A DNA stretch of 64,000 nucleotides from Mageeibacillus indolicus UPII9-5 (GTDB lineage: Bacteria > Bacillota > Clostridia > Saccharofermentanales > Fastidiosipilaceae). A model generated the notes under the pieces. That model searched no databases. It saw nothing but the letters and a program-made list of their open reading frames with translations, and had not been told where the DNA came from. The first letter of the stretch is position 1. Each line of letters opens with the position of its first letter. The stretch lies in assembly GCF_000025225.2 (NCBI RefSeq), contig NC_013895.2:1550001-1614000 (forward strand), written 5' to 3'. The translations under genes and the position numbers were made by a program. Positions 1 to 64,000 of the stretch are shown one piece after another.

Positions 1-160
1 GAGAAACAGTCGCTGGACCTCCTGCCCGAACGTGGGCCGAAGGGGAGCTGGGAATGAGGCTGACGTGTGTTTTTGTCGCATAGTTTTCATTAGCGGCGTG
101 AGTCATCAGAGAGTCAGAATCATCGAACGCGACCGCGAACGCCCCTGTTGCCCGCTCCAT
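1..160 (-). other. Left-edge stretch with a possible 5' end of an ORF
   Basis: On the minus strand an ATG at 160 opens a frame that stays open to the window edge (53 codons). The codons read like MERATGAFAVAF at the start. The purine-rich AAAGG lies directly against the ATG, so the ribosome-binding site is poor and no family is recognisable. It may be the start of a further gene of the minus-strand cluster or chance. The 40 bases up to the permease stop codon at 200 show no terminator. Confidence 0.15.
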
Positions 161-199
161 CCTTTCCGTACGAACATATTATCATATGCTTATGTATGC

Positions 200-1864
200 T
201 CAAATACTGATTTCTTTACGTCCTGATAACTTAAAGAATAACAGCAAAGATATGACAGATGTCAAGGTCAAGACCGTCGAAAAAGCGGCGGCATTGCCAT
301 AATTACCCCTGATGACCTCAGTATAAATAGCGACGGTGAGCGTTTTAGTACCGCTAGTGTACAAAATAACGGACGAGCTTAACTCACTGATTACCGTAAT
401 CCAACTCATCAAGGCCCCGGAAATAACTCCCGGCAGCATCATCGGCAAGGTAACATCCGCAAAAGCTTTGAACTCCCCGGATCCCAAACTGATTGCCGCT
501 TCTTCCATGCTTGGGCTGATCTGCGCTATAATCGCCGAACTTGAACGAATAGTGTAAGCCAACCGCCGCATCATTAAGCTGATGATTATAATTATTGCCG
601 TGCCGCTAATCATGATCGGCGGCGCATTGAACGCGAAAATAAAAGAAATACCCAAAACTGAGCCTGGAATAATATACGGCAACATGGATATCGTATCCAA
701 AGCCCCCGTCAACGCATTACGCTTCCGCTTAGCCATATATGCGACTAAAACACCGAAAACGATTATGAGAATTATCGCAGCCAAGCCAAACAAATAAGTG
801 TTTCTTATAACATAAGCCTGCCCTGAGCCCAAAATATTTCGATAGCTTTGCAAAGAAAAACCGGGCAAAAACACCTGACCGCCGCGATTCTTCAAAAAAG
901 AAGTGACGATAACGACAATCTGCGGCAAGATGGCGATAAAAGTCAGCAAGTACACGAACAAGTGAGTCACGCCATTCGAGATTCCGTGCAATTTACGTTG
1001 CTGAATCGGCCGCAAAGCCGTCATCGAATAGGAAAAAATGTTACCGGCAATCTTTTGAGCAATAAATATTACCCCGACAACAATAATTGCAATCACACAC
1101 AAAGCTGCGGCAAAGCCATCATCGCCGCCGACCTCACTCATAAACGAGTTATAAATCAAAACCGGCATGGTTTTATAACCTTCACCAATGAGCATAGGCG
1201 TACCGAAATCGGCAAATACTCGAGCAAACACCAACAACGCTCCGGCTAACAAGCTGGGCATGACCAAGGGAACGATTACCGTAAAGAACCGTTTCAGGCC
1301 GCTACTTCCTAGACTTTCCGCCGCCTCACTGAGCGAACTGTCCATGTTTTTCATAGCCCCCGAAATGTACATGAACACTAGCGGGAATGACTGCATTGAC
1401 ATGACCAAAACGATGCCAGCGAACCCATAAATACCCCCGTAATGTATGTGAAAAGCACTGCTCAGCAAACGCGTAATTATCCCGTTACGCCCGAGCAACT
1501 GAATCCAAGCATAAGCCCCGATGAACGGCGGCGAAAGATAAGCGATGATGCAAAGAATGTTGATCAAACTGATATTCTTTATCTTATACATCCTTGTCAG
1601 ATAAGCCATAGGCAAACCAATGAGCACAGAAATTATCGTAGCCGTCAACGTTACTTTAAAGCTGTGCAAAATATTCACCCAGTAGAACTTTTTGGCAAAA
1701 AAGCGCGCGAAGTTACTTAAGGTGACCTGCGCCGTCCCCTGATCGACAAAACTCTTGTAGAGAATCAAAACCAACGGATACAGCAAAAAAATCAGAAAAA
1801 CAAGCAGAACTGCCAGAGAAACCCAGATCCAAACTCCACTTGTTCCTTTTTCACGCTTCTTCAT
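200..1864 (-). CDS. AfuB/FbpB-type ABC transporter permease (fused double domain)
   Basis: Integral membrane permease of about 554 residues with two homologous permease halves and roughly 12 hydrophobic segments. Each half carries the EAA loop that docks on the ATPase: EAAESLGSSG with a following IVPLVMPSL in the N-terminal half, and EEAAISLGSG with LPMMLPG in the C-terminal half. This is the usual size and fusion for AfuB/FbpB/PotB-like permeases of the iron or sugar-phosphate group. The start at 1864 (MKKREKG) is chosen over an ATG at 1888 because GGAGGAGGCAG lies 5-12 bases upstream. The gene overlaps the ATPase stop by 14 bases, so the two are translationally coupled. It is the last recognised gene of a binding protein-ATPase-permease operon. 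Substrate is inferred from the binding protein, not from this gene. Confidence 0.93.
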   Translation of the reverse strand: MKKREKGTSGVWIWVSLAVLLVFLIFLLYPLVLILYKSFVDQGTAQVTLSNFARFFAKKFYWVNILHSFKVTLTATIISVLIGLPMAYLTRMYKIKNISLINILCIIAYLSPPFIGAYAWIQLLGRNGIITRLLSSAFHIHYGGIYGFAGIVLVMSMQSFPLVFMYISGAMKNMDSSLSEAAESLGSSGLKRFFTVIVPLVMPSLLAGALLVFARVFADFGTPMLIGEGYKTMPVLIYNSFMSEVGGDDGFAAALCVIAIIVVGVIFIAQKIAGNIFSYSMTALRPIQQRKLHGISNGVTHLFVYLLTFIAILPQIVVIVTSFLKNRGGQVFLPGFSLQSYRNILGSGQAYVIRNTYLFGLAAIILIIVFGVLVAYMAKRKRNALTGALDTISMLPYIIPGSVLGISFIFAFNAPPIMISGTAIIIIISLMMRRLAYTIRSSSAIIAQISPSMEEAAISLGSGEFKAFADVTLPMMLPGVISGALMSWITVISELSSSVILYTSGTKTLTVAIYTEVIRGNYGNAAAFSTVLTLTSVISLLLFFKLSGRKEISI

Positions 1865-2990
1865 GCTCTGCCTCCTCCGGTCCGCCAACCTTAAGCACGC
1901 AAGTTTCCATTACCACGCTCTTTTCGGTTACCGGATCAAAAACATTAATCTTGTCGCCTTTAATTTTCAAACTTAGATGTTCGCCTTTAACCAGACGCTG
2001 TCTGACGTCATTGCTCTGCAAAACATGTATGGCAGTACCGTTAAACAGTTCAATAGAATAGTGAATATTAAGACCCAAGAAAACACTGTCCCTGACCACT
2101 GCCGGGATTCCGTCAGCATCATCACTGAAGCAAAAATCTTCCGGACGGACGCACAATTTATACTTTTCGCCCTTCTTTAAGCCCGGCTGCAAAGATGGCA
2201 CACTAAATTGGTAATCCCCTACCGCCAAAGTCGTCAGTCCGTTACGCTGTTCAACCAAAATGGCTTCAATATTATTGGTATTGCCGATAAAATTCGCTAC
2301 GAACACATTGGCGGGGCGCCGATACAACATTTCCGGCGTGCCTGTCTGCTGAATTACACCTTTGTTCATGACGGCGATGCGATCGGAAATTGCCAAAGCT
2401 TCTTCCTGATCGTGAGTGACATAAACCGTTGTGATCCCTATCTCATCATGAATCTGCTTGATCGCCTCACGCATTTCGACCCGTAATTTCGCATCCAAAT
2501 TTGACAAAGGTTCGTCCATCAACAAAACTTGCGGCTCAATAACAATCGCTCTGGCCAAAGCCACCCGCTGCTGCTGCCCACCCGAAAGTTGTTCCGGCTT
2601 GCGTGAGGCAAAATCGCTGATTTTAACTACCTCCAACATGTGATCAACCTTGCGCCTTATCTCTTCTTTCCCCAAATGACGATTTTTCAAGCCGTAAGCC
2701 ACATTTTCACGCACGGTTAAATGAGGAAAAACCGCGTAGTTTTGAAAGACCATACCCATGTTGCGCTTACTTATCGGAATATCGTTAATCGGGCTTTGGT
2801 TAACCTCAATTACGCCGCCGTCAATTGTATTAAAGCCTATAATCATCCTCAGCAAAGTTGTTTTGCCGCAGCCGGAAGGGCCGAGTAACGTAAATAACTC
2901 ACCCGCTTTAATTTCTTGAGACAAGCCGTTGATAACCCTAGTCTCTCCATAATTTTTACTGACATTTTTTATTGATATAGGAACACTCAT
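1851..2990 (-). CDS. AfuC/FbpC-type ABC transporter ATP-binding protein
   Basis: Cytoplasmic ATPase of 379 residues that powers the neighbouring permease. Walker A GPSGCGKTT is near residue 38, the Q-loop reads VFQNYAVFP, the signature is LSGGQQQR, and Walker B is VLLMDEPLSNLD followed by a TVYVTHDQEEA switch region. The C-terminal 120 residues look like a TOBE-type regulatory domain, as in the MalK/PotA/FbpC subfamily. The start at 2990 is preceded by GGAGAAGG. It sits between the binding protein gene and the permease gene on the same strand, with a strong hairpin in the 120-base gap upstream. Length and order are ordinary for the family. Confidence 0.94.
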   Translation of the reverse strand: MSVPISIKNVSKNYGETRVINGLSQEIKAGELFTLLGPSGCGKTTLLRMIIGFNTIDGGVIEVNQSPINDIPISKRNMGMVFQNYAVFPHLTVRENVAYGLKNRHLGKEEIRRKVDHMLEVVKISDFASRKPEQLSGGQQQRVALARAIVIEPQVLLMDEPLSNLDAKLRVEMREAIKQIHDEIGITTVYVTHDQEEALAISDRIAVMNKGVIQQTGTPEMLYRRPANVFVANFIGNTNNIEAILVEQRNGLTTLAVGDYQFSVPSLQPGLKKGEKYKLCVRPEDFCFSDDADGIPAVVRDSVFLGLNIHYSIELFNGTAIHVLQSNDVRQRLVKGEHLSLKIKGDKINVFDPVTEKSVVMETCVLKVGGPEEAEHEEA

Positions 2991-3012
2991 TAACCCTTCT
3001 CCTTTGACTATA

Positions 3013-3044
3013 TGAACGGAGGAGAGTGTCCTCTCCTCCGTTCA
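3013..3044. other. Perfect 14-bp stem hairpin between binding protein and ATPase genes
   Basis: The arms at 3013-3026 (TGAACGGAGGAGAG) and 3031-3044 are exact reverse complements around a 4-base TGTC loop. On the transcribed minus strand no T-run follows, so it is not an intrinsic terminator. Such intercistronic hairpins after binding-protein genes commonly stabilise the upstream part of the mRNA and give excess binding protein; that role is inferred here. Confidence 0.7.
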
Positions 3045-3110
3045 GCTGCTTCACTCTGCCGTCATTTTGCTTGCGAACGTCGTCTTACCACGCTGCGTTC
3101 CGCCCCGCGG

Positions 3111-4217
3111 TTAATTCATCGAATTTTCCAAATGTTCGGTGAATTTCTTGGTAATCTTATCTTTATTTTCAGAAACCCATTTTTCACTGTAGTTAGGTGC
3201 CGGAACAATATCTTTTTGCGGTGTCATATAATCCGCCAGTTTTACATTCTTACGCAATGGCCGTACGGTTAATTCCGCGCCAACTTTCGACTGAATTTCT
3301 TCCGACAACATGAAATCGACAAACTTTTTAGCATTTTCCATGTTTTTGGCACCTTTAATAATTTGTACCGATTCGCCGGGGAAAATAGCCCCTTCTTTCG
3401 GGAAAACAACTTTTACCGGGGCGCCGTTCTTTATGTAGTTGGCAGCCGGATCCTCCCAAGTAAGACCGACCGGGAATTCACCGTCCGCTACACCTTTGTG
3501 CAACTGACCGGAACTGCCGATAATTTTGCCATCAACGTTTTTCAAAAATTTGTCCACGAAATCCCAAGCTTTATCTGACATCGGGTCGCCATTGCCCATC
3601 GAATACAAAATTGCTACCAAAGACTGGAATGCCGAGCTAGAGTTCACCGGGTCACCGAAAGCGATTTTGCCCTTAAGTGCCGGATTGAGCAAGTCAGCCC
3701 AAGAATCCATCTTAATATCGCCGATCAGGTTTTTATTCACAATAAGAACGGTCGGATCGGAAAAAGCCGGGGTAAAGTAACCCGATTTATTACGGAAAGC
3801 TTCCTGCATATTCTTGTCTTCCGGCGAAACATATTTTTCAAACAAATCACGGTAAGGTGAAAGCATGGTTTCATCGGCAGCCCAAAGGACATCTCCCAGC
3901 GGATTATCTTTTTCGGACTCAACCCGTTTTTGCAGTTCCCCGGTACCGGCAACAACTGTTTCAACTTTAATCCCCGTTGAGGCCTCAAAGGCGTGAATAA
4001 CCAAATTGTTCAAGCTTTCGCTACGGGCCGTGTACACGACAACCTTGCCTGCTTGTCCAGCCTTGGAATCGCTTTTCTCACCGGCACTCTTATCAGCGGC
4101 AGTTGTCTGTTCAGCCTTACTTGTCTCTGCTTTCGGATTTGCCGTTTCGGAGCCGCAACCGACAACCATTGTCAGTGTGGTAGCCACAGCCAATACTAAT
4201 CCTAATATTTTTTTCAT
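3111..4217 (-). CDS. AfuA-like extracellular solute-binding lipoprotein
   Basis: Lipoprotein of about 368 residues that would capture substrate for the adjacent permease and ATPase. It begins MKKILGLVLA with a lipobox ending VVGCGS, then a charged linker and a type-2 periplasmic-binding fold (VVVYTARSESLNNLVIHAF start, later LLNPALKGKIAFGDPVNSSS and GLTWEDPAANY). The ATG at 4217 is chosen over 4253 because TAAGGAGG sits at 4222-4229. Family members are annotated as Fe3+-binding, but the C-terminal tandem tyrosines that bind iron in FbpA are not visible. The FGDPxNSSS segment matches the AfuA/HptA group, known for hexose phosphates, so a sugar phosphate or other oxyanion is as likely as iron. 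It is the first gene of the operon. Confidence 0.9.
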   Translation of the reverse strand: MKKILGLVLAVATTLTMVVGCGSETANPKAETSKAEQTTAADKSAGEKSDSKAGQAGKVVVYTARSESLNNLVIHAFEASTGIKVETVVAGTGELQKRVESEKDNPLGDVLWAADETMLSPYRDLFEKYVSPEDKNMQEAFRNKSGYFTPAFSDPTVLIVNKNLIGDIKMDSWADLLNPALKGKIAFGDPVNSSSAFQSLVAILYSMGNGDPMSDKAWDFVDKFLKNVDGKIIGSSGQLHKGVADGEFPVGLTWEDPAANYIKNGAPVKVVFPKEGAIFPGESVQIIKGAKNMENAKKFVDFMLSEEIQSKVGAELTVRPLRKNVKLADYMTPQKDIVPAPNYSEKWVSENKDKITKKFTEHLENSMN

Positions 4218-4377
4218 ACATGCCTCCTTATATCGCGTAAATATTGAACTCATAATTATTTGTGCAACTTACCTTATTTCATCTCCAATATAGCAGCTAT
4301 TATGCACAAAAGTAACATAATTTAGCGATTAAAATATCCGAAATACCGCACACTAGCCCGTCTGTCTTATCTTACGC

Positions 4378-4428
4378 AAAAAAAAAACGATGTCCCCTTC
4401 CTTTATAAGGTGCGGGGGCATCGTTTTG
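4378..4428 (-). terminator. Intrinsic terminator of the surface-protein gene
   Basis: On the minus strand a stem pairing ACGATG with CATCGT, extended by GGGG/CCCC, is followed by about nine T residues. It lies 50 bases past the stop codon of the 4479-7955 gene and separates it from the AfuABC operon. Confidence 0.85.
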
Positions 4429-4478
4429 TAGCGCCGTATTGACTTTGTCGTCTAAGGCCGTGTTTTATACGGTATGTC

Positions 4479-7400
4479 TCAATCTTTTGTCGGTGCCTGC
4501 TTCTTTTGGCGGCGGACAACTACGCCTACCAGGATCAGGCCGGCCAAAGTCAGGAACACCGGCAAGATGGGCTGTGTCGTCGCTTCACCCGTCTTGGGCA
4601 CGTCGGCCTGCGGCGTCACTTCACCTTGCGTTGAACTAAGCTTGGCCGTTTTCTTTGTCACTTCAGCCTGTTGGGAAGTGTCAGTACTGCCAGGCTGCTG
4701 TAGGATCACCGGTGGGAACAAGGTGCCATGATTTTGGCTCGGTTCTTCGCCCGGCTGCTGCGGAGTCGTTTTTTCCTTATCTTTTGTCGTTATGGTGTTG
4801 CCATCTTTTTTGACATACTTGCCGTCTTTATTTTTCACCAAAATTTCACCGTTAGTGTCTACTTTGAAAGTAACGCTTTCAGTTACTTCTTGCCTGCCAT
4901 CCTTTTCGACAACCTTCACCAAGGTGTATGTTCCCGGTTTCAGATCAACGTTTTTGTCTTCTTTTCCCGGTTTCCAGCTTTCGCCTACGGTTGTGTTACC
5001 GTTTGGGTCTTCTCCTTCAACTATTTTTAGCGTTGTGTGCTCGCCCTTAGGGTCGTCTTCGCTGGTTTCTGCGTCTTTCGGGAAGGTTACCTTGTGTTTT
5101 CCGCCCGGCTGCTGCGGAGTCGTTTTTTCCTTATCTTTTGTCGTTATGGTTTTGTCATCTTTTTTGACAAAATCGCCATCTTTATTTTTTACCGAAATTT
5201 CACCGTTATTGTCTACTTTGAAAGTAACAGTTTCAGTTACATCTTTCCCGCCATCCTTTTTGACAACCTTCACCAAGGTGTATGTTCCCGGTTTCAGATC
5301 GGTAATTTTGTCTTCGGTTCCCGGGTTCCATGGATTTCCTACGGTTGTTTGGCCGTTCGGATCTTCACCTTCAACTATTTTCAACGTTGTGTTCTTACCA
5401 TCTGGGTCATCTTCGCTGGTTTCTGCGCCTTTCGGGAAGGTAACCTTGTATTTTTTCCCCGGCTGCTGCGGATTTTCTCCGCCAGGCTGTTGCGGGTTTT
5501 CTCCACCCGGCTGCTTGGGCTTATCAAACATCACAACTTCAGCTTTATCCGCGGTAACAAATTTACCGTCCGCGCTCTTTATTGAAACTTTGCCGTTAGC
5601 ATCCACTTTAAAAGTAATACTTTCAGCCACTTCGTAACCATTTGGCGCAGTCGTTTCTACCATCGTATAAACACCCGGTGCCAACCGTATTTTCTTACTG
5701 GAATTACTGGGAGTACCGGAAGTCCATTTTTCAACTAATTGCCCATTCTCGCTATATCCTTTGAGGACTTTTAGCTTAGCACCCGGCAGTTCGGCCGTAC
5801 CGTTCACCGCCTTCTTTGATAGATTGACAAAGAAAGTGTTTTCCGGCTGCTTGGGCTTATCTATCATCGTTACAGTAGAGTCCCCCTGATTAACAAAATT
5901 GCCGTTTTCCCCGCGTACCGAAACTTTGCCCTTAGCATCCACTTTAAAAGTAATACTTTCAGCCACTTCATAACCATTTGGCGCAGTCGTTTCTACCATC
6001 ATGTACTCGCCTTCCGGCAATTTAATCGTCTTAGCACCCTTGTCCTTGTCAGACGTCCATTCCGCAACTAATTTGCTGTATGGCTTTTGACCTTGTTTAG
6101 ATACAATTTGCACTACTTGCAGCTTAGCCCCAGGCAGTTCATCCGTACCATTAACCGCCTTTTTCGACAGCGTAACGTCAGTTAATTTTGATCCAGTTGT
6201 TGTATCTTTTTCATCCGCCATGGTTATCGTTTTGTCAATGCTTGCCACGTATAGGCCTTTGGGATCAGTTCCTGAAACGGTGACTTTACCCTGATCATCA
6301 ACTTTGAAATAAATATTTGCGGCTTTTTTATACCCCAAAGGAGGTTCTTGCTCGGAAAGTTTATAGTCACCGACGGGAAGTTCAACTTCATCCACTTTGC
6401 CTGTCGTTTGCCAGTCCGCATCCGGATACTTACTTGGAACATCCTGTTTATATATTTTTTCTATCATTAAATTCGCCCCAACAAGCAATTTATCGGGTTG
6501 ATCTTTATCTACCTTTTTTACCTTAACCTTAATTTTAGGCGGATCTTTTTTTTCATTGGAAACTTCAAATACCCCATCCAAGACTTTTGTTATGACCGGC
6601 TCGTCATAGCCGTCTTTTTTCCATGGGTTACCAGTTGCATCAGTTTCCTTGACCGTATACTGCTTAATATCAGCCGAATTGTCTATTGGGAATTCTACAC
6701 TAACTGCATTTTTTTCCAACTTTTTAGGGTCTGCAACTTTCGTGCCATTTTTATACAAAGTGAAATAGACATCATCCGGCACAGCGGTTGATTCGCCCAT
6801 ATTGAACCAGAATTTCCTCACCTTGACTACTTTAGGATTCGGTTGCTTCGTATTCGTTATAGTGCAATGTCTGCCGTCAAATCTTACCAGATTATCAGAA
6901 GTATATCCGGGCACTTCCCAGTGCTTCCATCCACCTTTGCCGTCCGGCATCACCTCTTCAACTTCCCAAATTCCCGAGTCAAGATTAAACTCGCCTTCAA
7001 ACACCGCCTGATCCGCTTCGCTGTCTATTTTTTGGACTGCTTCCTTTTGCTTACCGGTGCCTGGATCAGTGACCATGACCGGTTTTCTATCGTTCAAAAG
7101 TCTGACATACGTATCCGGTTTTTTGTCCGTTGAATCTAGATTTATCCAAACCTTATTGACAGTAATGTCATTTTTCTTAAACCTGACCGTTCCCAAGGCT
7201 TGATAGCCTGCGCCTCTCTTGAATTCCGGCTTATAGAAACGATACTCAAGTTTGTCGTAAGGAACGGCAAAATTCCACAAATCCTGCCGCACAAGCTCCA
7301 GTGCTTTTTTCTGTTCATTAGAAAGATACTTATATTCAAAGTAATTTTGCGTCGGCGAAACAAGAAAACCGTCTGTATAACGCCAAATTTCAAGTTGAAT

Positions 7401-7955
7401 TACCTGGTGAAAGGCATCACGAGCAGTACCAATTTCTTTACCCCAAACACGTTTAACAATTCCAGTTGGATCAGCCAAATAGATGTAAGTTAGGCGTGAA
7501 AATGTATCCCAGGCCAACTTTTTGTTGGCAATATGAGAAAACTTATGATTCTCAGCTAAAAGTTTATTATACATATCTTCATCAATATTCCGAACCATGC
7601 TGTATATTCCCTCAGCTTTACCCTCTTCTTTATACGTAGGAAATTTTTTCCCGTTAGCCAGGCAAAAGGCGTAGGAATCTGCATCAAGATTTTTCCCATC
7701 GGCAGTAACTGTTGCAAAACGATTATAATTTGGTTTATTTTCCCTTAAAGTTTTTTCGATGTATCCACTTGAATAATATCGATCATTTAAAGAAATTGAT
7801 GTTACATCATTAGGAAACCCATTAAAATTATCTTCAGCCCTGACTGCACTCGGTAAAAGCACCACTCCACCCAAGATCACAGCTACTGTAACAACCGCGC
7901 TGAGCAACGCTCTACCACTTGCTAAAAACTTTTTAAAATGGCCTCGATTTCTCAT
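4479..7955 (-). CDS. LPXTG-type surface adhesin with thioester domain and CnaB/SpaA repeats
   Basis: Wall-anchored protein of 1158 residues. Residues 1-40 are a signal peptide (cleavage after AVRA). Residues 41-215 look like a thioester domain: Cys98 in YAFCLANG and Gln187 in VIQLEIW match the C and the (T)Q-x-x-I-W motifs whose side chains form an internal thioester in TIE adhesins. Two CnaB-like modules follow (about 255-467, with VNKVWINL and VKVRKFWF openings). Three SpaA-like modules come next, with K in LSKKAVNGT and E in VETTAPNGYE, the pattern of Lys-Asn isopeptide domains. A PQQPGGEN linker and two nearly identical 118-residue repeats (about 832-1068) lead to the sorting signal VPKTG at 1119-1123, a hydrophobic span and an RRQKK tail. 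The start has a GGAGG site. A 250-base leader with an attenuator precedes it. No sortase gene is in the window. Confidence 0.9.
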   Translation of the reverse strand: MRNRGHFKKFLASGRALLSAVVTVAVILGGVVLLPSAVRAEDNFNGFPNDVTSISLNDRYYSSGYIEKTLRENKPNYNRFATVTADGKNLDADSYAFCLANGKKFPTYKEEGKAEGIYSMVRNIDEDMYNKLLAENHKFSHIANKKLAWDTFSRLTYIYLADPTGIVKRVWGKEIGTARDAFHQVIQLEIWRYTDGFLVSPTQNYFEYKYLSNEQKKALELVRQDLWNFAVPYDKLEYRFYKPEFKRGAGYQALGTVRFKKNDITVNKVWINLDSTDKKPDTYVRLLNDRKPVMVTDPGTGKQKEAVQKIDSEADQAVFEGEFNLDSGIWEVEEVMPDGKGGWKHWEVPGYTSDNLVRFDGRHCTITNTKQPNPKVVKVRKFWFNMGESTAVPDDVYFTLYKNGTKVADPKKLEKNAVSVEFPIDNSADIKQYTVKETDATGNPWKKDGYDEPVITKVLDGVFEVSNEKKDPPKIKVKVKKVDKDQPDKLLVGANLMIEKIYKQDVPSKYPDADWQTTGKVDEVELPVGDYKLSEQEPPLGYKKAANIYFKVDDQGKVTVSGTDPKGLYVASIDKTITMADEKDTTTGSKLTDVTLSKKAVNGTDELPGAKLQVVQIVSKQGQKPYSKLVAEWTSDKDKGAKTIKLPEGEYMMVETTAPNGYEVAESITFKVDAKGKVSVRGENGNFVNQGDSTVTMIDKPKQPENTFFVNLSKKAVNGTAELPGAKLKVLKGYSENGQLVEKWTSGTPSNSSKKIRLAPGVYTMVETTAPNGYEVAESITFKVDANGKVSIKSADGKFVTADKAEVVMFDKPKQPGGENPQQPGGENPQQPGKKYKVTFPKGAETSEDDPDGKNTTLKIVEGEDPNGQTTVGNPWNPGTEDKITDLKPGTYTLVKVVKKDGGKDVTETVTFKVDNNGEISVKNKDGDFVKKDDKTITTKDKEKTTPQQPGGKHKVTFPKDAETSEDDPKGEHTTLKIVEGEDPNGNTTVGESWKPGKEDKNVDLKPGTYTLVKVVEKDGRQEVTESVTFKVDTNGEILVKNKDGKYVKKDGNTITTKDKEKTTPQQPGEEPSQNHGTLFPPVILQQPGSTDTSQQAEVTKKTAKLSSTQGEVTPQADVPKTGEATTQPILPVFLTLAGLILVGVVVRRQKKQAPTKD
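4751..5458 (-). repeat. Two tandem 354-bp in-frame repeats in the adhesin gene
   Basis: Unit boundaries at 4751, 5105 and 5459 each begin at the same CCGGCTGCTGCGG segment (coding PQQPG), giving a period of 354 bases or 118 codons. The two units are highly similar through most of their length. This is a site where copy number could change by recombination. Confidence 0.85.
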
Positions 7956-8086
7956 CTCAAACTGTCCTCCTTTGGAGATGTATTTAACTGATTTGATTGA
8001 TTCTATTTATTTTGCTAATCCTTGTCTCTATAATATCGATTGATTATAAGCGAACAATTTTTAAAGGTCTTGGAAAGATTACACAC

Positions 8087-8134
8087 AAAAAAGCAAAAGT
8101 GTCCGAACCGCAACGCGATCTCGTATACTTTTGC
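8087..8134 (-). terminator. Leader terminator (putative attenuator) upstream of the 4479-7955 adhesin
   Basis: On the minus strand GCAAAAGT and ACTTTTGC (8127-8134 and 8093-8100) pair around a loop that can form further short stems (CGA/TCG, CGC/GCG), and six T residues follow at 8092-8087. It lies about 130 bases upstream of the start codon and downstream of the predicted promoter, so it would stop transcription before the gene. A similar element stands before the 59139-60974 gene. Confidence 0.55.
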
Positions 8135-8164
8135 TGATAAACTATAGGCAGCCGAAACTTACAG

Positions 8165-8213
<49 letters not shown>

Positions 8214-8216
8214 AAA

Positions 8217-8246
8217 ATCATGCCTGAAAAAGTCATATGCTGTCAA
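8217..8246 (-). promoter_or_regulatory. Predicted promoter of the thioester adhesin gene
   Basis: Minus-strand TTGACA (8246-8241), an 18-base spacer, then CATGAT (8222-8217). The start point would fall at the beginning of the ACAG repeat, giving a leader of about 255 bases. The -35 is perfect and the -10 is weak. The context GGTTGACA followed by a CATGA-like stretch recurs at 61131-61136. Confidence 0.5.
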
Positions 8247-8373
8247 CCTCTTCAAAAGAATTTCATTGACTTGATTTTAACATTTTTCTGCGGAAATAAA
8301 AGAGTTTTTTGTATATATTTTATTTAGTTAAACTTACATTTATCTTACAATTAAATTACAATTCATCCTAGTA

Positions 8374-9975
8374 TCACTTTTCCTGTTTGAGGTGCTTCGT
8401 CTGGCGGCGGAGAACTACGCCTACCAGGCTCAGGCCGGCCAAAATCAGAACCCCCGGCAAGATGAGCTGTGTCATCGCTTCACCCGTCTTTGGCAAGTCG
8501 TCCTGCGGCGTCACCGTCGTTTCACCTCGCGCTGAACTAGGCTTGGCCGTTTTCTTTGTCACTTCAGCTTGTTTGGGAGCGGCATCACAGCCGGGCTGCT
8601 GTAGGATCACCGGGGGAAACGGGGTTCCATGAGTTTGGCTCGGTTCGCCGCCCGGATGTTGCGGATTAGGCTCCGGCTGCTGCGGGTTCGGCACAGGTTG
8701 AGGCTGAGGTGCGGGCGCAAAAATAGCAAACACGGTCATATCTCCTGTTACCACCGATTGAGCATCAAAGGCCGTACCCGCGCCATCTGCCGCCGTGTTC
8801 CATGCCTTAAAAACATAACCCGGCCGCACCGGATCAGCCGGCATCGCCTGACCAGCTACACTGCGATCCGAAATAGATTTATTTTTCTTTACTTTCACAT
8901 AGTCCTTATTCGTACCGTTTACAAACGTAACCGTGCAAACTATACTCTTGGGCAATATGTTGTACGCATAATGCCATGTACCTACGTATCTATACTCGTT
9001 ATTATACAAATCATAATGCATGGTCTGGCCTTCAATTTGGCCAGTCTTAGTCGCTATAAGTTTGCCGCTATTATCACGCGTGAAATACTTGGAGTTATTG
9101 ATCGGCGTTACAACACCGTCCTCTTTAAAACCCTCCATTGTCATAACAGGATGCCGGCCACTTTCCTGCGTAACTTTAATCGGACGCACATAGCTTTCAC
9201 CCAACTCAATATTGATTATACCCAATTCCTGGTTATTAAACGGAGCGGCACTAGGATCATCTTTTCTGCACAGAAATTTATACTTCCCTAAGTTATCTTT
9301 TACGACAATTTCGGCTATTTTATTAGCCTGAAAAGCTTTTTCACCGATTCCATCCAAGTAATAGTCGTCCGGATCGTTCGGGTTAAGCTTGCCTTTCCCG
9401 TCCAATACACCCTGAAAAACCACCTTTTCTATTTCGTTACTGAGGAAAGCTCCACTATGTATGGATATAACTTTTGGTGGAATAACTACCGTTCCTCGAA
9501 TTTTATTCCAGCCAAAGGCACCGTACTCAATTACTTTTAATGACTGCGGTAAAGTAAGTTCTTCAATATACGGCTCGCCGGGAATGTATTCATTATTGCC
9601 TTGCAAATGCCCCGTAAATGCTACCTCGTGAATAATTTCAATGCCGTCTGGGATAACCAAATGCGGATTTTTCTTGAGTTTCTCGCGCCCTCTAGCATTA
9701 AGCCCGGGGATTATAATATTTTCTGTATGTGCCGGTTGGCCGTCCTTGGCCGGTACCTCTATATTCTTACGATAGCCGATTTGCTTGCCATCTTCTGTAA
9801 TATTGAAATCTTCGCGTGTCCAGGTCAGGTCGTCTGCCCACACTTCCGTTGGCGCTACGTTCAGCAAAAATGCCGCCGTGGCAAGCCCTATTCCTACACT
9901 TAAAACAGCAGAAAGAGCGGATCTTAATCTAGCCTCGCCACACTTTATAAACTTTTCTAAATTCACTATGTTCAC
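8374..9975 (-). CDS. LPXTG surface protein with BspA-like leucine-rich repeats and an InlB-type repeat
   Basis: Secreted, wall-anchored protein of 533 residues starting at a GTG (AAAAGGC site upstream). Residues 1-48 are a long signal peptide ending VWA-DD. Residues about 85-235 hold LRR_5/BspA-like repeats (LVIPDGIEIIHEVAF, LTLPQSLKVIEYGAF, VVIPPKVISIHSGAF). Residues about 345-425 form one InlB B-repeat-like module (VTFVNGTNKD to GYVFKAWNTAADG to DMTVFAIF). A Pro/Gln-rich spacer leads to the sorting signal LPKTG (494-498), a hydrophobic segment and RRQTKHLK. The last 90 residues closely match those of the neighbouring 4479-7955 protein, a cassette duplication. LRR_5 proteins often bind host proteins; here that is an inference. 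Confidence 0.9.
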   Translation of the reverse strand: MNIVNLEKFIKCGEARLRSALSAVLSVGIGLATAAFLLNVAPTEVWADDLTWTREDFNITEDGKQIGYRKNIEVPAKDGQPAHTENIIIPGLNARGREKLKKNPHLVIPDGIEIIHEVAFTGHLQGNNEYIPGEPYIEELTLPQSLKVIEYGAFGWNKIRGTVVIPPKVISIHSGAFLSNEIEKVVFQGVLDGKGKLNPNDPDDYYLDGIGEKAFQANKIAEIVVKDNLGKYKFLCRKDDPSAAPFNNQELGIINIELGESYVRPIKVTQESGRHPVMTMEGFKEDGVVTPINNSKYFTRDNSGKLIATKTGQIEGQTMHYDLYNNEYRYVGTWHYAYNILPKSIVCTVTFVNGTNKDYVKVKKNKSISDRSVAGQAMPADPVRPGYVFKAWNTAADGAGTAFDAQSVVTGDMTVFAIFAPAPQPQPVPNPQQPEPNPQHPGGEPSQTHGTPFPPVILQQPGCDAAPKQAEVTKKTAKPSSARGETTVTPQDDLPKTGEAMTQLILPGVLILAGLSLVGVVLRRQTKHLKQEK

Positions 9976-10009
9976 AATTGCCTTTTTAAAATTTTATTTA
10001 CAAGGGCAA

Positions 10010-10056
10010 ATTGTATAACAAAATTTATTTTCCTGCAAGATCGCTGTATAACAAAA
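10010..10056 (-). promoter_or_regulatory. Predicted promoter of the LRR surface protein with direct repeats
   Basis: Minus-strand TTGCAG (10038-10033), 17-base spacer, TACAAT (10015-10010). The 12-base word TGTATAACAAAA occurs on the plus strand at 10013-10024 and again at 10045-10056, one copy overlapping the -10 and one upstream of the -35, which could be a regulator site. Confidence 0.5.
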
Positions 10057-10142
10057 GGCCAGCGCGAGACTAACCTCATGCATGGCCTTAGACGATTCTC
10101 CGTTTTTATTACCAGAATTTTTAAAGGTTCACTTAACAATCT

Positions 10143-10306
10143 TGACACTCCCCACAGCTAAAGCAATGGGGATTCTTGCTTCAACCACTACTGCATTGGC
10201 TGATACCATTCGATATCTCAATGTCTTACACAGTGTCCACAAGCTAGATTATACTGTTCCCGTATGCCCTACGGTGCAGTTGATATGTTCTATTGTTTTA
10301 TGTTTA
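10143..10306 (-). ncRNA. Right-end omega-RNA (reRNA) scaffold of TnpB
   Basis: Immediately 3' of tnpB, the minus strand reads AAGAATCCCC, then a CCCCA/TGGGG hairpin (arms 10167-10171 and 10150-10154) enclosing a TTTAG-like loop, then GTGGGGAGTGTCAA. That is the conserved end of omega-RNAs in this family, in which the next 16-20 bases of flanking DNA (from 10142 downwards) act as guide. The 5' limit of the RNA, possibly within tnpB, cannot be set from sequence. Confidence 0.6.
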
Positions 10307-11404
10307 CTATGCTGACTGCATTTTCAGTCCTTTATTCAGTATGTTGATACTTGCATTGGTATCCCTATCATGCTTTGTATGGCACTCCGGACACTCCCAT
10401 TTACGAATTGCAAGATTCTTTACAATGGGATTTTTAAATCCACAACAGGAACATGTTTGGCTGCTTGGGTACATTGTAGGTACTTTTACAATATCATTCC
10501 CGTACCAAATAGATTTATAGGACAACATATCAAAAAACTTAGACCACGATGCAGAACCTATATGCTGTGCTAATTTGTGATTACGCATCATATTTTTTAC
10601 TTTTAAATCCTCTATGCAGATAGTTTGGTTTTCACGAATCAGCATAGTAGATTGTTTTTGTAAAAAATCGTTTCTCTGATTAGTAATCTTTTCATGTAGT
10701 AACGCAACCTTAACACGCTGTTTATTGCGATTGGTTGAACCTTTTTCTTTGCGTGACAATTTCCGTTGTTCACGTATGAGCTTACGTATTGATTTTTCAA
10801 GGTATTTAGGGTTGTGTACCACATTTCCGTTACTGTCGGAATAGAACTCTTTAATACCCACATCAATGCCAATTTTGCCACCTTTATTACTCATTGGCTG
10901 TGGTTCAAATTTCACATTCAGAACAGCAAAATATTTATTCGTCGGTGTATGCTCAATGGTTACGTTATTGATTTTCTCAACTCCCATAGTTTGACGGATT
11001 TTCACCAATCCTAACTTGGGAAGTTTTATATATTTTCCCACAATGCGGATCTTATCGCCCTGATTGATTGTTCTGTAGGACTGGTGGTGATTATGTTTAC
11101 TTTTAAATTTCGGATGGGATGCACGGTTCTGAAAGAAGTTTACAAAACCTCTGTCAAGGTCACGCAAAGACTGTTGCAAAGCAATAGAATCTACCGCTTT
11201 AGGAAATGCAAAATCATCACTTTTCTTTAAGTCTGTCAGCATTGCAGAAGTCTGTGAATAGCCAATTTTATTGCCATTCTGATACGTTTCATTACGCATG
11301 GCAAGACCCTTGTTGTAGATTAGTCTGCAACACCCTAAAGTCTGATTGATGATAGTTTGCTGTTCCTTATTCGGATAGATTCTAAATTTAACACCTTTTT
11401 GCAT
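10307..11404 (-). CDS. tnpB: TnpB RNA-guided endonuclease (IS200/IS605 OrfB)
   Basis: A 365-residue protein of the TnpB family, ancestors of Cas12. It opens with the usual KFRIYPNKEQ and NKGLAMRNETY helix segment. The RuvC-like active site is complete: Asp181 in GIDVGIKEF, Glu265 in ICIEDLKVKNM and Asp348 in HDRDTNASINI. The zinc finger pairs CSCC (318-321) with CPEC (338-341). Length is typical, with no frameshift or stop, so it could be an active omega-RNA-guided nuclease. Family members cut DNA next to a short TAM and help keep the element at its site. No tnpA is adjacent. The gene has lower GC than the flanking surface protein, consistent with transfer. Confidence 0.92.
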   Translation of the reverse strand: MQKGVKFRIYPNKEQQTIINQTLGCCRLIYNKGLAMRNETYQNGNKIGYSQTSAMLTDLKKSDDFAFPKAVDSIALQQSLRDLDRGFVNFFQNRASHPKFKSKHNHHQSYRTINQGDKIRIVGKYIKLPKLGLVKIRQTMGVEKINNVTIEHTPTNKYFAVLNVKFEPQPMSNKGGKIGIDVGIKEFYSDSNGNVVHNPKYLEKSIRKLIREQRKLSRKEKGSTNRNKQRVKVALLHEKITNQRNDFLQKQSTMLIRENQTICIEDLKVKNMMRNHKLAQHIGSASWSKFFDMLSYKSIWYGNDIVKVPTMYPSSQTCSCCGFKNPIVKNLAIRKWECPECHTKHDRDTNASINILNKGLKMQSA

Positions 11405-11549
11405 TAGCCTAATTTATCCTTTTGTCTACAGTGATGGCATTCTTGTTTTCAATGACGGATATTCACTTCTCAAAATTTATGCAACATTCATATATATATT
11501 ATATGCCATTTTTTAAATCTAACACAAGAATATTTTGTTCCATCTTCAA

Positions 11550-12725
11550 TTACTTGCGTAAATTCGATGGAAGTGTCTTAACAATCATAAAACTTGGTTC
11601 TTTCAAATCGCATTTTGTCAAAGGCAAATCTACTCGTTCTTTCTTGTAGGTGTCATATACAACTATTCGATCTCTTAGTAAGAAATGACAAATGCCATTT
11701 TTCATAGAAAAATATGGTGGTTTAGGCTGACCGGGAAGAGAATATGCATCTTGAAGTGAAAACACTTGTTCTTCACCGTTGGCCAAAGAAAGTATCGTAA
11801 ACGAAAGGTCGCCCGGCTGGTAATAATCTCTCATTATGATCAATTTATTTCTCTCTGCATCAAACTTGATGAAACGCGGCATCGATTCTGACAGCTGATA
11901 TCTCTTTAGCTCTTTTTCTTTTTCAATGTCAAAGCAAATTATTTCACGGCTCGGCACGATTTTATTATTGACAACCTTTTCAATAGACTTGGTGATGTAT
12001 AACTTATGTTTCCCGTCATAAGCCATTCCCTGATAGCCGCTGTCGTTAAAATTCAAGTCTATATCTTTAATTAAATTAAAATTCCGGTCAAATTTAAAAA
12101 GATGATTTTCGAGGTAGTCAGTGGGCTTATTTTTGAAACCGTACATACCGGTCAAAACAAAAATGTTGTCGCCTACTGGTTGCATGGCAATGGGGAATTG
12201 CACAGCCTTATCACATTTAAACTCAAACTTTTCAACATCCGCTAAATCGTGGCTCAAGCGGTGAAAAATAATTTTACTATATGCATAAGGGGTGGAAAAA
12301 TAAATATAACTGTCATCAATGCACAAGCTGAACATATCGTCATTTTTATCCAATTCAAATCTCTTCTGTGCTAATGTGGATGAATCAATCGTTACCATAG
12401 ATACCCTATTGTTATCCGGAGATACGGAGCTTCTGGTCGCATAAGTATTGCCGAAATTTCTAAAAAACTCACGCCAATATCTTATATCTGAATCTTTTCG
12501 CTTCACCCGCTTGGTCAGCTCCAGCTGATTATTTTTGTCTTTTTTAAAGACATTTATCGAATCAAAATCATAGATTATGTAATCCGCGTCGGAAGTCTCA
12601 ATGCCGTAATTTATTGCGTCGTCATGCTTTGACGGCCCGCTGTCCCCCAGCCTGATTGAACATGATGAAAGCATACAGATTATTACTAAGCTGGATACGA
12701 TGCCACAGAAAAATTTTCTGTTCAT
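11550..12725 (-). CDS. Lipoprotein of unknown function, possibly a beta-propeller
   Basis: A 391-residue exported lipoprotein: MNRKFFCGIVSS signal, lipobox MLSSC, then a polar linker. The mature part consists of many short beta-strand-like stretches (YIIYDFDSINVFKK, FSLCIDDSYIYFS, GMAYDGKHKLYITKS), which suggests a WD/NHL-type propeller, but no family motif is certain. A GGAGGG site precedes the ATG. It lies downstream of the secreted papain-fold protein, behind a terminator-like hairpin, so the pair may be partly co-transcribed. No function is assigned. Confidence 0.75.
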   Translation of the reverse strand: MNRKFFCGIVSSLVIICMLSSCSIRLGDSGPSKHDDAINYGIETSDADYIIYDFDSINVFKKDKNNQLELTKRVKRKDSDIRYWREFFRNFGNTYATRSSVSPDNNRVSMVTIDSSTLAQKRFELDKNDDMFSLCIDDSYIYFSTPYAYSKIIFHRLSHDLADVEKFEFKCDKAVQFPIAMQPVGDNIFVLTGMYGFKNKPTDYLENHLFKFDRNFNLIKDIDLNFNDSGYQGMAYDGKHKLYITKSIEKVVNNKIVPSREIICFDIEKEKELKRYQLSESMPRFIKFDAERNKLIIMRDYYQPGDLSFTILSLANGEEQVFSLQDAYSLPGQPKPPYFSMKNGICHFLLRDRIVVYDTYKKERVDLPLTKCDLKEPSFMIVKTLPSNLRK

Positions 12726-12741
12726 TTTCCCTCCTTATTTT

Positions 12742-12813
12742 TAAAAAAGCTGAGCCGCTTCAATGATATTTAATTAATCCCAGATGTGATTATGTTTTTT
12801 CAATGAAGCGGCT
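12742..12813 (-). terminator. Terminator-like inverted repeat between two exported-protein genes
   Basis: AGCCGCTTCA and its exact complement TGAAGCGGCT (12753-12762 and 12804-12813) pair across a 41-base loop. On the minus strand the stem is followed by CAGC and a run of six T. The long loop makes this weaker than a textbook terminator. Confidence 0.5.
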
Positions 12814-12837
12814 ATTTCACCATACAAGTTATAACAA

Positions 12838-13521
12838 CTACCGATTTTTATATATCAAAGAAACTATATCCGGATTCAACAAATCATACGGCAAAATAAG
12901 GCCGGGAATCTTTCCTACAGCAAGATCAACACCGGTAGCATCTTTGTAAGCAGCATATACCAAATGGGAACAATAAAACTCATTACGATTATCCAGCATG
13001 ACAGGGAATTTATATTTTTTATGCAAATGTTCTGCTGCCGATACTGCTGCCAGATGATCTTCTTGAACTGACGTACTATTCACCCCTACTTGCCATATCG
13101 TTCCGGTATATTTTTGCATCCAATCTCCATAAGCTACATGGACACCCTTATCTCGGTTAGCTTCAATTGTTGCATAATAGTACGGTTCCGCTGCAATTAT
13201 TCCGGCATGCCCATGATCAACTTTAATTCCCGCAATTGTAGAAACCGAGTTTGTCACGCAAATTACACCATCACGCCAAGTCCACCCTGCAGGCACTCTT
13301 AAAGTTTTATCTTGGAGAGTTTTAAAATCGCCTAATTCCGGAGCAATTGAAATTCGCCTTAACAGTTCGGCATTCCACTGCTCAATTTGTTCATTTTTAA
13401 CGTCCAAGTTTAGCTTTGAAATGGATTCTGCCATAACTGGTACAGCAAAAAGACCAATCAAAGGCAATACCATTATTAAAGTGCCAATAACTCCACTAAA
13501 ATTAAATTTAAAACGGCTCAT
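12838..13521 (-). CDS. Secreted YiiX/YycO-like permuted papain-fold hydrolase
   Basis: A 227-residue protein with an N-terminal signal peptide (about residues 1-31, ending VMA-ES). The mature domain has the order seen in circularly permuted NlpC/P60-like amidases: a GWTWRDGVICVT strand, catalytic-type His105 in DHGHAGII, Glu120, and later Cys184 in EFYCSHLVYAAY. Such proteins hydrolyse amide or ester bonds in cell-wall peptides or lipids. The actual substrate is unknown. GGAGGG precedes the ATG at 13521. It may be transcribed with the downstream lipoprotein. The family assignment rests on motif order only. Confidence 0.7.
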   Translation of the reverse strand: MSRFKFNFSGVIGTLIMVLPLIGLFAVPVMAESISKLNLDVKNEQIEQWNAELLRRISIAPELGDFKTLQDKTLRVPAGWTWRDGVICVTNSVSTIAGIKVDHGHAGIIAAEPYYYATIEANRDKGVHVAYGDWMQKYTGTIWQVGVNSTSVQEDHLAAVSAAEHLHKKYKFPVMLDNRNEFYCSHLVYAAYKDATGVDLAVGKIPGLILPYDLLNPDIVSLIYKNR

Positions 13522-13976
13522 TTTCCCTCCTAATACTGTGAATGTTTTGTCGCAATTGAATTTGTACTTCTAAAATCATTATACTTTAATTAGTAATTAT
13601 GTCAAGATAAATTTCAATTCTTCTTGTCTAATCCAAGAAAAAATTGAATGCAAACGATGTCTTTTGCCATCAAACTGAATGTATAAGCAATTCGTATAAA
13701 TGCTGTTAAACCAGCTTATTTAGCAGTATTATATCCAAACGAGCATCTTTTCAGCGCAGATATTATCTGATCATCCGATATGGTTTAATGTTACTTTATT
13801 TCTAATTTATTTTAATAGAATTAAATAAATATATTGCGTATCTTCCACACAATTTTCATCAAAACTGTCTCTACTTTAAATGAAATTTGAAGTAATCAAA
13901 AGTCTTGTGCTATGCTTATATCGTTCACTCATCAAAGAAAAGCGTGAATTGAGCAGGAGGGTATTAGATACAAATT
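13522..13976. other. Divergent intergenic region, AT-rich
   Basis: About 450 bases between two divergent genes. It must hold promoters for both, but no -35/-10 pair stands out clearly. No open frame, repeat or hairpin of note was seen. Confidence 0.5.
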
Positions 13977-15287
13977 ATGGCTTATAACACTTCCGATTCA
14001 ACGAATAAATTTATATTGAAGAAAAACGGATTTACTTTGGAACGCGCCTCTGCCGAGCAGTGGGACGAGTTCGCCCTGGCCTGGCAGCCAGTGGCACCAG
14101 TTTATCCGGCTAGTTTTACGCAAAGTGGTAACATGACCACCTACCTCAACAGCAAAGGCCAAACCTGTTTTCCCCTGATAATGAAGAATGCCGAAGGCAA
14201 GTGCATCGCCGGAGGACTTTTTTCCGTCTATCAGGCTATGAAAATTTTCAAAATCGCCAAATGCAATCAAGGCCCAATGCTTGACTATACTGACGCCAAG
14301 TTAGTGGAAAATTTTTTTGCAGCCGTCAAAGACTTTTTTCGCCAGCAAGGGATAATTTTCTTATCGATCACCCCTAATTTGGAGTGCTCAGACGCTTTGC
14401 CCACGATAAATAGCCATCTCGCCACAGCCGGATTTGTCCATGACGGGTTTCAAAACAATTATATTAATGGTGTAGGCCGCTGGTTTTTTGTGAAAGATTT
14501 TACCGCGCTCAAAACCTCCGCCGAGCTTTGGGAAAGCTATACCGGTAAAGCCCGCAATCACATCTGCAAGGCTGAAAAATTTTCCGTTCACTGCGAAGAG
14601 GTAGCTGCCACCGATATTGCAGGGTTGAAGGTTTTCGCGGATTTAATCGATCGCACTGCCGAGCGGCGTAACTTTTCTTCTCGTTCGGTCGAATACTATA
14701 AGCAATTTCTACATTATTTCAATCAGGGACGTGCCAAAGCCATGATCGTTTTGGCCTATATTGATCCGGCCGAGTCTTTGAAAAACCTAGAGCAGCAGAA
14801 GGCCGATTTAGCTTTGCATTGCCAACAGCTTGAAGCCGAACTTGCCGCCGGAGCCGGCAAATATTTAGCCGGAGAGCTTAAATCGCGTCTGATCGAGCTT
14901 AAGGCTTATGACAAAAACATCGCCGCCGTCAATTCGCTCAAGCGTGCAAACACAACCCGAATATATCTTTCCGGCGCGACTTTCGTCACTTACAATGGGG
15001 AGATGACGTATTTATTCAGTGGTTCGTACGAAGAATATTTCGGTTTCTGCGCCGCACAGCTGATCCAACATTATGCTCAGACTAAAGCTCTAAGCTATGG
15101 TATCAACCGGTATAACTATTATGGAACTATGGGCAAACATTCCGGTCAATCAGACGAAGGAATTCTTAATTTCAAAAAGGGCTTCGGGGGGCGGCTGCTC
15201 GAACAACCGGGCAATTATTCGTTGATGGTTCGTCAGCCGTGGGGGTTTATCTACCGCCTGCGTCTGCGTCGGCGAAATAAACATTGA
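13977..15287 (+). CDS. FemABX-family peptidoglycan bridge aminoacyltransferase
   Basis: A 436-residue cytoplasmic enzyme that would transfer an amino acid from aminoacyl-tRNA to the lipid-II stem peptide, building the interpeptide bridge. Two GNAT-like halves are visible (opening FTLERASAEQWDEFALAW, later TTRIYLSGATFVTYNGEMTYLFSGS). Between them a coiled-coil hairpin, about residues 264-310 (LEQQKADLALHCQQLEAEL), is the tRNA-synthetase-like arm of FemA/FemX proteins. GILNFKKGFGG near the end is the usual closing motif. An in-frame TAG at 13965 means translation must begin after it. The AGGAGGG site lies a longish 15 bases before the ATG. The bridge residue cannot be predicted. Confidence 0.9.
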   Translation: MAYNTSDSTNKFILKKNGFTLERASAEQWDEFALAWQPVAPVYPASFTQSGNMTTYLNSKGQTCFPLIMKNAEGKCIAGGLFSVYQAMKIFKIAKCNQGPMLDYTDAKLVENFFAAVKDFFRQQGIIFLSITPNLECSDALPTINSHLATAGFVHDGFQNNYINGVGRWFFVKDFTALKTSAELWESYTGKARNHICKAEKFSVHCEEVAATDIAGLKVFADLIDRTAERRNFSSRSVEYYKQFLHYFNQGRAKAMIVLAYIDPAESLKNLEQQKADLALHCQQLEAELAAGAGKYLAGELKSRLIELKAYDKNIAAVNSLKRANTTRIYLSGATFVTYNGEMTYLFSGSYEEYFGFCAAQLIQHYAQTKALSYGINRYNYYGTMGKHSGQSDEGILNFKKGFGGRLLEQPGNYSLMVRQPWGFIYRLRLRRRNKH

Positions 15288-15303
15288 TAGGGGGGGATCT
15301 TGC

Positions 15304-16545
15304 GTGCCTTTAGGCGTATTCACCTATGAATTTAATCATCTCCAATATATTCCAGTCATAAAGAGGATGTATGAAACCGGCTCCATCGACGAAATAAAAG
15401 CTTACGCCGGATTTTCGCAAATAGAACGCTTTCAACACGAGTTGGAAACGTTGCAGCGTTTCGGCTTGCACAAAGAATTAGATATTCGTCTTCCTGCGGG
15501 GCAAAAGCATGAGTCGGGGCTGAAGTCTACTGACGGCAAGGCGGAAGTTATTATCTCTGCATCTAACGCCAAAGTAAAAGAAACTTATCGTGATGAGCGC
15601 AACCGGAAGTGCTATCAGCGGACAATCCACAACGCTTTTGTTGAAAGTTTCGCCTATCGCACCGATAAAGTTTTGATCGGCGGACAATCAGGTGAGCAAA
15701 CAGCTTCGCCGCGGTGTCTTAACTGCGGCGCGAGGCTGGACGCTGAAGGCGAGAACTATTTTTGTCCCTATTGCCGGACTCGCTATCAGGCAGAGGCTTA
15801 TCACTACCTGCTGACGCGCTTCTTCATTGAAGGTGCGCTACGCAATATGCGCTATGTTTTTCTCGTGCTGCTGATACCCTTGGCTATCGCTATTTCTCAG
15901 GTAAAAGGACTAATAACTCAAGCACAGGTGAACTCCATTTCCACTTTTTTCGGAGTGGTCTTTTCCATTGTAATTATTTTGGCTATGCTCAGAAGTTTCG
16001 GAGCGTATTTTCGCCACAGCACGGTCATCCAAAAAATCCGGCAGCACGACCCCCGTTTTTCTGTCGAAATTTTTACCATGCGCCTCATTGATTTGCTGAC
16101 CGGACAGCCTGAAACTGCGCTTGCGGCATGGGGCGTCCTGCATTCAGCTGGAAATGGTTCTGATCACGGCAGCGGCGGAGCAGGCGAATGTCCCATCGGG
16201 GTAATTTTTAAGAATGTTCAGCATTTGACGTTTCGTACATATCGGCATGATGGCGACTTGGAAATCGTTGAATGTGTTGGCAAGGTTGATGCCTTGTTCC
16301 TGTCTCGCGCCGGTAAACGCGTGCATATAGAGGAAAAGCGAAAAAAGATGTCGGTGTGTTTGGCCAGGCGATACGGGACAGTGACTCCGCTGCATTACAT
16401 GCCGGATCAGTTTACCTGTGCCAATTGCGGTGCTCATCAGGTCGTCGAACAGGCCGGGGATCAAGTCTGCCGTTTCTGTCACACTCGTATTCCAATGGTC
16501 AATCTTGATTGGGTGCTCTGTACACAGGAAAAGCGGGTGATTTGA
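15304..16545 (+). CDS. Membrane protein with two zinc ribbons, possibly Tim44-like
   Basis: A 413-residue protein that begins at a GTG, 16 bases after the FemABX stop, so the two form an operon. Order: an N-terminal segment; a CxxC...CPYC zinc ribbon (CLNCGARLDAEG, FCPYC) near residue 140; two hydrophobic segments (YVFLVLLIPLAIAIS and FFGVVFSIVIILAML); a cytoplasmic-type alpha/beta segment starting DPRFSVEIFTMRL; and a second ribbon, CANCG...CRFC, near residue 375. The DPRFSVEIF segment faintly resembles Tim44-like domains, but this is weak. No function is assigned; the link to FemABX suggests an envelope role. Confidence 0.72.
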   Translation: MPLGVFTYEFNHLQYIPVIKRMYETGSIDEIKAYAGFSQIERFQHELETLQRFGLHKELDIRLPAGQKHESGLKSTDGKAEVIISASNAKVKETYRDERNRKCYQRTIHNAFVESFAYRTDKVLIGGQSGEQTASPRCLNCGARLDAEGENYFCPYCRTRYQAEAYHYLLTRFFIEGALRNMRYVFLVLLIPLAIAISQVKGLITQAQVNSISTFFGVVFSIVIILAMLRSFGAYFRHSTVIQKIRQHDPRFSVEIFTMRLIDLLTGQPETALAAWGVLHSAGNGSDHGSGGAGECPIGVIFKNVQHLTFRTYRHDGDLEIVECVGKVDALFLSRAGKRVHIEEKRKKMSVCLARRYGTVTPLHYMPDQFTCANCGAHQVVEQAGDQVCRFCHTRIPMVNLDWVLCTQEKRVI

Positions 16546-16613
16546 AAATCATCAAGGCTGTAGCTATCAGCTATGGATATCGCTACGGTTATCAGCTACG
16601 GTTATCAGCACGG
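16546..16613. repeat. Short imperfect repeats between convergent genes
   Basis: The 68 bases between two convergent stop codons are built from degenerate copies of a word like TACGGTTATCAGC (around 16570-16615). No T-run terminator is obvious. It resembles the other tandem repeats found at gene ends in this window. Confidence 0.5.
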
Positions 16614-18740
16614 TTACCGCGTGGGCGTGGGCATCCGTCCGTGTAAGCACCGCGCCAAAGCCGTCATACCACTGAGCAGCAAAGCGATGATTGCTGTCAA
16701 ACGGTATGCGAAGTAAATCCTTTCACCGGTCGCCGGTAAAGGAGCCAACGAGGCAGCCTCATCACTCCCTGTTAATGCGCGGGTTAAGTGCCAAGACGGC
16801 AGTCCAATCAAACTGGCCGGCTGCGGACACGGTAAATCGTCACCCGGTTCGCCACCTTCACAGTCCACCGGCAAAAATGGGAAGTTCGGCTTGAGAGGCT
16901 TCTCCGGTGGCTTGATAGGCTGCTCCGGCGGTCCCGGTTGCGGATAAGGATTTGCAACAAAAATTGCAAACACCGTCATATCATCATTCACGACAGTTGA
17001 ACCAGTAAATGTTGTTCCACCTTTGCCATCCGCAGCCGTATTCCATTCTTTAAAAACATAACCGTCCTTACTCGGTTCAGCTGGCATCGATTCCGTTGTC
17101 AGTTCATCACCATCAATTGAACTGGATTTTTGAACTCTAACATTCGCGTATAACCGATTATTGCTGATAAAACGCACTGCCACCAACTTTCTTCGCAGCA
17201 CAAACGTGACCGTTTTCTGAGTTGGATCTGTTTCCTTTTTATGTGCCGCGATCTCGACCTTGGCTTTACCTGCCGGGCTGAAAGGATCAGACCCTTCCTC
17301 AACCCATTCATAGCCCTGTGGCGGCGCGATATTCGGCTCTACCAGATATTCACCGGGGGCCAAATAAGCAAAACCTTCGGCCAAATAACCTGCTGCGCCT
17401 GGGAGCAAAGTGGTTGTTTCGGTCTGTATCATTTTCTGAAGGGCAGCTTTAGTGGGCGGCTCCGGATCTTCAGCGGTCAAAAGCTTATTACTGATGAGCT
17501 TGTTGCTGATGAGTTTATTTTGGGTGTAAAGCGCGAACGGCTTACCTGTCTCAAACTTATTTTGCAAGTCCTTGTAACGCACCACCAACCGAGTCGGCTC
17601 CGGCCGAAAGGTGAGATAGTAATGCTTTTCAGTCACAAGATTGTCGTCCTTGTCGCGGACAACCCCATAATCATAATTACCGATTTTTTGGGTGTTCGTT
17701 GCGGTAAATTGCCCGCCGGCAGGGGTATCAATGTCGTTGCCGTAGTAAAGATAACCCGGTATAGAAGTGCCGGTCAGTTCCTGCATGGTTGGCCGCGGCA
17801 CCGAGGTCTTCTTGGGATCCTGGTCAAAACTCAGAAGAGGCACAAAATAAGGGCTGAATGACTGATTGTTGGCAAATTTTATCCTGCTTATCACCTTTGC
17901 CGCTGTCAAATCCGGCAAATCCAGCCTTTTAAACGGTCTCGTGGAAAAATGGTCCGTTTCACCGGCACTGCGCTGGGGGATTTCACTTGAACCGGCGATA
18001 TTCACTGCCCAGCGATAAAATAGATCGTCTACGAAATGGAATTGAGCTGAGCATAATGGTACCCACGCATGATACCCAGGTGCAGCTGCACTGCCTTCAT
18101 AATTAAGGGATAGCCCCCCGAAGATAGCCTCATCATCTTTGCTCAAGTACATCGTCACATGGATAAAAGTTTGATTTTTTCTCATGTTGTATTTAATACT
18201 AATTTTTCGAGTTATATCGGAGCCGATTAGTCGGTTGTTTATTTCAAGCGTATACGGTATATTCCTTTTAGGAGCCTTATTATCGTCGAAATCCGTCGAG
18301 CCGTCCGGATACGTAAATTCGCGTGAGGATTTGTAAAGGCGTATTTCCCCATCACCGTCGTATACATCGTCTCTATCTACCCGCGGAATAAATATATAGA
18401 TATCTATTCTGCCTGGCCTGTTCATATAGGGAATTAATAATTCTTCATTTTCTTCAGTGTCGCCCACACCTTTCCCGTTGACAACCCTAAATTCCTTACC
18501 AGCCGGCGTCGAAAATGTCTTTACAATACAGGGAAAAGGATAAGCAGATTTGGTTTTATTTTGTAACTCATTCACTTCCGCAGCGGTAATCACCTCAGGG
18601 AAAGGATTGGTGACATTTTTGTCGCCGGTACAATCGTAAATTTCTTCAGTTTCGGCATTAATCCCGACCGGGATCACGCAAAATGCCAAACTCAAAGTAA
18701 AAAGTAAAGCGAATAAAATATTTTTCCGGTTATATTTCAT
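16614..18740 (-). CDS. LPXTG surface protein with an InlB-type repeat
   Basis: A 708-residue wall-anchored protein. Residues 1-29 form a signal peptide (FCVIPVGINA-ET). A large unrecognised ectodomain follows (about 30-390), then a SpaA/CnaB-like region (LAPGEYLVEPNIAPPQGYEW near 460-490), then one InlB B-repeat-like module (about 525-605, GYVFKEWNTAADG to DMTVFAIF). After a Pro/Lys-rich spacer the sorting signal LPATG is at 668-672, followed by a hydrophobic span and a basic tail. The InlB module is nearly the same as in the 8374-9975 and 59139-60974 proteins. GGGGGT lies ahead of the ATG, and TATAAT at 18766-18761 fits a -10 box, so it can be transcribed apart from the response regulator upstream. 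Confidence 0.88.
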   Translation of the reverse strand: MKYNRKNILFALLFTLSLAFCVIPVGINAETEEIYDCTGDKNVTNPFPEVITAAEVNELQNKTKSAYPFPCIVKTFSTPAGKEFRVVNGKGVGDTEENEELLIPYMNRPGRIDIYIFIPRVDRDDVYDGDGEIRLYKSSREFTYPDGSTDFDDNKAPKRNIPYTLEINNRLIGSDITRKISIKYNMRKNQTFIHVTMYLSKDDEAIFGGLSLNYEGSAAAPGYHAWVPLCSAQFHFVDDLFYRWAVNIAGSSEIPQRSAGETDHFSTRPFKRLDLPDLTAAKVISRIKFANNQSFSPYFVPLLSFDQDPKKTSVPRPTMQELTGTSIPGYLYYGNDIDTPAGGQFTATNTQKIGNYDYGVVRDKDDNLVTEKHYYLTFRPEPTRLVVRYKDLQNKFETGKPFALYTQNKLISNKLISNKLLTAEDPEPPTKAALQKMIQTETTTLLPGAAGYLAEGFAYLAPGEYLVEPNIAPPQGYEWVEEGSDPFSPAGKAKVEIAAHKKETDPTQKTVTFVLRRKLVAVRFISNNRLYANVRVQKSSSIDGDELTTESMPAEPSKDGYVFKEWNTAADGKGGTTFTGSTVVNDDMTVFAIFVANPYPQPGPPEQPIKPPEKPLKPNFPFLPVDCEGGEPGDDLPCPQPASLIGLPSWHLTRALTGSDEAASLAPLPATGERIYFAYRLTAIIALLLSGMTALARCLHGRMPTPTR

Positions 18741-18775
18741 ATATATTTTACCCCCGTCTGATTATACCCGAAAAT

Positions 18776-19516
18776 TTAATATTTTTGATACTCCGAGGGA
18801 GCACGACCAATAATTTTTTTGAAACTGCGACTGAAATAGCTGAGGTCAGAATAGCCTACCGCAATGGCAACCTCGGAAACGCGGCGGCGGCTGTCTTCCA
18901 ACATATAGGCGGCCACCTGCATTCGATAACGTATTAGATATTGCAAAACGGAGAGCGAAGTCTCCTCTTTGAAAACATGACTCAGGTGGCTTTCACTGAT
19001 TTTTAAATGCCCCGCAATATCACTAATGCTCAAAGTTTCCACCGCATATTGCTCAGCTATATATGCCATCGCCGATCGCACAATTTCCCCACAGTTCGCC
19101 GCCTGCGGCAAATCGCTCAAGCAACGGTTAATCGCCCGGTTCCGGATTTTACTTCCGGCAATTTTTTGAATCAACGCCTCAATCTCCCCGTCATGAAACG
19201 GCTTAAGCAAGTAGTCTACTGCCCGAACCAGCAATGCTTTACGCGCATAGTTGAATTCGCTGTAGGCCGTCAGAATAATGATCGCCACTTCCGAGTCAAT
19301 TTCACGGATTTTTTCTGCCATCGTCAGCCCGTCCATCAAAGGCATCTGTATGTCTGTAAGAACAATGTCGGCCGGTTCACGCTGAAATGCGGCAAGACCT
19401 TCGACCCCATTTTTAGCCTCCGCTTGAATAACGCAGCCGAGTGAAAGCCAATCAATTCCATTGACAATTCCCCGCCGAACCAAAGTTTCATCTTCAACTA
19501 CCAAAACTCGCAACAT
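18776..19516 (-). CDS. AraC-type response regulator (HptR/YesN-like)
   Basis: A 246-residue DNA-binding regulator. The N-terminal receiver domain has VVEDE acidic residues and the phospho-acceptor Asp55 in LTDIQMP, with the switch TAYSEF and Lys in LLKPF. A short linker leads to an AraC-type double helix-turn-helix at about 150-246 (LSISDIAGHLKISESHLSHVFKE and GYSDLSYFSRSFKK). The ATG at 19516 is preferred to a GTG at 19528 because GGGGA sits just upstream. It follows the histidine kinase gene by 57 bases and belongs to the binding protein-kinase-regulator operon. It probably activates the neighbouring ABC importer genes. Confidence 0.93.
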   Translation of the reverse strand: MLRVLVVEDETLVRRGIVNGIDWLSLGCVIQAEAKNGVEGLAAFQREPADIVLTDIQMPLMDGLTMAEKIREIDSEVAIIILTAYSEFNYARKALLVRAVDYLLKPFHDGEIEALIQKIAGSKIRNRAINRCLSDLPQAANCGEIVRSAMAYIAEQYAVETLSISDIAGHLKISESHLSHVFKEETSLSVLQYLIRYRMQVAAYMLEDSRRRVSEVAIAVGYSDLSYFSRSFKKIIGRAPSEYQKY

Positions 19517-19573
19517 ATTTTTCCCCACTTAGTCTCACTCACCACCGCATTTTTCGTCCGCTCCACCGACTGA

Positions 19574-21571
19574 TCAAGGCGAATTTTCTTCTTTCATCCC
19601 ATTGTGGAACTGATCAACAGGTTCGTTTCGCGGAACGGTAAACACAATTTCCGCACCATGGGGCAGACGATTGCCAATGTGCAAACCGGCCGCCTGACCG
19701 TAATGCAAACGTAAAATTGCGTCCACATTGTAAAGCCCTAAATGCCCCGTTCGCTCGGCGCGACGGCTCTGATAAAATTCGGCCAACTTTTCCGGCGAAA
19801 AGCCTTCACCCGTATCCGCAACCGTAATTTTTAAATTTTGAGTCGTAACTTCTGCTTTAATTATCACCGTTCCTTCATCACGATTTTTCAGGCCGTGCAG
19901 CAAAGAGTTTTCGACTAGTGGTTGCAAAATAAGCTTAGGTACAATTAAATTCATAGCCTCATCTTCTATCTTAAGTTCAAGGTGAAACTGATTTTCAAAG
20001 CGAATATTTTGTATTTCCAAATAATTCTCAACCAAAGCGATTTCTTTGGCTAATGGTACGAATTCTTCGCCCGAGATGCTGCTGCGGAGGATGTAAGCAA
20101 GGTCTGTCGCGATGGTGCTGATATCGGGGGCATGGTTGATTTTGCCCAACCATTTTACTGTATCCAACGTATTGTACAGGAAATGCGGATTTAGCTGCGA
20201 TTGCATCATGCGAATGCGAGTATCGTTAAGGCGTTTTTCCTGCTGCACACTCCGTTCTAAAGTTGTTGCCAGCTCAGCGGTCATCAGGTTAAATCGACTG
20301 CCCAGTTGTGCCACTTCATCGGTTCCGCTAACCTCCACCCGCGCCGACCAGTCACCGTTTTCTACCAACTTCATCTGTTCATTAAGTCGCGCTATCGGCC
20401 GGGCAAACTGCCGGCTGAATCGCCAAGCCGCAGCTAGGCACAGCAAAATACTCAAACAAATCACGATGCCTGTGGCCAAGCGCAGCTGTGGCACCACTTT
20501 GCCGCTGAAAGATTCATCGGAAAGCAGGGCCAAATAAAGTTTATGTCCGGGCAAATATTCAAAATAGCCCCCCGTTTCGGCTATCCAGTCCGCAGCCCGA
20601 CCGGCCGTGGCCGCCTGCCGTAATTCATACAGCGACTTAGCCCGGGTGAAACCGGTCGCCGCTCCTTGCTCAGCTCGCTCACACAAAATATTCCGCTTGT
20701 CCGCAGAGGCTGCCGGTGCAATTTTACCGATATGTCCAGCCTTCACCACGCAAGCCACCGGTTCCCAAAATTCGTCCAAGACCAGTAGACGGCTATGTGG
20801 CAAAATAGTCGGCTCTAGCAGTTCCTCTAAGTCTTGCCGGCGCAATTCGGCAACGGCAAAACCGACCGGTTGATCGTCATTGCCACGCAAAGCTACCGCC
20901 AACCGCAAACAAATCGTAGCCGACTCACGCTCAGCCCAACCGGCATGATCTACATCAACGTAACTCCCCCGCTTCCCTTCACGAACGATATTCAGCGGCT
21001 GCGCATTGCGTATGACAACTTGCTCGGACTTGACAGCCACGGCTAAAATTCCCCAATTTTTCGACAACACATCCGCATCTTCACCGTCTTTCAGCGACCG
21101 CTCCGTTCGCCGCGACAATTTATTCTCCTGCTCATTTCGCCCAATCTCGCTGCCGTCAACATTTAACAAACGATACCTCCCGGGCAACGACTCCCTATCC
21201 GCAAAAACTGCAAAAATCGCCGCCGCGTCTTGCGTCTGTTCCTGTGACACCTGCTGCGATTGCTGCTGTGCCTTCAGTTGCTGTCCATTTCTCGCCGCTC
21301 CTAGCCTTAGCTCACGGTTCTGTAATGCCTCACTCAGCGACGTGCTGCGTTTCATCGTCTCCATTTTTTCGCGCATACCATCCAACGCCGGGACAAGCCG
21401 GCCACGGGCAGCTGCCAGTTGCGCAGTTGTGTTGGATTTTGCATAATTCAGTGTCGCTAGCCGAAAATCGCTCAGCAAAAAAATCAGACTGAGCACCAAC
21501 GGCAAGAAACCGGTCACCATAAATGCCAGTAAAAACTTGCGGCGTAATTTTACCCCATGCTTTATGCTCAT
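19574..21571 (-). CDS. Sensor histidine kinase (HptS/YesM-like)
   Basis: A 665-residue membrane kinase. An N-terminal transmembrane helix (FLLAFMVTGFLPLVLSLIF) and a second one near residue 360 (GIVICLSILLCLAAAW) flank a large extracellular sensing region. A HAMP domain (ARLNEQMKLVENGDW), a coiled coil and a His_kinase domain follow, with the phospho-accepting His in QLNPHFLYNTLD. The ATPase part shows ILQPLVENSLLHG and ADTGEGF. This is the YesM/HptS class. Its ATG at 21571 overlaps the stop of the binding-protein gene as ATGA, so the sensor is made together with its presumed ligand-binding partner. Confidence 0.93.
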   Translation of the reverse strand: MSIKHGVKLRRKFLLAFMVTGFLPLVLSLIFLLSDFRLATLNYAKSNTTAQLAAARGRLVPALDGMREKMETMKRSTSLSEALQNRELRLGAARNGQQLKAQQQSQQVSQEQTQDAAAIFAVFADRESLPGRYRLLNVDGSEIGRNEQENKLSRRTERSLKDGEDADVLSKNWGILAVAVKSEQVVIRNAQPLNIVREGKRGSYVDVDHAGWAERESATICLRLAVALRGNDDQPVGFAVAELRRQDLEELLEPTILPHSRLLVLDEFWEPVACVVKAGHIGKIAPAASADKRNILCERAEQGAATGFTRAKSLYELRQAATAGRAADWIAETGGYFEYLPGHKLYLALLSDESFSGKVVPQLRLATGIVICLSILLCLAAAWRFSRQFARPIARLNEQMKLVENGDWSARVEVSGTDEVAQLGSRFNLMTAELATTLERSVQQEKRLNDTRIRMMQSQLNPHFLYNTLDTVKWLGKINHAPDISTIATDLAYILRSSISGEEFVPLAKEIALVENYLEIQNIRFENQFHLELKIEDEAMNLIVPKLILQPLVENSLLHGLKNRDEGTVIIKAEVTTQNLKITVADTGEGFSPEKLAEFYQSRRAERTGHLGLYNVDAILRLHYGQAAGLHIGNRLPHGAEIVFTVPRNEPVDQFHNGMKEENSP

Positions 21572-22599
21572 TTTTCTGCCACCCGTCCGGCAATCGACCG
21601 CCACAATTTAGCCACCAACCGCTGTTGAGAGGCGGCCTGCTGAATATCATAGCCGCGCAGCTTAAGTTCCCGATACGACGGCCTGCCTGCCGGGTCCGGC
21701 AAAGCCTTGCGCACCGTCCGCCGCCGTGCATTTTCAGTAAGATACCTCTGCACCGGCAAAGAACTTAAGTAATCAATAAATTTTGCGGCCGCAGCAGCAT
21801 GAGCTGAGTTTTTAACGATTGCGCTTCCATCCGGCACCACCGTAGTACCATCAGGTGGATAAAAAATCTGGATATCTTTATTTCGCGCTTGCAGCTCATA
21901 AGCCGCCGCTTCCGAAAGGATGCCGAGCGCCTTCTCATCAGAGGCCACGGCTTCGCCTACCGCCGCTTCCGAATCGTACAACTTCCCTTTCAAATTTAAA
22001 AGCAGCGCCGCAATATTTTTTTCATATTTTTCCGAATTGATAGCCAGAAAAGTCTGCAGCACCGTATAATATATCGCGCAGTTCATCGGATCCCCCATGG
22101 CGATCCGCCCCTTAAAAGCCGGATTCAGTAAGTCGTTCCAACCGAAAAGCTCTGTCAGGCCGACAAGGCGGGGATTATAGACAAAAACGAGAGGATTTAT
22201 CAAAAATGGCGTAACTATTTTTTCGTAAGGCTTACTGTGCAACAAAAAATTCAATGTTTCCGGCGTTTCATAAACGGCAAAAAATTCCTTGTAAGCCAGT
22301 AAAGTATCAACTCCACCGCCGAACATGACATCCGCCGTCGGAGTGGGAGCTTCCGCTTTGATGCGCTCTAGCAGGTCAATGGCTTCCCCTTCAACCGGTT
22401 CCACCCAAATGCCGGTTTTATATTGAAATTCTTTGATTATAGGAGCGTAAATCGATGCCGGATAGGAGGTATAAACAGTCAAACTGTCGACCGGATGAGG
22501 CACGTCCGAAACAGCAATATGCCCACTCAAACTGCCGCAAGCCGTTAGCAGACACGTCCAGAGACACAGCCAAAACTTTAACCGTAACGAGCGTTTCAT
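21568..22599 (-). CDS. HptA/AfuA-like solute-binding lipoprotein of a three-component sensor
   Basis: A 343-residue exported protein with lipobox LLTACGS. It resembles the AfuA/HptA binding fold: LTVYTSYPASIYAPIIKEF start, then LLNPAFKGRIAMGDPMNCAIYY and FYPPDGTTVVPDGSAIVKN. In Staphylococcus HptA works with the HptS kinase and HptR regulator to sense glucose-6-phosphate. The order here, binding protein then kinase then AraC regulator with ATGA coupling, is the same design. It is therefore probably a sensor subunit rather than the transport protein, which is encoded separately at 26361-27731. A TATAAT box lies about 35 bases upstream of the ATG. Confidence 0.88.
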   Translation of the reverse strand: MKRSLRLKFWLCLWTCLLTACGSLSGHIAVSDVPHPVDSLTVYTSYPASIYAPIIKEFQYKTGIWVEPVEGEAIDLLERIKAEAPTPTADVMFGGGVDTLLAYKEFFAVYETPETLNFLLHSKPYEKIVTPFLINPLVFVYNPRLVGLTELFGWNDLLNPAFKGRIAMGDPMNCAIYYTVLQTFLAINSEKYEKNIAALLLNLKGKLYDSEAAVGEAVASDEKALGILSEAAAYELQARNKDIQIFYPPDGTTVVPDGSAIVKNSAHAAAAAKFIDYLSSLPVQRYLTENARRRTVRKALPDPAGRPSYRELKLRGYDIQQAASQQRLVAKLWRSIAGRVAEK

Positions 22600-22634
22600 A
22601 CACCCTCCCTCTGCTAATGAAGTATATACTTAAT

Positions 22635-22664
22635 ATTATACAGCAACACAGAACAATACAACAA
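22635..22664 (-). promoter_or_regulatory. Predicted promoter of the binding protein-kinase-regulator operon
   Basis: Minus-strand TTGTTG (22664-22659), 18-base spacer, perfect TATAAT (22640-22635). The palindrome AGTATATACT at 22621-22630 lies at the expected start point. The -35 overlaps the tail of the upstream terminator. Confidence 0.45.
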
Positions 22665-22696
22665 AGTCCGGCCGCGACAAATTGCCCGACCGGACT
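22665..22696 (-). terminator. Terminator-like hairpin after the ABC ATPase gene
   Basis: AGTCCGG and CCGGACT (22690-22696 and 22665-22671) pair around an 18-base loop just past the ATPase stop codon, followed on the minus strand by a T-rich but interrupted TTTGTTG tail. Confidence 0.5.
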
Positions 22697-22717
22697 CTGA
22701 ACATAGGTGACTTATCT

Positions 22718-24361
22718 TTAATTCACCGATAATTCGCCCAAAGTAATGCGGCGCCCGTTTTGCCGGCTGAACAGACAGACCCGACTACCAACTATATCAA
22801 AATTAACTTTGCTACCGATTTCATACAAAATACCGCCGAACACAACCGCCGTCAATAAGAAATTGCCAACCCGAATAATAACAGTTGTTTCCATACCGGT
22901 AGGCATCGCGCTGTACACCTCGCCGGTAAGCTTGCCATCCGGATTGAGCTTAATTTGCTCCGGTCTTACGCCGATAACGAAATCTTCCCGGGTCACCTCA
23001 GTCGGCGACGTAACCGTCGGCTCTTCCACCATAGCGATGTTATATTTAAACAAAGTATCTTTGTTACCTTTCGCCACATAACCTTTACGGGCAGCTTTTT
23101 CACTTAATTTTGCTTTTTTTGCCGCCTCCGCGCGATCATACTCGGCATACCAGGCCTCAAGATCAAGCGGTTCAACCGGAGTGAAACACATCTTCCGTCC
23201 CGCCCAAGCTTCCAAGGCCAGCTTGCCGTCAGCAGATACTTTACCTTTGGCTTCAATAAGGTTGATTGACGGATTGCCGACGAAATCAGCGGCGAAAATG
23301 TTTTCCGGATAATTATAGACATTCAGGGGCACATCGTATTGCTGTAAATTACCGTTTTCAATAAGGCAAATTTTTGAGGCCAAGGTCATCGCTTCCATCT
23401 GGTCATGTGTCACATAAATGAAAGTCGAGCCGGTTTCAAGATGCAAACGTTGGAGTTCTGAACGCATTTCCAGCCGCAATTTGGCATCAAGATTGGAAAG
23501 AGGTTCGTCCATAAATAAAACTTTCGGTTCTGGAGCCAAAGTACGGGCAATTGCCACGCGCTGTTGTTGACCGCCGGACAATTCAGCCGGATAGCGTTCC
23601 ATGAACATACCGATTTTGACGATTCGTGCGACCCGGCGCACGGTCAAATCTATTTCTTCTTTGGTCAGTTTGCGCGTCTCGGTAACCGGCTTGCCATCTT
23701 TTAGGCAACAGAAATCCTCCGTCCATGTATACCCAGCTGCCGCGGCCTTGTTTTTTTCCGCTTGCAAATCAGCTTCCAAACGGGTCAATCTGGTTGCTGC
23801 TGCAGCTCGGACATCATTTTCCTCATGCAGTTTGTAACTCCACAGTTCTTTGGCGGCCGACATAGAAATCTCATACTTGTCGATCAAACGGATCAAGGCC
23901 CGTTTTTGATCAACCCGGCCGCGATTGTCCGCGCTTTCCAAGATGATATCACGGATTTCTTCCGGTTTGGCCAAGGCCTTAATCAGGCCGCTCAGCCGTA
24001 CCGCCGTCATATTGCGCACCGGCAACTCCTCTTTGACATTTTTCAGACCAAAAGAAATATTGTCGTACACCGTCATATTTGGCCACAACGCGTAGTTTTG
24101 GAACAAGAATCCAACCTTGCGTTTGTTAGCCGGAATATTGATACCGGCAGCTGAGTCAAAAACGACCGTATCACCAATGGTTATCCGCCCTTCGGTAGGG
24201 GTCTCCAAACCCGCAATCATGCGCAAAGTGGTGGTTTTGCCGCAGCCGGAAGGTCCCAGCAGCGTGACAAAAGCATTGTCCTCGATAACCATGCTCAAAT
24301 CGTCCACGGCATAAAAGTTTTTCCAATGTTTAGTTATGTTGGTCAGTTCAATTCTCGGCAT
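22718..24361 (-). CDS. ABC transporter ATP-binding protein with a large helical-domain insertion
   Basis: A 547-residue ATPase, far longer than the usual 350-380. Walker A GPSGCGKTT is at 36-44, the Q-loop glutamine at about 88 (LFQNYALWP), the signature LSGGQQQR at 261 and Walker B VLFMDEPLSNLD at 281. The gap between Q-loop and signature is about 173 residues instead of near 50, so some 120 extra residues (about 112-235, rich in Lys, Glu and Ala and predicted helical, with YTWTEDFCCLKDGKP) are inserted in the helical subdomain. All catalytic motifs remain intact. The C-terminal TOBE-like region (about 430-547) is normal. The gene lies 4 bases after the permease gene. Its role is to energise that permease. 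Confidence 0.92.
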   Translation of the reverse strand: MPRIELTNITKHWKNFYAVDDLSMVIEDNAFVTLLGPSGCGKTTTLRMIAGLETPTEGRITIGDTVVFDSAAGINIPANKRKVGFLFQNYALWPNMTVYDNISFGLKNVKEELPVRNMTAVRLSGLIKALAKPEEIRDIILESADNRGRVDQKRALIRLIDKYEISMSAAKELWSYKLHEENDVRAAAATRLTRLEADLQAEKNKAAAAGYTWTEDFCCLKDGKPVTETRKLTKEEIDLTVRRVARIVKIGMFMERYPAELSGGQQQRVAIARTLAPEPKVLFMDEPLSNLDAKLRLEMRSELQRLHLETGSTFIYVTHDQMEAMTLASKICLIENGNLQQYDVPLNVYNYPENIFAADFVGNPSINLIEAKGKVSADGKLALEAWAGRKMCFTPVEPLDLEAWYAEYDRAEAAKKAKLSEKAARKGYVAKGNKDTLFKYNIAMVEEPTVTSPTEVTREDFVIGVRPEQIKLNPDGKLTGEVYSAMPTGMETTVIIRVGNFLLTAVVFGGILYEIGSKVNFDIVGSRVCLFSRQNGRRITLGELSVN

Positions 24362-24365
24362 TGCC

Positions 24366-26189
24366 TTATCCTCCTATACCCTTGTCCAAGCTTGTTCTCG
24401 TAGCTTTGTTGACCAAGGAGTTTACAATTAAAATAGTTATGATCAATATTAAATTGATTCCACTTGAAAATGCGTAAAGTCCCATCTCGTCAAAATAGTC
24501 AAGTGTCGTCGACAGAATAAATCCTTGTACGCAGAGCAGCATGAACAAAGATAATTCACGCAAACAAGTCATGAACGGCAGCATGAAACCGTTGATGATC
24601 GATGATTTTTGAATTGGAATAATAATTTTTATCATCCGCTTAAACCACGGAACATCTTGAATAATTGCCGCTTCTTCAATTTCGCCCGAAAGCTGTAACA
24701 TTGAATTTAGCGCACTACGGCTGGCGAACGGAATGTACTTGATTGTACCGGCAAGGATCAGCAAAGTATAGGTATTAAAAAGGTTGACATGCCGATTGGA
24801 AAACAAAATGAAGAACGCTGCGCCAACCGCAATTGACGGCATCAAATAGGGCAGGAAAGCCACCGAATTGACGTAATTGGCCCATTTGCTGCGCCTTTTT
24901 TTCGCTACCGCATAGCCGATCATGGTACCTATACTACCGGCAATGAGCGAGCAGCAGATCGCAAGCCACAAAGTACCTTTGAAAGCTTGCCATATCGTGT
25001 CATTGTACAAGATACCCGACTGGCCAAACATCGCGCTGTTACCGGCAGCCGCTGTCCACCATTTGAAAGTCAAATTGGCCGTGTCGCCCGTGTACAGGAA
25101 TGAATAGTCGCCAGGATTCGGCAGTAAAGTTTCAAATCCGAAAGAAATAATCGGAAACACGCCGGTAAAGAAAGTAAGTACAACGATGACAGTGGCCGAC
25201 AAATAACGACCGACTCTGCCCAAATTAATTTTGGAAGATTGCCCCGATTTTCCCGTGACCGTCGTATAATTTTTGCGCGACCGCAGAGAAAGAACATTCA
25301 GCAGCATAATTGCTACGCCGAAGACCATCATAACTATCGCTAAAACACCCGCTTCACCGGGATAACGCGAATTCATCGAAACATATTTAGTCGCCAACGT
25401 GGTTAAATTCAGGTAATGCGGCACTGGATACGATCCCATAGCAGAGCCAAAAACCAGCAAAACGGTAGATAAAATCGCCGGTTTGATCATCGGCAAAGTT
25501 ATCTTGGTCATAATCTTCCACTTAGGCGTGTCTAGAATCGTTGCTGCCTCTTCCAAATTAGCATCCATATTGCGGAAAATACCACCAATCAGAATGTAAG
25601 CAAACGGCGCATAATGCAATCCCAAAACAACGATCGACGGGAAAAGACCGGTACACCACCAGAGCGGCATTTCTACGCCAAAAAGCGCTGCCATCAAACC
25701 GTTCGACGTTCCCGTAACCGCGTTGGAATTAAATAAATTTTGCCATACGTTAGCCAAAGTCCATTGCGGCATGATATAGGGGAAGATGAATATGGCACTG
25801 ATGTATTTGCGGAAAGCCATATTGGTCCGAGTGATGAAAAAGGCCACCAGCCCACCAAAAATAATGGCGAAAGCACAGGTTCCGATAGCTAAAAACAAGG
25901 TGTTCAATAGGGGTTCCCAAAGGTTCATTTTTGCCAAAGGCCCGGTGAACAAATCGATATAGCTGACCAGAGTATAGCCGAAGTCCCGCCCCGTCAGGTG
26001 AGCGTCAATCGTGCCAGGATGAATTTTTATCGTATCTTCGATGATAGCTATGATCGGAGCTACTGTGGTGACTGTCAAAACCGCCCCGAGCAACAGCAGG
26101 ATTATATTGTACGGTTCTCGCAGATAAGTCTTAAGCTTGTTATAAACCAGTGTTTTTTTGCTTACGGGTAATGCTTGTAATGTATTCAT
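24366..26189 (-). CDS. AfuB-type ABC transporter permease (fused double domain)
   Basis: A 607-residue integral membrane protein with about 12 transmembrane segments and two permease domains. The EAA loops are EEAATILDTPKWK with LPMIKPAILS (first half) and EEAAIIQDVPWFKR with IIPIQKSSI (second half). Same architecture as the permease at 200-1864 but only distantly similar. It follows the binding protein gene after a terminator-like hairpin and precedes the ATPase gene by 4 bases. The transported substrate is unknown. Proximity to the HptRSA-like genes suggests phosphorylated sugars. Confidence 0.92.
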   Translation of the reverse strand: MNTLQALPVSKKTLVYNKLKTYLREPYNIILLLLGAVLTVTTVAPIIAIIEDTIKIHPGTIDAHLTGRDFGYTLVSYIDLFTGPLAKMNLWEPLLNTLFLAIGTCAFAIIFGGLVAFFITRTNMAFRKYISAIFIFPYIMPQWTLANVWQNLFNSNAVTGTSNGLMAALFGVEMPLWWCTGLFPSIVVLGLHYAPFAYILIGGIFRNMDANLEEAATILDTPKWKIMTKITLPMIKPAILSTVLLVFGSAMGSYPVPHYLNLTTLATKYVSMNSRYPGEAGVLAIVMMVFGVAIMLLNVLSLRSRKNYTTVTGKSGQSSKINLGRVGRYLSATVIVVLTFFTGVFPIISFGFETLLPNPGDYSFLYTGDTANLTFKWWTAAAGNSAMFGQSGILYNDTIWQAFKGTLWLAICCSLIAGSIGTMIGYAVAKKRRSKWANYVNSVAFLPYLMPSIAVGAAFFILFSNRHVNLFNTYTLLILAGTIKYIPFASRSALNSMLQLSGEIEEAAIIQDVPWFKRMIKIIIPIQKSSIINGFMLPFMTCLRELSLFMLLCVQGFILSTTLDYFDEMGLYAFSSGINLILIITILIVNSLVNKATRTSLDKGIGG

Positions 26190-26269
26190 TTAAATCTCCT
26201 TCTCTGTCCGGTTATCGCATTACCGATGGTCGCGTTCCGGCGGCGGGCAGGCTGTAAGCATTGAGAAGA

Positions 26270-26302
26270 AAAACACCCGAGAGTGCGGCCTCCGGGTGTT
26301 TT
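26270..26302 (-). terminator. Intercistronic terminator between binding protein and permease
   Basis: AAAACACCCG and CGGGTGTTTT (26270-26279 and 26293-26302) form a perfect 10-bp stem with a 13-base loop; on the minus strand TTTTTCTTC follows. Partial read-through would give more binding protein than permease. Confidence 0.75.
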
Positions 26303-26360
26303 CCCTAAAACTCAAGCCGTTGAGCCGTCGTTAGCCGAAGCGGCAGAACTGTTCTTCGTA

Positions 26361-27731
26361 TTATTTTTTGCCGGCATTGTAACGACTGAGTGTTTCAATC
26401 CAGCTTCCTACGGTATATGCCACAGAAGCGCAGTATTCCGGATCTTCCAGAACCAACTTGCCTTCCTTCGTCCACCACTCATAGCCACGGTCGTTTTTAG
26501 CATCAAATTTATTGGTGCCATCTACATAGCCACCTTTGGAGTGATTAAATTTCTTTTCCGTTTCAGCATAAACTTTCGGGTTGGAAGAATAACCGCCCAT
26601 GTCTTTGCCCCAAGCCGCGAAACCCTCAGCTGTGCAAGTAATGTAGGCGTTAAAAGCACATGCTGTCCACGGTAACGGGCTGTTATTTGTTACAAAGAGA
26701 TAATGATCATAGCCGTAGCCGCCGAAGCCTTTAAAGCCCTTTTCGTAGGCAGGAATCGTAACGTTGTTGACCGATACAGAAGCTGACTCTTCAACACTGC
26801 GCAATTTCGAATAAACGATTAGGCCAAATTGATCCTTAGCCGATTTATCGACCAGAATATTGCAGATCGGACCGTCGTCGGTTTGGGCGCTGTAGGAACC
26901 GACCCAGAGTTTAATCCAAGCCAAAGCGTATTTGCCGTTTTCACCCAAGTTAAAGTTCTTGGCAACAGCTTCCATTTCTTTAACGGTAGGTTCAAAATAG
27001 CTTTTTTCTTCGCTGCTTAAAGCGTCATAAGCATCTTTCAAGCAGGTCGCATATTCTTCTTTGGTCAGCATGTAAAGGAAGTTTTTGCCGACGATTTCCG
27101 AGTCGATATCCATGTAAAGTCCATGCTCGTCTTTTTTGACAAAATCCCAAACATTCTTATATTTCTTGCTGCCCGCGTTGTTGGCCATAAAAACTTTATT
27201 CAGGGTTTGCAAGGAAAGATAGCCTTTATATTCTTCCGGTTTCGTTCCCTTCGCTTCGGCCCATTCTTTAGGAATAAAGGTGTCGAGGATGCCCGGTTTA
27301 ACCATTTTGGTGGTAATTTGGTTGCCATCTTGAATCAGAGTCATCGCAAAAGTACCAACTTCTTTGAGTGAATCGGCGGTTAGCTGATCGAAAATCTTGT
27401 TATTCTTCGGTTGTTGCCATTCAAATTCCATGGTGTACTTAGGATCAATTGTTTGAAGATATTTAATGAAAAGTGGCAATGAGGTTTTGCCACGGCTGGA
27501 ATTGCCAAGGCCGTAGAACTTCTTGCCATTCGATTCCTCGATCGCCTTTTTGGCCAGCTGTTCCATGGTCATTCCTTGAGCTTCTTTAATAATCTTTTGA
27601 GTAGCCGACATCGCGCCGCCCTTTTTATCTGCGGCTCCGGCTTTTTCGCCTTGTCCGGCCGGTGCTCCACCGCAAGCGACTAAGGATAAGGTTAAGCCCA
27701 GACATACTAAACTTGCCAAAATCTTTTTCAT
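26361..27731 (-). CDS. ABC transporter solute-binding lipoprotein
   Basis: A 456-residue exported lipoprotein: MKKILASLVCLG signal and lipobox LSLVACGG, followed by a Gly/Ala-rich linker. The mature part resembles extracellular binding proteins of family 1/AfuA type (VKPGILDTFIPKEW, LQTLNKVFMANNAG, GLIVYSKLRS). It is the first gene of the permease-ATPase cluster and larger than the AfuA-like proteins at 3111 and 21568. The tail TKEGKLVLEDPEY contains no second domain. A GGAGG site precedes the ATG. Substrate is not predictable from motifs seen. Confidence 0.88.
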   Translation of the reverse strand: MKKILASLVCLGLTLSLVACGGAPAGQGEKAGAADKKGGAMSATQKIIKEAQGMTMEQLAKKAIEESNGKKFYGLGNSSRGKTSLPLFIKYLQTIDPKYTMEFEWQQPKNNKIFDQLTADSLKEVGTFAMTLIQDGNQITTKMVKPGILDTFIPKEWAEAKGTKPEEYKGYLSLQTLNKVFMANNAGSKKYKNVWDFVKKDEHGLYMDIDSEIVGKNFLYMLTKEEYATCLKDAYDALSSEEKSYFEPTVKEMEAVAKNFNLGENGKYALAWIKLWVGSYSAQTDDGPICNILVDKSAKDQFGLIVYSKLRSVEESASVSVNNVTIPAYEKGFKGFGGYGYDHYLFVTNNSPLPWTACAFNAYITCTAEGFAAWGKDMGGYSSNPKVYAETEKKFNHSKGGYVDGTNKFDAKNDRGYEWWTKEGKLVLEDPEYCASVAYTVGSWIETLSRYNAGKK

Positions 27732-27787
27732 AACATCCTCCTATAATCTTGTGAAATTACATAAATTTCTTATAGTTCAAGTATATA

Positions 27788-27798
27788 TTTTGTGCATA
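27788..27798. promoter_or_regulatory. TTTTGTGCATA motif shared with the other AfuABC operon
   Basis: The 11-base word TTTTGTGCATA upstream of the 26361-27731 gene is repeated exactly, in the opposite orientation, at 4301-4311 upstream of the 3111-4217 gene. Near matches lie at 4258-4268 (ATTTGTGCAAC) and about 27747. It could be a shared regulator site, for example for the AraC-type regulator of this window; this is inference. Confidence 0.3.
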
Positions 27799-27978
27799 TT
27801 AACCGTCATTGTCTGTTCCTGCAATTCTTGGTAAAAAACTGCAATGTTTTATCAATCGCCCAAATTTCCGCTTTTCTTTACGTCACTATTAGTTGAAATT
27901 GACAAAAGTATGCCGTTCAAGGGCTTAAACTTCCCCTCGCGGCCGGAGAGTATGCCGCTCGATAGGCTGCATTTTCAG

Positions 27979-28018
27979 AAAAAATTACCCCCCACTTGCA
28001 CATCGTAGGAGGTAATTT
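27979..28018 (-). terminator. Intrinsic terminator of the 28050-31532 surface-protein gene
   Basis: AAATTACC and GGTAATTT (27982-27989 and 28011-28018), with extra C/G pairs inside, form a stem followed by six T on the minus strand. It stands 30 bases past the stop codon. The rest of 27732-27978 holds the promoter region of the binding-protein gene and no other recognisable element. Confidence 0.8.
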
Positions 28019-28049
28019 GTAATCATTTATTATGGTATATTATTCGCCG

Positions 28050-31000
28050 TCATTTGCAACGGTGACGCTCGGAACAAGCAGTCTGGTGGTTATTTGCACG
28101 ATACAGAACCGTGCCAAGCAGTAAGGCGGCCAGCAAAATCGCGAGCAACGCTTCGGGATATTCGGTTGTTTTCTCGCCCGTATTGGGGACGCGATCCGAC
28201 TTCGGAACGCTACCCGTATTCGCCACTTTGTTTCGTCCGGCTATACCGCTGCCGGTCAGTTGTTTATCCGAGGCCAAGAGGCAAAATTGCTCTGGCATCT
28301 CAACTAGGCTGAGCAGGTCGAAATATGTGCCGGCTGTTTCTTTGTCTGTACCGGCCGGGGTGGGCGGATTTGGAGCCGGCGGCAAGGGCATTTGCCGCCA
28401 TTCTGCCGTGAAGGTATGAGTCCCTTTCACCTGATATGGGGCGCCGGGCTTGTATTTCGAACCTCTCCAGTATAGGAAAGTATAACCATCTTTGGTCGGA
28501 GCTTCCGGCAAAGTTATATAATCGTCTTTCTTTACCCTAAAGGTCTTGGGATTCGTTTCGCCGTGCCAATTGCCCCCGGCAGGGTCAACGGTAATCGTAA
28601 ATTCTTCCGCTGCCGACGGGGGAGCCGGCGGATTGGGGGACGGCTGCTCAGACCCGGCATTGCCAATTTTTAAGGTGTCGGAAATTGCATACCCTATGGC
28701 CTGCCCATCCTTCGACAGCGGCTGCACAACGAATTTATAGGTGCCATCGCCATTCGCTTGGATCAATTTGCTCATATCGCACTGGTTTATCACGCCAACT
28801 TTGCCCGGTAATTGTGCGCCATCTTTTTGAAGCGGCTGATCATTTTTATAAAGCACGACCTCGTACTGTGCCTCATCCACTTCATCCCATTCAGCAACTT
28901 CACCGATCCATTTTGCCTTGAAATCTTTCCACAACGCGGTCACGGTAAGCGCTGCCGTGACTTTTATCTTTTCGCCCGGTTTTTTCGAATCGCTGTTTAC
29001 TGACCACGCCTTAAAGACCTTACCCTCCGGCGGGGTAAATCTAGAAGCAGGCAGTTCAAATTCAGCATTCTTAGTCTTCTCCACCGCTTTCATCGTGCCG
29101 CTACCACCAACTCCCGGGGCAAAGGTAATCTTGACTTTATCAACTGACGGCGGAAGCGGAGACGGCGGATTAGGTACCGGCGGATTATGTTCGACGTCCG
29201 GACCTTGCGGATTTATTTGTTTCGATCCGAAAAAGGACTCCGCATGCGTCGGAAGACCAGTAATGTCGTTCCAGTATAACGGTTGATCACTATCGGTCAA
29301 AAGCGTAAGCCTGCGCCCATTCTTCGCCTCGCCGACCGTCCGCTTGAAAACCGTTACCCCAGTCGTATAAGCTTGGCCTTCGCCGCTTTTACCGTAGACA
29401 TTACCGCCGAACAGCAGAGCCTTGCTGACCGTGATTTTTCCTGTACCGTTGACAGCGTCGCCGCCACTGCCGTGCGTACCGCTACCACCGATGGCAATCA
29501 AACTGCCATCTCCGGCAATTTCGCTGTTATTCAACTGCAAAGCATCGCCGGCGACCGAAGTGGTAGCTGTACGACCGCCGCCGTAAACGCCTAAAGTCGA
29601 TCCTTTGGGAATATTAATCTTACCATTTTCCACCCGCAAAGCCGGTTGCGCCCTCAAAAGACTTCCGTCATCGTGATGACCCGTAGCCGAATCATCACCC
29701 CTGATAAACACATCGCCTTGTATATTCACCGTACCGCGCGCAACCACCACCGGCGTTTCAACTAGTTTTGCCTTTCTGGTATCCGTGAGGGAATTGGCAT
29801 TGGAATAAATTTTGGATGAGGCTAAAGTCGCGCCATCTTCCAAAATCAGTTGTCCATTAATCATCGCCCCGTCAATAAATTTTTTCTCGCCTCCAGGTTG
29901 GACTTCATGGTTCATCGAAAAAGTGCCACCGTTTTCGACGACAACCTTGCCGTAAATTGAAGTATCTTTAAGGCTAAATTTAGCACCGTTTTTTACCACG
30001 ATTTTAACACTGCTGTTAACGATCATATTAACCATGGTTAAATTGGCCCCGGAGGGAATAATCAGCGTATGTTTGGTGGGTTTGTCCTGTTCAAGGCCTT
30101 CTCCCAAGCGGCCGTACACCCCTCGCGTATTAGAACCGTACCAAGCTTTGATTTCCGGGGGAACGGTGACTTCATTGTTGCCGTCATGTGTAAATTGCGG
30201 AATGACCCACGGCTCCATATCCCAGATGTATTTACCGTCCTTCATATGCCGCATGCTGTCGGCCGAAAGTTTTAAATAATCACTCAGGACTTCATTCGTG
30301 CCGAAAACTTTAAAATTTAAAGAATTGGAAATGACATTGTTTCCGGCCGCATCCTGTACGGTTACCGTTACCGGATATATCCCGGTCTTATTCGGCGTTC
30401 CCGACAAAGTTATCGCGCTATCGTAAACGTTGTAGACACCTACCATGCCTGAATCAGGCGAAAGGTCAATTTTAAAGTTTTTGCGATTGCCGGATAAGTT
30501 TTTAGCTTGGTTCAAGGGCTTCCAGGCCTCATTCGGTACCGGCGCGTTCGGATCGGCAACTTCGGCGGCCTGCACTTGCACGTCGCTGTTTTTATTTGCC
30601 GTGACTTGAGTACTGGCTCCGGAAATCGCGTCATACTTCAACTGACCCTGAATCGCGCCTTCAAAATGGCCGACAAGCCTGATTTTCAAAAACTTTTTGA
30701 GCGTCGACGAATCGTCCGCCTGCAGGGCAAGCTCCGTATCGGCCTTCATATCGCGCACGTATTTATAGGTGTATTTTTTGCCATTATTCAATTCAATAGT
30801 TATAAGTCTATCGTTTGTCGGTGAGTGGAAAATGATTTGACCAGCCGCGAGGTCGATATAATAACCACCATTGAAGACTTGATATTTACTGTCCTTCTTT
30901 TCTTGCTTTATACTGTCGAAAAAAACATCAGTGATCTTTGCCGCGGTGTCCTTAGGCTCAAGTTGCAAAACGGCGTTGCCAAAGGAAGAGTCTTCTGAAT

Positions 31001-31532
31001 TGGTAAGTTTCGGGGCGTTAGCATCTGTGATACCGTGTTCAGAAGTGCCGGGATCATCCGGCGTACCGGGCTGCGGTTTGGGAGTGACCGGATTTTGCTT
31101 GCCTGTTTGCAGAGTGAACGTACCCATCGATCCTTCATTTTTGGCAAATGAGTAGCTATACTCTTTACCATCTTTCATCTCCAGAGAAAGCACATCGCCG
31201 GTGGCAAGTTTCGGCATGTAAATAGTGTTACCGGTAATATCCAAGTAGTATTTACCCTGTGTGATGTCATTTTTTGAAGTAACCTCTTTCATTTCATTCC
31301 GGTTCAATTTAAGGCCATTCAAATTGCCGATAATACCTTCCGGTTTAACTATTATTTCAAACTGATCGAAGATCAAAAAACTTTTCAGCTGCGGTGCAGC
31401 CGATGCATCACTCGCCTGCACCGTGGGGTCGTAATTAAAGGAAAACACCCCGATAAGCGCAGCCAGCCAAACCGCCGTCAATTTTTTAGTCCACGTCTTC
31501 ATTCGCATCATTTGTTCCATCGTTTGTTTCAT
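28050..31532 (-). CDS. Large LPXTG-type surface protein with beta-helix-like middle and InlB-type repeats
   Basis: About 1160 residues. The ATG at 31532 (AGGGA site) is preferred to a TTG at 31571. A signal peptide spans about residues 1-40 (LAALIGVFSFNYDPTVQA). Residues about 40-290 contain two similar units (KLTNSEDSSFGNAVL region and its N-terminal relative). An Ig-like segment follows (GIYPVTVTVQDAAGNNV). Residues about 505-770 show short recurring strands (VKIVVKNGAKFSLKDTSIYG, VVVENGGTFSMNHE) typical of a right-handed beta-helix. Two InlB-like modules end KAWSVNSD and LYWRGSKY. The sorting signal is VPNTG at 1115-1119 with a hydrophobic span and a short basic tail. It is probably an adhesin or glycan-binding surface protein. 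Confidence 0.86.
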   Translation of the reverse strand: MKQTMEQMMRMKTWTKKLTAVWLAALIGVFSFNYDPTVQASDASAAPQLKSFLIFDQFEIIVKPEGIIGNLNGLKLNRNEMKEVTSKNDITQGKYYLDITGNTIYMPKLATGDVLSLEMKDGKEYSYSFAKNEGSMGTFTLQTGKQNPVTPKPQPGTPDDPGTSEHGITDANAPKLTNSEDSSFGNAVLQLEPKDTAAKITDVFFDSIKQEKKDSKYQVFNGGYYIDLAAGQIIFHSPTNDRLITIELNNGKKYTYKYVRDMKADTELALQADDSSTLKKFLKIRLVGHFEGAIQGQLKYDAISGASTQVTANKNSDVQVQAAEVADPNAPVPNEAWKPLNQAKNLSGNRKNFKIDLSPDSGMVGVYNVYDSAITLSGTPNKTGIYPVTVTVQDAAGNNVISNSLNFKVFGTNEVLSDYLKLSADSMRHMKDGKYIWDMEPWVIPQFTHDGNNEVTVPPEIKAWYGSNTRGVYGRLGEGLEQDKPTKHTLIIPSGANLTMVNMIVNSSVKIVVKNGAKFSLKDTSIYGKVVVENGGTFSMNHEVQPGGEKKFIDGAMINGQLILEDGATLASSKIYSNANSLTDTRKAKLVETPVVVARGTVNIQGDVFIRGDDSATGHHDDGSLLRAQPALRVENGKINIPKGSTLGVYGGGRTATTSVAGDALQLNNSEIAGDGSLIAIGGSGTHGSGGDAVNGTGKITVSKALLFGGNVYGKSGEGQAYTTGVTVFKRTVGEAKNGRRLTLLTDSDQPLYWNDITGLPTHAESFFGSKQINPQGPDVEHNPPVPNPPSPLPPSVDKVKITFAPGVGGSGTMKAVEKTKNAEFELPASRFTPPEGKVFKAWSVNSDSKKPGEKIKVTAALTVTALWKDFKAKWIGEVAEWDEVDEAQYEVVLYKNDQPLQKDGAQLPGKVGVINQCDMSKLIQANGDGTYKFVVQPLSKDGQAIGYAISDTLKIGNAGSEQPSPNPPAPPSAAEEFTITVDPAGGNWHGETNPKTFRVKKDDYITLPEAPTKDGYTFLYWRGSKYKPGAPYQVKGTHTFTAEWRQMPLPPAPNPPTPAGTDKETAGTYFDLLSLVEMPEQFCLLASDKQLTGSGIAGRNKVANTGSVPKSDRVPNTGEKTTEYPEALLAILLAALLLGTVLYRANNHQTACSERHRCK

Positions 31533-31733
31533 CTTTGTTCCCTGCCGATCGTCATAAGTTAATAATGCCAAACTTCCGTCAAAAAGTTTAGCAGAGTTAA
31601 CAGGCTTGTCAACAGATTTCGGGCCATACTTCGATTGACAAGGAAATTTTTTTATCTTAGAGTAGAAGTAATGTAGTTTAAAAAACTAGATGGCACTTTT
31701 GCGGCCGATGGGGGAAAGGAGCGGAACGGACTG

Positions 31734-32336
31734 ATGAACGACACCAACAAAGTTAGCTGGACGAACGGAAAAAATGATATTGACACAACCGAGTTCAAAA
31801 CGGGTACGTTGCACTTGCCACGCTGGCAGGACTTGCCGGACAAAGAACTTACCAACTGTGAACTGGTCAAATATATCAATTCAATTTTGTGCTGTTTTCC
31901 CGGCCGTATTCGCCCCATCACCACCACTATGGTGCAGAATTACGTGAAAATTCAACTACTACCGCGACCGGAAGGCAAGCGTTATGATCGCCGTCACCTC
32001 GCTTGGGGTTTGGCCATCAGCCTGTTGAAAAAAGTGTTGACCATACACGAAATAAGCAAATACGTCCGCTTGCAAATGGAGATCGCCCCCTTGGCCAATG
32101 CGTACAACATGTTCATCGACCAGCTTGAATCCGCCGGTAAATATGTCTTTTCACCAACCGTCATCGAGGAAGAAACCGTCTGTTTTCCGGCTTATCAAGT
32201 AAACCGCAGTGCCGCCGTTCTATGCAACATTTGCCATGCCATCGCCTTGAAACTGATGGCAGAAATCTTTTTAACTGAAGAAGACTTTGCCGCTTTTTAT
32301 TTAAATTCCTCCCCCCGAAAGGAGATAACCAAATGA
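31734..32336 (+). CDS. DUF1836-family protein
   Basis: A 200-residue protein with the DUF1836 pattern: LHLPRWQDLP, TTMVQNYVKIQLLPRP, then KRYDRRHLAWGLAISLLKKVLTI (MerR-like winged-helix character). Such proteins are common in Bacillota and probably bind DNA, but no function is established. An AAAGGAG sequence precedes the ATG. Its stop overlaps the start of the acyl-CoA ligase as ATGA, so the two are coupled. It is divergent from the surface protein at 28050-31532. Confidence 0.8.
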   Translation: MNDTNKVSWTNGKNDIDTTEFKTGTLHLPRWQDLPDKELTNCELVKYINSILCCFPGRIRPITTTMVQNYVKIQLLPRPEGKRYDRRHLAWGLAISLLKKVLTIHEISKYVRLQMEIAPLANAYNMFIDQLESAGKYVFSPTVIEEETVCFPAYQVNRSAAVLCNICHAIALKLMAEIFLTEEDFAAFYLNSSPRKEITK

Positions 32337-34294
32337 TTTATCAAAAAGGTATTCAACATTACAACGAACCGGCCTATACGGATATGCGGGCTATGCTCAA
32401 AACACTCGCCGATAAATTTGGTGATTGGCCGGCCTACGGTTATCACCTCACGCCTAAAGACGCTACCGTTAACAAAACTTATTCCCGACTGTGGCAAGAC
32501 GTTCAGGAACTTGGCACCGGCCTTGAAACCATGCAATTGCTGGCCCCCCATGACCATGCCGCCATTATCGGTGAAAACAGTTATGCTTGGTCACTGGCGC
32601 ACATAAGTATAATTTTAAACGCCGCTGTTTCCGTCCCGTTGGACAAAAATCTGGCGATTTCTGAACTCATTTCTTTAATTAATCGCGGCCGCTGCCGCCT
32701 GCTGTTCTGCGACCAAAGCTACCTAAAATACCGCAACGAACTTTTGGCCGGATGCCCGACAATCCAAGCCTTGATAATTTTACACAAGCCCGAAGAGATA
32801 CTTAATTTAACCGCCGAGAAACAAACCGAGCCCGCCAAGGTGCCGCTCTATACCTGTGGGGAAATTATGGCCGCCGGAGCCGGTGCTTTAGCCACCGGTA
32901 ACACGACATTCGCCACTGTTCATCTTGATCCCCACGCCGCCGCCGGGCTATTTTTCACCTCCGGGACAACCTCCGACTCCAAAGGGGTGCTTTTGTCACA
33001 AGACAATATCCTGCAGAACTTCCGCAACGGAGTGCGTTCCCTGTATTCCCGCAAAGGCAGCCGCGTCCTGTCCATTCTGCCCCTCCACCACACTTTTGAA
33101 AACACGGTCGGTATGTTCGCTCAGCTTTCTCACCACAACTGCATTTACTTCAATGACGGGTTACGCTATTTTTTGAGTAATATGAAAGAATGGAAAATCC
33201 AAACCATATTGGCCGTGCCTCTTTTACTCGAAAATATTTACAAACAAATTAACCAAAAACTGGACAAAACCGGCAAGCGCAAGTTAATTAACTTTATGCG
33301 GCATCTTTCGCATTTGCTTTTAAAATGCGGCATCGACTTGCGGCGCCAGATTTTTCGCCCGATCCTACAACAATTCGGGGGTGAGCTGCGCCTGATCATC
33401 GCCGGAGCGGCCGCCTTGGATCCGAAAATCAGTATTTTTTTCAATGATATCGGCATCGACTGCATGCTCGGTTACGGGTTGACCGAAGCCGGCCCGATGC
33501 TGGCTGCCAATTGTCAAAAAATGCTACGCCCCGGGTCAGTCGGACAGCCCTTGGCCGATCACGAAATCAAGATTGACAACGGTCTTGATTACAGCGATGC
33601 CAATCACACGGGCGAAATTCTTGGGCGTTCCAAAAGCATCATGCTCGGCTATTATGAGAATCCCGCGGCCACAGCGGCGGCTATCGACAGCGATGGTTGG
33701 CTGCACACCGGCGACGTTGGCTACTTGGACAAAGATGGGTGTCTGTACATAACCGGGCGAGTCAAGTCGATGATCGTACACACTAACGGCAAAAAGGTTT
33801 TTCCGGAGGAATTGGAAACCATCCTACAACACATCGACGGCATCGGTGCCGCCTTTGTCTGGGGCGAACCCAATAATCGCGGCACGATTGATATTTGTGC
33901 CGCCCTGCAAATCGACCGCAATTCTTTGCCGGTTGAAATACGCGAAAAACTGAAATCTGCCGCCTCTGCCAAAACCGCTGCCAAAGCTGCCGAAGTTGTC
34001 GCCACCTCTGCCAAGGTAGACGCCGCCGAAGCAGCTGGGGCTACTGGAGACAACGCAGCAAGCGACCCTGCCGACGCCATCATCGTCGACTGGTTGGACA
34101 AGCAAATCGCCGCAGTCAATGAAACAACACCGCAGTATAAGTTCATTCGCTATTTCCTTTGGTGCGAAAAAGGCATGTGTCTGTCGACCACACTCAAAGT
34201 GCGGCGGCAGCTTGAGCTGGAACGCTTGCATAAATTTTTGGCAGCAAAGAACTGCACAATCAAAGATGCCAATCGGCAAAAAATCGAGGCCTAG
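32333..34294 (+). CDS. Long-chain acyl-CoA ligase (AMP-forming)
   Basis: A 653-residue enzyme that activates a fatty acid with ATP and CoA. The AMP-binding motif is FFTSGTTSDSKGV (near residue 206), followed by LGYGLTEAGPM, then DGWLHTGDVGYLDKDG and the GRVKSMIVHTNGKKVFPEELE hinge. The closest type is the FadD15-like or long-chain AMP ligase group. An Ala-rich stretch of some 45 residues (about 543-590, SAKTAAKAAEVVATSAK) interrupts the C-terminal domain before IIVDWLDKQI, a feature not usual in the family. It follows the DUF1836 gene with a 4-base overlap. A role in incorporating exogenous fatty acids into membrane lipids is plausible. Confidence 0.9.
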   Translation: MIYQKGIQHYNEPAYTDMRAMLKTLADKFGDWPAYGYHLTPKDATVNKTYSRLWQDVQELGTGLETMQLLAPHDHAAIIGENSYAWSLAHISIILNAAVSVPLDKNLAISELISLINRGRCRLLFCDQSYLKYRNELLAGCPTIQALIILHKPEEILNLTAEKQTEPAKVPLYTCGEIMAAGAGALATGNTTFATVHLDPHAAAGLFFTSGTTSDSKGVLLSQDNILQNFRNGVRSLYSRKGSRVLSILPLHHTFENTVGMFAQLSHHNCIYFNDGLRYFLSNMKEWKIQTILAVPLLLENIYKQINQKLDKTGKRKLINFMRHLSHLLLKCGIDLRRQIFRPILQQFGGELRLIIAGAAALDPKISIFFNDIGIDCMLGYGLTEAGPMLAANCQKMLRPGSVGQPLADHEIKIDNGLDYSDANHTGEILGRSKSIMLGYYENPAATAAAIDSDGWLHTGDVGYLDKDGCLYITGRVKSMIVHTNGKKVFPEELETILQHIDGIGAAFVWGEPNNRGTIDICAALQIDRNSLPVEIREKLKSAASAKTAAKAAEVVATSAKVDAAEAAGATGDNAASDPADAIIVDWLDKQIAAVNETTPQYKFIRYFLWCEKGMCLSTTLKVRRQLELERLHKFLAAKNCTIKDANRQKIEA

Positions 34295-34295
34295 C

Positions 34296-34367
34296 GCTGG
34301 CGGACTCAGTTCATGCCTTGGGGCTTGGGACTTAGCAGCCACGGTACGACAGAGTCTCACCGCCAGC
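34296..34367. other. Long hairpin after the acyl-CoA ligase gene
   Basis: GCTGGCGG at 34296-34303 pairs exactly with CCGCCAGC at 34360-34367, and the nested GACTC/GAGTC extend the stem. No T-run follows. The remaining 34368-34586 contain no gene that can be supported on either strand. Confidence 0.4.
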
Positions 34368-34586
34368 CACAGCTTTAGCATGATTGCGATCGCGTTCATT
34401 CCCCTTCCCCATGTTCCCCCGATTTTCCCAAACTTCCGCCTCGCCTGCCAGCTGCAGTTTACGCCAAACCTCCAAGTAAGCTTAAATACATTTAGCAATT
34501 TTATTAAACTTCATAGCCAAGAAAAGCAAGCTTTTCGTTTAATTTGTAAACTACTTCTTGCATTTTGCCCGATATTTTGTAAACAT

Positions 34587-34619
34587 ATACTAGTAGCTAC
34601 CTCAAGTAACTACTAGTAT
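34587..34619. promoter_or_regulatory. Palindromic operator upstream of the TrmB-type regulator
   Basis: ATACTAGTAG (34587-34596) and CTACTAGTAT (34610-34619) are exact inverted repeats separated by 13 bases. The left arm contains a TATACT-like -10 box, so a bound repressor would block the promoter. It lies 33 bases upstream of the regulator start codon and is probably its own binding site. Confidence 0.6.
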
Positions 34620-34651
34620 GATCGTACAATTTTAAAAGTGAGGGAGATGGT

Positions 34652-35461
34652 ATGACACTCATTCGCCTGTTGGAGCAGTTTAATTTTACTGAATCAGAAG
34701 CCAAGGTTTACGTGGCTTTTTTGGAAAACGGACCTTGTACCGGTTATGAAATAAGCAAGCTTTCCGGTGTCCCCCGCTCAAAGATTTACAACATCATAGA
34801 GAGTCTCCTCCAAAAAGGTGCGCTGAGCTACACGCAATCCGAACGGGCCAAAATCTACCGCGCCGAATCGGTTGACACCTTAAGCACGGTAATTCGCAAA
34901 AAAACCGATGCTAATTTAGCCGAGTTAAAGCAGGCATCGGCTTATCTAAGCCCGCCCAAAGCAGATCAACAGATTTGGGAATTGGCCGACTGGGACATTG
35001 TACAAACACGAGCCATAAATATGATTCAAAGCGCGCAGGATCAGTTGATGGTTCAAATTTGGTCAAATGAGTTAACCCCGGCGATCGAAGCTGCTCTGCT
35101 GAAGAAGGAAAAAGAACTGGAAAAATTTATCATTATTTATTACGACTTGGAAAAAACCCGCAAAACTGAATTGCACCGTATTTACCACCACGGTTTTGAG
35201 GAAGAAAAGCTGAAAGATATGAACGGCCGTTGGATGCTGATTACGGTCGACAGGAATCATATGCTTTACGCCAACCTGAACGAAACCGGCATGACCAAGG
35301 CAATCTATACCGAGGAAGCATCGATGGCACTTTTCGCACGTGAATACATCCTCCACGATGCCTACTGCTTGCGAATTTTGGAGCATTTACGCGCAAGTGC
35401 AGTCGAAGAGTTCGGGGCGACTATGAAAAAAGTAAGAGATGTTTTTAAATTAAACGAATAA
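34652..35461 (+). CDS. TrmB-family transcriptional regulator
   Basis: A 269-residue regulator. The N-terminal winged helix is typical of TrmB (FTESEAKVYVAFLENGPCTGYEISKLSG, VPRSKIYNIIESLLQKGA). A coiled linker (IRKKTDANLAELKQASAYL) and a phospholipase-D-like C-terminal ligand domain follow (AINMIQSAQDQLMVQIW). TrmB proteins usually sense sugars or amino acid derivatives. It is preceded by a GAGGGAG site and the palindrome at 34587-34619 and stands 13 bases before the TauE/SafE gene, so it likely controls the three-gene operon, including itself. Confidence 0.9.
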   Translation: MTLIRLLEQFNFTESEAKVYVAFLENGPCTGYEISKLSGVPRSKIYNIIESLLQKGALSYTQSERAKIYRAESVDTLSTVIRKKTDANLAELKQASAYLSPPKADQQIWELADWDIVQTRAINMIQSAQDQLMVQIWSNELTPAIEAALLKKEKELEKFIIIYYDLEKTRKTELHRIYHHGFEEEKLKDMNGRWMLITVDRNHMLYANLNETGMTKAIYTEEASMALFAREYILHDAYCLRILEHLRASAVEEFGATMKKVRDVFKLNE

Positions 35462-35474
35462 TGGAGGGAATTTT

Positions 35475-36362
35475 ATGTTGGTAAAAGCTATTCTTTGCTT
35501 GATAGTAATTGTAAACGGTTGGTTTGCGATTACGTTTATCAGGGACTTGCTCAAGCACAAAAACGATGTCATGAAGGAACCCGGCAATCCCATTGTTATG
35601 GGCATTGTGACCTTTCTAATGTTTCTTCTTTCAACTTTCGGGATCTCCGACTTTGCTATCGGCTCATCTTTATACCCCAAGGCAAAATGGGTGGATGACA
35701 AAAAGCTGCCCGGAACATTAAACACTGAATGTGTTATCCCGGTTGCTGTAATGGCTTTGGCCTATATTTCATCGATTAAAGTCGGACTGATTACTCTGGC
35801 CACGGCCATCATTTGTCAGATTGTCGGTGCTTATGTAAGCCCGCGTTACGTCACCAAATTGCCCGCACGTGTAATCAAAATTTTCGTTTCAATTGGCCTT
35901 CTCGTTGCCGGTCTGTTGATCCTTGCCGGTAAATTCGGCCTGTATCCTGCGGGGGGCGAAGCTACCGCCCTGTTCGGCGGCAAACTCGTTCTCTTCGCTG
36001 TACTTTGCGTACTGTACGGTGCATTGAACAACATCGGTATCGGCTCCTACGCCTTAACCATGGCCACCGTTTACGCCTTGGGTTTAAATCCGGGTGTCGC
36101 TTTCCCAATCATGATGGGTGCCTGCACCTTCTCCGTGCCTATCGGCTCCATTCAATTTATCAAGTTAGATTCGTACAGCCGTAAAATCACCTTATTCACC
36201 TCTACTTTAGGCGTGTTGGGAGTTTTGGTTGCCGCTTTCGTCGTAAAAAGTTTAAACACCTCCGCCTTGCAATGGATCGTGGTAATTGTCGTGTTGTATT
36301 CCGCTATTTCAATGCTTAAAGGCGCAATAAACTTGAGAAAAAAGGAGAAATTATCCGAATGA
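35475..36362 (+). CDS. TauE/SafE-family membrane transporter
   Basis: A 295-residue integral membrane protein with about eight hydrophobic segments. The family is recognised from FLMFLLSTFGISDFAIGSSLYP in the first half and LNNIGIGSYALTMATVYALGLNPGVAFPIMMGACTFSVP in the second, the two half-repeats of TauE/SafE permeases. Known members export sulfite or sulfonate-type organic anions. The GGAGGG site is 7 bases ahead of the ATG. The gene overlaps the next start as ATGA, so transporter and cyclodeaminase-like enzyme are coupled. Their shared substrate is unknown. Confidence 0.85.
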   Translation: MLVKAILCLIVIVNGWFAITFIRDLLKHKNDVMKEPGNPIVMGIVTFLMFLLSTFGISDFAIGSSLYPKAKWVDDKKLPGTLNTECVIPVAVMALAYISSIKVGLITLATAIICQIVGAYVSPRYVTKLPARVIKIFVSIGLLVAGLLILAGKFGLYPAGGEATALFGGKLVLFAVLCVLYGALNNIGIGSYALTMATVYALGLNPGVAFPIMMGACTFSVPIGSIQFIKLDSYSRKITLFTSTLGVLGVLVAAFVVKSLNTSALQWIVVIVVLYSAISMLKGAINLRKKEKLSE

Positions 36363-37357
36363 AAATTGTTGTTTTAAATGCTGATTCAATTAAACAAGTT
36401 CTATCTATGAAAGACACTATTGCCGCCGACAAAGAAGCGTTGAAAATCTATTCTGATAAGAAGAGCAACATCCCTTTGCGCGCCAATCTGGACATCCCTG
36501 AGCACGATGGGCAGAGCCTTTATATGTACGGCTATGTTGCTCCGGCCAAAGCTTCCGGTGTCAAAATCGTTTCCGTCTATCCCCACAACATCGAACGCGG
36601 TTTGACCAGCGTCCCGGCCACCATGATAACGTTAAACAGTGAAACCGGTGAAGTTAATTGTTTGATGGACGGGACCTATCTAACCCAGCTGAGAACCGGA
36701 GCAGTTGCCGGAGCGGCCACCGATGAGTTGGCGCGTAAAGACGCATCTATTTTTGCCTTGTTCGGCACCGGCGGCCAAGCGGCAGCTCAGCTCGAAGCCG
36801 TGTTAAACGTGCGGAACATAAAAGAAGTTAGAGTATTCGATATTTCAGCTGAAAGACGTGAAAACTTTGCCAGAGTTATGCAAGAAAAATTCGGCCCTGC
36901 CTTCGGGGTCACCATTAAAGCAGTCGCCGATGCTGCCACAGCCGTTCAGGATGCGGATATCATAACCACCGTAACCACCGCCAAGCAAGCTGTTTTTGAC
37001 GGCAAACTGGTTAAGCCGGGCGCACATATTAACGGTGTTGGCTCTTATACACCGGAAATGGCAGAAGTGCCTGAATATCTGGTAACCCATGCCGATAAAA
37101 TTTATGTTGACACGTGGGACGGAGCCGTCAATGAGTCAGGTGATTTGATCCAGCCGTTAAAGAAAGGTGTGCTCAAAGAATCGCAAATAACCGGAGAGTT
37201 GGGGGCTAAAATTGCCGGAAAGATTCCCGGACGTGAATCCGACTCGGAAATCACCTTCTTTGAAACCACCGGCAGTGCTGTTCTGGATCTCGTCGTCGCC
37301 CAGAAAGTATACGAAGCCGCTGTCAAAAAAGGCATCGGTCAGGTTATTGAGCTTTGA
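36359..37357 (+). CDS. Ornithine cyclodeaminase / mu-crystallin family protein
   Basis: A 332-residue NAD(P)-binding enzyme. Visible features are the substrate-site Lys in SGVKIVSVYP, Arg in LRTGAVAGAATDEL, the Rossmann motif FGTGGQAAAQLEAVL (about 137), VTTAKQAVF and INGVGSYTPEMAEVP. The family includes ornithine cyclodeaminase, alanine dehydrogenase, ketimine reductase and 2,3-diaminopropionate synthase-type enzymes. The exact reaction cannot be chosen. It is the last gene of the TrmB-TauE operon and is followed by a strong terminator. A small amino acid or imine is a likely substrate. Confidence 0.88.
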   Translation: MKIVVLNADSIKQVLSMKDTIAADKEALKIYSDKKSNIPLRANLDIPEHDGQSLYMYGYVAPAKASGVKIVSVYPHNIERGLTSVPATMITLNSETGEVNCLMDGTYLTQLRTGAVAGAATDELARKDASIFALFGTGGQAAAQLEAVLNVRNIKEVRVFDISAERRENFARVMQEKFGPAFGVTIKAVADAATAVQDADIITTVTTAKQAVFDGKLVKPGAHINGVGSYTPEMAEVPEYLVTHADKIYVDTWDGAVNESGDLIQPLKKGVLKESQITGELGAKIAGKIPGRESDSEITFFETTGSAVLDLVVAQKVYEAAVKKGIGQVIEL

Positions 37358-37476
37358 GGTGGCGGTTTCAGGTTCCAGTTCGATTTCGTCTCCGCAATGA
37401 AATATTGCGTTACGCAACAAATTTTGCGTTGGATAACCTTTCAATTAATTAATTGTTGTTGCAAATAAAAGCAAAT

Positions 37477-37521
37477 AAAACTCGGCGTAAGCGGCAAAAT
37501 GCCGTTGGCGCCGAGTTTTTT
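37477..37521 (+). terminator. Intrinsic terminator between convergent operons
   Basis: CTCGGCG (37481-37487) pairs with CGCCGAG (37509-37515), with a nested GCGGC/GCCGT stem, followed by six T on the plus strand and AAAA on the other side. It serves the TrmB operon and may also end the xylose operon coming from the right. Confidence 0.85.
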
Positions 37522-37545
37522 GCCCGAACATTAAATTGAAAAGAA

Positions 37546-39006
37546 TCACAAATTACGGTAAAACTCGCGTAAAGCCGGATAAAGTTCCCTATAATTTTTA
37601 TATTTATTTTTGTAATAACCAGCCTCTGCCGCCCGTGGATAAAACACCTTACCGGCAACCATCTTCGCCTTAGCTATCGCCGCCGGCGCGACCTTGTTAA
37701 ACCCTGCATAAGCAAGCAGAGCTGCCCCGTAGCCGGCCCCACGTTCGCCCTCCGGTTTCGTTAGCGGCAGTTGCAAAACATCGGCCATTATTTGACACCA
37801 CAGCTCACTTTTTGCACCACCCCCAACCAAAGTTGATGCCGTTACCCTAATTCCTAAGTTTTCGGCCACTTCTATACAGTCTTTAATCGAAAACGCGACA
37901 CCTTCATATATTGCAACGAGCATTTCTTGGCGAACCGTGCCAGCCGTCAGGCCCAAAAAACCGGCGCGCACAGTGGTATCATTGAGCGGTGAACGTTCGC
38001 CCATAAGGTAAGGCATAAAATATACCGAATTATGCAAAAATTTTTCCTCAGCAGGCTGACCGGACCTGTTTTCTCCGCCGATTATGTTTTCCGTCCACCA
38101 TTTATAACAAGATGCGGCCGATAGCGTGCAGCCTAGGAAATGATACTTACCGGAAGCATCGGCGAAAGCATGTAAACCGGCTTGTGCATCTTGACGAAAC
38201 TTGTTTAACGGCATAAACACGGTGCCGCTGGTGCCTAAAGAAATATTGCAATCACCCTCATTAACCGTGGCGGTGGCAATGGCGGCTGCCGCGTTATCGC
38301 CGGCGCCGGCAACGACCCGGGGTAGATTTTTCAGCCCCCAAGCGCACTGTATTTCCGGCCTTATCTCGCCCACAACTTCCGAGCTTTCGTGCAACCGTGG
38401 CAAAACATTTTTGTCAGGCAGACAAAGGCGGCACATTTTATCCGACCAGCTACCAGCAGCCACATTGAGCAGCAGCGTACCGGAAGCATCAGAAAAGTCC
38501 GTAGAAACTTCACCCGTAAGCATATAAACTATATAATCTTTAGGTAACAACACATGTGCCAGCCGAGCAAAGTTTTCCGGCTCATGTTTTTTTAGCCAGA
38601 GCAGTTTAGGGGCAGTAAATCCGGCGTAGGCAATGTTTCCGGTTGCTGAAATCAGTTCTGCCTTACCGACCTGCTCATTAAGAAAAGCGGTTTCAACTTC
38701 TGTGCGTGTGTCATTCCATAAGATCGCCGGGCGAATCACCTGGCCATTTCGGTCAAGTGCCACAAGCCCGTGCATTTGTCCACCGACCCCGATAGCTGCA
38801 AGCTGATCACAACCGCTTTCCTGCAAAAGCTTTTGCACCTCACTTTTTATCACCCGCCACCAATCGGCCGGATCCTGCTCCACATAGCCGGGGTATGGGA
38901 AACTGAGCGGGTAATCTGCCGTAACGCTCCTCACAATATTCGCCTCAGAATCCAGCAAACTGATTTTTACCGCCGATGTGCCAAGGTCGATTCCTAAATA
39001 ACTCAT
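37546..39006 (-). CDS. xylB: Xylulokinase
   Basis: A 486-residue FGGY-family kinase that phosphorylates D-xylulose to xylulose-5-phosphate. Motifs are YLGIDLGTSAVKISLLD at the start, GGQMHGLVALD (substrate-binding region), NISLGTSGTVF (phosphate loop) and VGGGAKSELWCQIMADVL near the C terminus. The length matches XylB. It is the last gene of the xylose operon, 115 bases after xylA, with a stem (GCGGCAGATAC at 39029-39039 with its partner at 39049-39059) in the gap. That stem may stabilise or process the mRNA. Confidence 0.96.
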   Translation of the reverse strand: MSYLGIDLGTSAVKISLLDSEANIVRSVTADYPLSFPYPGYVEQDPADWWRVIKSEVQKLLQESGCDQLAAIGVGGQMHGLVALDRNGQVIRPAILWNDTRTEVETAFLNEQVGKAELISATGNIAYAGFTAPKLLWLKKHEPENFARLAHVLLPKDYIVYMLTGEVSTDFSDASGTLLLNVAAGSWSDKMCRLCLPDKNVLPRLHESSEVVGEIRPEIQCAWGLKNLPRVVAGAGDNAAAAIATATVNEGDCNISLGTSGTVFMPLNKFRQDAQAGLHAFADASGKYHFLGCTLSAASCYKWWTENIIGGENRSGQPAEEKFLHNSVYFMPYLMGERSPLNDTTVRAGFLGLTAGTVRQEMLVAIYEGVAFSIKDCIEVAENLGIRVTASTLVGGGAKSELWCQIMADVLQLPLTKPEGERGAGYGAALLAYAGFNKVAPAAIAKAKMVAGKVFYPRAAEAGYYKNKYKNYRELYPALREFYRNL

Positions 39007-39121
39007 GTGTCACTCCTCATAATAATTTGCGGCAGATACTTTTTTGAAGCATCCGCCGCTTTTCAGTTGATTAAATTTGTAGCCGCCACATTCTACTTAT
39101 TCGATGAGCCCTCTTAGCGGA

Positions 39122-40444
39122 TCAAAGATTTCCGTTGAAAATTACGTTATTAACGACACTTTCAAGATATTCCTGCCGCCCACTATACAACTTAGGCTCG
39201 CCTTTCTTCAATGCGTAAGCCTCCAATTCCGGCAAACCGGTTTTACCACTCAAGATTTCAGCACCGATGCCCGACTTATAACTAGCATATTTTTCCGCTA
39301 CGAAACGATCAATTCTGCCATCCTCAATCAGCTGTTGCGCCTTAATCAAGCCTAAGGCAAACGTATCCATGCCCAAAATATAAGCATAAGCAATATCTTC
39401 CGGGGTAAATGACGGACGACGCACTTTAGCATCAAAGTTCAAGCCTCCGTTGGTAAATCCACCGGCCTTCAAAATCTCATACATGGCCAAAGTCGTATCA
39501 TAAATATTGCCCGGGAACTGATCGGTATCCCAGCCCAGATTGCTGTCGCCCTGATTGGCATCAACCGAGCCGAATACCCCGAAGGTACGCGCCATGCGTA
39601 ACTCATGTTGGAAAGTATGACCGGCCAAAGTAGCGTGATTAGCCTCAATGTTTACTTTAAAATCACGCATCAAATCGTATTTTTCAAGGAAAGCAACGCA
39701 AGTGGCGACATCGAAATCATATTGATGTTTAGTGGGTTCTTTTGGCTTAGGTTCAATATAAAAGTCACCCGTATAACCTTTAGAATGCGCATATGCAACC
39801 GCCATTTTCAGCATTCTTGCATAATTATCCATCTCCAGGCCGACATCAGTGTTCAGCAAGGTTTCATAGCCTTCCCGGCCGCCCCAGAAAACATAGCCTT
39901 TACCGCCAAGCGCGATGGTAGCATCGATGGCATTTTTCAACTGAGTGGCGGTCCAAGCAAACACATCCGCTTCGCAAGATGTGGCTGCCCCGTGCATAAA
40001 ACGAGGGTTGCTGAAACAATTCGAGGTTCCCCATAAAAGCTTAATCGAAGTTCCGGCCATCTTTTGTTTCAGGTAAGACACCATTTCCTGCAAATTTTCG
40101 TTGCGTTCCTGCAAACTGTTACCTTCTGGAGCCAAGTCGGCATCATGAAAACAAAAATATTCGATATTTAATTTTTCCATGAAATCGAAAGCCGCATCCA
40201 CTCGGGCTTTGGCCAAGGCCAGCGGTTCAGTTTGCCCGTCATATATTCGGCTCATCGTCCCCGAACCGAACTGGTCTTGCCCGGTCGCCGTCATGGTGTG
40301 CCACCAGGACATCGCGAATTTCAGGTGATCCTTCATTTTTTTACCGGCAATCACCGCTTCAGGATTGTAATACTTAAATGCAAACGGGTTGGTAGACTTG
40401 CTTCCCTCATATTTTACCTTAGGGACATTTTCAAAAAATTTCAT
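39122..40444 (-). CDS. xylA: Xylose isomerase
   Basis: About 440 residues, class II xylose isomerase, converting D-xylose to D-xylulose. It shows [17 protein letters not shown], the catalytic region [26 protein letters not shown], the metal-binding [16 protein letters not shown] and [18 protein letters not shown]. The ATG at 40444 (AAAGGAG site at 40453-40460) is preferred to a GTG that overlaps the Shine-Dalgarno. It stands 34 bases after the NhaC-like gene and upstream of xylB in the same operon. Confidence 0.97.
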
Positions 40445-40478
40445 TTTATTCACTCCTTTTGTTCTCTTTGCTTTCGCT

Positions 40479-41927
40479 TTATTTTACTGCCTGCTCGCTC
40501 GAGCCGACCGCCACAGGTTCAGATTTCAACTTGGTTATACCGATGCCGGTAGCCGCCCAGATCAGAGCGAAAACCATACCGCTGTAGTTCAAAATCGCAT
40601 AGGGCAGGTAACTCAAGGTCGCAACACCTAACGTGCTAGCCATATAAGCACCGGCTGCCGTCCAAGGAATTAAACATTCCGTACAGGTTACTGAGTCTTC
40701 CAAAGTTCTGGACAAGACTTTCGGATGCAGACCGCGTTTTGCATAGGCACTTTTGAATGCTTCTCCCGGCATCAAAATCGAAACTTGGCCGTTACTCGTC
40801 ACACCGGTAGTTACCAAACATGTAACGATGGTTGCGGCCACCAGTTGGAAAGTACCGCGAATTTTGGTCAGCAACTTGGCTACTAAGACGTCCAAAGCCC
40901 CGGTTACGGTCATCGTACCGGCAAAAGATATCGCACAAACAGCAATCAGCAACGTGTTCATCATCGCCATCATACCACCCCGATGCATCAGACGCACCAA
41001 GTCCGGAGCAACGGCAGCCTTGTCAAAGCCGAGCATAGAAACATTGAAACCATTTAAAGTTACATCGACAATATTTTTAAAGCTCGCACCTTGGAAAATC
41101 GCCGCATTAATCAAGGCAATCAGCGAAGCCAGCAACATCACCGGAATTGTCGGTTTACGCATTGTTGATCCAACCAAAACAACAATCAACGGGATGAGGA
41201 AAAAAACGTTCCAGCTGAACATTTTGTCCAATGTACCCATTAAAGTTTGTACGGTTTCCGGGACACTCACATTTCCACCTGCGCTTACATGTCCCAAGAT
41301 TCCGTAAAAGACACAGGCGACGATTGCCGATGCGCCAGTAGTCCACAGCTGATTGTATACGTGCTGATACAAGTCGACACCACACACGGCCGAAGCCAAG
41401 TTGGTCGTATCCGAAAGCGGCGACAGCTTATCGCCGAAATACGCCCCCGAAACCACTGCGCCGGCAACCAAAGCAAGATTAGCATCCATGCCAATCGCAA
41501 CGCCCATAAAAGCCACCCCGATAGTACCGGCTGAGCCCCACGAGGTTCCGGTCATCACCGAAACGATTGCCGACACGACAAAGGCGGTCAATGCCAAAAA
41601 TTGCGGACTGATCAGTTTCAAGCCATAATAAATCAGCATCGGAATCGTACCGCCCAACATCCAAGCACCGATCATAAAACCGACAATAACCAAAATCAAT
41701 AGCGCACCCCAAACTTTAGCGATCTTTTCCGCTATTGATTGCATTATTTCCGCGTAAGAATAGCCTAGGCCGATCGCAACTCCGCCGGAAACGACCGTGG
41801 CCAATACAATCAGCGGCTCCGCCGGCAACCCGAATCCCCCTATCCCGACTCCGAGAATAATCAGCATACTCAATATCGGTATGCTTGCCTGAAACACCGT
41901 CGGCACCTTCTTCTCTTTTGCTTTCAT
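40479..41927 (-). CDS. NhaC-family Na+/H+ antiporter-like transporter
   Basis: A 482-residue membrane protein with about 11-12 hydrophobic segments. NhaC hallmarks are [20 protein letters not shown] (near residue 126), [18 protein letters not shown] (about 160), and [25 protein letters not shown] late in the protein. Members exchange Na+ for H+ or for organic anions and amino acids. It lies in the xylose operon, between the MalY-like and xylA genes, and overlaps the former as ATGA. This is unusual for a sugar operon; it may serve as a xylose:cation symporter or supply ion homeostasis. The function is inferred only from the family. Confidence 0.88.
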
Positions 41928-43087
41928 ACTCTTACCTCCTCTATTACCTCACTGATTTTTTTGAGAGCAACTTTTAACAACGCATACGGTTGGGCAATAT
42001 TTATTCTGAAGAAGCCGGCCCCCTCCGGCCCGAAACCCTTACCCATAGAACAGGCAACCTTAGCCTCATGAATAAATTTTTCCTTCAACGCTTCTTCAGA
42101 AATGTTAAGCTTTGTATAGTCGACCCACAGCAAAAATGTTCCTTCCCCCGGAACCACCCTGCACGGCCGCATATTATTGTTTATAAAATCGATCGCCAGA
42201 CGACGATTCTCCAGAATCACCGTTTTAACCCGCGCCAGCCATTCTTCGCCTTTCCCGTAAGCCGCTTCAACAGCTGCATTGCAGAAAAAATTAGGATTGT
42301 GAAAGCCGGACTTGCGCAGGCAGTGGATAAATCTCTCACGCAAGGCCGTGTTTTTTATTACAACCGCAGCCGCTTCGATACCCGGAATATTGAATGTCTT
42401 AGCCGGCGACACTCCTATCATCATTTGATCATAAACAGGCAAAAATTTACCAAAACTTGTAAACTTACCTTCCCACACAAAGTCGGCATGAACTTCATCA
42501 GCAAAAATAAGCACATTATATTTTTTTGCTAAAGCAACTATTTTCTCTATCTCTTTTTCCTGCCAAACTCTCCCGGTAGGATTATGTGGAGAAACCACAA
42601 TCATCAGCTTAACGCCGGAACGCAGCTTATTTTCCAAATCGGCAAAATCAATCTCATAACGGTTGTTTCGCAAAACCAGTGAGGTATGAATCAAATTACG
42701 GTCGTTTAGTTTAACAATGCTTTGAATCGGGTCATAAAGCGGCGTAAAAATCAGTACCTTATCATCTTGATTCGTAAAATTTTGTACAATCTGAGCCAAG
42801 GCGTTGATTATTCGCGGACAAAAAACAATTTCCTCGACTTCCGGCTGCCAAAAATAATGGTCCACAATCCATTTCCGCGTAAGTGACAGATAATCTTTGC
42901 TTACATTAGTGTAGCCATAAATTCCGTGATCGGCTTGCGCTGCTGTCGCTTTAACAATTTCCGGAGCTGTTTTGAAGTCCATGTCCGCCACAGTCAACGG
43001 AATAATATCAGGCTCGCCGGTATCTTGGATCAGTTCGTCCCATTTGGCGGAATTCGTATTCTTACGATCAACAATTTCAGTAAACAT
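41924..43087 (-). CDS. MalY/PatB-type PLP aminotransferase / C-S lyase
   Basis: A 387-residue PLP enzyme of aminotransferase class I/II. It shows PLTVADMDFKTAPEI at the start, HGIYGYTN, VSPHNPTGRVW, FADEVHADFVW, and the PLP lysine in SPAKTFNIPG. MalY/PatB enzymes break down cystathionine or cysteine (C-S lyase), giving sulfide, ammonia and pyruvate; some also modulate maltose regulators. The gene lies in the xylose operon, 31 bases downstream of the aldose-epimerase-like gene, so it is co-regulated with xylose use. Why is unclear. Confidence 0.9.
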   Translation of the reverse strand: MFTEIVDRKNTNSAKWDELIQDTGEPDIIPLTVADMDFKTAPEIVKATAAQADHGIYGYTNVSKDYLSLTRKWIVDHYFWQPEVEEIVFCPRIINALAQIVQNFTNQDDKVLIFTPLYDPIQSIVKLNDRNLIHTSLVLRNNRYEIDFADLENKLRSGVKLMIVVSPHNPTGRVWQEKEIEKIVALAKKYNVLIFADEVHADFVWEGKFTSFGKFLPVYDQMMIGVSPAKTFNIPGIEAAAVVIKNTALRERFIHCLRKSGFHNPNFFCNAAVEAAYGKGEEWLARVKTVILENRRLAIDFINNNMRPCRVVPGEGTFLLWVDYTKLNISEEALKEKFIHEAKVACSMGKGFGPEGAGFFRINIAQPYALLKVALKKISEVIEEVRV

Positions 43088-43118
43088 TGTAACTTCCTTT
43101 CCCTATGTTTCCCGATTA

Positions 43119-44090
43119 TTAATTGCGTTCTGTCCCATACAAATGCTCGCTGCCAGTATCAGGAAATTCAAAAGCATAGACAGTTTTTTGATGAAATGGC
43201 TGAGCACCCGTGAATACGGGTTGTTTCAAATAACTACAATTGATGCTGTTCGGTATGTATTGCGGTTCGATGCAAAGCCCTTTATATGGCGTGCGTCTAC
43301 CGTGACTGATTAAATTTTCAGCTGTGTAAAATTGAAAACCGGGGGCGTCGGAAAAAATATCTAGCTTAACCCGTGAGGTCAAAACACTTGCCAACAAGCG
43401 GAATCCCTTGCTCGCTACAAGCAGATTGTGGTCAAAACCTTCTTTTGTCAGACCGGTTTGGCGAGCCGCTGCCAGCATCGTGCTAATGGTTTTATATTCG
43501 CGGAAATCGAGTGCCGTGCCGGCCACACTACGTATTTCACCGGTAGGAATGCCATCAGCAGTGCGGGGAGTGTAGAAATCGGCCGCCAGCTTCAGTTGAT
43601 AATCCAGCACCGTCGCCGCCGCATCAAGGTGGAAATAACTGTGATTCGTCATGTTTATCAGGGCAGGAGCGTCTGGCACGGCAAAATATTCCACTTCAAT
43701 TTGCGAGTTATTCAAACTGAATACAGCTTCATATTCACACATAAACGGTATTTCTTGGAAATATTTGGCATGTATACGGTTTTCGATAACACTGCAGTGC
43801 CAATATTTTAAGTGAAGACCGTATTTCCCGCTGTGCAGATTATTGGCCCCATCATTTTTCTCCCAATTCCATTCAGTGCCGGCAATGGAAAACTTACCGT
43901 CCTTTATACGGTTAGCATTGGGACCGATTGTCGCACCTAGAAAATTGACTTCCTGTAAATATTCGGAATTTTCCGCGTAAGCTAAAACAGCATTTTGTTG
44001 AATCGGCTTCAAAAAAATTTCTTTTATGCGCAATCCATAGTCTAATACCGACAAAGCAATATAGTCATTTTGGATGGTATATTCTTGCAT
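43119..44090 (-). CDS. Aldose 1-epimerase family protein
   Basis: A 323-residue protein of the galactose mutarotase fold, which interconverts alpha and beta anomers of aldoses. The family features seen are GATIGPNANRIKDGKF, the substrate histidine in TNHSYFHLDA, a second His in GFDHNLLV, and YTAENLISHGRRTPYKGLCIEPQYIPN. It is the first gene of the xylose operon, directly behind the promoter and operator, so it probably acts as a xylose mutarotase rather than on galactose. Confidence 0.9.
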   Translation of the reverse strand: MQEYTIQNDYIALSVLDYGLRIKEIFLKPIQQNAVLAYAENSEYLQEVNFLGATIGPNANRIKDGKFSIAGTEWNWEKNDGANNLHSGKYGLHLKYWHCSVIENRIHAKYFQEIPFMCEYEAVFSLNNSQIEVEYFAVPDAPALINMTNHSYFHLDAAATVLDYQLKLAADFYTPRTADGIPTGEIRSVAGTALDFREYKTISTMLAAARQTGLTKEGFDHNLLVASKGFRLLASVLTSRVKLDIFSDAPGFQFYTAENLISHGRRTPYKGLCIEPQYIPNSINCSYLKQPVFTGAQPFHQKTVYAFEFPDTGSEHLYGTERN

Positions 44091-44109
44091 ATCTGACTCA
44101 AGCCTCGCG

Positions 44110-44134
44110 TTAGTAAGTTTTTTAAACTAACTAA
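44110..44134. promoter_or_regulatory. XylR-type operator
   Basis: A 25-base imperfect palindrome starting TTAGTAAGTTT and ending AAACTAACTAA; 10 of 12 positions in each arm match. It resembles the known Gram-positive XylR operator (TTAGTTTGTTT with its complement). It begins at the -10 box and covers the predicted transcription start, the ideal site for repression. Confidence 0.85.
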
Positions 44135-44163
44135 ATAATATTTCTTTCTTGTTCATTTGTCAA
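44135..44163 (-). promoter_or_regulatory. Consensus promoter of the xylose operon
   Basis: Minus-strand TTGACA (44163-44158), exactly 17 bases, TATTAT (44140-44135). The XylR-type palindrome abuts the -10. The downstream leader to the ATG at 44090 is about 38 bases. Confidence 0.85.
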
Positions 44164-44283
44164 TATACGTGCAAGAAAATAACATTTTTTTATAGGTATT
44201 AAACAAAATCAGCATTCATTCGGAACATTACACTAAATACTCAGACGCATTTATATAATGCTGAGCAAAATCAGGGGATTTTC

Positions 44284-44360
44284 GGGAAATTCACAAAAGG
44301 GCCGGCGAATTCGCAAAAGGATTGGCCAATTTACATATAGGCCGGTAAATTTACATACGA
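44284..44360. repeat. Four degenerate 20-bp tandem repeats
   Basis: Units at 44284, 44304, 44324 and 44344 share the pattern GG-AATT-CA-A-G with GCC or ATT spacers. They lie between the xylose operon promoter and the 3' end of the ROK regulator gene and code for nothing visible. Confidence 0.65.
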
Positions 44361-44388
44361 ATAGTGTACACACGGTTAATTAGCATAC

Positions 44389-45543
44389 TTAACGAGACGG
44401 AGTACTTGCAGGCTGGGTAAATTGAGCAAAGGCGTGGATAAATTCCTGAATTGTCAGATAAACCGAACCGAGCATAACCGACTTGTGATTGAATGCGGAC
44501 GGGCGAATGACCACATTTTGTTTGTAGGTCTTATACGTCATATCCTGCAATGTCTGGGTATAATTATTGATGTAATAAGCCAAATCGCTGTTGATCACTA
44601 TAATTTCCGGGGCAATCGTTTTCATCAGGTGATTCATTAGCAAAGCCATATATTTTAAATTATAGCGAATAGCTTCAATGGCTTCCGGTTGCTTTTTTGC
44701 CCTGCGCTCGGCCAATTCTTTGATCGTGGTTATCGGTTTGGCGGCGAGAGAATTGTAGTATTCAAGCAGTGCTTCATCTGAACAATAACGTTCAAAACAG
44801 CCTCGATTGCCGCAATTGCACTTCTTGCCGTCCGGAATAATCACGACATGCCCTATTTCTCCGGCATAACCGTTTACTCCATGCAAAACTCGCCCCTTTA
44901 AAACAATTCCGGCACCCAACCCTCGGCCTATATTAACCGCCACCAAATTTTTTATGCGCTGAGCATAGGCTTCACACAACGCCGACGCATTCGATTCGTT
45001 AATAAAATAAACGGGTAGTCCCGGATAAAGTTTGCCGAGCTCGGCATGTAAATCACATTTATATATGTCATAGTTTGGTGTAAATCTTATATCTGTTTCA
45101 TCAACAATACCGTGGATGGCTAAAGTCACGCCCAGCAAGCCGCCTGTATAAGCCGCCGCCATTTTAACCGCTTTTTGAATAATGACCGTGAGCTGTTCAA
45201 GTACGTTCGCAGACGAAACCGCCGTCCTAATTGTGCCTTCCGACACGACTTCTAAATTCAATGTGCACAGGATATATGATATCTCGTCCGGGGCCAAATC
45301 TATGCCCAGGCACAGGCCGTAACGGTAATTTATTTCCAGACAGATTGGTTTGCGCCCACCTTTGTTAGTGGAATCTCCAGTCCCGTTTTCTCGGATGATG
45401 CCGGTGTCTAAAAGCTTATTGGTATATTCCGAAACTGACGCCTTATTTAACTCCAATCTTTGGGATAAATCGGAGCGAGATAAATTAGGGTGTACGTATA
45501 GGGTGGAGAGTATGTTGACTTCATTATTGTTTCTTTCGGCCAT
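44389..45543 (-). CDS. xylR: ROK-family transcriptional repressor, probable XylR
   Basis: A 384-residue protein. The N-terminal winged helix-turn-helix is at about 10-60 (LSRSDLSQRLELNKASVSEYTNKLLDTG), followed by the GGRKPICLE hinge. The ROK sugar-kinase-like domain has ATP-site remnants (LGIDLAPDEIS, GRGLGAGIVLKG) and the zinc site CNCGNRGCFERYC. It resembles XylR repressors that release DNA in the presence of xylose. It is placed upstream of the xylose operon in the same direction, separated by 298 bases that hold the operator. It has no other candidate target in the window. Confidence 0.88.
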   Translation of the reverse strand: MAERNNNEVNILSTLYVHPNLSRSDLSQRLELNKASVSEYTNKLLDTGIIRENGTGDSTNKGGRKPICLEINYRYGLCLGIDLAPDEISYILCTLNLEVVSEGTIRTAVSSANVLEQLTVIIQKAVKMAAAYTGGLLGVTLAIHGIVDETDIRFTPNYDIYKCDLHAELGKLYPGLPVYFINESNASALCEAYAQRIKNLVAVNIGRGLGAGIVLKGRVLHGVNGYAGEIGHVVIIPDGKKCNCGNRGCFERYCSDEALLEYYNSLAAKPITTIKELAERRAKKQPEAIEAIRYNLKYMALLMNHLMKTIAPEIIVINSDLAYYINNYTQTLQDMTYKTYKQNVVIRPSAFNHKSVMLGSVYLTIQEFIHAFAQFTQPASTPSR

Positions 45544-45823
45544 GTCTGCCTCCTGACTATCCTCAATTATACCAATTCGCCGGTTTGTTAGCTATTGTTA
45601 TACTCGCCATCGGCGAAGTTTTCTTATCCACTTCCGGCGAGCTGCTTAAATACTGCCTATATGCTGAAAACAGATTTGGATTATAATTGAAATAAAATAC
45701 ATTGCCCACGAACAACGCATGCCGCAAACAAAGCCGGTACTGCTACGGGCACAGCCGGTACTGCCATAGCTAGCACCCACGGTCATAACAGCACGGCCAC
45801 AATCACCCCAGGAGGAAAGTTCA
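45544..45823. other. Divergent intergenic region before the nucleoside phosphorylase
   Basis: The 280 bases contain no supported gene. A short GCCGGTACTGC repeat pair lies near 45730-45770, and a strong AGGAGGAAAG site precedes the plus-strand ATG at 45824. Confidence 0.5.
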
Positions 45824-46570
45824 ATGCTACAACCACATATAAAACTCGACAGTTTGCACGGGGCTAATTCAGCCATATTGCCGGGCGATCCCGGCCGCCT
45901 CGACCATATCAAAGAATACCTCAATGACGTGCAAGAACTAGCCTATAACCGCGAATTTCGCTCTCTCAGCGGTACTTATCACGGTGTCAAAGTAATCGCC
46001 TTATCAACCGGCATTGGCGGCTCATCTACCGCCATCGCCATCGAAGAATTATACGCTCTCGGCATCAAAAGACTTATCCGCATCGGCTCATGCGGAGCTC
46101 TGCAACCCGGCATCGCCATCGGCGATCTGATCATCGCCACCGGGGCGGTACGCGACGACGGCACGTCCAAAGCCTATATAGACCCAATTTTTCCAGCGGT
46201 AAGCGATTTTTCTCTGATACAGCATTGCCGAGACTACGCCATCGAACAAAACTGGGCGCACCACCTCGGGATTGTTCACAGCCACGAAAGCTTTTATATT
46301 GATGATAATGCCGCTCAAGAAAAAAAGTGGTCGAAAACCGGCGTTCTGGGCGCAGACATGGAAACCGCCGCTCTGCTGACAGTAAGCCGACTACGCCGCA
46401 TAAAAGCCTGCTCCATTTTAAACAATGTTGTTGTCTATGGCCAAGATACGGCCGCTGCTATCAATGATTACGTCGATGCCGCCGCCATGTGCCTGCAGGG
46501 GGAAGGGCGGGAAATTCAGCTGGCGTTGGAAGCAATTAGGCGCGATACAGCCGGCATCAGCCAAGAATGA
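45824..46570 (+). CDS. Nucleoside phosphorylase (PNP/UDP family, uridine-phosphorylase-like)
   Basis: A 248-residue enzyme that splits nucleosides with phosphate to base and (deoxy)ribose-1-phosphate. Family motifs are ILPGDPGRLDHIKEYL, the phosphate-site region ALSTGIGGSSTAIAIEEL, RIGSCGALQPGIAIGDLIIATGA, and LGADMETAALLTVS near the C terminus. The size fits the hexameric PNP_UDP_1 group. Uridine-type and purine-type enzymes cannot be separated safely; the overall pattern is closer to uridine phosphorylase. It is encoded on the opposite strand, convergent with the nucleoside import and hydrolase operon. Confidence 0.9.
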   Translation: MLQPHIKLDSLHGANSAILPGDPGRLDHIKEYLNDVQELAYNREFRSLSGTYHGVKVIALSTGIGGSSTAIAIEELYALGIKRLIRIGSCGALQPGIAIGDLIIATGAVRDDGTSKAYIDPIFPAVSDFSLIQHCRDYAIEQNWAHHLGIVHSHESFYIDDNAAQEKKWSKTGVLGADMETAALLTVSRLRRIKACSILNNVVVYGQDTAAAINDYVDAAAMCLQGEGREIQLALEAIRRDTAGISQE

Positions 46571-46638
46571 AATTAACTGTCCTTTCACTCAAATTGTATA
46601 GGCCTATATTTGTGTAGGCCTATATTTGTGTAAGTCGG

Positions 46639-47571
46639 TCAATAAAGCGCGATAACCTCTCGCACCTTAGCCACGAACCGCTCGCGCCGCACAGACGTGG
46701 CGACCAAACAATTTCGTTTGCTGAACTTAAAGTCGCTATAAAGGTCACAAACGGTCTTGCCCAAAGTCAATCGACCACAACATTCAACCCGCACCCCGGC
46801 TTGTTGCAAAGTAAACATCTCCGGATCAGCTAAATAAATAACCGGGCAAATATCGTGCAAAATCAAGCCCTTTGCGTACCCTTCGTTATAATATTTCCAC
46901 GCCCGGCCAGTCGCTCCTTGCAAAAATGAAGTGATTGGATTGGCTTTTTCCGTCATGGTCGCGAACTCTTCCGGGGTGAAATAAGCCTCCGTTGTAGCGT
47001 CAAGCCCGAACATTTTTATCTGGATGCCGGATTTAAAAACAATCTCGGCCGCTTCGGGATCAGCATATATATTAAACTCAGCACTTGGGGTCACGTTGCC
47101 GCCGTTAACAGCTCCACCCATAATTAGCAATTCGCCGATATTTTCAGCGACATCAGGGTGTTTCAGCAGCAGCCGAGCAATATTGGTAAGTGGACCGACC
47201 GCCACCAGGCGCAGTTCTCGGCCGTATTTCTGTAAAGCTTGCCGCAAAGCCTCCCCGGCTTCTGTCGTCTGATGCGGTGCAGGACTGGGCGGCAAGGTCA
47301 CATCGCCTAAGCCGTTTCTGCCGTGAAAGTCGTCGGCGGATTCCGCAAGTACTACCAAAGGCTCCGCCGCTCCTTTGTATACCGGGATATCCTCTCGACC
47401 GGCCAACGCTAAAACGTCACGTGAATTGCGGTAAGTGTTGGCTAGATTTGTATTTCCATTTACCGCCGAAACGCCGACAATCTCAATTTCCGGCAAACGG
47501 CAGGCAACCAGAAGTGCCGCCGCATCATCAACTCCGGTATCCGTATCGATCCAAACAGGTATTTTTTTCAT
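46639..47571 (-). CDS. Inosine/uridine-preferring nucleoside hydrolase (1)
   Basis: A 310-residue enzyme that hydrolyses the N-glycosidic bond of ribonucleosides. The metal-binding signature is IDTDTGVDDAAALL at residues 8-20, with VNGNTNLANTYRN and the C-terminal catalytic-region His in ILHDICPVIYLAD. Length is typical of RihA/RihB. Together with the second copy upstream at 47702-48694 it forms the end of the nucleoside import operon. The two copies are only moderately similar, so they may prefer different bases. Confidence 0.93.
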   Translation of the reverse strand: MKKIPVWIDTDTGVDDAAALLVACRLPEIEIVGVSAVNGNTNLANTYRNSRDVLALAGREDIPVYKGAAEPLVVLAESADDFHGRNGLGDVTLPPSPAPHQTTEAGEALRQALQKYGRELRLVAVGPLTNIARLLLKHPDVAENIGELLIMGGAVNGGNVTPSAEFNIYADPEAAEIVFKSGIQIKMFGLDATTEAYFTPEEFATMTEKANPITSFLQGATGRAWKYYNEGYAKGLILHDICPVIYLADPEMFTLQQAGVRVECCGRLTLGKTVCDLYSDFKFSKRNCLVATSVRRERFVAKVREVIALY

Positions 47572-47590
47572 GTCTGTAAACTTCCCTTTA

Positions 47591-47698
47591 TTAGTTGCCG
47601 GCCGTCCATTTGTCGCCGGCCGTCCGTTTGTCGTCAGCCATACGTTAGTCGTCAGCCATACGTTAGTCGCCGGCTGTCCATTTGTCGCCGGCTGTCCG
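47591..47698. repeat. Six 18-bp tandem repeats between nucleoside hydrolase genes
   Basis: Six units of exactly 18 bases start at 47591, 47609, 47627, 47645, 47663 and 47681, each of the form TT(A/T)GTCG(C/T)C(G/A)GCC(G/A)TCC with two alternating subtypes. The array fills the whole gap between the two hydrolase genes. It is not palindromic enough for a CRISPR and has no spacers. Confidence 0.9.
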
Positions 47699-47701
47699 AC
47701 T

Positions 47702-48694
47702 TCAGTTATACGTCCTTAATAATGCGCAAATCTCTCGGATAAAAGCCGGACGATCAAGTTTGACCAACACATCCACTGGGCTCAATGCCGCGCCATCGAG
47801 GACAGATTTTTCAATCCCGACCGCCTTTTTTCCGTTAAACAAATCTCGCCACCGCGCGACACAGGTTCCCCGGGTGTAGATTCCGGTACACTCAACCTCC
47901 ACATAGGCCGGCCTTGCTTCAAACAACTCCGGGACGGTGAGACTGAGCAGAGCGCATGGATCATGCAAAAGCAAACCGGGCAGTCCGAGATTCTGATGAT
48001 GCAAGATAAAAAATTTCAGCCACGCAGTTACCACTCTACTTACCGCATTGTCAATTTTCGCTATGACATCGATATCATCAGGGGTGATCACAGCCTGTTC
48101 AGTTACATCAAGCCCGGCCATGGTAATCGGGATACCAGAACGGAACACGATTGCCGCCGCTTCCGGATCTTCAAAAAAGTTGAATTCTGCCGCCGCCGTC
48201 CAATTACCATTTCTAATGCCGCCGCCCATGAGAGCGATTCGGCCGATTTTGGCTTTTAGCTCAGGATACAGCAACAAAAAAGTGGCGACATTAGTCAACG
48301 GACCGGTTGCCACAATGGTAATTTCGGTGTCAGCGGCGCGCAGGACAGCCGCCATCAGCTCCGGCGCACTGAGAGGAGAAATTTCCATTTTCGGCTCCGG
48401 CAACTCGATCCCGTCAAGGCCACTGTCGCCGTGAAAGTTTCCGGCCGTAACCGGGTCGGCGGTCAACGGATGCGCCGCGCCGGCCGCGATAGGCCCGTGA
48501 AAGCCGATTAAGGCGGCAATCTTTCTTGCATTCAGTGTAACTTTAGCTAAGCTTTGGTTACCGGCAACCGTGGTGATTGCTTTAATTTCCAGTTCAGGAA
48601 TTGCTTTAGCCAACACCCAGGCAATCGCATCGTCATGACCCGGATCACCGTCTAAAATTATTGGTTTAGGTACGTTTTTTATTTTCATATCCAC
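47702..48694 (-). CDS. Inosine/uridine-preferring nucleoside hydrolase (2)
   Basis: A 330-residue nucleoside hydrolase. The metal-binding signature is LDGDPGHDDAIAWVLA, followed by VAGNQSLAKVTLNARK and the substrate-site His segment LLLHDPCALLSL. It starts at a GTG (48694) or the ATG two codons later (48688). It begins 5 bases after the permease stop at 48700, so it is translationally tied to the transporter. The function is to release the base and ribose from imported nucleosides. Confidence 0.93.
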   Translation of the reverse strand: MDMKIKNVPKPIILDGDPGHDDAIAWVLAKAIPELEIKAITTVAGNQSLAKVTLNARKIAALIGFHGPIAAGAAHPLTADPVTAGNFHGDSGLDGIELPEPKMEISPLSAPELMAAVLRAADTEITIVATGPLTNVATFLLLYPELKAKIGRIALMGGGIRNGNWTAAAEFNFFEDPEAAAIVFRSGIPITMAGLDVTEQAVITPDDIDVIAKIDNAVSRVVTAWLKFFILHHQNLGLPGLLLHDPCALLSLTVPELFEARPAYVEVECTGIYTRGTCVARWRDLFNGKKAVGIEKSVLDGAALSPVDVLVKLDRPAFIREICALLRTYN

Positions 48695-48699
48695 CTTGC

Positions 48700-49701
48700 C
48701 TATTTATCTGTAGCTTCTTTACCCGAAGCCACATTACCTTTGTCTTCAAGGGCATTGGCCGCCTGCTTACGTTTTGCTTTGCGAATAGATTTTACTGCGA
48801 ATATTACCAGACCCAAAATAGTCACAATGTACGGGATCGGAGAAACGAGGTTAGAGTCCACGCCCACTGCCGAAAATTTAATGCCGACCGCTTGAGCAAA
48901 ACCGAAGATAAGCGAAGCAAACATGCCGCCGACCGGCTCATTATTTCCCATAGCACAAGCCGCCAAGGCGATGAAGCCACGCCCGGCCACCATGTCGAGC
49001 GACCAACCAATCGCATAATACATCGACATAAATGCCCCACCCATGCCGGCCAAAGCACCGGCCAAAATAATCGCCACATAATGGATCCGCGTTATACTGA
49101 TTCCCACCGAAGACGCAGCATTCGGATTTTCGCCCACCGAGCGAATGTTTAAGCCGAGCGGCGTTTTATAAAGCATGACCCAGACCAAAAAAACGAGGAT
49201 GAAAGTAACATAGGTCAAAAGTGAATGCCCGGAGAAAATCTCGCCAAGATAAGGGATATCTTTCAGCAAAGGAATATTAATCGTCGGGATTTGCAAGCCC
49301 TGATTGATCATTCCGTTGGTGGAGGCATATTGTTGGCCTTCCGTCCAGCCGGTTATCACCTTAATCAAAAACAGCGTACCGCCTGAGCCGAGCATATTTA
49401 TCGCCGTACCGGTTAAAATAATATCTGTTTTTAGATTGAACGCAAAAAAGCCCATCACCGCGCTCACCAGCATCCCGGCCACGATCGCCAAAATCAGGCC
49501 GACCAGCCAACTGCCAGAATAATAGGCTCCCAAGGAACCAGCCAGGGCCGCTATCATCATCGTTCCTTCCAAGCCGATGTTGGAGATGCCGGCCTTTTCA
49601 CATATCAAAGCCGCCAAGGTAGCCAACAAAATCGGAGCGGTGATCCGCAAAACGGAGAAGAAAAGATCAGTAGTAAAAATCATTGACAACATGTCCCACA
49701 T
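48700..49701 (-). CDS. Nucleoside ABC transporter permease (YufQ/NupQ-like)
   Basis: A 333-residue membrane protein of the branched-chain/ribose type permease family (BPD_transp_2), about 8-10 hydrophobic segments. It contains EKAGISNIGLEGTMMIAAL, AGMLVSAVMGFFAFNLKTDIILTGTAINMLGSG and AAGALAGMGGAFMSM-like stretches (ILAGALAGMGGAFMS). It follows the second permease gene with a 1-base gap and a GGAGGTG site. It forms the channel with the 49703-50890 protein. Its family is used by BmpA systems for guanosine and related nucleosides. Confidence 0.92.
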   Translation of the reverse strand: MWDMLSMIFTTDLFFSVLRITAPILLATLAALICEKAGISNIGLEGTMMIAALAGSLGAYYSGSWLVGLILAIVAGMLVSAVMGFFAFNLKTDIILTGTAINMLGSGGTLFLIKVITGWTEGQQYASTNGMINQGLQIPTINIPLLKDIPYLGEIFSGHSLLTYVTFILVFLVWVMLYKTPLGLNIRSVGENPNAASSVGISITRIHYVAIILAGALAGMGGAFMSMYYAIGWSLDMVAGRGFIALAACAMGNNEPVGGMFASLIFGFAQAVGIKFSAVGVDSNLVSPIPYIVTILGLVIFAVKSIRKAKRKQAANALEDKGNVASGKEATDK

Positions 49702-49702
49702 A

Positions 49703-50890
49703 TTACTTCACCTCCACGTCTGATCGCCCGTCTGCCGCTTGTTTCGAGCCTAACCCAGCAAGTCCGGCAGCCGCTCGTTCCATCGCGGCCTGATCTTCTC
49801 TGGCTGTTTTAACGACCAAACGTTGACGATAACGCGCCAGGAACTTACGGGCGGCGAAGAACAAGAAAATGACGGCTTGAATTATATTGATCAACTGCGC
49901 CGGCACCGGTGAATGAGTCGTCATCAGTTGGCAGCCCTTGTCTAAATACGACATAAAGAAGGCCGCCAAGGGAACAAAAATCGGATTGTTATTGGCCAGA
50001 ATCGCCACCGTTATTCCCGTCCAGCCGTGTCCGGTCAAGGCCATCCAGTCGTAAGCCTGATAACGGCCGAGCTGTTCTACCGCCCCGCCCATACCGGCCA
50101 AGACACCGCCAATAACCTGACAGATGATCACGGCCTTGGCAACATTAATGCCCGAATATTGGGAAAATTTTTGGTTGATGCCAATCATACGCACGCCGTA
50201 ACCCCACTTGGTGCGGTACATGAACAGCCAAATCAATACCGCCATAAACAGACCAATAATAAAGCCGTAGGAAAGTTTGGAACCGTTATTGATCAGAGGC
50301 GCAAAAGTCGCTTGTGGTTGATAAGGCAAAGTCTGAACGCTGCCCCGTGTAGTATCGCATAAGTACGTATTCATCAAATATTTAATTACATACATTATGA
50401 CGTAGTTGAGCATGAGTGAATTGACCATCTCACTGACGTTATATTTGGCTTTGAGAACCGCGGGAATCAACATCATCGCCGCCGTAACCACGCAAGCCCC
50501 GATGACCGCCACCACTGGCAAAACAATCGCCGGCAGCGGCGCGTAAACGGCGATAACGCCGGCCGTGAACGCGCCGAGCATAATGCCACCCTCCGCGCCC
50601 AAGTTAAATTGTTTGGCCGAAAACATAACGGTGGTCGCCAGCCCGGTAAACATGATCGGAACAGTTAGTGCCAAAACATCTGTCAAACCTTTGACACTGA
50701 AGCTGCCGTTACTGCGGAAAAGCGGCGATATCAACATATATCGCATAGTTTTAAATGTATCCACCAACCTCGCCACAAAACCGTTTTTGTCCGAGCAAAG
50801 AAATATCAATGCCATCGCTACCAAAAGGGCTATGCCTATCGCTAGAACGGCACGCACCAGAGTAAAGATTAAATTTCTGCGCTTATTCAT
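49703..50890 (-). CDS. Nucleoside ABC transporter permease (YufP/NupP-like)
   Basis: A 395-residue permease counted from the ATG at 50890 (MNKRRNLIFTL), which has a CAGGAG site; the longer frame from 50965 would lie deep in the ATPase gene. It overlaps the ATPase stop by 8 bases. Family features are FNLGAEGGIMLGAFTAGVIAVYAPL and VNSLMLNYVIMYVIKYLMN, with about 10 hydrophobic segments. The C-terminal 45 residues are polar. It partners with the permease at 48700-49701. Confidence 0.92.
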   Translation of the reverse strand: MNKRRNLIFTLVRAVLAIGIALLVAMALIFLCSDKNGFVARLVDTFKTMRYMLISPLFRSNGSFSVKGLTDVLALTVPIMFTGLATTVMFSAKQFNLGAEGGIMLGAFTAGVIAVYAPLPAIVLPVVAVIGACVVTAAMMLIPAVLKAKYNVSEMVNSLMLNYVIMYVIKYLMNTYLCDTTRGSVQTLPYQPQATFAPLINNGSKLSYGFIIGLFMAVLIWLFMYRTKWGYGVRMIGINQKFSQYSGINVAKAVIICQVIGGVLAGMGGAVEQLGRYQAYDWMALTGHGWTGITVAILANNNPIFVPLAAFFMSYLDKGCQLMTTHSPVPAQLINIIQAVIFLFFAARKFLARYRQRLVVKTAREDQAAMERAAAGLAGLGSKQAADGRSDVEVK

Positions 50891-52439
50891 AGCAAACTCC
50901 TGTGATTTCTTCGGCCGATTGTTGAGCCAATCCCAGCATATATTTGCCGATTTTCTCGTCATCAAGTTCTCGCGAATCCTTAAAATATCCCGTTATATGG
51001 CCACCATACATGACGATCAAGCTATCCGAAAGTTCCATAACTTCATTCAAATCTGCCGAAACCAAAAGTACCGCTACCCCACTGCGCGCCAACTCAACCA
51101 GCTTCTGACGGATAAATTCCGTTGCACCGACATCAATACCTCGGGTCGGCTGATCGGCAATGATCAGCTGCGGCGAATTGCTGAATTCCCTGGCCACCAC
51201 CACTTTTTGAATGTTGCCGCCGGAAAGCATCCCCACATTTTGCTCCCTATTTTTGCACAAAACGCGGTATTCCTTAATCAGCTCATCCGTTTCTTCCTGC
51301 AAAGCACGCATTTTAAACAAAGGACCAGCGTTATATTTTTTATTATGCAAACGATCCGACAAAGTATTCGAAACAATGTTGGCCTCTGCCGCGATGCCGT
51401 AAAGCATGCGGTCCTCCGGGACTAAAGAAATATGCCGGTCGCGCAATTTTCGCTGATTCATGCCGATTATCTTCTCACCGTTAACCGTTATGGTCCCTGA
51501 GTCAGGCCGGTTCAGCCCAAAAAGCATGTCCACCAGCTCTTTTTGCCCATTTCCTTCCACTCCGGCAATACCCAAAATCTCGCCTTGGCGGACGGAAAAC
51601 GAAATATTGTCGAGCATACGTTTGCCCCATTCATTTACATAATTCAAATCTCGGACCTGCAAAACAACTTTTTGCGGCTGAGCTTTTGTCTTAGTTACAT
51701 TGAGCAAAACATCGCGGCCAACCATCAGGCGGGAAATTTCCGCCGGACTGACATCACAGGTATTGTAAACCCCCATACTGCGGCCACCCCGTAAAATGGT
51801 CAGTCGATCTGTTATTTCCATTATTTCCTGCAACTTGTGCGAGATAAAAATTAACGTATAGCCATGTTTTTTTAAAGCAAGCAGTTCCTTAAACAGTTCC
51901 GTCGTTTCCTGTTTAGTGAGAACCGCCGTCGGTTCGTCCAAAATCAAAATTTTGGCCCCGCGCACCAACGCTTTGAGTATTTCTACTTTCTGTTTCATTC
52001 CGACCGGAATATCGGCCACCTTTGCCATCGGATCCACCCGCAGGTTAAAACGCTCCGAATACTCCTCAGTTATTTTCACCGCTTTTTTTATATCGACAAA
52101 TATCTGTGACTTACGCGGAACCATGCCGAGAACAATGTTTTCTGCCACGGTCAAACTTGGTACAAGCATAAAATGTTGATGCACCATGCCTATTCCGTGC
52201 CCGATAGCAGCATTAGGCGAAGGAAGGACAACTTTTTCACCGTTGAGCCAAATTTCACCCGATGTCGGTTGCTCCAAACCGAAAAGCATCTTCATCAAGG
52301 TGGATTTTCCGGCCCCGTTTTCGCCCATCAAAGCATGAATCTCGCCCCGACGGATATCCAAATTGACATCTTTATTGGCCATTACTCCGTTGGGATATAC
52401 TTTGCATATATTTTTCATACTGACGACAATATCTTCCAT
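50883..52439 (-). CDS. Nucleoside ABC transporter ATP-binding protein (YufO/NupO-like, two domains)
   Basis: A 518-residue ATPase with two nucleotide-binding halves, as in ribose- and nucleoside-type importers. The first has Walker A GENGAGKST and Walker B ILILDEPTAVLT; the second has a degenerate Walker A (GVEGNGQKELVD), the signature MLSGGNIQKVVVARE and LIIADQPTRGIDVG. The ATG at 52439 has a GGAGG site 7 bases upstream; the ATG at 52457 would have none. It follows the binding protein after a hairpin and precedes the two permeases. Confidence 0.94.
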   Translation of the reverse strand: MEDIVVSMKNICKVYPNGVMANKDVNLDIRRGEIHALMGENGAGKSTLMKMLFGLEQPTSGEIWLNGEKVVLPSPNAAIGHGIGMVHQHFMLVPSLTVAENIVLGMVPRKSQIFVDIKKAVKITEEYSERFNLRVDPMAKVADIPVGMKQKVEILKALVRGAKILILDEPTAVLTKQETTELFKELLALKKHGYTLIFISHKLQEIMEITDRLTILRGGRSMGVYNTCDVSPAEISRLMVGRDVLLNVTKTKAQPQKVVLQVRDLNYVNEWGKRMLDNISFSVRQGEILGIAGVEGNGQKELVDMLFGLNRPDSGTITVNGEKIIGMNQRKLRDRHISLVPEDRMLYGIAAEANIVSNTLSDRLHNKKYNAGPLFKMRALQEETDELIKEYRVLCKNREQNVGMLSGGNIQKVVVAREFSNSPQLIIADQPTRGIDVGATEFIRQKLVELARSGVAVLLVSADLNEVMELSDSLIVMYGGHITGYFKDSRELDDEKIGKYMLGLAQQSAEEITGVCYE

Positions 52440-52470
52440 CCTCAGCCTCCTGCCCACTGCAAATTAATAT

Positions 52471-52496
52471 AAAAAGGAGGCATAAGCCTCCTTTTT
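52471..52496 (-). terminator. Attenuating terminator between binding protein and ATPase
   Basis: GGAGGC and GCCTCC form a short GC stem with a 4-base loop, flanked by A5 and T5, so a T-run follows it on both strands. It lies between the BmpA-like gene and the ATPase and would reduce expression of the later genes. Confidence 0.75.
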
Positions 52497-52509
52497 ACGC
52501 CGAATGAAT

Positions 52510-53691
52510 TTACGGTTGTACGGAATTCCGCAGTTTTTTCAGTTCATCTTCGTTAGCTCCGCCTAAAACCGTCGGAACTTTTACCTTGCCCTTAATAACA
52601 TCATCAATAGCTTCTTTAACCGCTTTTTTGGTTTCTTCCGAAGCATATTTGGCAAAGTTTTTATCGGTAACAATGCCGACGCCGTCCTTGTCCAAACCGA
52701 AGCTGACGAGCTGGCCCCAGTAAGTTTTGCCTTTATCCAGTTCATCAAAAATGTAAACCAGAGAATTACCGATATTTTTCAAGCCTGATGTAAGCGTTAT
52801 GGCTGCCAAATCGGCCGGGAAGGTGGCTTCCTGATCTGAGTCAACACCGATGAACCAAGCGTTACCTTTTTCCAAAGCTGCGGCGGCAGCACCGTTACCG
52901 GCATTACCGGCCACGCCCCAGATGATATCGGCCTTGTTGTCGCTGATCATGGATAAGCCGTATTCTTTTGCCTTTGCTGTATCTACATAGTCATTGGTGT
53001 AACGGGTATCGATCTTAATATCTTTATCTACCTTCTGGGCTCCGATAATATATCCATACAGGAAGTCGTTGATTACCGGGCTGTCGATACCGCCGACAAA
53101 ACCTATAACCTTCTCCGGGTTGATATTCTTGACCTTGGTGTCTTTGGTCATACACGCTGCAAAAACTCCAATGATGTAGCCGAGCTCATTTTGTTTGTAC
53201 GTAAGATTGACAACATTTTTGCATTTGCCGGCATAGGTGTCATCATCGAAGGTAATGAATTTTTGTTCCGGATATTTTTCGGCAACTTCTTTCAAAAAAT
53301 CGGGCATCTGATATGTGCCGCAAACGATTACATCGTATTCGTTCGATTCGGCAACTTCATAGAGAGTTGAAAGCCATTTCGGTTTGTCAGCGTCCGTTCC
53401 GCCCATTTCGATTGTTTTCAAGGTAATGCGGCCGGCTTTTTTGAGGGTTTCCAAACCAGCCTGAGCTGAGTCAAAAAAAGACTTGTCGCCAAGGTTGCCG
53501 TTGACTAGATAAGCGACATTGTATACTTTCTTTCCTTCCCTTTTTTCGCCGTCTTTTTGCGCCGCTTCCTTCTGTTCCGCTGGAGCACTGCCGTTCCCGG
53601 TTTCACCTGATTTAGCAGGGCTGTTGCCGCAACCGGCCAGCATCGCCAGCATCATCGCGCCGACACATAAAACAGATAACAGTTTTTTCAT
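52510..53691 (-). CDS. BmpA/Med-family nucleoside-binding lipoprotein (YufN-like)
   Basis: A 393-residue lipoprotein with lipobox MLAGCGN and a charged Lys/Glu linker. The PBP1-like domain begins YNVAYLVNGNLGDKSFFDSAQAGLETLKK, the family start, with DVIVCGTYQMPDFLKEV and IGFVGGIDSPVINDFLYGYIIGAQ. BmpA/YufN proteins bind purine or other nucleosides. The ATG at 53691 is chosen over 53730 because GGAGGAG precedes it. It follows ribokinase by about 50 bases in the same operon. Confidence 0.94.
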   Translation of the reverse strand: MKKLLSVLCVGAMMLAMLAGCGNSPAKSGETGNGSAPAEQKEAAQKDGEKREGKKVYNVAYLVNGNLGDKSFFDSAQAGLETLKKAGRITLKTIEMGGTDADKPKWLSTLYEVAESNEYDVIVCGTYQMPDFLKEVAEKYPEQKFITFDDDTYAGKCKNVVNLTYKQNELGYIIGVFAACMTKDTKVKNINPEKVIGFVGGIDSPVINDFLYGYIIGAQKVDKDIKIDTRYTNDYVDTAKAKEYGLSMISDNKADIIWGVAGNAGNGAAAAALEKGNAWFIGVDSDQEATFPADLAAITLTSGLKNIGNSLVYIFDELDKGKTYWGQLVSFGLDKDGVGIVTDKNFAKYASEETKKAVKEAIDDVIKGKVKVPTVLGGANEDELKKLRNSVQP

Positions 53692-53742
53692 ATTCTCCTC
53701 CCATCTTTGCTCATTGAGCAACTTCGACAAATTGTATGTATT

Positions 53743-54747
53743 TCAATTTGTAATCTCTTTCATGTGCCCGGAATCACTTTGTGCTGACGCCTGCCTCTTG
53801 TCCTGCGCTGCCGTTACACATTCCGCCTCTGCACCCTCTATCTCCCGTTCGGCGATAAATCTCTCCACCTCCGCCAATTCAGGAATAGAGCTTTGCGCCC
53901 CCGGCCGACTAACCGCCAAAGCTGCTGCCGCGGCTGCCAAACGCAGCGCCGCCTGCACGCCGGCCTGTCGGCTCATCGCCGCCAAGAAATAGCCGGTAAA
54001 CGTGTCGCCTGCCGCCGTCGTATCCACCGCCGCAACCTGGTAAGCCGGCCGGAAGTAGGTCAGATCGTTCGGGGCGACGTCTTGATAAAATGCCCCCTGC
54101 GCCCCGCAAGTAAGCAAAATTTCACTCTGAGGGTAAATCGTCCGCAAAGCTGCCATCAGTTTCATCGGTTCGTCCGTTTGCTGATCCGCCAGCAACCGGG
54201 CCTCTGTTTCATTCAAAATAAACAGATTAACCGGGCGCAAATCAGCGTTCAACAATGCCGGATTGATCGGCGACGGATTAAGAATAAGTTTCAAACCCAA
54301 GGCACTTGCCCGTTCGACAGCATAAGCCAAATTGGATGTTTCGTTTTGCAACAGCACCCAATCTCCTGGCTGCAACGAAGCCAACCCAGCCTCAATCTGC
54401 TCAACGGTTACTTCTGCATTGCTGCCGGCACAAACAATAATGCAATTTTGGCCATGTGCGTCAACCTGAATTACCGCATGCCCATTCGCCGTGTCACTTT
54501 GACGCAAAAAACGGATATCTACCCCTGCTTGAGCAAGCGAGTCCCTTAGTATCCCGCCGTCAAATCCGATCGTACCCAAATGACTTACCGCCGCCCCCGC
54601 CCGCGCCAAAGCCAACGACTGATTAAGGCCTTTGCCGCCGCAATGAGTCTGATAATCAAGAGCGCTGATCGTCTCACCGGGGGCAACAAAATCACGCACA
54701 GCATATGTACGATCCAAATTCAATGAACCTATGTTTAAAATACGCAA
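53743..54747 (-). CDS. rbsK: Ribokinase (PfkB family)
   Basis: A 334-residue sugar kinase with NIGSLNLDRTYAV, the GG motif in THCGGKGLNQSLALARAGA and the anion hole and catalytic base in AVDTTAAGDTFTGYFLAAM. It phosphorylates ribose released by the nucleoside hydrolases. The start is a TTG at 54747, with a strong AAGGAGG at 54752-54759. The longer frame reaching an ATG at 54825 would begin inside the -35 box of the promoter and is rejected. A C-terminal tail past residue 300 (REIEGAEAECVTAAQDK) is longer than usual. First gene of the nucleoside operon. Confidence 0.93.
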   Translation of the reverse strand: MRILNIGSLNLDRTYAVRDFVAPGETISALDYQTHCGGKGLNQSLALARAGAAVSHLGTIGFDGGILRDSLAQAGVDIRFLRQSDTANGHAVIQVDAHGQNCIIVCAGSNAEVTVEQIEAGLASLQPGDWVLLQNETSNLAYAVERASALGLKLILNPSPINPALLNADLRPVNLFILNETEARLLADQQTDEPMKLMAALRTIYPQSEILLTCGAQGAFYQDVAPNDLTYFRPAYQVAAVDTTAAGDTFTGYFLAAMSRQAGVQAALRLAAAAAALAVSRPGAQSSIPELAEVERFIAEREIEGAEAECVTAAQDKRQASAQSDSGHMKEITN

Positions 54748-54773
54748 TTTGTCCTCCTTGCCAGCCCTCGGCG

Positions 54774-54825
54774 TTGCAAACGTTTTTCTGTAAATAGATA
54801 TTAGCACAGTTGTCAATTTAGTCAA
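54774..54825 (-). promoter_or_regulatory. Promoter of the nucleoside operon with an operator-like site
   Basis: Minus-strand TTGACT (54825-54820), 16-base spacer, TAATAT (54803-54798). Just downstream of the expected start, TTGCAAACGTTT (54774-54785) has the palindromic AAACGTTT core typical of LacI-family regulators and resembles an imperfect catabolite-control (cre) site. It would repress when bound. Confidence 0.6.
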
Positions 54826-54870
54826 TCTATTTATACTAACAGCATTTATTTTTGTTCATTACCGCTAAAC

Positions 54871-54905
54871 AAAAGAGGGCGAGTTGCAAACCCGTCCTCT
54901 TTTTT
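54871..54905. terminator. Bidirectional terminator between ribokinase and oleate hydratase
   Basis: AAAAGAGG and CCTCTTTT (54871-54878 and 54896-54903) pair around a GCGAG/CCGT inner stem; a T-run follows on both sides. It ends the oleate hydratase transcript and insulates the nucleoside operon promoter. Confidence 0.75.
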
Positions 54906-54930
54906 GCAGTAAAATCTCGATCGACTAAAC

Positions 54931-54957
54931 CATCTTAAACATCTTAAACATCTTAAA
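54931..54957. repeat. Three 9-bp tandem repeats
   Basis: CATCTTAAA three times in a row, just past the stop codon of oleate hydratase. Confidence 0.9.
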
Positions 54958-54960
54958 CAA

Positions 54961-56754
54961 TTAAATTATCTTAAATTCTCGCAACATCTCGGCAATATCC
55001 GTCCCTTTAATCATCTTGGCCAGTTTAAATTTAGCCAGTGGATTAAGCGGCAGCTTAGGTTTTTGCCCGTCCAGCAAAGCTACTGTCGCATTGAGCAGGT
55101 ATCTTAAGTCGTAGCGCGAAGCATATACCTCCGGGACCGCTTTCTCCACCCCGCAAAGCACATATACCGCCTCCATAGCCGTCCGGCCGGAGTATTCGGT
55201 TGTAAACACCGTATCTCTTCCCGGTTTATCCAAAGTTTCGGCAAACTGCCCGATGAACGCGAAATTAACTGCTCCGTGCGGCACTACAAATGGCCGGTCA
55301 CCGGCTTTTCGAGGCATAAATTGCGAGGTAATGTAAGGCATCATAACGGGAATAGCCGTACAGCTTTCCGCCAACTCATTGATTTTGCTTGCCGGAACGC
55401 CCAAGTGATAGAGCCATTCAGCTGTAATCTCCTTACCGGTACAGTCGCGCATTTTCTTTTTCACATAGTCGCCCTCTTTATCGGAAAACAACCCGTAAAC
55501 CCAAACGGCTACATCGTTTTGCGGCTGCTCCGGATACTGCCCCTGCCGATTTATCGTCCATGATAGCAGCCACGATGAATCGACACAAGTTACTATACCG
55601 CCGGTGACGACCTTGCCGCCGTAAGGAGTTCTTTTCGTTATTTTTTCGATATATTCAGGCACTTTAGTATCGTGGCAAGTAATCGTACAGGATTCCCAGT
55701 TACTTTTTTCGACATCGGAGCAGAAAACTTCCGGATGGCCAAAATCATCAGACTTTTTCGCGATATTTTTCCACATTTCCCAACAGCCACCCTGTTCATC
55801 GTTCAACCGCGCCGGCGTGTAGTCATCGCCGTAGCTTGAATTTTCCGTCATCGAACCATTTGTAATAAACAGCAAATCGTTTTCCGTCAAAGCAATGGAT
55901 TTATCATTGCCATAATTGTCTTCCGCGATAATTTTGCAAGCAACCTTCTTGTTTCCTTCAAACTTGAAGTCGACATCCGTCACCTTGGTGTTGTATTGAA
56001 ATTTGCAACCGTGATTTGTCAAATATCGCACCATCGGCCGCACAATCGAATTATATTGGTCATACCGGGTAAATCTCAGGGCCGACAAATCCGTCAAGCC
56101 GCCAACATGATGGATGAAACGGTTCAAATACAGCTTCATTTCCAAAGCCGAATGCCAATTTTCAAAGGCGAACATTGTGCGCCAATAGGTCCAAAAATCG
56201 GAATGCAAAAGGCCGTCGGAAAAAACATCTGCAATCGTCTTGCCTTCCAAATACTCATCCTGTGTTATGCAAAGTTTGACAATCTCGCGAGCCTGCTTCT
56301 GTGTCAAATTAAATCTTCCGTCATCATAGCGTTTTCCTTGCTGATGCGTAATGCGGCAATTGCTGTAGTTGGGATCGTCATAATTCGTGTAATAATAAGA
56401 ATCCAAAATGCTCATTTCCGGATCTTCCAAGCTAGGAATTGAGCTCCAAATATCCCACAAGCATTCAAAATGTTCACCTGTTTCGCGTCCGCCTCTGGCC
56501 ACATAGCCTCTGGTTCCCAGACATCTGCCGTCCAACGAACCACCTGATATGTCCAACTGTTCCAAGAAGGTGATCTTGTTACCGGGCATATGCGCATCTC
56601 TAATCAAAAAGCAAGCCGCTGTTAACGCCGCAATGCCGGTTCCTACCAGATACGCCCGCTTATTTTCAATGCCTTGCGGTTTTCTAGCTTTAACCAGCCT
56701 TTGCAAATCGCCGTTGGTTAATTTCAGTCTTTTATCATAAGTTTGCAGTACCAT
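54961..56754 (-). CDS. ohyA: Oleate hydratase (67-kDa myosin-cross-reactive antigen family)
   Basis: A 597-residue FAD-dependent enzyme that adds water to the double bond of oleic and related unsaturated fatty acids, giving 10-hydroxy fatty acids; this detoxifies host fatty acids. It shows the FAD motif YLVGTGIAALTAACFLIRD, the conserved LEQLDISGGSLDG, RGGRETGEHFECLWD, YWRTMFAFENWHSALEMKLYL and FIGQFAETLDKPGRDTVFTTEYSGR. Length is as in characterised family members. It follows the TetR-type regulator gene by about 110 bases on the same strand. Confidence 0.95.
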   Translation of the reverse strand: MVLQTYDKRLKLTNGDLQRLVKARKPQGIENKRAYLVGTGIAALTAACFLIRDAHMPGNKITFLEQLDISGGSLDGRCLGTRGYVARGGRETGEHFECLWDIWSSIPSLEDPEMSILDSYYYTNYDDPNYSNCRITHQQGKRYDDGRFNLTQKQAREIVKLCITQDEYLEGKTIADVFSDGLLHSDFWTYWRTMFAFENWHSALEMKLYLNRFIHHVGGLTDLSALRFTRYDQYNSIVRPMVRYLTNHGCKFQYNTKVTDVDFKFEGNKKVACKIIAEDNYGNDKSIALTENDLLFITNGSMTENSSYGDDYTPARLNDEQGGCWEMWKNIAKKSDDFGHPEVFCSDVEKSNWESCTITCHDTKVPEYIEKITKRTPYGGKVVTGGIVTCVDSSWLLSWTINRQGQYPEQPQNDVAVWVYGLFSDKEGDYVKKKMRDCTGKEITAEWLYHLGVPASKINELAESCTAIPVMMPYITSQFMPRKAGDRPFVVPHGAVNFAFIGQFAETLDKPGRDTVFTTEYSGRTAMEAVYVLCGVEKAVPEVYASRYDLRYLLNATVALLDGQKPKLPLNPLAKFKLAKMIKGTDIAEMLREFKII

Positions 56755-56866
56755 AACGACCTCCTGAGTAAGTTTGTAGCTTCTTCAAGTTTGTAACTTC
56801 TTCAGGAACATTAAAACATTCACCGGGACGAGTAGCCCCTACCAAAATCTTCCTTTTGAGTCATAT

Positions 56867-57457
56867 TTACTCAAAATCGAAGTTTTGGGTAAACGCCGCT
56901 AGCTTCTCACTTCGCTGCAACGACAACAAAATATTGCCGTCCATCAGCTGGCCGATTCTTCGGGTAATAGCTTTAGGATCCGCCCGCATGTCACTTGCCA
57001 TCCATTGGATTAAAGCACTGCTTAAAGCGCATTGGTAAAAATAGGCAATCAGCTTTATGTCTACCGCATGCGCTTTGGTAGATCTGGCGATACGTCCTAC
57101 ATACTGTTGCATAATTTCGCCGGCCAACGAAAATATATATTTTTCCAAATCAGGTTTGTAGTCTGATTCATAGAGATGTTTGATACAGCTTTTATTGTCC
57201 AAGATGAATTTGGCCGCTGAAATAAAGCTTTCTTCCCACGACAAGGTCTCATTGAACTCGTCAATGACTTTTGCCAACTCCATCGCGAAAATTTCTTTTA
57301 TTACTTGGAACAGGTTTTCATAATGATAGTAAAAAGTTTTTCGTTCTATGTTGCAGCATTTCGCCAGCTCCGTCACCGTCACGTTGTGTAAACTTCTTTG
57401 ATTTAAAAGTTTGATCAGCTCTTTTACTATCAATTCTTTAGTGTAGTTTCGCGCCAC
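56867..57457 (-). CDS. TetR/AcrR-family transcriptional regulator
   Basis: A 196-residue regulator with an N-terminal helix-turn-helix at about residues 20-48 (NVTVTELAKCCNIERKTFYYHYEN). The C-terminal half is all helical and resembles the TetR_C_8-type effector domain seen in DhaS-like proteins. It lies immediately upstream of the oleate hydratase gene, so it may sense fatty acids and control that gene. The 110-base gap contains a short repeat of TTTGTAGCTTCTTCAAG-like words near 56771-56808. Confidence 0.85.
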   Translation of the reverse strand: MARNYTKELIVKELIKLLNQRSLHNVTVTELAKCCNIERKTFYYHYENLFQVIKEIFAMELAKVIDEFNETLSWEESFISAAKFILDNKSCIKHLYESDYKPDLEKYIFSLAGEIMQQYVGRIARSTKAHAVDIKLIAYFYQCALSSALIQWMASDMRADPKAITRRIGQLMDGNILLSLQRSEKLAAFTQNFDFE

Positions 57458-57508
57458 AGATCTACCTCTTTTGCAGCCCTTGTTCAGGTTTTCAGCCTAG
57501 CATCGTGC

Positions 57509-57571
57509 TTTGCATACTTTGCATGCTTTGCATACTTTGCATGCTTTGCATACTTTGCATGCTTTGCATAC
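57509..57571. repeat. Seven 9-bp tandem repeats (alternating TTTGCATAC / TTTGCATGC)
   Basis: Seven 9-base units alternate the two words, giving an 18-bp higher-order period. They lie between the 57597-58043 gene and the TetR gene. Each unit includes a TGCA palindrome. Confidence 0.85.
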
Positions 57572-57596
57572 TTTGTACCAGCCCACCTCAATTGGT

Positions 57597-58043
57597 TTAG
57601 TTCGCAGGCTTAGCGACTTTCCCGGTCGCGCGAAAAAAATTGTGTTCAAGCAGCTGCTGCAGACGTTCCCTGTTTCCTTTGAGCAAAGAATTATTAAACG
57701 AAATTTCATAGGAATAGGTCTTGCCCAAATGATTGACATTGAGGTATATCTTGTTTCCCTTATCCTTAAAGCTGAAGTCATATACTTCACGCCATGGGAT
57801 CAGCAAAAATGGAGCATTGTCTGTAAAACTTAATTCCTTCTCATATATTCCTGTATTGTCAAAATAAAGAACAAACGTTCTGCCGCTGTCTATCGCATAG
57901 AGCAATTTTGGTAATAGTAGCCATTCCAAGAGATCTTTGGGTGCGCTATTCCGTTTAACCGCCACAAGATAGTTGTCTGTTGTACCGAATTTTTCCCGGA
58001 CCATATTGCAGACATCCGAGCTTTTAGTGAAAAACATTCCCAT
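57597..58043 (-). CDS. Uncharacterised protein, possibly a YcxB/PH-like domain
   Basis: A 148-residue protein that starts at the base after the stop codon of the XRE regulator (TAG then ATG), so the two are an operon. No signal peptide or membrane helix. The middle part alternates strands (TFVLYFDNTGIYEKEL, FLLIPWREVYDFSF, NKIYLNVNHLGKTYSYEISF), in the manner of small PH-like domains. It is likely a cytoplasmic partner of the regulator. Function unknown. Confidence 0.7.
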   Translation of the reverse strand: MGMFFTKSSDVCNMVREKFGTTDNYLVAVKRNSAPKDLLEWLLLPKLLYAIDSGRTFVLYFDNTGIYEKELSFTDNAPFLLIPWREVYDFSFKDKGNKIYLNVNHLGKTYSYEISFNNSLLKGNRERLQQLLEHNFFRATGKVAKPAN

Positions 58044-58259
58044 CTATTTATCCTCCTTAAAAATAAAAACTTCTTTGATATCTCGTCCCAAAACTTGGCA
58101 AATCTTGTACGCTGTTTCTATTGTTGGACTGATCGTTTTATTTTCATAAGCCATAATGGAACGGCGTTTCAAACCGACAGCTCGGGCTAATTTGTGTTGC
58201 GTCAAGCCCATGGCTTTTCGGTATTCGCATATCTTGTTATCTACCTCCAGTTCAGCCAT
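58044..58259 (-). CDS. XRE-family (Cro/CI-like) DNA-binding protein
   Basis: A 71-residue protein made almost entirely of a helix-turn-helix (NKICEYRKAMGLTQHKLARAVG, RRSIMAYENKTISPTIETAYKIC). A CAGGAGG site precedes the ATG. Two exact direct repeats overlap its promoter and are probable binding sites. It is co-transcribed with the 148-residue protein downstream. Typical of small regulators of mobile or defence-like modules, but no toxin or phage gene is recognised beside it. Confidence 0.88.
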   Translation of the reverse strand: MAELEVDNKICEYRKAMGLTQHKLARAVGLKRRSIMAYENKTISPTIETAYKICQVLGRDIKEVFIFKEDK

Positions 58260-58346
58260 AGAATTCCTCCTGTTTCGCCAACGCGGCTCGCTGGGCTAAA
58301 TCGAGTCAAATTGTGCTGTCAGCACCACCTAAACGAGCTGCCCTTG

Positions 58347-58403
58347 GTTACATTTATAGTACCATGTTACATTTATAGTACCACGGCAATTAGAACATGT
58401 CAA
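58347..58403 (-). promoter_or_regulatory. Promoter and direct-repeat operators of the XRE regulator gene
   Basis: Minus-strand TTGACA (58403-58398), 17-base spacer, TACTAT (58380-58375). The 18-base word TGGTACTATAAATGTAAC occurs twice (58383-58366 and 58364-58347) with a one-base gap, one copy containing the -10. This fits autorepression. Confidence 0.7.
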
Positions 58404-58443
58404 ATTAGCCAATTCCCGAACCGCGTCAATAAAAATTTAGTTT
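58397..58443. repeat. 47-bp direct repeat, copy 1
   Basis: Identical over 47 bases to 58764-58810, 367 bases away. It supplies the TTGACA -35 of the promoter of the XRE gene. The sequence outside the repeat differs. Confidence 0.95.
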
Positions 58444-58483
58444 CTAATTCCAGTTAAGCATTGCTTTTTCTAGCACTGAAAAA

Positions 58484-58585
58484 TTACAATTGGCTCTTCT
58501 TATAAGGCCGGTTTCTTTTTGCATCAGAAACATTACGCCATCGTTTGTGTTTTTCTTTTGCTGAAGATACTGGGGTAAAATCCAT
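58484..58585 (-). CDS. Possible small basic peptide
   Basis: A 33-codon frame (MDFTPVSSAKEKHKRW start, ending KKSQL) rich in Lys and Arg. It has no good ribosome-binding site of its own and overlaps a 23-codon frame at 58533-58604 (MTETVKYGF start). That frame does have GGAGAAGG in front of it. Either could be a leader or small peptide, or neither. Confidence 0.25.
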   Translation of the reverse strand: MDFTPVSSAKEKHKRWRNVSDAKRNRPYKKSQL

Positions 58586-58604
58586 ATTTAACCGTTTCTG
58601 TCAT
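58533..58604 (-). CDS. Possible 23-residue peptide after the structured leader
   Basis: ATG at 58604 with GGAGAAGG 3-10 bases upstream, placed right after the terminator of the structured RNA. Product ends KRKTQTMA. If read, its synthesis would depend on terminator read-through. No homology recognised. Confidence 0.3.
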   Translation of the reverse strand: MTETVKYGFYPSIFSKRKTQTMA

Positions 58605-58615
58605 TGCCTTCTCCT

Positions 58616-58645
58616 AAAAAAACAGAGAGGACCGAGCCTCTCTGT
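58616..58645 (-). terminator. Intrinsic terminator of the structured leader
   Basis: ACAGAGAGG and CCTCTCTGT (58622-58630 and 58637-58645) form a perfect 9-bp stem with a 6-base loop, followed by seven T on the minus strand. Confidence 0.85.
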
Positions 58646-58735
58646 TCGCTTTAATGTTTCACCTTTAGGATATAGGTAGTGAGACACCTTCTTTAATGTT
58701 CCACCTTTAATGGTAGCGGGACACCATCCTTATTT
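58616..58735 (-). ncRNA. Candidate structured RNA: tandem hairpins and terminator
   Basis: From a predicted start near 58735 the minus strand reads two similar units, A (58725-58691) and B (58688-58649). Each has the frame GGTGTC(C/T)C(G/A)CTACC, a variable middle, then AAAGGTG(G/A)AACATTAAAG. Arms of each unit pair (GTC.C..ACC with GGTG.AAC), and one C-G pair in A becomes a U-A pair in B. A perfect 9-bp GC/AU terminator stem follows. The tandem similarity and covariation suggest two copies of one small RNA fold, a riboswitch-like leader or a regulatory RNA. No known family was recognised. Confidence 0.4.
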
Positions 58736-58741
58736 AGTGAA

Positions 58742-58770
58742 AGCGTAACAAATATTTTTAGGAATGTCAA
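58742..58770 (-). promoter_or_regulatory. Promoter of the structured leader
   Basis: Minus-strand TTGACA (58770-58765, inside copy 2 of the 47-bp repeat), 17-base spacer, TACGCT (58747-58742). Confidence 0.5.
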
Positions 58771-58810
58771 ATTAGCCAATTCCCGAACCGCGTCAATAAA
58801 AATTTAGTTT
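58764..58810. repeat. 47-bp direct repeat, copy 2
   Basis: Exact copy of 58397-58443. It carries the -35 box of the leader promoter and overlaps the end of the frame at 58804-59004. Confidence 0.95.
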
Positions 58811-59004
58811 TGGCGAGTCCAAAAGCCATGAAAAGAGATCACCGTCGTTCTATTTCTGCCCGGACATAAAATGTGTTTCTGCCCGAGCCTCCTCTTAAGA
58901 GCTACTTTCTCTGCAAAAAGCTGTTTCATACGGGTGCTTGTGGTAACAATTCCTTCAATTTTATTTAATGCCTCTGTACTCCATATCTTTGCGGTTTCAA
59001 TCAA
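58804..59004 (-). CDS. Short hypothetical protein or gene remnant
   Basis: A 66-codon frame (MIETAKIWSTEALNKIEGIV start) with Arg/Lys-rich middle. Its last codons lie in the 47-bp repeat. No family was recognised; it may be a remnant of a mobile element or chance. Confidence 0.3.
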   Translation of the reverse strand: MIETAKIWSTEALNKIEGIVTTSTRMKQLFAEKVALKRRLGQKHILCPGRNRTTVISFHGFWTRQN

Positions 59005-59103
59005 ACGATCTCATGATAACTCCTTCGTCCAGTTAATTTATTTTCGTCCAATTATACTTGTTTTTGGGCGTAAATCAATTTGTTGGACAAAAAAGGTTGC
59101 ATA

Positions 59104-59123
59104 TAAAAAGGTGGCTCTCACCT
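59104..59123 (-). terminator. Short terminator after the truncated surface protein gene
   Basis: AGGTG and CACCT pair around a 5-base loop and are followed by TTTTTATAT on the minus strand, 16 bases past the stop codon. Confidence 0.55.
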
Positions 59124-59138
59124 CTCTTAGGCAATTCA

Positions 59139-60974
59139 TCATTCGCTTGCAGAGGTATTTGGCACATCATCCTTTTGCCTTGGCACTTGCTCGGGCTGTG
59201 GCTTTAGCTCTGGTATTGGCGGATTGGGAGTTGGATCTGGTGTCGGGTCAGGCGTCGGTTCAGGATTCTTCGTGTAAATAGCATATACAGTCATATCACC
59301 ATTAACAGTAGTTTTCCCATCAAACGCAGTACCTTTACCATCTGCCTTCGTATTCCATTCTTTGAATGTATAACCAGCCTTCGTTGGCTTCTTCGGCATA
59401 GACTCATCAGTCAACGCATCAGTATCAATAGCCTTACCAGTTTCTACCTTTACCGTTGCATGCGTCTTATCGCCATCCTTGAAAGTAACCGTGCTTTGAG
59501 CAGGCTTCTTAACAATAAAGCTATAAGAAATCAAGTTTGGCTGTTTAACCTTACCCTTGTCATCTTTTTCTAAGGCTTCATCAATACCATCACTAGACTG
59601 TTTAGCGGCAAACACAACAGGAAAGACCACATAAGAATGGTGGGCCTCATTATTTTCGGTTGTTACTTGATCTTTATGACGATATTGATCTTTGAAAGGA
59701 TAAGGATCTTGGTTCTTTAACGCTTCATCACTTGTGGAATAGAAATATTCATAAACACCCGAAGCTCGCCCGATCACCTGACTTGGTTTGTTAACTTCAA
59801 CATCTTTACCAATCTCTAATTGTTTAACAGATAAGGTAATTTTTCCTAATTGTTGTATCTTCTTAAAACGATCTTTCAGCTTTTCAAATTTATTCTTGTC
59901 ATTTGTAGGGTTAACATCCTTCATACGAATGCCTACCGTAATTTCATTACTTTGCTCATCATATTTTTTAACATTGACTTCAAAATCATCAGGAGCGCCA
60001 CTGATTGTATAACTGGTATCTTTCGTCGGTTTTAAGCCCTTAGGTAATTTCATGCGATACACAAAATTGCCATCAGCTTGCGTCAATCCATTCTCCGGCG
60101 TGTTATTCACCATCGTATAATAGGCAGGAAATTCTGAACCAATAATTCCTAAAAGTATGGAATTCTGTATGCGACGAACTAAATCAGTATCAACGGTAAA
60201 TTCTAAATCAAGCTTATCACCAATATGGTGTTCAACCATGGTTGAAGATTTTTGATCTTTTTCTTTAATATCAGCGCGAATATCATAGTTGCCCTCAAGC
60301 TTAGACTCTTTACCCGCAATCAGGTCATCATTTATTTTCTTCAACTCATCTGAATACAATAAATCTTTTTTTGCATCAAAGTTATAGGGATTCCATACTT
60401 TGCCATCTTTCCAATAGTCATATGGTGGATTTTCCTTATGTTTTATAGCTGGATAATGATCAAGTGCATAGGCTTCATAAGATAGCATCACAATCTTAAA
60501 TGGTCTCATAAAGGTAAGTGAACCACTGCCCTCAATAATCTTCTTTGTTTCTTCGGTATCATCAAAAATACCCATCGTTGGAAAATCTAAACAATAGCCC
60601 GATTCATTCAGCTTGTCTGTCCAATCCAATTTATTCTTTTGAAAATAAGGAATTAAATCTTTTGGAATAAAGCCCCCAAAGCCATTATTTTTATTCTCAT
60701 ACCAAACAAGATCTGACCAATAATTTTGTTTAACAGTCTTTTCGGCTAAAGTCTTATATTCATTTTGTTTAGCCAATACTTTGTTAGTATATTCATCAAA
60801 TGTAGGGACTTTGCCTGTTTTATAATCTTCTTCTTTAAAATAGTCATACCTTCGTTGAGCTATTGAAGCATTGTTATTGATTTCAGCAAACACTTGGGTA
60901 GTCCCTGCCATTACAGCGAATGTGACGAATATGCCCATTAATAAGCTCATCGCCTTTTTTAATAAAGCTTTCAT
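59139..60974 (-). CDS. Surface/secreted protein with InlB-type repeat and cut-short sorting signal
   Basis: A 611-residue protein. The ATG at 60974 (AAAGGAGG site) is preferred to 61031, which lies inside the leader terminator. Residues 1-31 form a signal peptide (FAVMAGTTQVFA-EI). A large unrecognised ectodomain (about 32-490) follows, then an InlB B-repeat-like module (about 500-580, GYTFKEWNTKADG to DMTVYAIYT), and a PTPDPTPD Pro-rich spacer. The end reads DDVPNTSASE, then TGA TGA: a VPNT motif like the VPNTG of the 28050 gene, but with no membrane span or basic tail. So the anchor has been lost and the protein is probably secreted, or the original gene was truncated. The gene is clearly AT-richer than the operons around it. 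Confidence 0.82.
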   Translation of the reverse strand: MKALLKKAMSLLMGIFVTFAVMAGTTQVFAEINNNASIAQRRYDYFKEEDYKTGKVPTFDEYTNKVLAKQNEYKTLAEKTVKQNYWSDLVWYENKNNGFGGFIPKDLIPYFQKNKLDWTDKLNESGYCLDFPTMGIFDDTEETKKIIEGSGSLTFMRPFKIVMLSYEAYALDHYPAIKHKENPPYDYWKDGKVWNPYNFDAKKDLLYSDELKKINDDLIAGKESKLEGNYDIRADIKEKDQKSSTMVEHHIGDKLDLEFTVDTDLVRRIQNSILLGIIGSEFPAYYTMVNNTPENGLTQADGNFVYRMKLPKGLKPTKDTSYTISGAPDDFEVNVKKYDEQSNEITVGIRMKDVNPTNDKNKFEKLKDRFKKIQQLGKITLSVKQLEIGKDVEVNKPSQVIGRASGVYEYFYSTSDEALKNQDPYPFKDQYRHKDQVTTENNEAHHSYVVFPVVFAAKQSSDGIDEALEKDDKGKVKQPNLISYSFIVKKPAQSTVTFKDGDKTHATVKVETGKAIDTDALTDESMPKKPTKAGYTFKEWNTKADGKGTAFDGKTTVNGDMTVYAIYTKNPEPTPDPTPDPTPNPPIPELKPQPEQVPRQKDDVPNTSASE

Positions 60975-61009
60975 CTTCTTTGCCTCCTTTTTCTGTAAAA
61001 AATGCCCAT

Positions 61010-61060
61010 AAAAAATCGACAAAATACGCACCTAACAATTAGGTACATACTTTTGTCGAT
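61010..61060 (-). terminator. Leader terminator (putative attenuator) upstream of the 59139-60974 gene
   Basis: ATCGACAAAA and TTTTGTCGAT (61015-61024 and 61051-61060) pair, with an inner ACCTAA/TTAGGT stem, and six T follow on the minus strand. Predicted start is near 61101, so it lies inside the 127-base leader, and its T-run ends 36 bases before the ATG. Like the 8087-8134 element it contains CAAAAGTAT in the stem. Confidence 0.6.
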
Positions 61061-61100
61061 CATAAAATCTGTATCACCAATAGACAGAGCTAGTCTGTCT

Positions 61101-61136
61101 GTCTGGGATTTTGTCTGTCTTTTCATGGCTTGTCAA
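61101..61136 (-). promoter_or_regulatory. Predicted promoter of the 59139-60974 gene with GACA repeats
   Basis: Minus-strand TTGACA (61136-61131), 17-base spacer, CAAAAT (61113-61108). AGACAGAC words at about 61091-61120 resemble the ACAG microsatellite of the 8165-8213 leader. Downstream AGACAG can pair with CTGTCT (about 61082-61100). Confidence 0.4.
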
Positions 61137-61423
61137 CCTTATACGCTAATCTTCTTGAGCTAATTATACAAAATAAATTCTATATAGAATAGTTTTTCAT
61201 ATTACGTTAATTTTACAGTTGTATAAAAAATAAAATTGGTACATTCATCGCAAAACCTGCAATAGTTAGATTCGGACAGCCTTGATAAAAACACGGTCTT
61301 TTAGGTTTTCTTGGCCAGACTTATCCGCCCTTTCCGAGTAAGATAAATTAACGTAAAATGAGTGAAAAATAGTCTATCTATGAATATCCATCCGCTTGGC
61401 AATATAAATTTAAGGAGGTTGGC

Positions 61424-61651
61424 ATGAAGAAATCTGTGTATCAGGCTATACGACTATTCCTTTTTTCATTATTGCTCCCGCTTTTAGGCCTAATTTTTAG
61501 TTTACTTAAATCAATCGATCAAAAAATTGTTTATGACTCACCTTTTTTATTGGTCGGTATAGCTCATGTGTTTGGTTTGACAAAACTTCTACTTTACTCA
61601 ATCGTTGTCACTCAAAAAACGCTCGAAAACTCAAGTAATTTTTCGAAATAA
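61424..61651 (+). CDS. Small membrane protein, possibly fused at its 3' end
   Basis: A 75-residue protein with a strong TAAGGAGG site. Two hydrophobic segments (FLFSLLLPLLGLIFSLL and LVGIAHVFGLTKLLLYSIVV). Its last dozen codons overlap the RhuM-family remnant on the other strand, so the reading frame probably ends by chance in the inserted DNA, and the original gene may have been longer. Function unknown. Confidence 0.55.
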   Translation: MKKSVYQAIRLFLFSLLLPLLGLIFSLLKSIDQKIVYDSPFLLVGIAHVFGLTKLLLYSIVVTQKTLENSSNFSK

Positions 61652-61905
61652 TCTTTGGTAAGTTTTGTGCCCGAATTTCTGAGTCTTTCTTCATCCATTG
61701 CCCAACCTTTAATTGTAAAATCTTTTACAATTTGGTTTGCCCACTTTCTAAATTGGACGGCACGTTCGTTATTAACTTTAAACCCTACTGCAATAATCGC
61801 TTGCAGGTTATAGTGTTTTGTACTATATAATTTTCCGTCGTTTGCAGTTATTAAGTATTTCTTAATAGCTGAATTTTCGTCTAGTTCGTTATCGTCAAGT
61901 ATTCA
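61612..61905 (-). pseudogene. Fragment of a RhuM-family gene
   Basis: Minus-strand codons read ELDENSAIKKYLITANDGK, then YSTKHYNLQAIIAVGFKVNN, ERAVQFRKWANQIVKDF and MDEERLRNSGTKL, the core of RhuM-family proteins (ELDENS..IKKF, HYNLDAIIAVGYRVNS, FRIWAT). The 5' part is missing (an in-frame TGA precedes it) and the 3' part ends after EKLLEFSSVF. It is a decayed piece. RhuM genes often travel with restriction or defence islands. Confidence 0.8.
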
Positions 61906-62108
61906 GCAGCAGATGACCTAATTTGGATGATGCTGTCAAAACAGTAATGACTCAGTGTGAGCTGTGGGCGGATAGAACAGACCTGTAGCTTTGCATAATT
62001 ATCGTAGTTAAACGCCTTCGATAACTCGCCCCTGCTCTCAAGCCTTTGCCAATAGTCATTTCCCTTTTTTAAGTTCAGTGCGGTTAGTTCATTAATTTAT
62101 CAGCGACG
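61906..62108 (-). pseudogene. Degraded coding remnant beside the RhuM fragment
   Basis: A frame without a start codon reads ELTALNLKKGNDYWQRLES and continues toward the RhuM fragment in another frame. No family is assigned. With the 61612-61905 fragment it marks a decayed accessory insertion. Confidence 0.35.
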
Positions 62109-62540
62109 TCAACGCAATAAAGATGAGTTGGCGGCTCGTTCGCGGTTTAGCATTTTCATCGTGTAACGGCCTTCCGCCAGCAATTTGCCCCCGTCATCGC
62201 GGAATTCGACCCGATACACGGATGTGCTGCGGCCGTCATGCAAACAAATGACTTCAGCGTTAAGTCCGCCTTCTTTCGTATTGCTAAAGTAGCTGATATT
62301 GCCGCTTAATGTCAGCCCTAATTCGCCTTCCGACAGGGCCGCCATCCCGACCATGCTATCACCAAAAGCGTAGATTATGCCGCCGTGAAACATGCCAAGG
62401 CCGTTCTCCAAATCGGGGCGCAGGGGCAGTCTTGCTTTAACGTAGTGCTTACACACCATCAGAACCTCCGGATTCATAAATCGGCAAAAATGGTTTTTGG
62501 TGACAAATTGGTGGGCATATTCTTTATATTTTTCTTCCAT
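62109..62540 (-). CDS. PaaI-type hotdog thioesterase
   Basis: About 143 residues, hotdog fold; hydrolyses a CoA thioester in the PaaI/YbdB family. The active-site region is LENGLGMFHGGIIYAFGDSM (N..G..HGG....D pattern), with LTLSGNISYFSNTKEG and RVEFRDDGGKLLAEGRYTM. The ATG at 62540 (AAAAGGAAG site) is used; the longer frame to 62573 would overlap lgt. The substrate is not predictable. It is adjacent to lgt on the same strand. Confidence 0.85.
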   Translation of the reverse strand: MEEKYKEYAHQFVTKNHFCRFMNPEVLMVCKHYVKARLPLRPDLENGLGMFHGGIIYAFGDSMVGMAALSEGELGLTLSGNISYFSNTKEGGLNAEVICLHDGRSTSVYRVEFRDDGGKLLAEGRYTMKMLNRERAANSSLLR

Positions 62541-62562
62541 AAATTCGCTTCCTTTTATAAAA

Positions 62563-63690
62563 TTAATTATCATTTTTTGTTGTCGGGGCAGATTGATCAG
62601 CTGCCTTTTGTTCCGCCGTGACTGACGTATCAGTTGCTACAGTAGCTGTAGCGTCCGAAGCCGTCGCCCCGGTTGCTTGGTTCTCGTGCTCAGGGGACTG
62701 ATTCTCATCTGCCGGATTCTCTTCCTCAGATGACGGGTTCTCAAGGGGCACATCCTCGGCTGACGTATCAGTTGCCGCAGTAGCTGTAGCGTCCGAGGCC
62801 GTTGCGATTTCCAATGCCGCCCCCCAGCTCAGGCGCAGTTTAGCCGGCAGCTTTTGCCGCGATATTTGCCAATAGCCGTATGCCAGATAAACAATTCCGG
62901 CCACGAACATTAGAAACGACAACAACATCGAAACTCTGATCCCCGTATTGCCGATGAACAACGCATCCGTTCGCACCGCCTCCACGAAGAAACGCAAACA
63001 ACCGTAGGTCATGATGTACCACGCCACCGTCTCCAAATAGAATGTAGCATGTTTCCTTACGTAAAGCAAAATCGCAAAAATCAACATGTTACCAATAAAT
63101 TCATACAAAAATGTCGGATGTACCGGGGCGGCAGGATTCAGATTGCTGTCATGCAAAGTCTGCAAGTAAGCCCGCGTCCCCTCAGAAATCATCCCCCAAG
63201 GCAGTTCAGTATTACTGCCAAACGCCTCCTGGTTGAAAAAATTTCCCCAGCGACCGATAGCCTGACCGAGCGGCAAATAAACAACGAAAAAATCCAGCCA
63301 ATTAACAAACCTCTTCTTTTTGAAAGCACAAATACAGGCGAAGGCAAGAATTCCGCCGATCACACCACCATAAAAAGCCAGTCCGCCGCGGCGCGTATCG
63401 AGAATCAACCACAGATTATCTTTATATTCCGACCAAGAGAAAATAACATAATACAATCTAGCAAAGACAATTATTGTCGGCAATATAATCAAATACGTAT
63501 CAATGACATCATCCTCTTTGATGCCGAAAGATTTGCTCGCCCGACGCGCCAGAAACAAAGTCAGCAGCACAGCGACAGCAATTAAAAATCCATACCAATA
63601 AATCGGGAAACCGAAAACGGTGATAAGCTCACGCTTTATCGGCAAATCATGAATGCCCAAACCGGGGAAACTAACATTAAAACCCGTCAT
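62563..63690 (-). CDS. lgt: Prolipoprotein diacylglyceryl transferase with an extended tail
   Basis: A 375-residue membrane enzyme that moves diacylglycerol to the lipobox cysteine of prolipoproteins; it serves all lipoproteins of this window. Lgt hallmarks are WYGFLIAVAVLL, GLAFYGGVIGG (Tyr at the position of His in E. coli), LPLGQAIGRWGNFFNQEAFG and YGCLRFFVEAVR. Residues beyond about 280 form a polar, Ala/Thr/Asp/Glu-rich tail with a repeated block (TASDATATAATDTS and TASDATATVATDTS) not found in most Lgt. The rest has the expected length. It lies 7 bases from the partial gene upstream. Confidence 0.95.
   Translation of the reverse strand: MTGFNVSFPGLGIHDLPIKRELITVFGFPIYWYGFLIAVAVLLTLFLARRASKSFGIKEDDVIDTYLIILPTIIVFARLYYVIFSWSEYKDNLWLILDTRRGGLAFYGGVIGGILAFACICAFKKKRFVNWLDFFVVYLPLGQAIGRWGNFFNQEAFGSNTELPWGMISEGTRAYLQTLHDSNLNPAAPVHPTFLYEFIGNMLIFAILLYVRKHATFYLETVAWYIMTYGCLRFFVEAVRTDALFIGNTGIRVSMLLSFLMFVAGIVYLAYGYWQISRQKLPAKLRLSWGAALEIATASDATATAATDTSAEDVPLENPSSEEENPADENQSPEHENQATGATASDATATVATDTSVTAEQKAADQSAPTTKNDN
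62623..62802 (-). repeat. In-frame repeat pair in the lgt tail
   Basis: Two 42-base copies (62623-62664 and 62761-62802) that differ at about three positions are spaced 138 bases (46 codons) apart, encoding the DATATxATDTS blocks. Confidence 0.85.
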
Positions 63691-63697
63691 ATTATAT

Positions 63698-64000
63698 TCA
63701 ATCCTTTCTATTTACGTACACTGTACAATAATACATCTCGTCACTCAAATAGGCAAAATTTGCGATGATTTTATCTAAATCAGCCATTATTTCCTTGGCT
63801 ATTTGTGAAAAATCCGCCAAATCCAAGCCCTCGGCGCACAGACGGGCGTTCGACGATCCACAGCAGCCAACCGAATCCAAACTCGCCAACCACGAGCCCA
63901 TCACGGCTCTTGTTTCAACCGCCACAACTTCCGGTGACACTTTCAATTCCGCTGTCTGCAAAAATTTGCTCAAGGCAGCAACAGCCGACTGTGGCTGATG
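63698..64000 (-). CDS. Partial unknown protein at the right edge
   Basis: The minus-strand frame stays open to the window end; a TTG at 63973 is an internal option. It ends with VNRKD. Within it are a CCGSSNARLCAEG stretch and a helical EIMADLDKIIANF. No family was recognised. It lies 7 bases upstream of lgt and is probably co-transcribed with it. Confidence 0.55.
   Translation of the reverse strand, partial: HQPQSAVAALSKFLQTAELKVSPEVVAVETRAVMGSWLASLDSVGCCGSSNARLCAEGLDLADFSQIAKEIMADLDKIIANFAYLSDEMYYCTVYVNRKD

Follow-up and report, generated by a model that had tools for sequence, protein, structure and literature searches.

A probable relic of a type III toxin-antitoxin locus, with toxI nearly intact and toxN ruined, in Mageeibacillus indolicus UPII9-5

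What kind of RNA is specified by two similar, foldable units that lie between a promoter-like sequence and a terminator in the chromosome of Mageeibacillus indolicus UPII9-5? The units are part of the window, i.e. the whole stretch of 64,000 nucleotides of contig NC_013895.2 (positions 1,550,001 to 1,614,000) that was analysed here, and positions below are those of the window. The initial annotation had placed a feature at 58616-58770 and had suggested an undescribed tandem riboswitch or attenuator, or a small regulatory RNA of about 120 bases. A feature is indeed present there, but it runs on to 58444. We are highly confident that it is a degraded type III toxin-antitoxin locus of the toxIN/AbiQ type, a known kind of anti-phage system, in which toxI is nearly intact and toxN is ruined.

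Antitoxin units and their homologues

On the minus strand, positions 58770-58613 contain, in this order, TTGACA, a 17-nt spacer, TACGCT, two units and a strong terminator. Unit 1 (58689-58728) has the helices S1 GGU/ACC and S2 CCGC/GUGG and matched the unit model R1 with 60.4 bits (E 1e-12). Unit 2 (58647-58691) has S1 GGU/ACC and S2 UCAC/GUGA and was placed by the unit alignment A1; pair counts were used for both units. The units are about 37-45 nt long and each is predicted to be able to fold as a pseudoknot. Their likeness to each other, already noticed in the initial annotation, was borne out on the minus strand: 18 of 19 bases recur at a spacing of 42, a level reached by none of 300 first-order shuffles (maximum 15).

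The pairing was assessed in an alignment of 26 distinct units taken from the window, bacteria, plasmids and phages. S1 has the general form GGY/RCC, S2 consists of a core YCRC/GUGR with two outer pairs, and the two helices interlock. S1 and S2 were paired in 96.6 % of the cells, with changes on both sides in 11 cells of stem pairs. None of 500 shuffles was as good as the observed pseudoknot pairing, and in slid controls the pairing fell to 32-61 %. The compensating change from C-G to U-A that had been pointed out between the two copies is real and recurs in the homologues; it is the S2 pair of columns 10 and 33, which is CG in 16 units, UA in nine and UG in one. S1 also covaries, from U-A to C-G in two Enterococcus phage units. 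Two interlocking and covarying helices, as judged from the 26 units, point to the H-type pseudoknot of the ToxIN family, and the presence of two units agrees with the tandem antitoxin arrays of that family, in which repeats of roughly 34-37 nt lie upstream of the toxin gene. At the sequence level, the proposal of a structured small RNA of ~120 nt with two folded units, an intrinsic terminator and homologues with covarying stems appears to be sound.

The terminator (58613-58647, minus strand) has an 11-bp stem, a 6-nt loop and a T run (-16.1 kcal/mol, z -4.3), much as had been described, and it lies between toxI and toxN, as the intrinsic terminator of the ToxIN family does. In the window, no stem position of either unit has changed, and neither has the terminator stem. 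The letters of the terminator stem are kept in three related loci (L033, L069 and L044), and unit 2 equals unit 2 of the same loci except at a few positions. The promoter claim stood only in part. The toxI promoter (58742-58770, minus strand) has the -35 box TTGACA (58765-58770) and the 17-nt spacer, and it could be aligned with the TTGACA-17-TATACT of the Anaerococcus locus L033, but the degraded -10 box TACGCT (58742-58747) agrees with the consensus at three of six positions and the promoter was not listed by a promoter scan of the window. As this -10 box is weaker than the TATACT of intact relatives, transcription of the window toxI is uncertain.

A distant DNA search of plasmids recovered this arrangement from the E. 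faecalis plasmid pGTC3, with 77 % across some 120 nt (E 1e-14), and gave a weaker match to the array in the Lactococcus plasmid p001F; both matches end directly upstream of a gene annotated as 'type III toxin-antitoxin system ToxN/AbiQ family toxin'. A genome pattern scan with a 19-base core found the Anaerococcus contig L033 (Anaerococcus sp. Marseille-P3625), where the locus is intact: TTGACA-17-TATACT is followed by two units, a terminator with the same stem and a toxN of 186 codons. Its protein scored 141 bits against Pfam ToxN_toxin and matched the solved ToxN and AbiQ chains 4ato, 2xd0, 7d8o and 4glk. Because the window array is homologous to antitoxin arrays upstream of ToxN/AbiQ genes, and is identical to that of L033 at 79 of 83 nt (95 %), the feature is, by its sequence, a ToxI/antiQ-type antitoxin RNA.

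The term 'undescribed' has to be given up, since the homologues lie immediately upstream of ToxN/AbiQ toxin genes and are antitoxin RNAs, and this position argues against a riboswitch or attenuator. Control of a downstream gene by such a tandem element could be read from the two folded units preceding a terminator and a ribosome-binding site; it is nevertheless very improbable, as all intact homologues examined in detail precede toxN and not a metabolic gene, no open frame is found for 161 nt downstream, where a second promoter follows for a helix-turn-helix (HTH) gene, and the Rfam riboswitch families gave no match. A conserved association with any regulated gene other than toxN was not found. 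It counts against the toxIN relic that no Rfam model called the window RNA, or its intact relatives, at the gathering score. The cmscan match to the RT-14 RNA family (RF02921, reverse-transcriptase-associated RNA) was full-length but weak, its 23.5 bits being half of the gathering score of 48.1 (E 0.62), and intact homologues with the same units gave none at E up to 1; membership of that family is hardly credible. What looked like a tandem-aptamer RNA of a new kind is a type III antitoxin, one not called by Rfam.

Remains of toxN and the genomic setting

Three pieces of toxN follow the terminator on the minus strand, in the right order and place. The first (58578-58604) consists of the start codon and codons 1-9, MTETVKYGF, with the ribosome-binding site AGGAG before it, and equals the start of the L033 toxN at 21 of 27 nt; what had been taken for a Shine-Dalgarno sequence and small peptide frames is this decayed start. 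The second (58523-58579), FTPVSSAKEKHKRWRNVSD, corresponds to ToxN residues 53-71 in a different frame (tblastn, 74 % identical, E 2.6e-4 at genome size; 66.7 %, E 5.9e-4, with ToxN of pGTC3). The third (58444-58521), QKETGLIRRANCNFSVLEKAMLNWN followed by a TAG stop, corresponds to residues 161-185 in a third frame (tblastn, 83 % identical, E 5.7e-9). Of about 561 nt, 161 are left, in three frames: two deletions have removed about 70 % of toxN and have also broken the frame.

The Pfam family search for ToxN_toxin gave no match in this genome and was positive in 27 of 291 genomes of the class. When the Anaerococcus ToxN was compared with the genome, the sole match was the third remnant, and there was no intact toxN elsewhere. 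The window lacks the intact ToxN-family endoribonuclease gene that lies downstream in this family, and with the toxin incomplete one defining component of the family is absent, a point against the assignment. Since only three out-of-frame pieces of toxN are left and none occurs elsewhere in the genome, the locus is classed as a relic and not as a working system. The orphan antitoxin and the dead toxin are a relic of a known system and not a new riboswitch, and the locus illustrates that the RNA half of a toxin-antitoxin pair can outlast the toxin.

The nearest homologues found to the window toxI locus belong to other families. The Anaerococcus ToxN had no match in 57 other genomes belonging to the family and order of M. 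indolicus, and a phylum-wide search with it gave only two distant matches. With the nearest homologues found in other families, and no Anaerococcus-like toxN found in the 57 relatives, the window toxIN was probably acquired horizontally.

Two identical 47-bp direct repeats (minus strand, 100 % identity), of which these are the only copies in the genome, flank the relic exactly. The upstream copy (58764-58810) includes at its end the -35 box used by the toxI promoter; the downstream copy (58397-58443) comes immediately after the toxN stop and has at its end the -35 box for the promoter of a small HTH regulator gene (58044-58259). Each repeat ends in a TTGACA that serves a different promoter. 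Flanking direct repeats would suit the ends of an insertion sequence or another repeat element, but such an origin is extremely improbable: the feature is single copy in the genome, no transposase lies beside it in the window, and its homologues are antitoxin arrays. The relation to insertion sequences that the initial annotation had named as a possible objection did not appear.

The related genomes G001 and G008 keep the HTH gene and its tandem TACTATAAATGTAAC operator-like sites without an adjacent toxIN segment. Insertion of a toxIN cassette at the HTH gene promoter would fit this setting, but leaves the 47-bp duplication unaccounted for. In the window, tandem 18-base sites, GTTACATTTATAGTACCA, lie over the HTH gene promoter (58345-58384) and are conserved across two further genomes of this family; they are likely to be autoregulatory operators of the HTH gene. 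Further along, the minus strand at 59139-61031 encodes what is probably a surface protein, in which a Listeria-Bacteroides repeat domain (Pfam Flg_new) lies close to the C-terminus.

Related loci, phage units and the fate of toxI

A complete toxN was found in L033, L069 and L043 and on pGTC3. In other loci toxI is kept and toxN is broken, by an in-frame stop codon in L044, by a frameshift in L082 and by an N-terminal deletion fused into the terminator in L080, L081 and L083. In these last three loci, changes have begun to appear in the second unit and the terminator too, which is what decay without selection would produce. Based on the unit model, the unit type is present in six of 291 genomes of the class, that of the window included, and only one of the six (G171, locus L069) has a complete toxN. 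Another orphan antitoxin was seen in G008 of the same family (L008, 1498-1580), where one ToxI unit and a terminator are present but toxN is missing. ToxI-type units with no toxN downstream were also seen in an uncultured Clostridia MAG (L039, 125-260); there, the gene that follows resembles one for an AAA+ replication-associated ATPase. With toxN intact in some, and interrupted by a stop, frameshifted or deleted in others, these loci provide a natural series for studying the decay of such systems.

An orphan ToxI might have been retained by selection, either because it protects the cell when a mobile element brings in ToxN (anti-addiction) or for another regulatory role. The stems of the units and of the terminator are unchanged in the window though toxN is mostly gone, and toxN is broken as well in the relatives mentioned that keep toxI. 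We regard selective retention as unlikely, however, because the -10 box of the window is degraded, the second unit and terminator of L080, L081 and L083 decay too, and the toxicity of the toxin forces toxin loss to come first. In addition, toxI is equally well conserved between other loci (75 of 82 between L033 and L044), and high toxI identity alone is therefore no evidence of selection after the loss. It is also rather doubtful that orphan chromosomal ToxI RNAs in general persist as selected anti-addiction or counter-defence RNAs and form, with the toxN-less units of phages, a class of free-standing antitoxin RNAs. The window toxI is most likely what is left of a horizontally acquired locus and is decaying slowly.

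Twenty phage records match ToxI units of the window type. Eight are from Enterococcus phages (VPE25, VFW, nattely, vipetofem, 140 and EfKM29, with two records each for nattely and vipetofem) and 12 from Lactococcus phages (AM1 group, LW81 and P1048). In the five phage loci inspected, the unit follows a small gene and precedes tRNA-Trp. The Enterococcus phages (vB_EfaS_140, nattely, VPE25 and relatives) have one or two ToxI-type units and no toxN (minus strand; L052 2501-2572, L054 2501-2543, L056 2501-2533), with S1 covarying to GGC/GCC. The Lactococcus phages of the AM1 group (AM1, LW81 and relatives) have one antiQ-like unit, nearly identical to the AbiQ-type array of p001F, and no toxN (minus strand; L053 2501-2546, L055 2501-2540). 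No relative of the Anaerococcus ToxN was found in any Enterococcus or Lactococcus phage record. By analogy, these toxN-less units may be natural antitoxin decoys, and they offer a testable case of natural antitoxin mimicry; pseudo-ToxI of phage PhiTE is a published precedent for ToxI mimicry (PMC3475682). No paper describing the phage units was found, in incomplete literature coverage. A scan of viral contigs with a 17-base core gave 74 stretches, and as only one of them, from the known nattely-type phage, held a whole unit by the pattern used, viral matches to this short core alone are mostly chance.

Possible residual function and comparison with known systems

In ToxIN, the terminator keeps the antitoxin repeat RNA in excess over the toxin, and ToxN cuts the ToxI repeat RNA into units, which as pseudoknots hold ToxN in a complex where it is inactive (PMC5086642, PMC5772629). 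The window RNA, if still made from the weakened promoter, would fold as two pseudoknots. No ToxN was found in this genome for it to inhibit, and if transcribed it could neutralise only a matching ToxN arriving by plasmid, phage or another element. The analysis shows what the RNA is, that its stems covary, that the terminator and the remnants of the toxin are present and that no toxN could be detected; transcription, folding and residual antitoxin activity of the window RNA, like the horizontal origin of the locus, are inferred.

The order of promoter, tandem pseudoknot units, intrinsic terminator and ToxN-family gene is shared by antiQ/AbiQ of Lactococcus and ToxIN of Pectobacterium and Bacillus. 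The unit length in these systems is similar to that in the window, and the window toxin remnants also belong to the ToxN_toxin family, whereas the toxin gene of the window is destroyed. The window has two units compared with 2.8 in antiQ and 5.5 in ToxI-Pa, and antiQ needs at least 1.8 repeats (PMC5086642). L033 and L069, whose antitoxins are identical to that of the window at 79 of 83 and 78 of 82 nt, respectively, have the same terminator stem and toxN ends, but their toxN is complete and their -10 box is TATACT. Pseudo-ToxI of PhiTE resembles the window in having ToxI-like repeats without a working toxN (PMC3475682). However, it is phage-borne and selected as a decoy (PMC3475682), while the window copy is chromosomal and is accompanied by toxN debris.

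What the first reader, a model, noticed from the sequence alone, without database searches (positions are those of the whole stretch)
61010..61136. Second surface-protein gene has a matching leader design
Upstream of the 59139-60974 gene the same order recurs: GGTTGACA-type -35, AGACAGAC repeats, then a T-tailed hairpin with CAAAAGTAT in the stem. The two genes and their ectodomains are otherwise unrelated. This suggests a shared regulatory cassette that moves between adhesin genes. An AGACAG/CTGTCT pairing in this leader could compete with the terminator.
Basis: partly seen in the sequence, partly recalled or inferred. Interest (0 to 1): 0.75.

Follow-up and report, generated by a model that had tools for sequence, protein, structure and literature searches.

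The report
Repeat-counting leader before surface genes
The stretch is a short leader gene with GACA repeats and a transcription stop hairpin in front of a surface-protein gene, one copy of a widespread device that probably lets gut and vaginal Clostridia switch surface proteins on and off by gaining or losing repeats; this particular copy has shrunk and looks stuck 'on'.

Summary
The shared leader is real, but it is best read as a translated leader gene, not as promoter, repeats and a competing hairpin. At 61126 a 51-codon leader ORF starts behind AAGGTTGACA, carries (GACA)2.75, runs through a strong terminator (61061-61009) and ends overlapping the surface gene's ATG. All precede surface-protein genes. 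One further relative genome and at least 117 stretches, mostly from other Clostridia, carry the same order. In 67 non-redundant examples a terminator follows in 46 (shuffled: 7). One reading frame stops at once after the array in 38 of these 46 (shuffled: 17) while another usually reaches the hairpin. Near-identical loci differ in repeat number (16/20/14). This matches the proven pil1 switch of Streptococcus gallolyticus: slippage changes the leader's frame, and a ribosome entering the terminator lets transcription through. The finding's own copy has almost no array left and is predicted ON and no longer switchable. Expression is not tested. A conserved -10-like box before the arrays remains unexplained.

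The parts
61163..61168 (-). TATAAT, likely -10 of the leader promoter
   Evidence: invariant in five aligned leaders; in about a quarter to a third of 100 cassettes a -10-like hexamer lies about 27-35 nt upstream of GGTTGACA, several with a full TTGACA 17 nt before it
61131..61140 (-). AAGGTTGACA: Shine-Dalgarno (AAGG) plus spacer of the leader ORF; also a possible second -35 (TTGACA)
   Evidence: sequence; ATG within 10 nt behind it in 88 of 106 cassettes against 11 of 63 ordinary TTGACA promoters
60971..61126 (-). leader ORF, MKRQTKSQTDRLALSIGDTDFMIDKSMYLIVRCVFCRFFMGIFYRKRRQRR*, 51 codons, through the terminator, TGA overlapping the gene's ATG
61093..61103 (-). contracted repeat tract, GACAGACAGAC (2.75 units)
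   Evidence: relatives carry 14-20 units at the same place
61082..61087 (-). CTGTCT, can pair with the repeats in a separate upstream hairpin
61009..61061 (-). intrinsic terminator: 22-bp hairpin and T-run
   Evidence: fold z -5.9; compensatory changes at 4 of 18 pairs among relatives
59139..60974 (-). surface-protein gene: signal peptide, Listeria-Bacteroides repeat (PF09479), no in-frame LPXTG signal left
   Evidence: not in the PF00746 list
8241..8248 (-). GGTTGACA of the second cassette in the window
8159..8236 (-). its leader ORF at the present repeat number, 25 codons, stop about 23 nt before the hairpin (predicted low/OFF); 62-66 codons through the hairpin at -1 or +2 units
8165..8213 (-). 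(GACA)12.25 array, 100% identical units
8087..8135 (-). terminator hairpin and T-run of the second cassette
4479..7955 (-). LPXTG adhesin gene of 1158 aa under the second cassette (pilus-adhesin insertion domain, SpaA domains)

Best explanation
The cassette is a phase-variable attenuator. A promoter upstream makes a leader mRNA. Ribosomes start at the ATG behind AAGG(GG)TTGACA and translate through (GACA)n. Since the unit is 4 nt, each unit gained or lost by slippage shifts the frame. In one frame the ribosome meets a stop directly after the array, well before the terminator hairpin, so the hairpin forms and transcription ends (OFF). In another frame it runs into or past the hairpin, prevents its formation, and RNA polymerase reaches the surface gene (ON). 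The copy at 61010-61136 has contracted to under 3 units and its ORF reads through the terminator into the gene's start codon: predicted constitutively ON, hardly able to slip. Shown: the sequence parts, their recurrence, frame logic, predicted terminators, repeat-number differences between near-identical loci. Inferred: translation of the leader, switching, and its effect on expression.
For: Leader ORFs and frame outcomes. Further copies. In 67 non-redundant cassettes a terminator of -12 kcal/mol or better follows in 46 against 7 shuffled, and of -18 or better in 36 against 0. A stop within 9 nt of the array in some frame in 38 of 46 against 17.0 +/- 3.1 shuffled; early stop plus at least one frame reaching the hairpin in 37 of 46 against 14.4 +/- 3.0. 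Start codon: 88 of 106 against 11 of 63. Signal-peptide-like gene downstream in 27 of 40 against 33 of 119 other ORFs. Near-identical loci with 16/20/14, 22/20/24/16 and 18/14/12 units. Same architecture, proven by genetics, in S. gallolyticus pil1 and pil3, where the short leader ends 39 bp before the hairpin and isolates differ in repeat number (PMC3894217).
Against: No RNA, ribosome or expression data. The comparison set was picked with GGTTGACA, so that word cannot count as conserved from it. A -10-like ATAAT 17-18 nt behind TTGACA is conserved at DNA level and is not explained by the leader model; if it is the main promoter, the leader ATG is not on that transcript. About 20 of 67 loci show no terminator with my scan, and in some (acyltransferase genes) the array lies inside the gene. 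Loci are related, so the counts are not independent.
Confidence: 0.78

Rival explanations
1. The promoter is TTGACA-N17/18-ATAAT and transcription starts in the array; repeat number acts on the untranslated 5' end (length, array/CTGTC hairpin) or on promoter strength, not on a reading frame.
For: ATAAT at fixed distance behind TTGACA and directly before the array, even before arrays inside two hsdS genes (L195, L200); a post-array CTGTC...TTTTT element that can pair with the repeats.
Against: Conserved start codon at variable distance with an open frame; one frame with an immediate stop far more often than in shuffles, which has no meaning if untranslated; good separate upstream promoters in many copies.
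Confidence: 0.15
2. A trp-like attenuator: AGACAG/CTGTCT forms an antiterminator that competes with the terminator.
For: The two words are complementary and fold into a hairpin; CTGTC after the array recurs in many copies.
Against: The hairpin and the terminator do not share bases and coexist in the minimum-energy fold; CTGTC is absent from several copies.
Confidence: 0.03
3. Chance resemblance of two AT-rich leaders.
For: Short words such as CAAAAGTAT are expected by chance.
Against: About 110 nt align at 84-86% with other loci; over a hundred further copies in Clostridia; zero matches to the reversed control pattern in 393 genomes.
Confidence: 0.01
4. The cassette at 61010-61136 is only a dead remnant: array contracted, gene's anchor lost, no present role.
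For: 2.75 units against 14-20 in relatives; the sorting signal is out of frame as LPKRGES.
Against: Promoter, RBS, ORF and the terminator stem are intact, and the leader ORF is open through to the gene's ATG; the gene's 611 codons are open.
Confidence: 0.25

Closest known systems
pil1/pil3 leader of Streptococcus gallolyticus (Danne et al. 2014, PMC3894217)
   Same: leader ORF with RBS, out-of-frame simple repeat inside it, stop far before the terminator in one frame and inside or behind it in others, surface-adhesin operon downstream, repeat number varies between isolates
   Different: unit GACA (4 nt) instead of GCAGA (5 nt); leader and terminator sequences not compared directly with the Streptococcus ones; class Clostridia; a shared word AAGGTTGACA...ATAAT before the array; many single surface-protein genes rather than pilus operons; in one copy here the leader is fused up to the gene's ATG
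Classical leader-peptide attenuation (trp operon)
   Same: ribosome position decides whether a terminator forms
   Different: no codon-specific stalling proposed and no overlapping antiterminator found; the switch is a heritable frame change
Intragenic repeat phase variation (Haemophilus tetranucleotide genes; Bifidobacterium breve pilus G-tract, PMC9187656)
   Same: slippage in a simple repeat shifts a frame
   Different: there the repeat is in the structural gene; here mostly in a separate leader (the hsdS and acyltransferase arrays noted here are of the intragenic kind)

Membership tests
S. gallolyticus-type phase-variable leader attenuator (cassette family as a whole) | leader ORF with start codon and RBS in front of the gene | tested here: met
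S. gallolyticus-type phase-variable leader attenuator (cassette family as a whole) | tandem repeat in the leader whose unit is not a multiple of 3 | tested here: met
   GACA arrays
S. gallolyticus-type phase-variable leader attenuator (cassette family as a whole) | intrinsic terminator between leader array and gene | tested here: met
   46 of 67 against 7 of 67 shuffled
S. gallolyticus-type phase-variable leader attenuator (cassette family as a whole) | short leader stops clear of the hairpin, long leader reaches it | tested here: met
   37 of 46 against 14.4 shuffled
S. gallolyticus-type phase-variable leader attenuator (cassette family as a whole) | repeat number differs between otherwise near-identical loci | tested here: met
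   strains of the window's own species could not be compared
S. gallolyticus-type phase-variable leader attenuator (cassette family as a whole) | translation-dependent transcription read-through and bistable expression | not testable with these tools
   needs reporter or RNA work
S. gallolyticus-type phase-variable leader attenuator (the copy at 61010-61136) | array long enough to slip frequently | tested here: not met
   2.75 units; hence filed as a contracted relative, not as a working switch
trp-type attenuator with competing antiterminator | mutually exclusive hairpins | tested here: not met
any Rfam riboswitch or leader family | match at gathering score | tested here: not met
   window: none; 14 cassette loci: only a tRNA elsewhere in L089

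The most novel reading that the evidence does not exclude
The GACA cassette is a mobile regulatory module spread over several orders of Clostridia that carries two overlapping signals in about 40 nt: a translation start for the frame-counting leader and a second promoter whose transcripts begin inside the array and so escape or set the baseline of the switch. It is passed between lineages together with adhesin genes by serine-recombinase elements.
Probability: 0.2. Interest if true: 0.75.

Novelty: new variant of a known kind. Interest (0 to 1): 0.62.

Why it matters
Leader-length phase variation with transcription attenuation has been reported, in the papers I could search, only for two pilus operons of one Streptococcus species. 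Finding the same logic with another repeat unit before surface genes of many gut and vaginal Clostridia would make it a general way for commensal Gram-positives to vary their surface. It also gives a sequence signature with which ON and OFF states could be read directly from long-read metagenomes.

Tried and rejected
CAAAAGTAT as a shared element: rejected, not clearly above chance in the window and not kept in relatives. GGTTGACA counted alone: 73 places in the genome, uninformative. Competing hairpins: rejected. Rfam: nothing relevant. Pairing of the SD region with the CCCTTTT element behind the array: weak signal (-7.5 against -7.0 +/- 0.24 for swapped pairs, 5 of 200 as good), kept as unexplained. 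A degenerate leader pattern in viral contigs found nothing because the pattern held one base too many. Relatives of the window gene on plasmids: none. My first terminator scan was too narrow and was replaced. Literature searches found no report of GACA leaders in Clostridia; the library lacks most subscription papers.

Full report
Identity of the window. The genome is one contig of 1,809,746 bases with the window at 1550001-1614000 and has no other genome in its genus here. The size agrees with Mageeibacillus indolicus UPII9-5 (BVAB3): 1810 kb in PMC3533761, 1.81 Mb, CP001850 in PMC11318147. The name is an inference from size and family, not from a sequence match.

What is at 61010-61136. Reading the minus strand: TATAAT (61168-61163), AAGGTTGACA (61140-61131), ATG (61126), CAGACAGACAGAC, CTGTCT, a 22-bp hairpin and T-run (61061-61009), an AGGAGG, and the surface gene's ATG at 60974. 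From the ATG at 61126 an ORF of 51 codons runs through the repeats and both arms of the hairpin and ends as TGA overlapping the gene's ATG. The hairpin is far more stable than shuffles. The AGACAG/CTGTCT hairpin lies upstream of it and does not compete.

The same design elsewhere in this genome. Genome searches gave a third copy at 814213 with (GACA)14.25 before an LPXTG gene, and alignment gave a fourth, contracted copy near 811070 before another LPXTG gene. Copies 1, 3 and 4 and three loci from viral contigs (L187, L192, L193) align from the TATAAT to the end of the terminator, with compensatory changes at 4 of 18 terminator pairs. The only other long GACA array of the genome (21 units) lies inside an hsdS gene.

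Frame logic. With the repeat number varied by single units, copy 1 gives leaders ending 37, 53 or 156 nt from the ATG (hairpin from about 66), copy 2 gives 78, 95 or 193 (hairpin from about 102), and copy 3 gives 85, 105 or 143. At present copy 1 reads through (ON), copy 2 stops about 23 nt before the hairpin, and copy 3 stops about a dozen nt before it. L187, L192 and L193 are near-identical in flanks but carry 16, 20 and 14 units. They end 5, 25 and 25 nt behind the array, with the hairpin about 37 nt behind it.

Beyond this genome. A second genus of the family has two copies before signal-peptide genes, one OFF-like and one ON-like. In an even sample of 393 genomes of the class the strict pattern occurs in 3 and its reversed control in none, so it is sparse and patchy. 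On 67 complete, non-redundant loci: terminators 46 against 7 in shuffles; an immediate stop in one frame 38 of 46 against 17.0 +/- 3.1; switchable logic 37 of 46 against 14.4 +/- 3.0; signal-peptide-like gene downstream 27 of 40 against 33 of 119. A start codon follows TTGACA within 10 nt in 88 of 106 cassettes and in 11 of 63 ordinary promoters of the same DNA. The loci are related to each other, and the set was selected with GGTTGACA and three GACA units, so these figures are comparisons, not probabilities.

Mobility. In L187 the cassette and a two-gene adhesin module follow an intact serine recombinase directly. In L192, L193 and at copy 3 only the recombinase's 3' end remains, in different neighbourhoods. 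The second protein of L187 is homologous to the window gene at 59139-60974, which has lost its in-frame sorting signal. This supports, but does not prove, movement of leader and adhesins together.

Mechanism. The arrangement equals the pil1 and pil3 leaders of S. gallolyticus, where genetics showed that GCAGA slippage changes leader length and that the ribosome prevents an early terminator (PMC3894217). By analogy the GACA cassettes are phase-variable attenuators. I rate this at about 0.78. The copy of the finding works like one fixed in the ON state. It fails the feature of a slippage-prone array, so I do not call it a working switch.

What does not fit. A -10-like ATAAT lies 17-18 nt behind TTGACA directly before the arrays, in array searches that did not ask for TTGACA too, and even before arrays in two hsdS genes. 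Many copies also have a separate upstream promoter. A T-rich element (ATAAGTCTGTCCTTTTTTG) behind the array is shared and may pair with the SD region. These could mean a second promoter or SD masking and are open.

Noticed in passing
G000:C1:377163-377246 (L049); also L200 in another genome: (GACA)21 array inside a type I restriction specificity gene (hsdS), preceded by the same TTGACA-N17-ATAAT; probably phase-variable specificity.
   Followed up: partly
L078, L090, L106, L153, L161: GACA arrays that run directly into the N-terminus of membrane acyltransferase-like genes: intragenic on/off repeats with the same upstream sequence.
   Followed up: partly
G000:C1 about 811070-811200 (L205:3070-3210): Fourth, contracted leader in this genome with GGTTAACA and about 2.5 repeats before an LPXTG gene; its leader stops at the foot of the hairpin.
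   Followed up: yes
L211:3580-3985: Adhesin gene 96% identical to that of L187, but its leader is replaced by a MITE-like element with ends GGGTTATAGGCCAAAAAGTGTGTAA.
   Followed up: no
window 58990-59139: Sorting signal of the 59139-60974 gene is degenerate and out of frame (LPKRGES).
   Followed up: partly
L187:1745-5078: Two serine recombinases side by side at the end of a prophage-like region, next to an adhesin module; relatives of one are common in gut phages.
   Followed up: partly
window 57506-57575: Perfect 18-bp repeat in 3.9 copies (TGCTTTGCATACTTTGCA) inside a short reading frame.
   Followed up: no
window 4748-5472: 354-bp tandem duplication (86%) inside the 1158-aa adhesin gene.
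   Followed up: no
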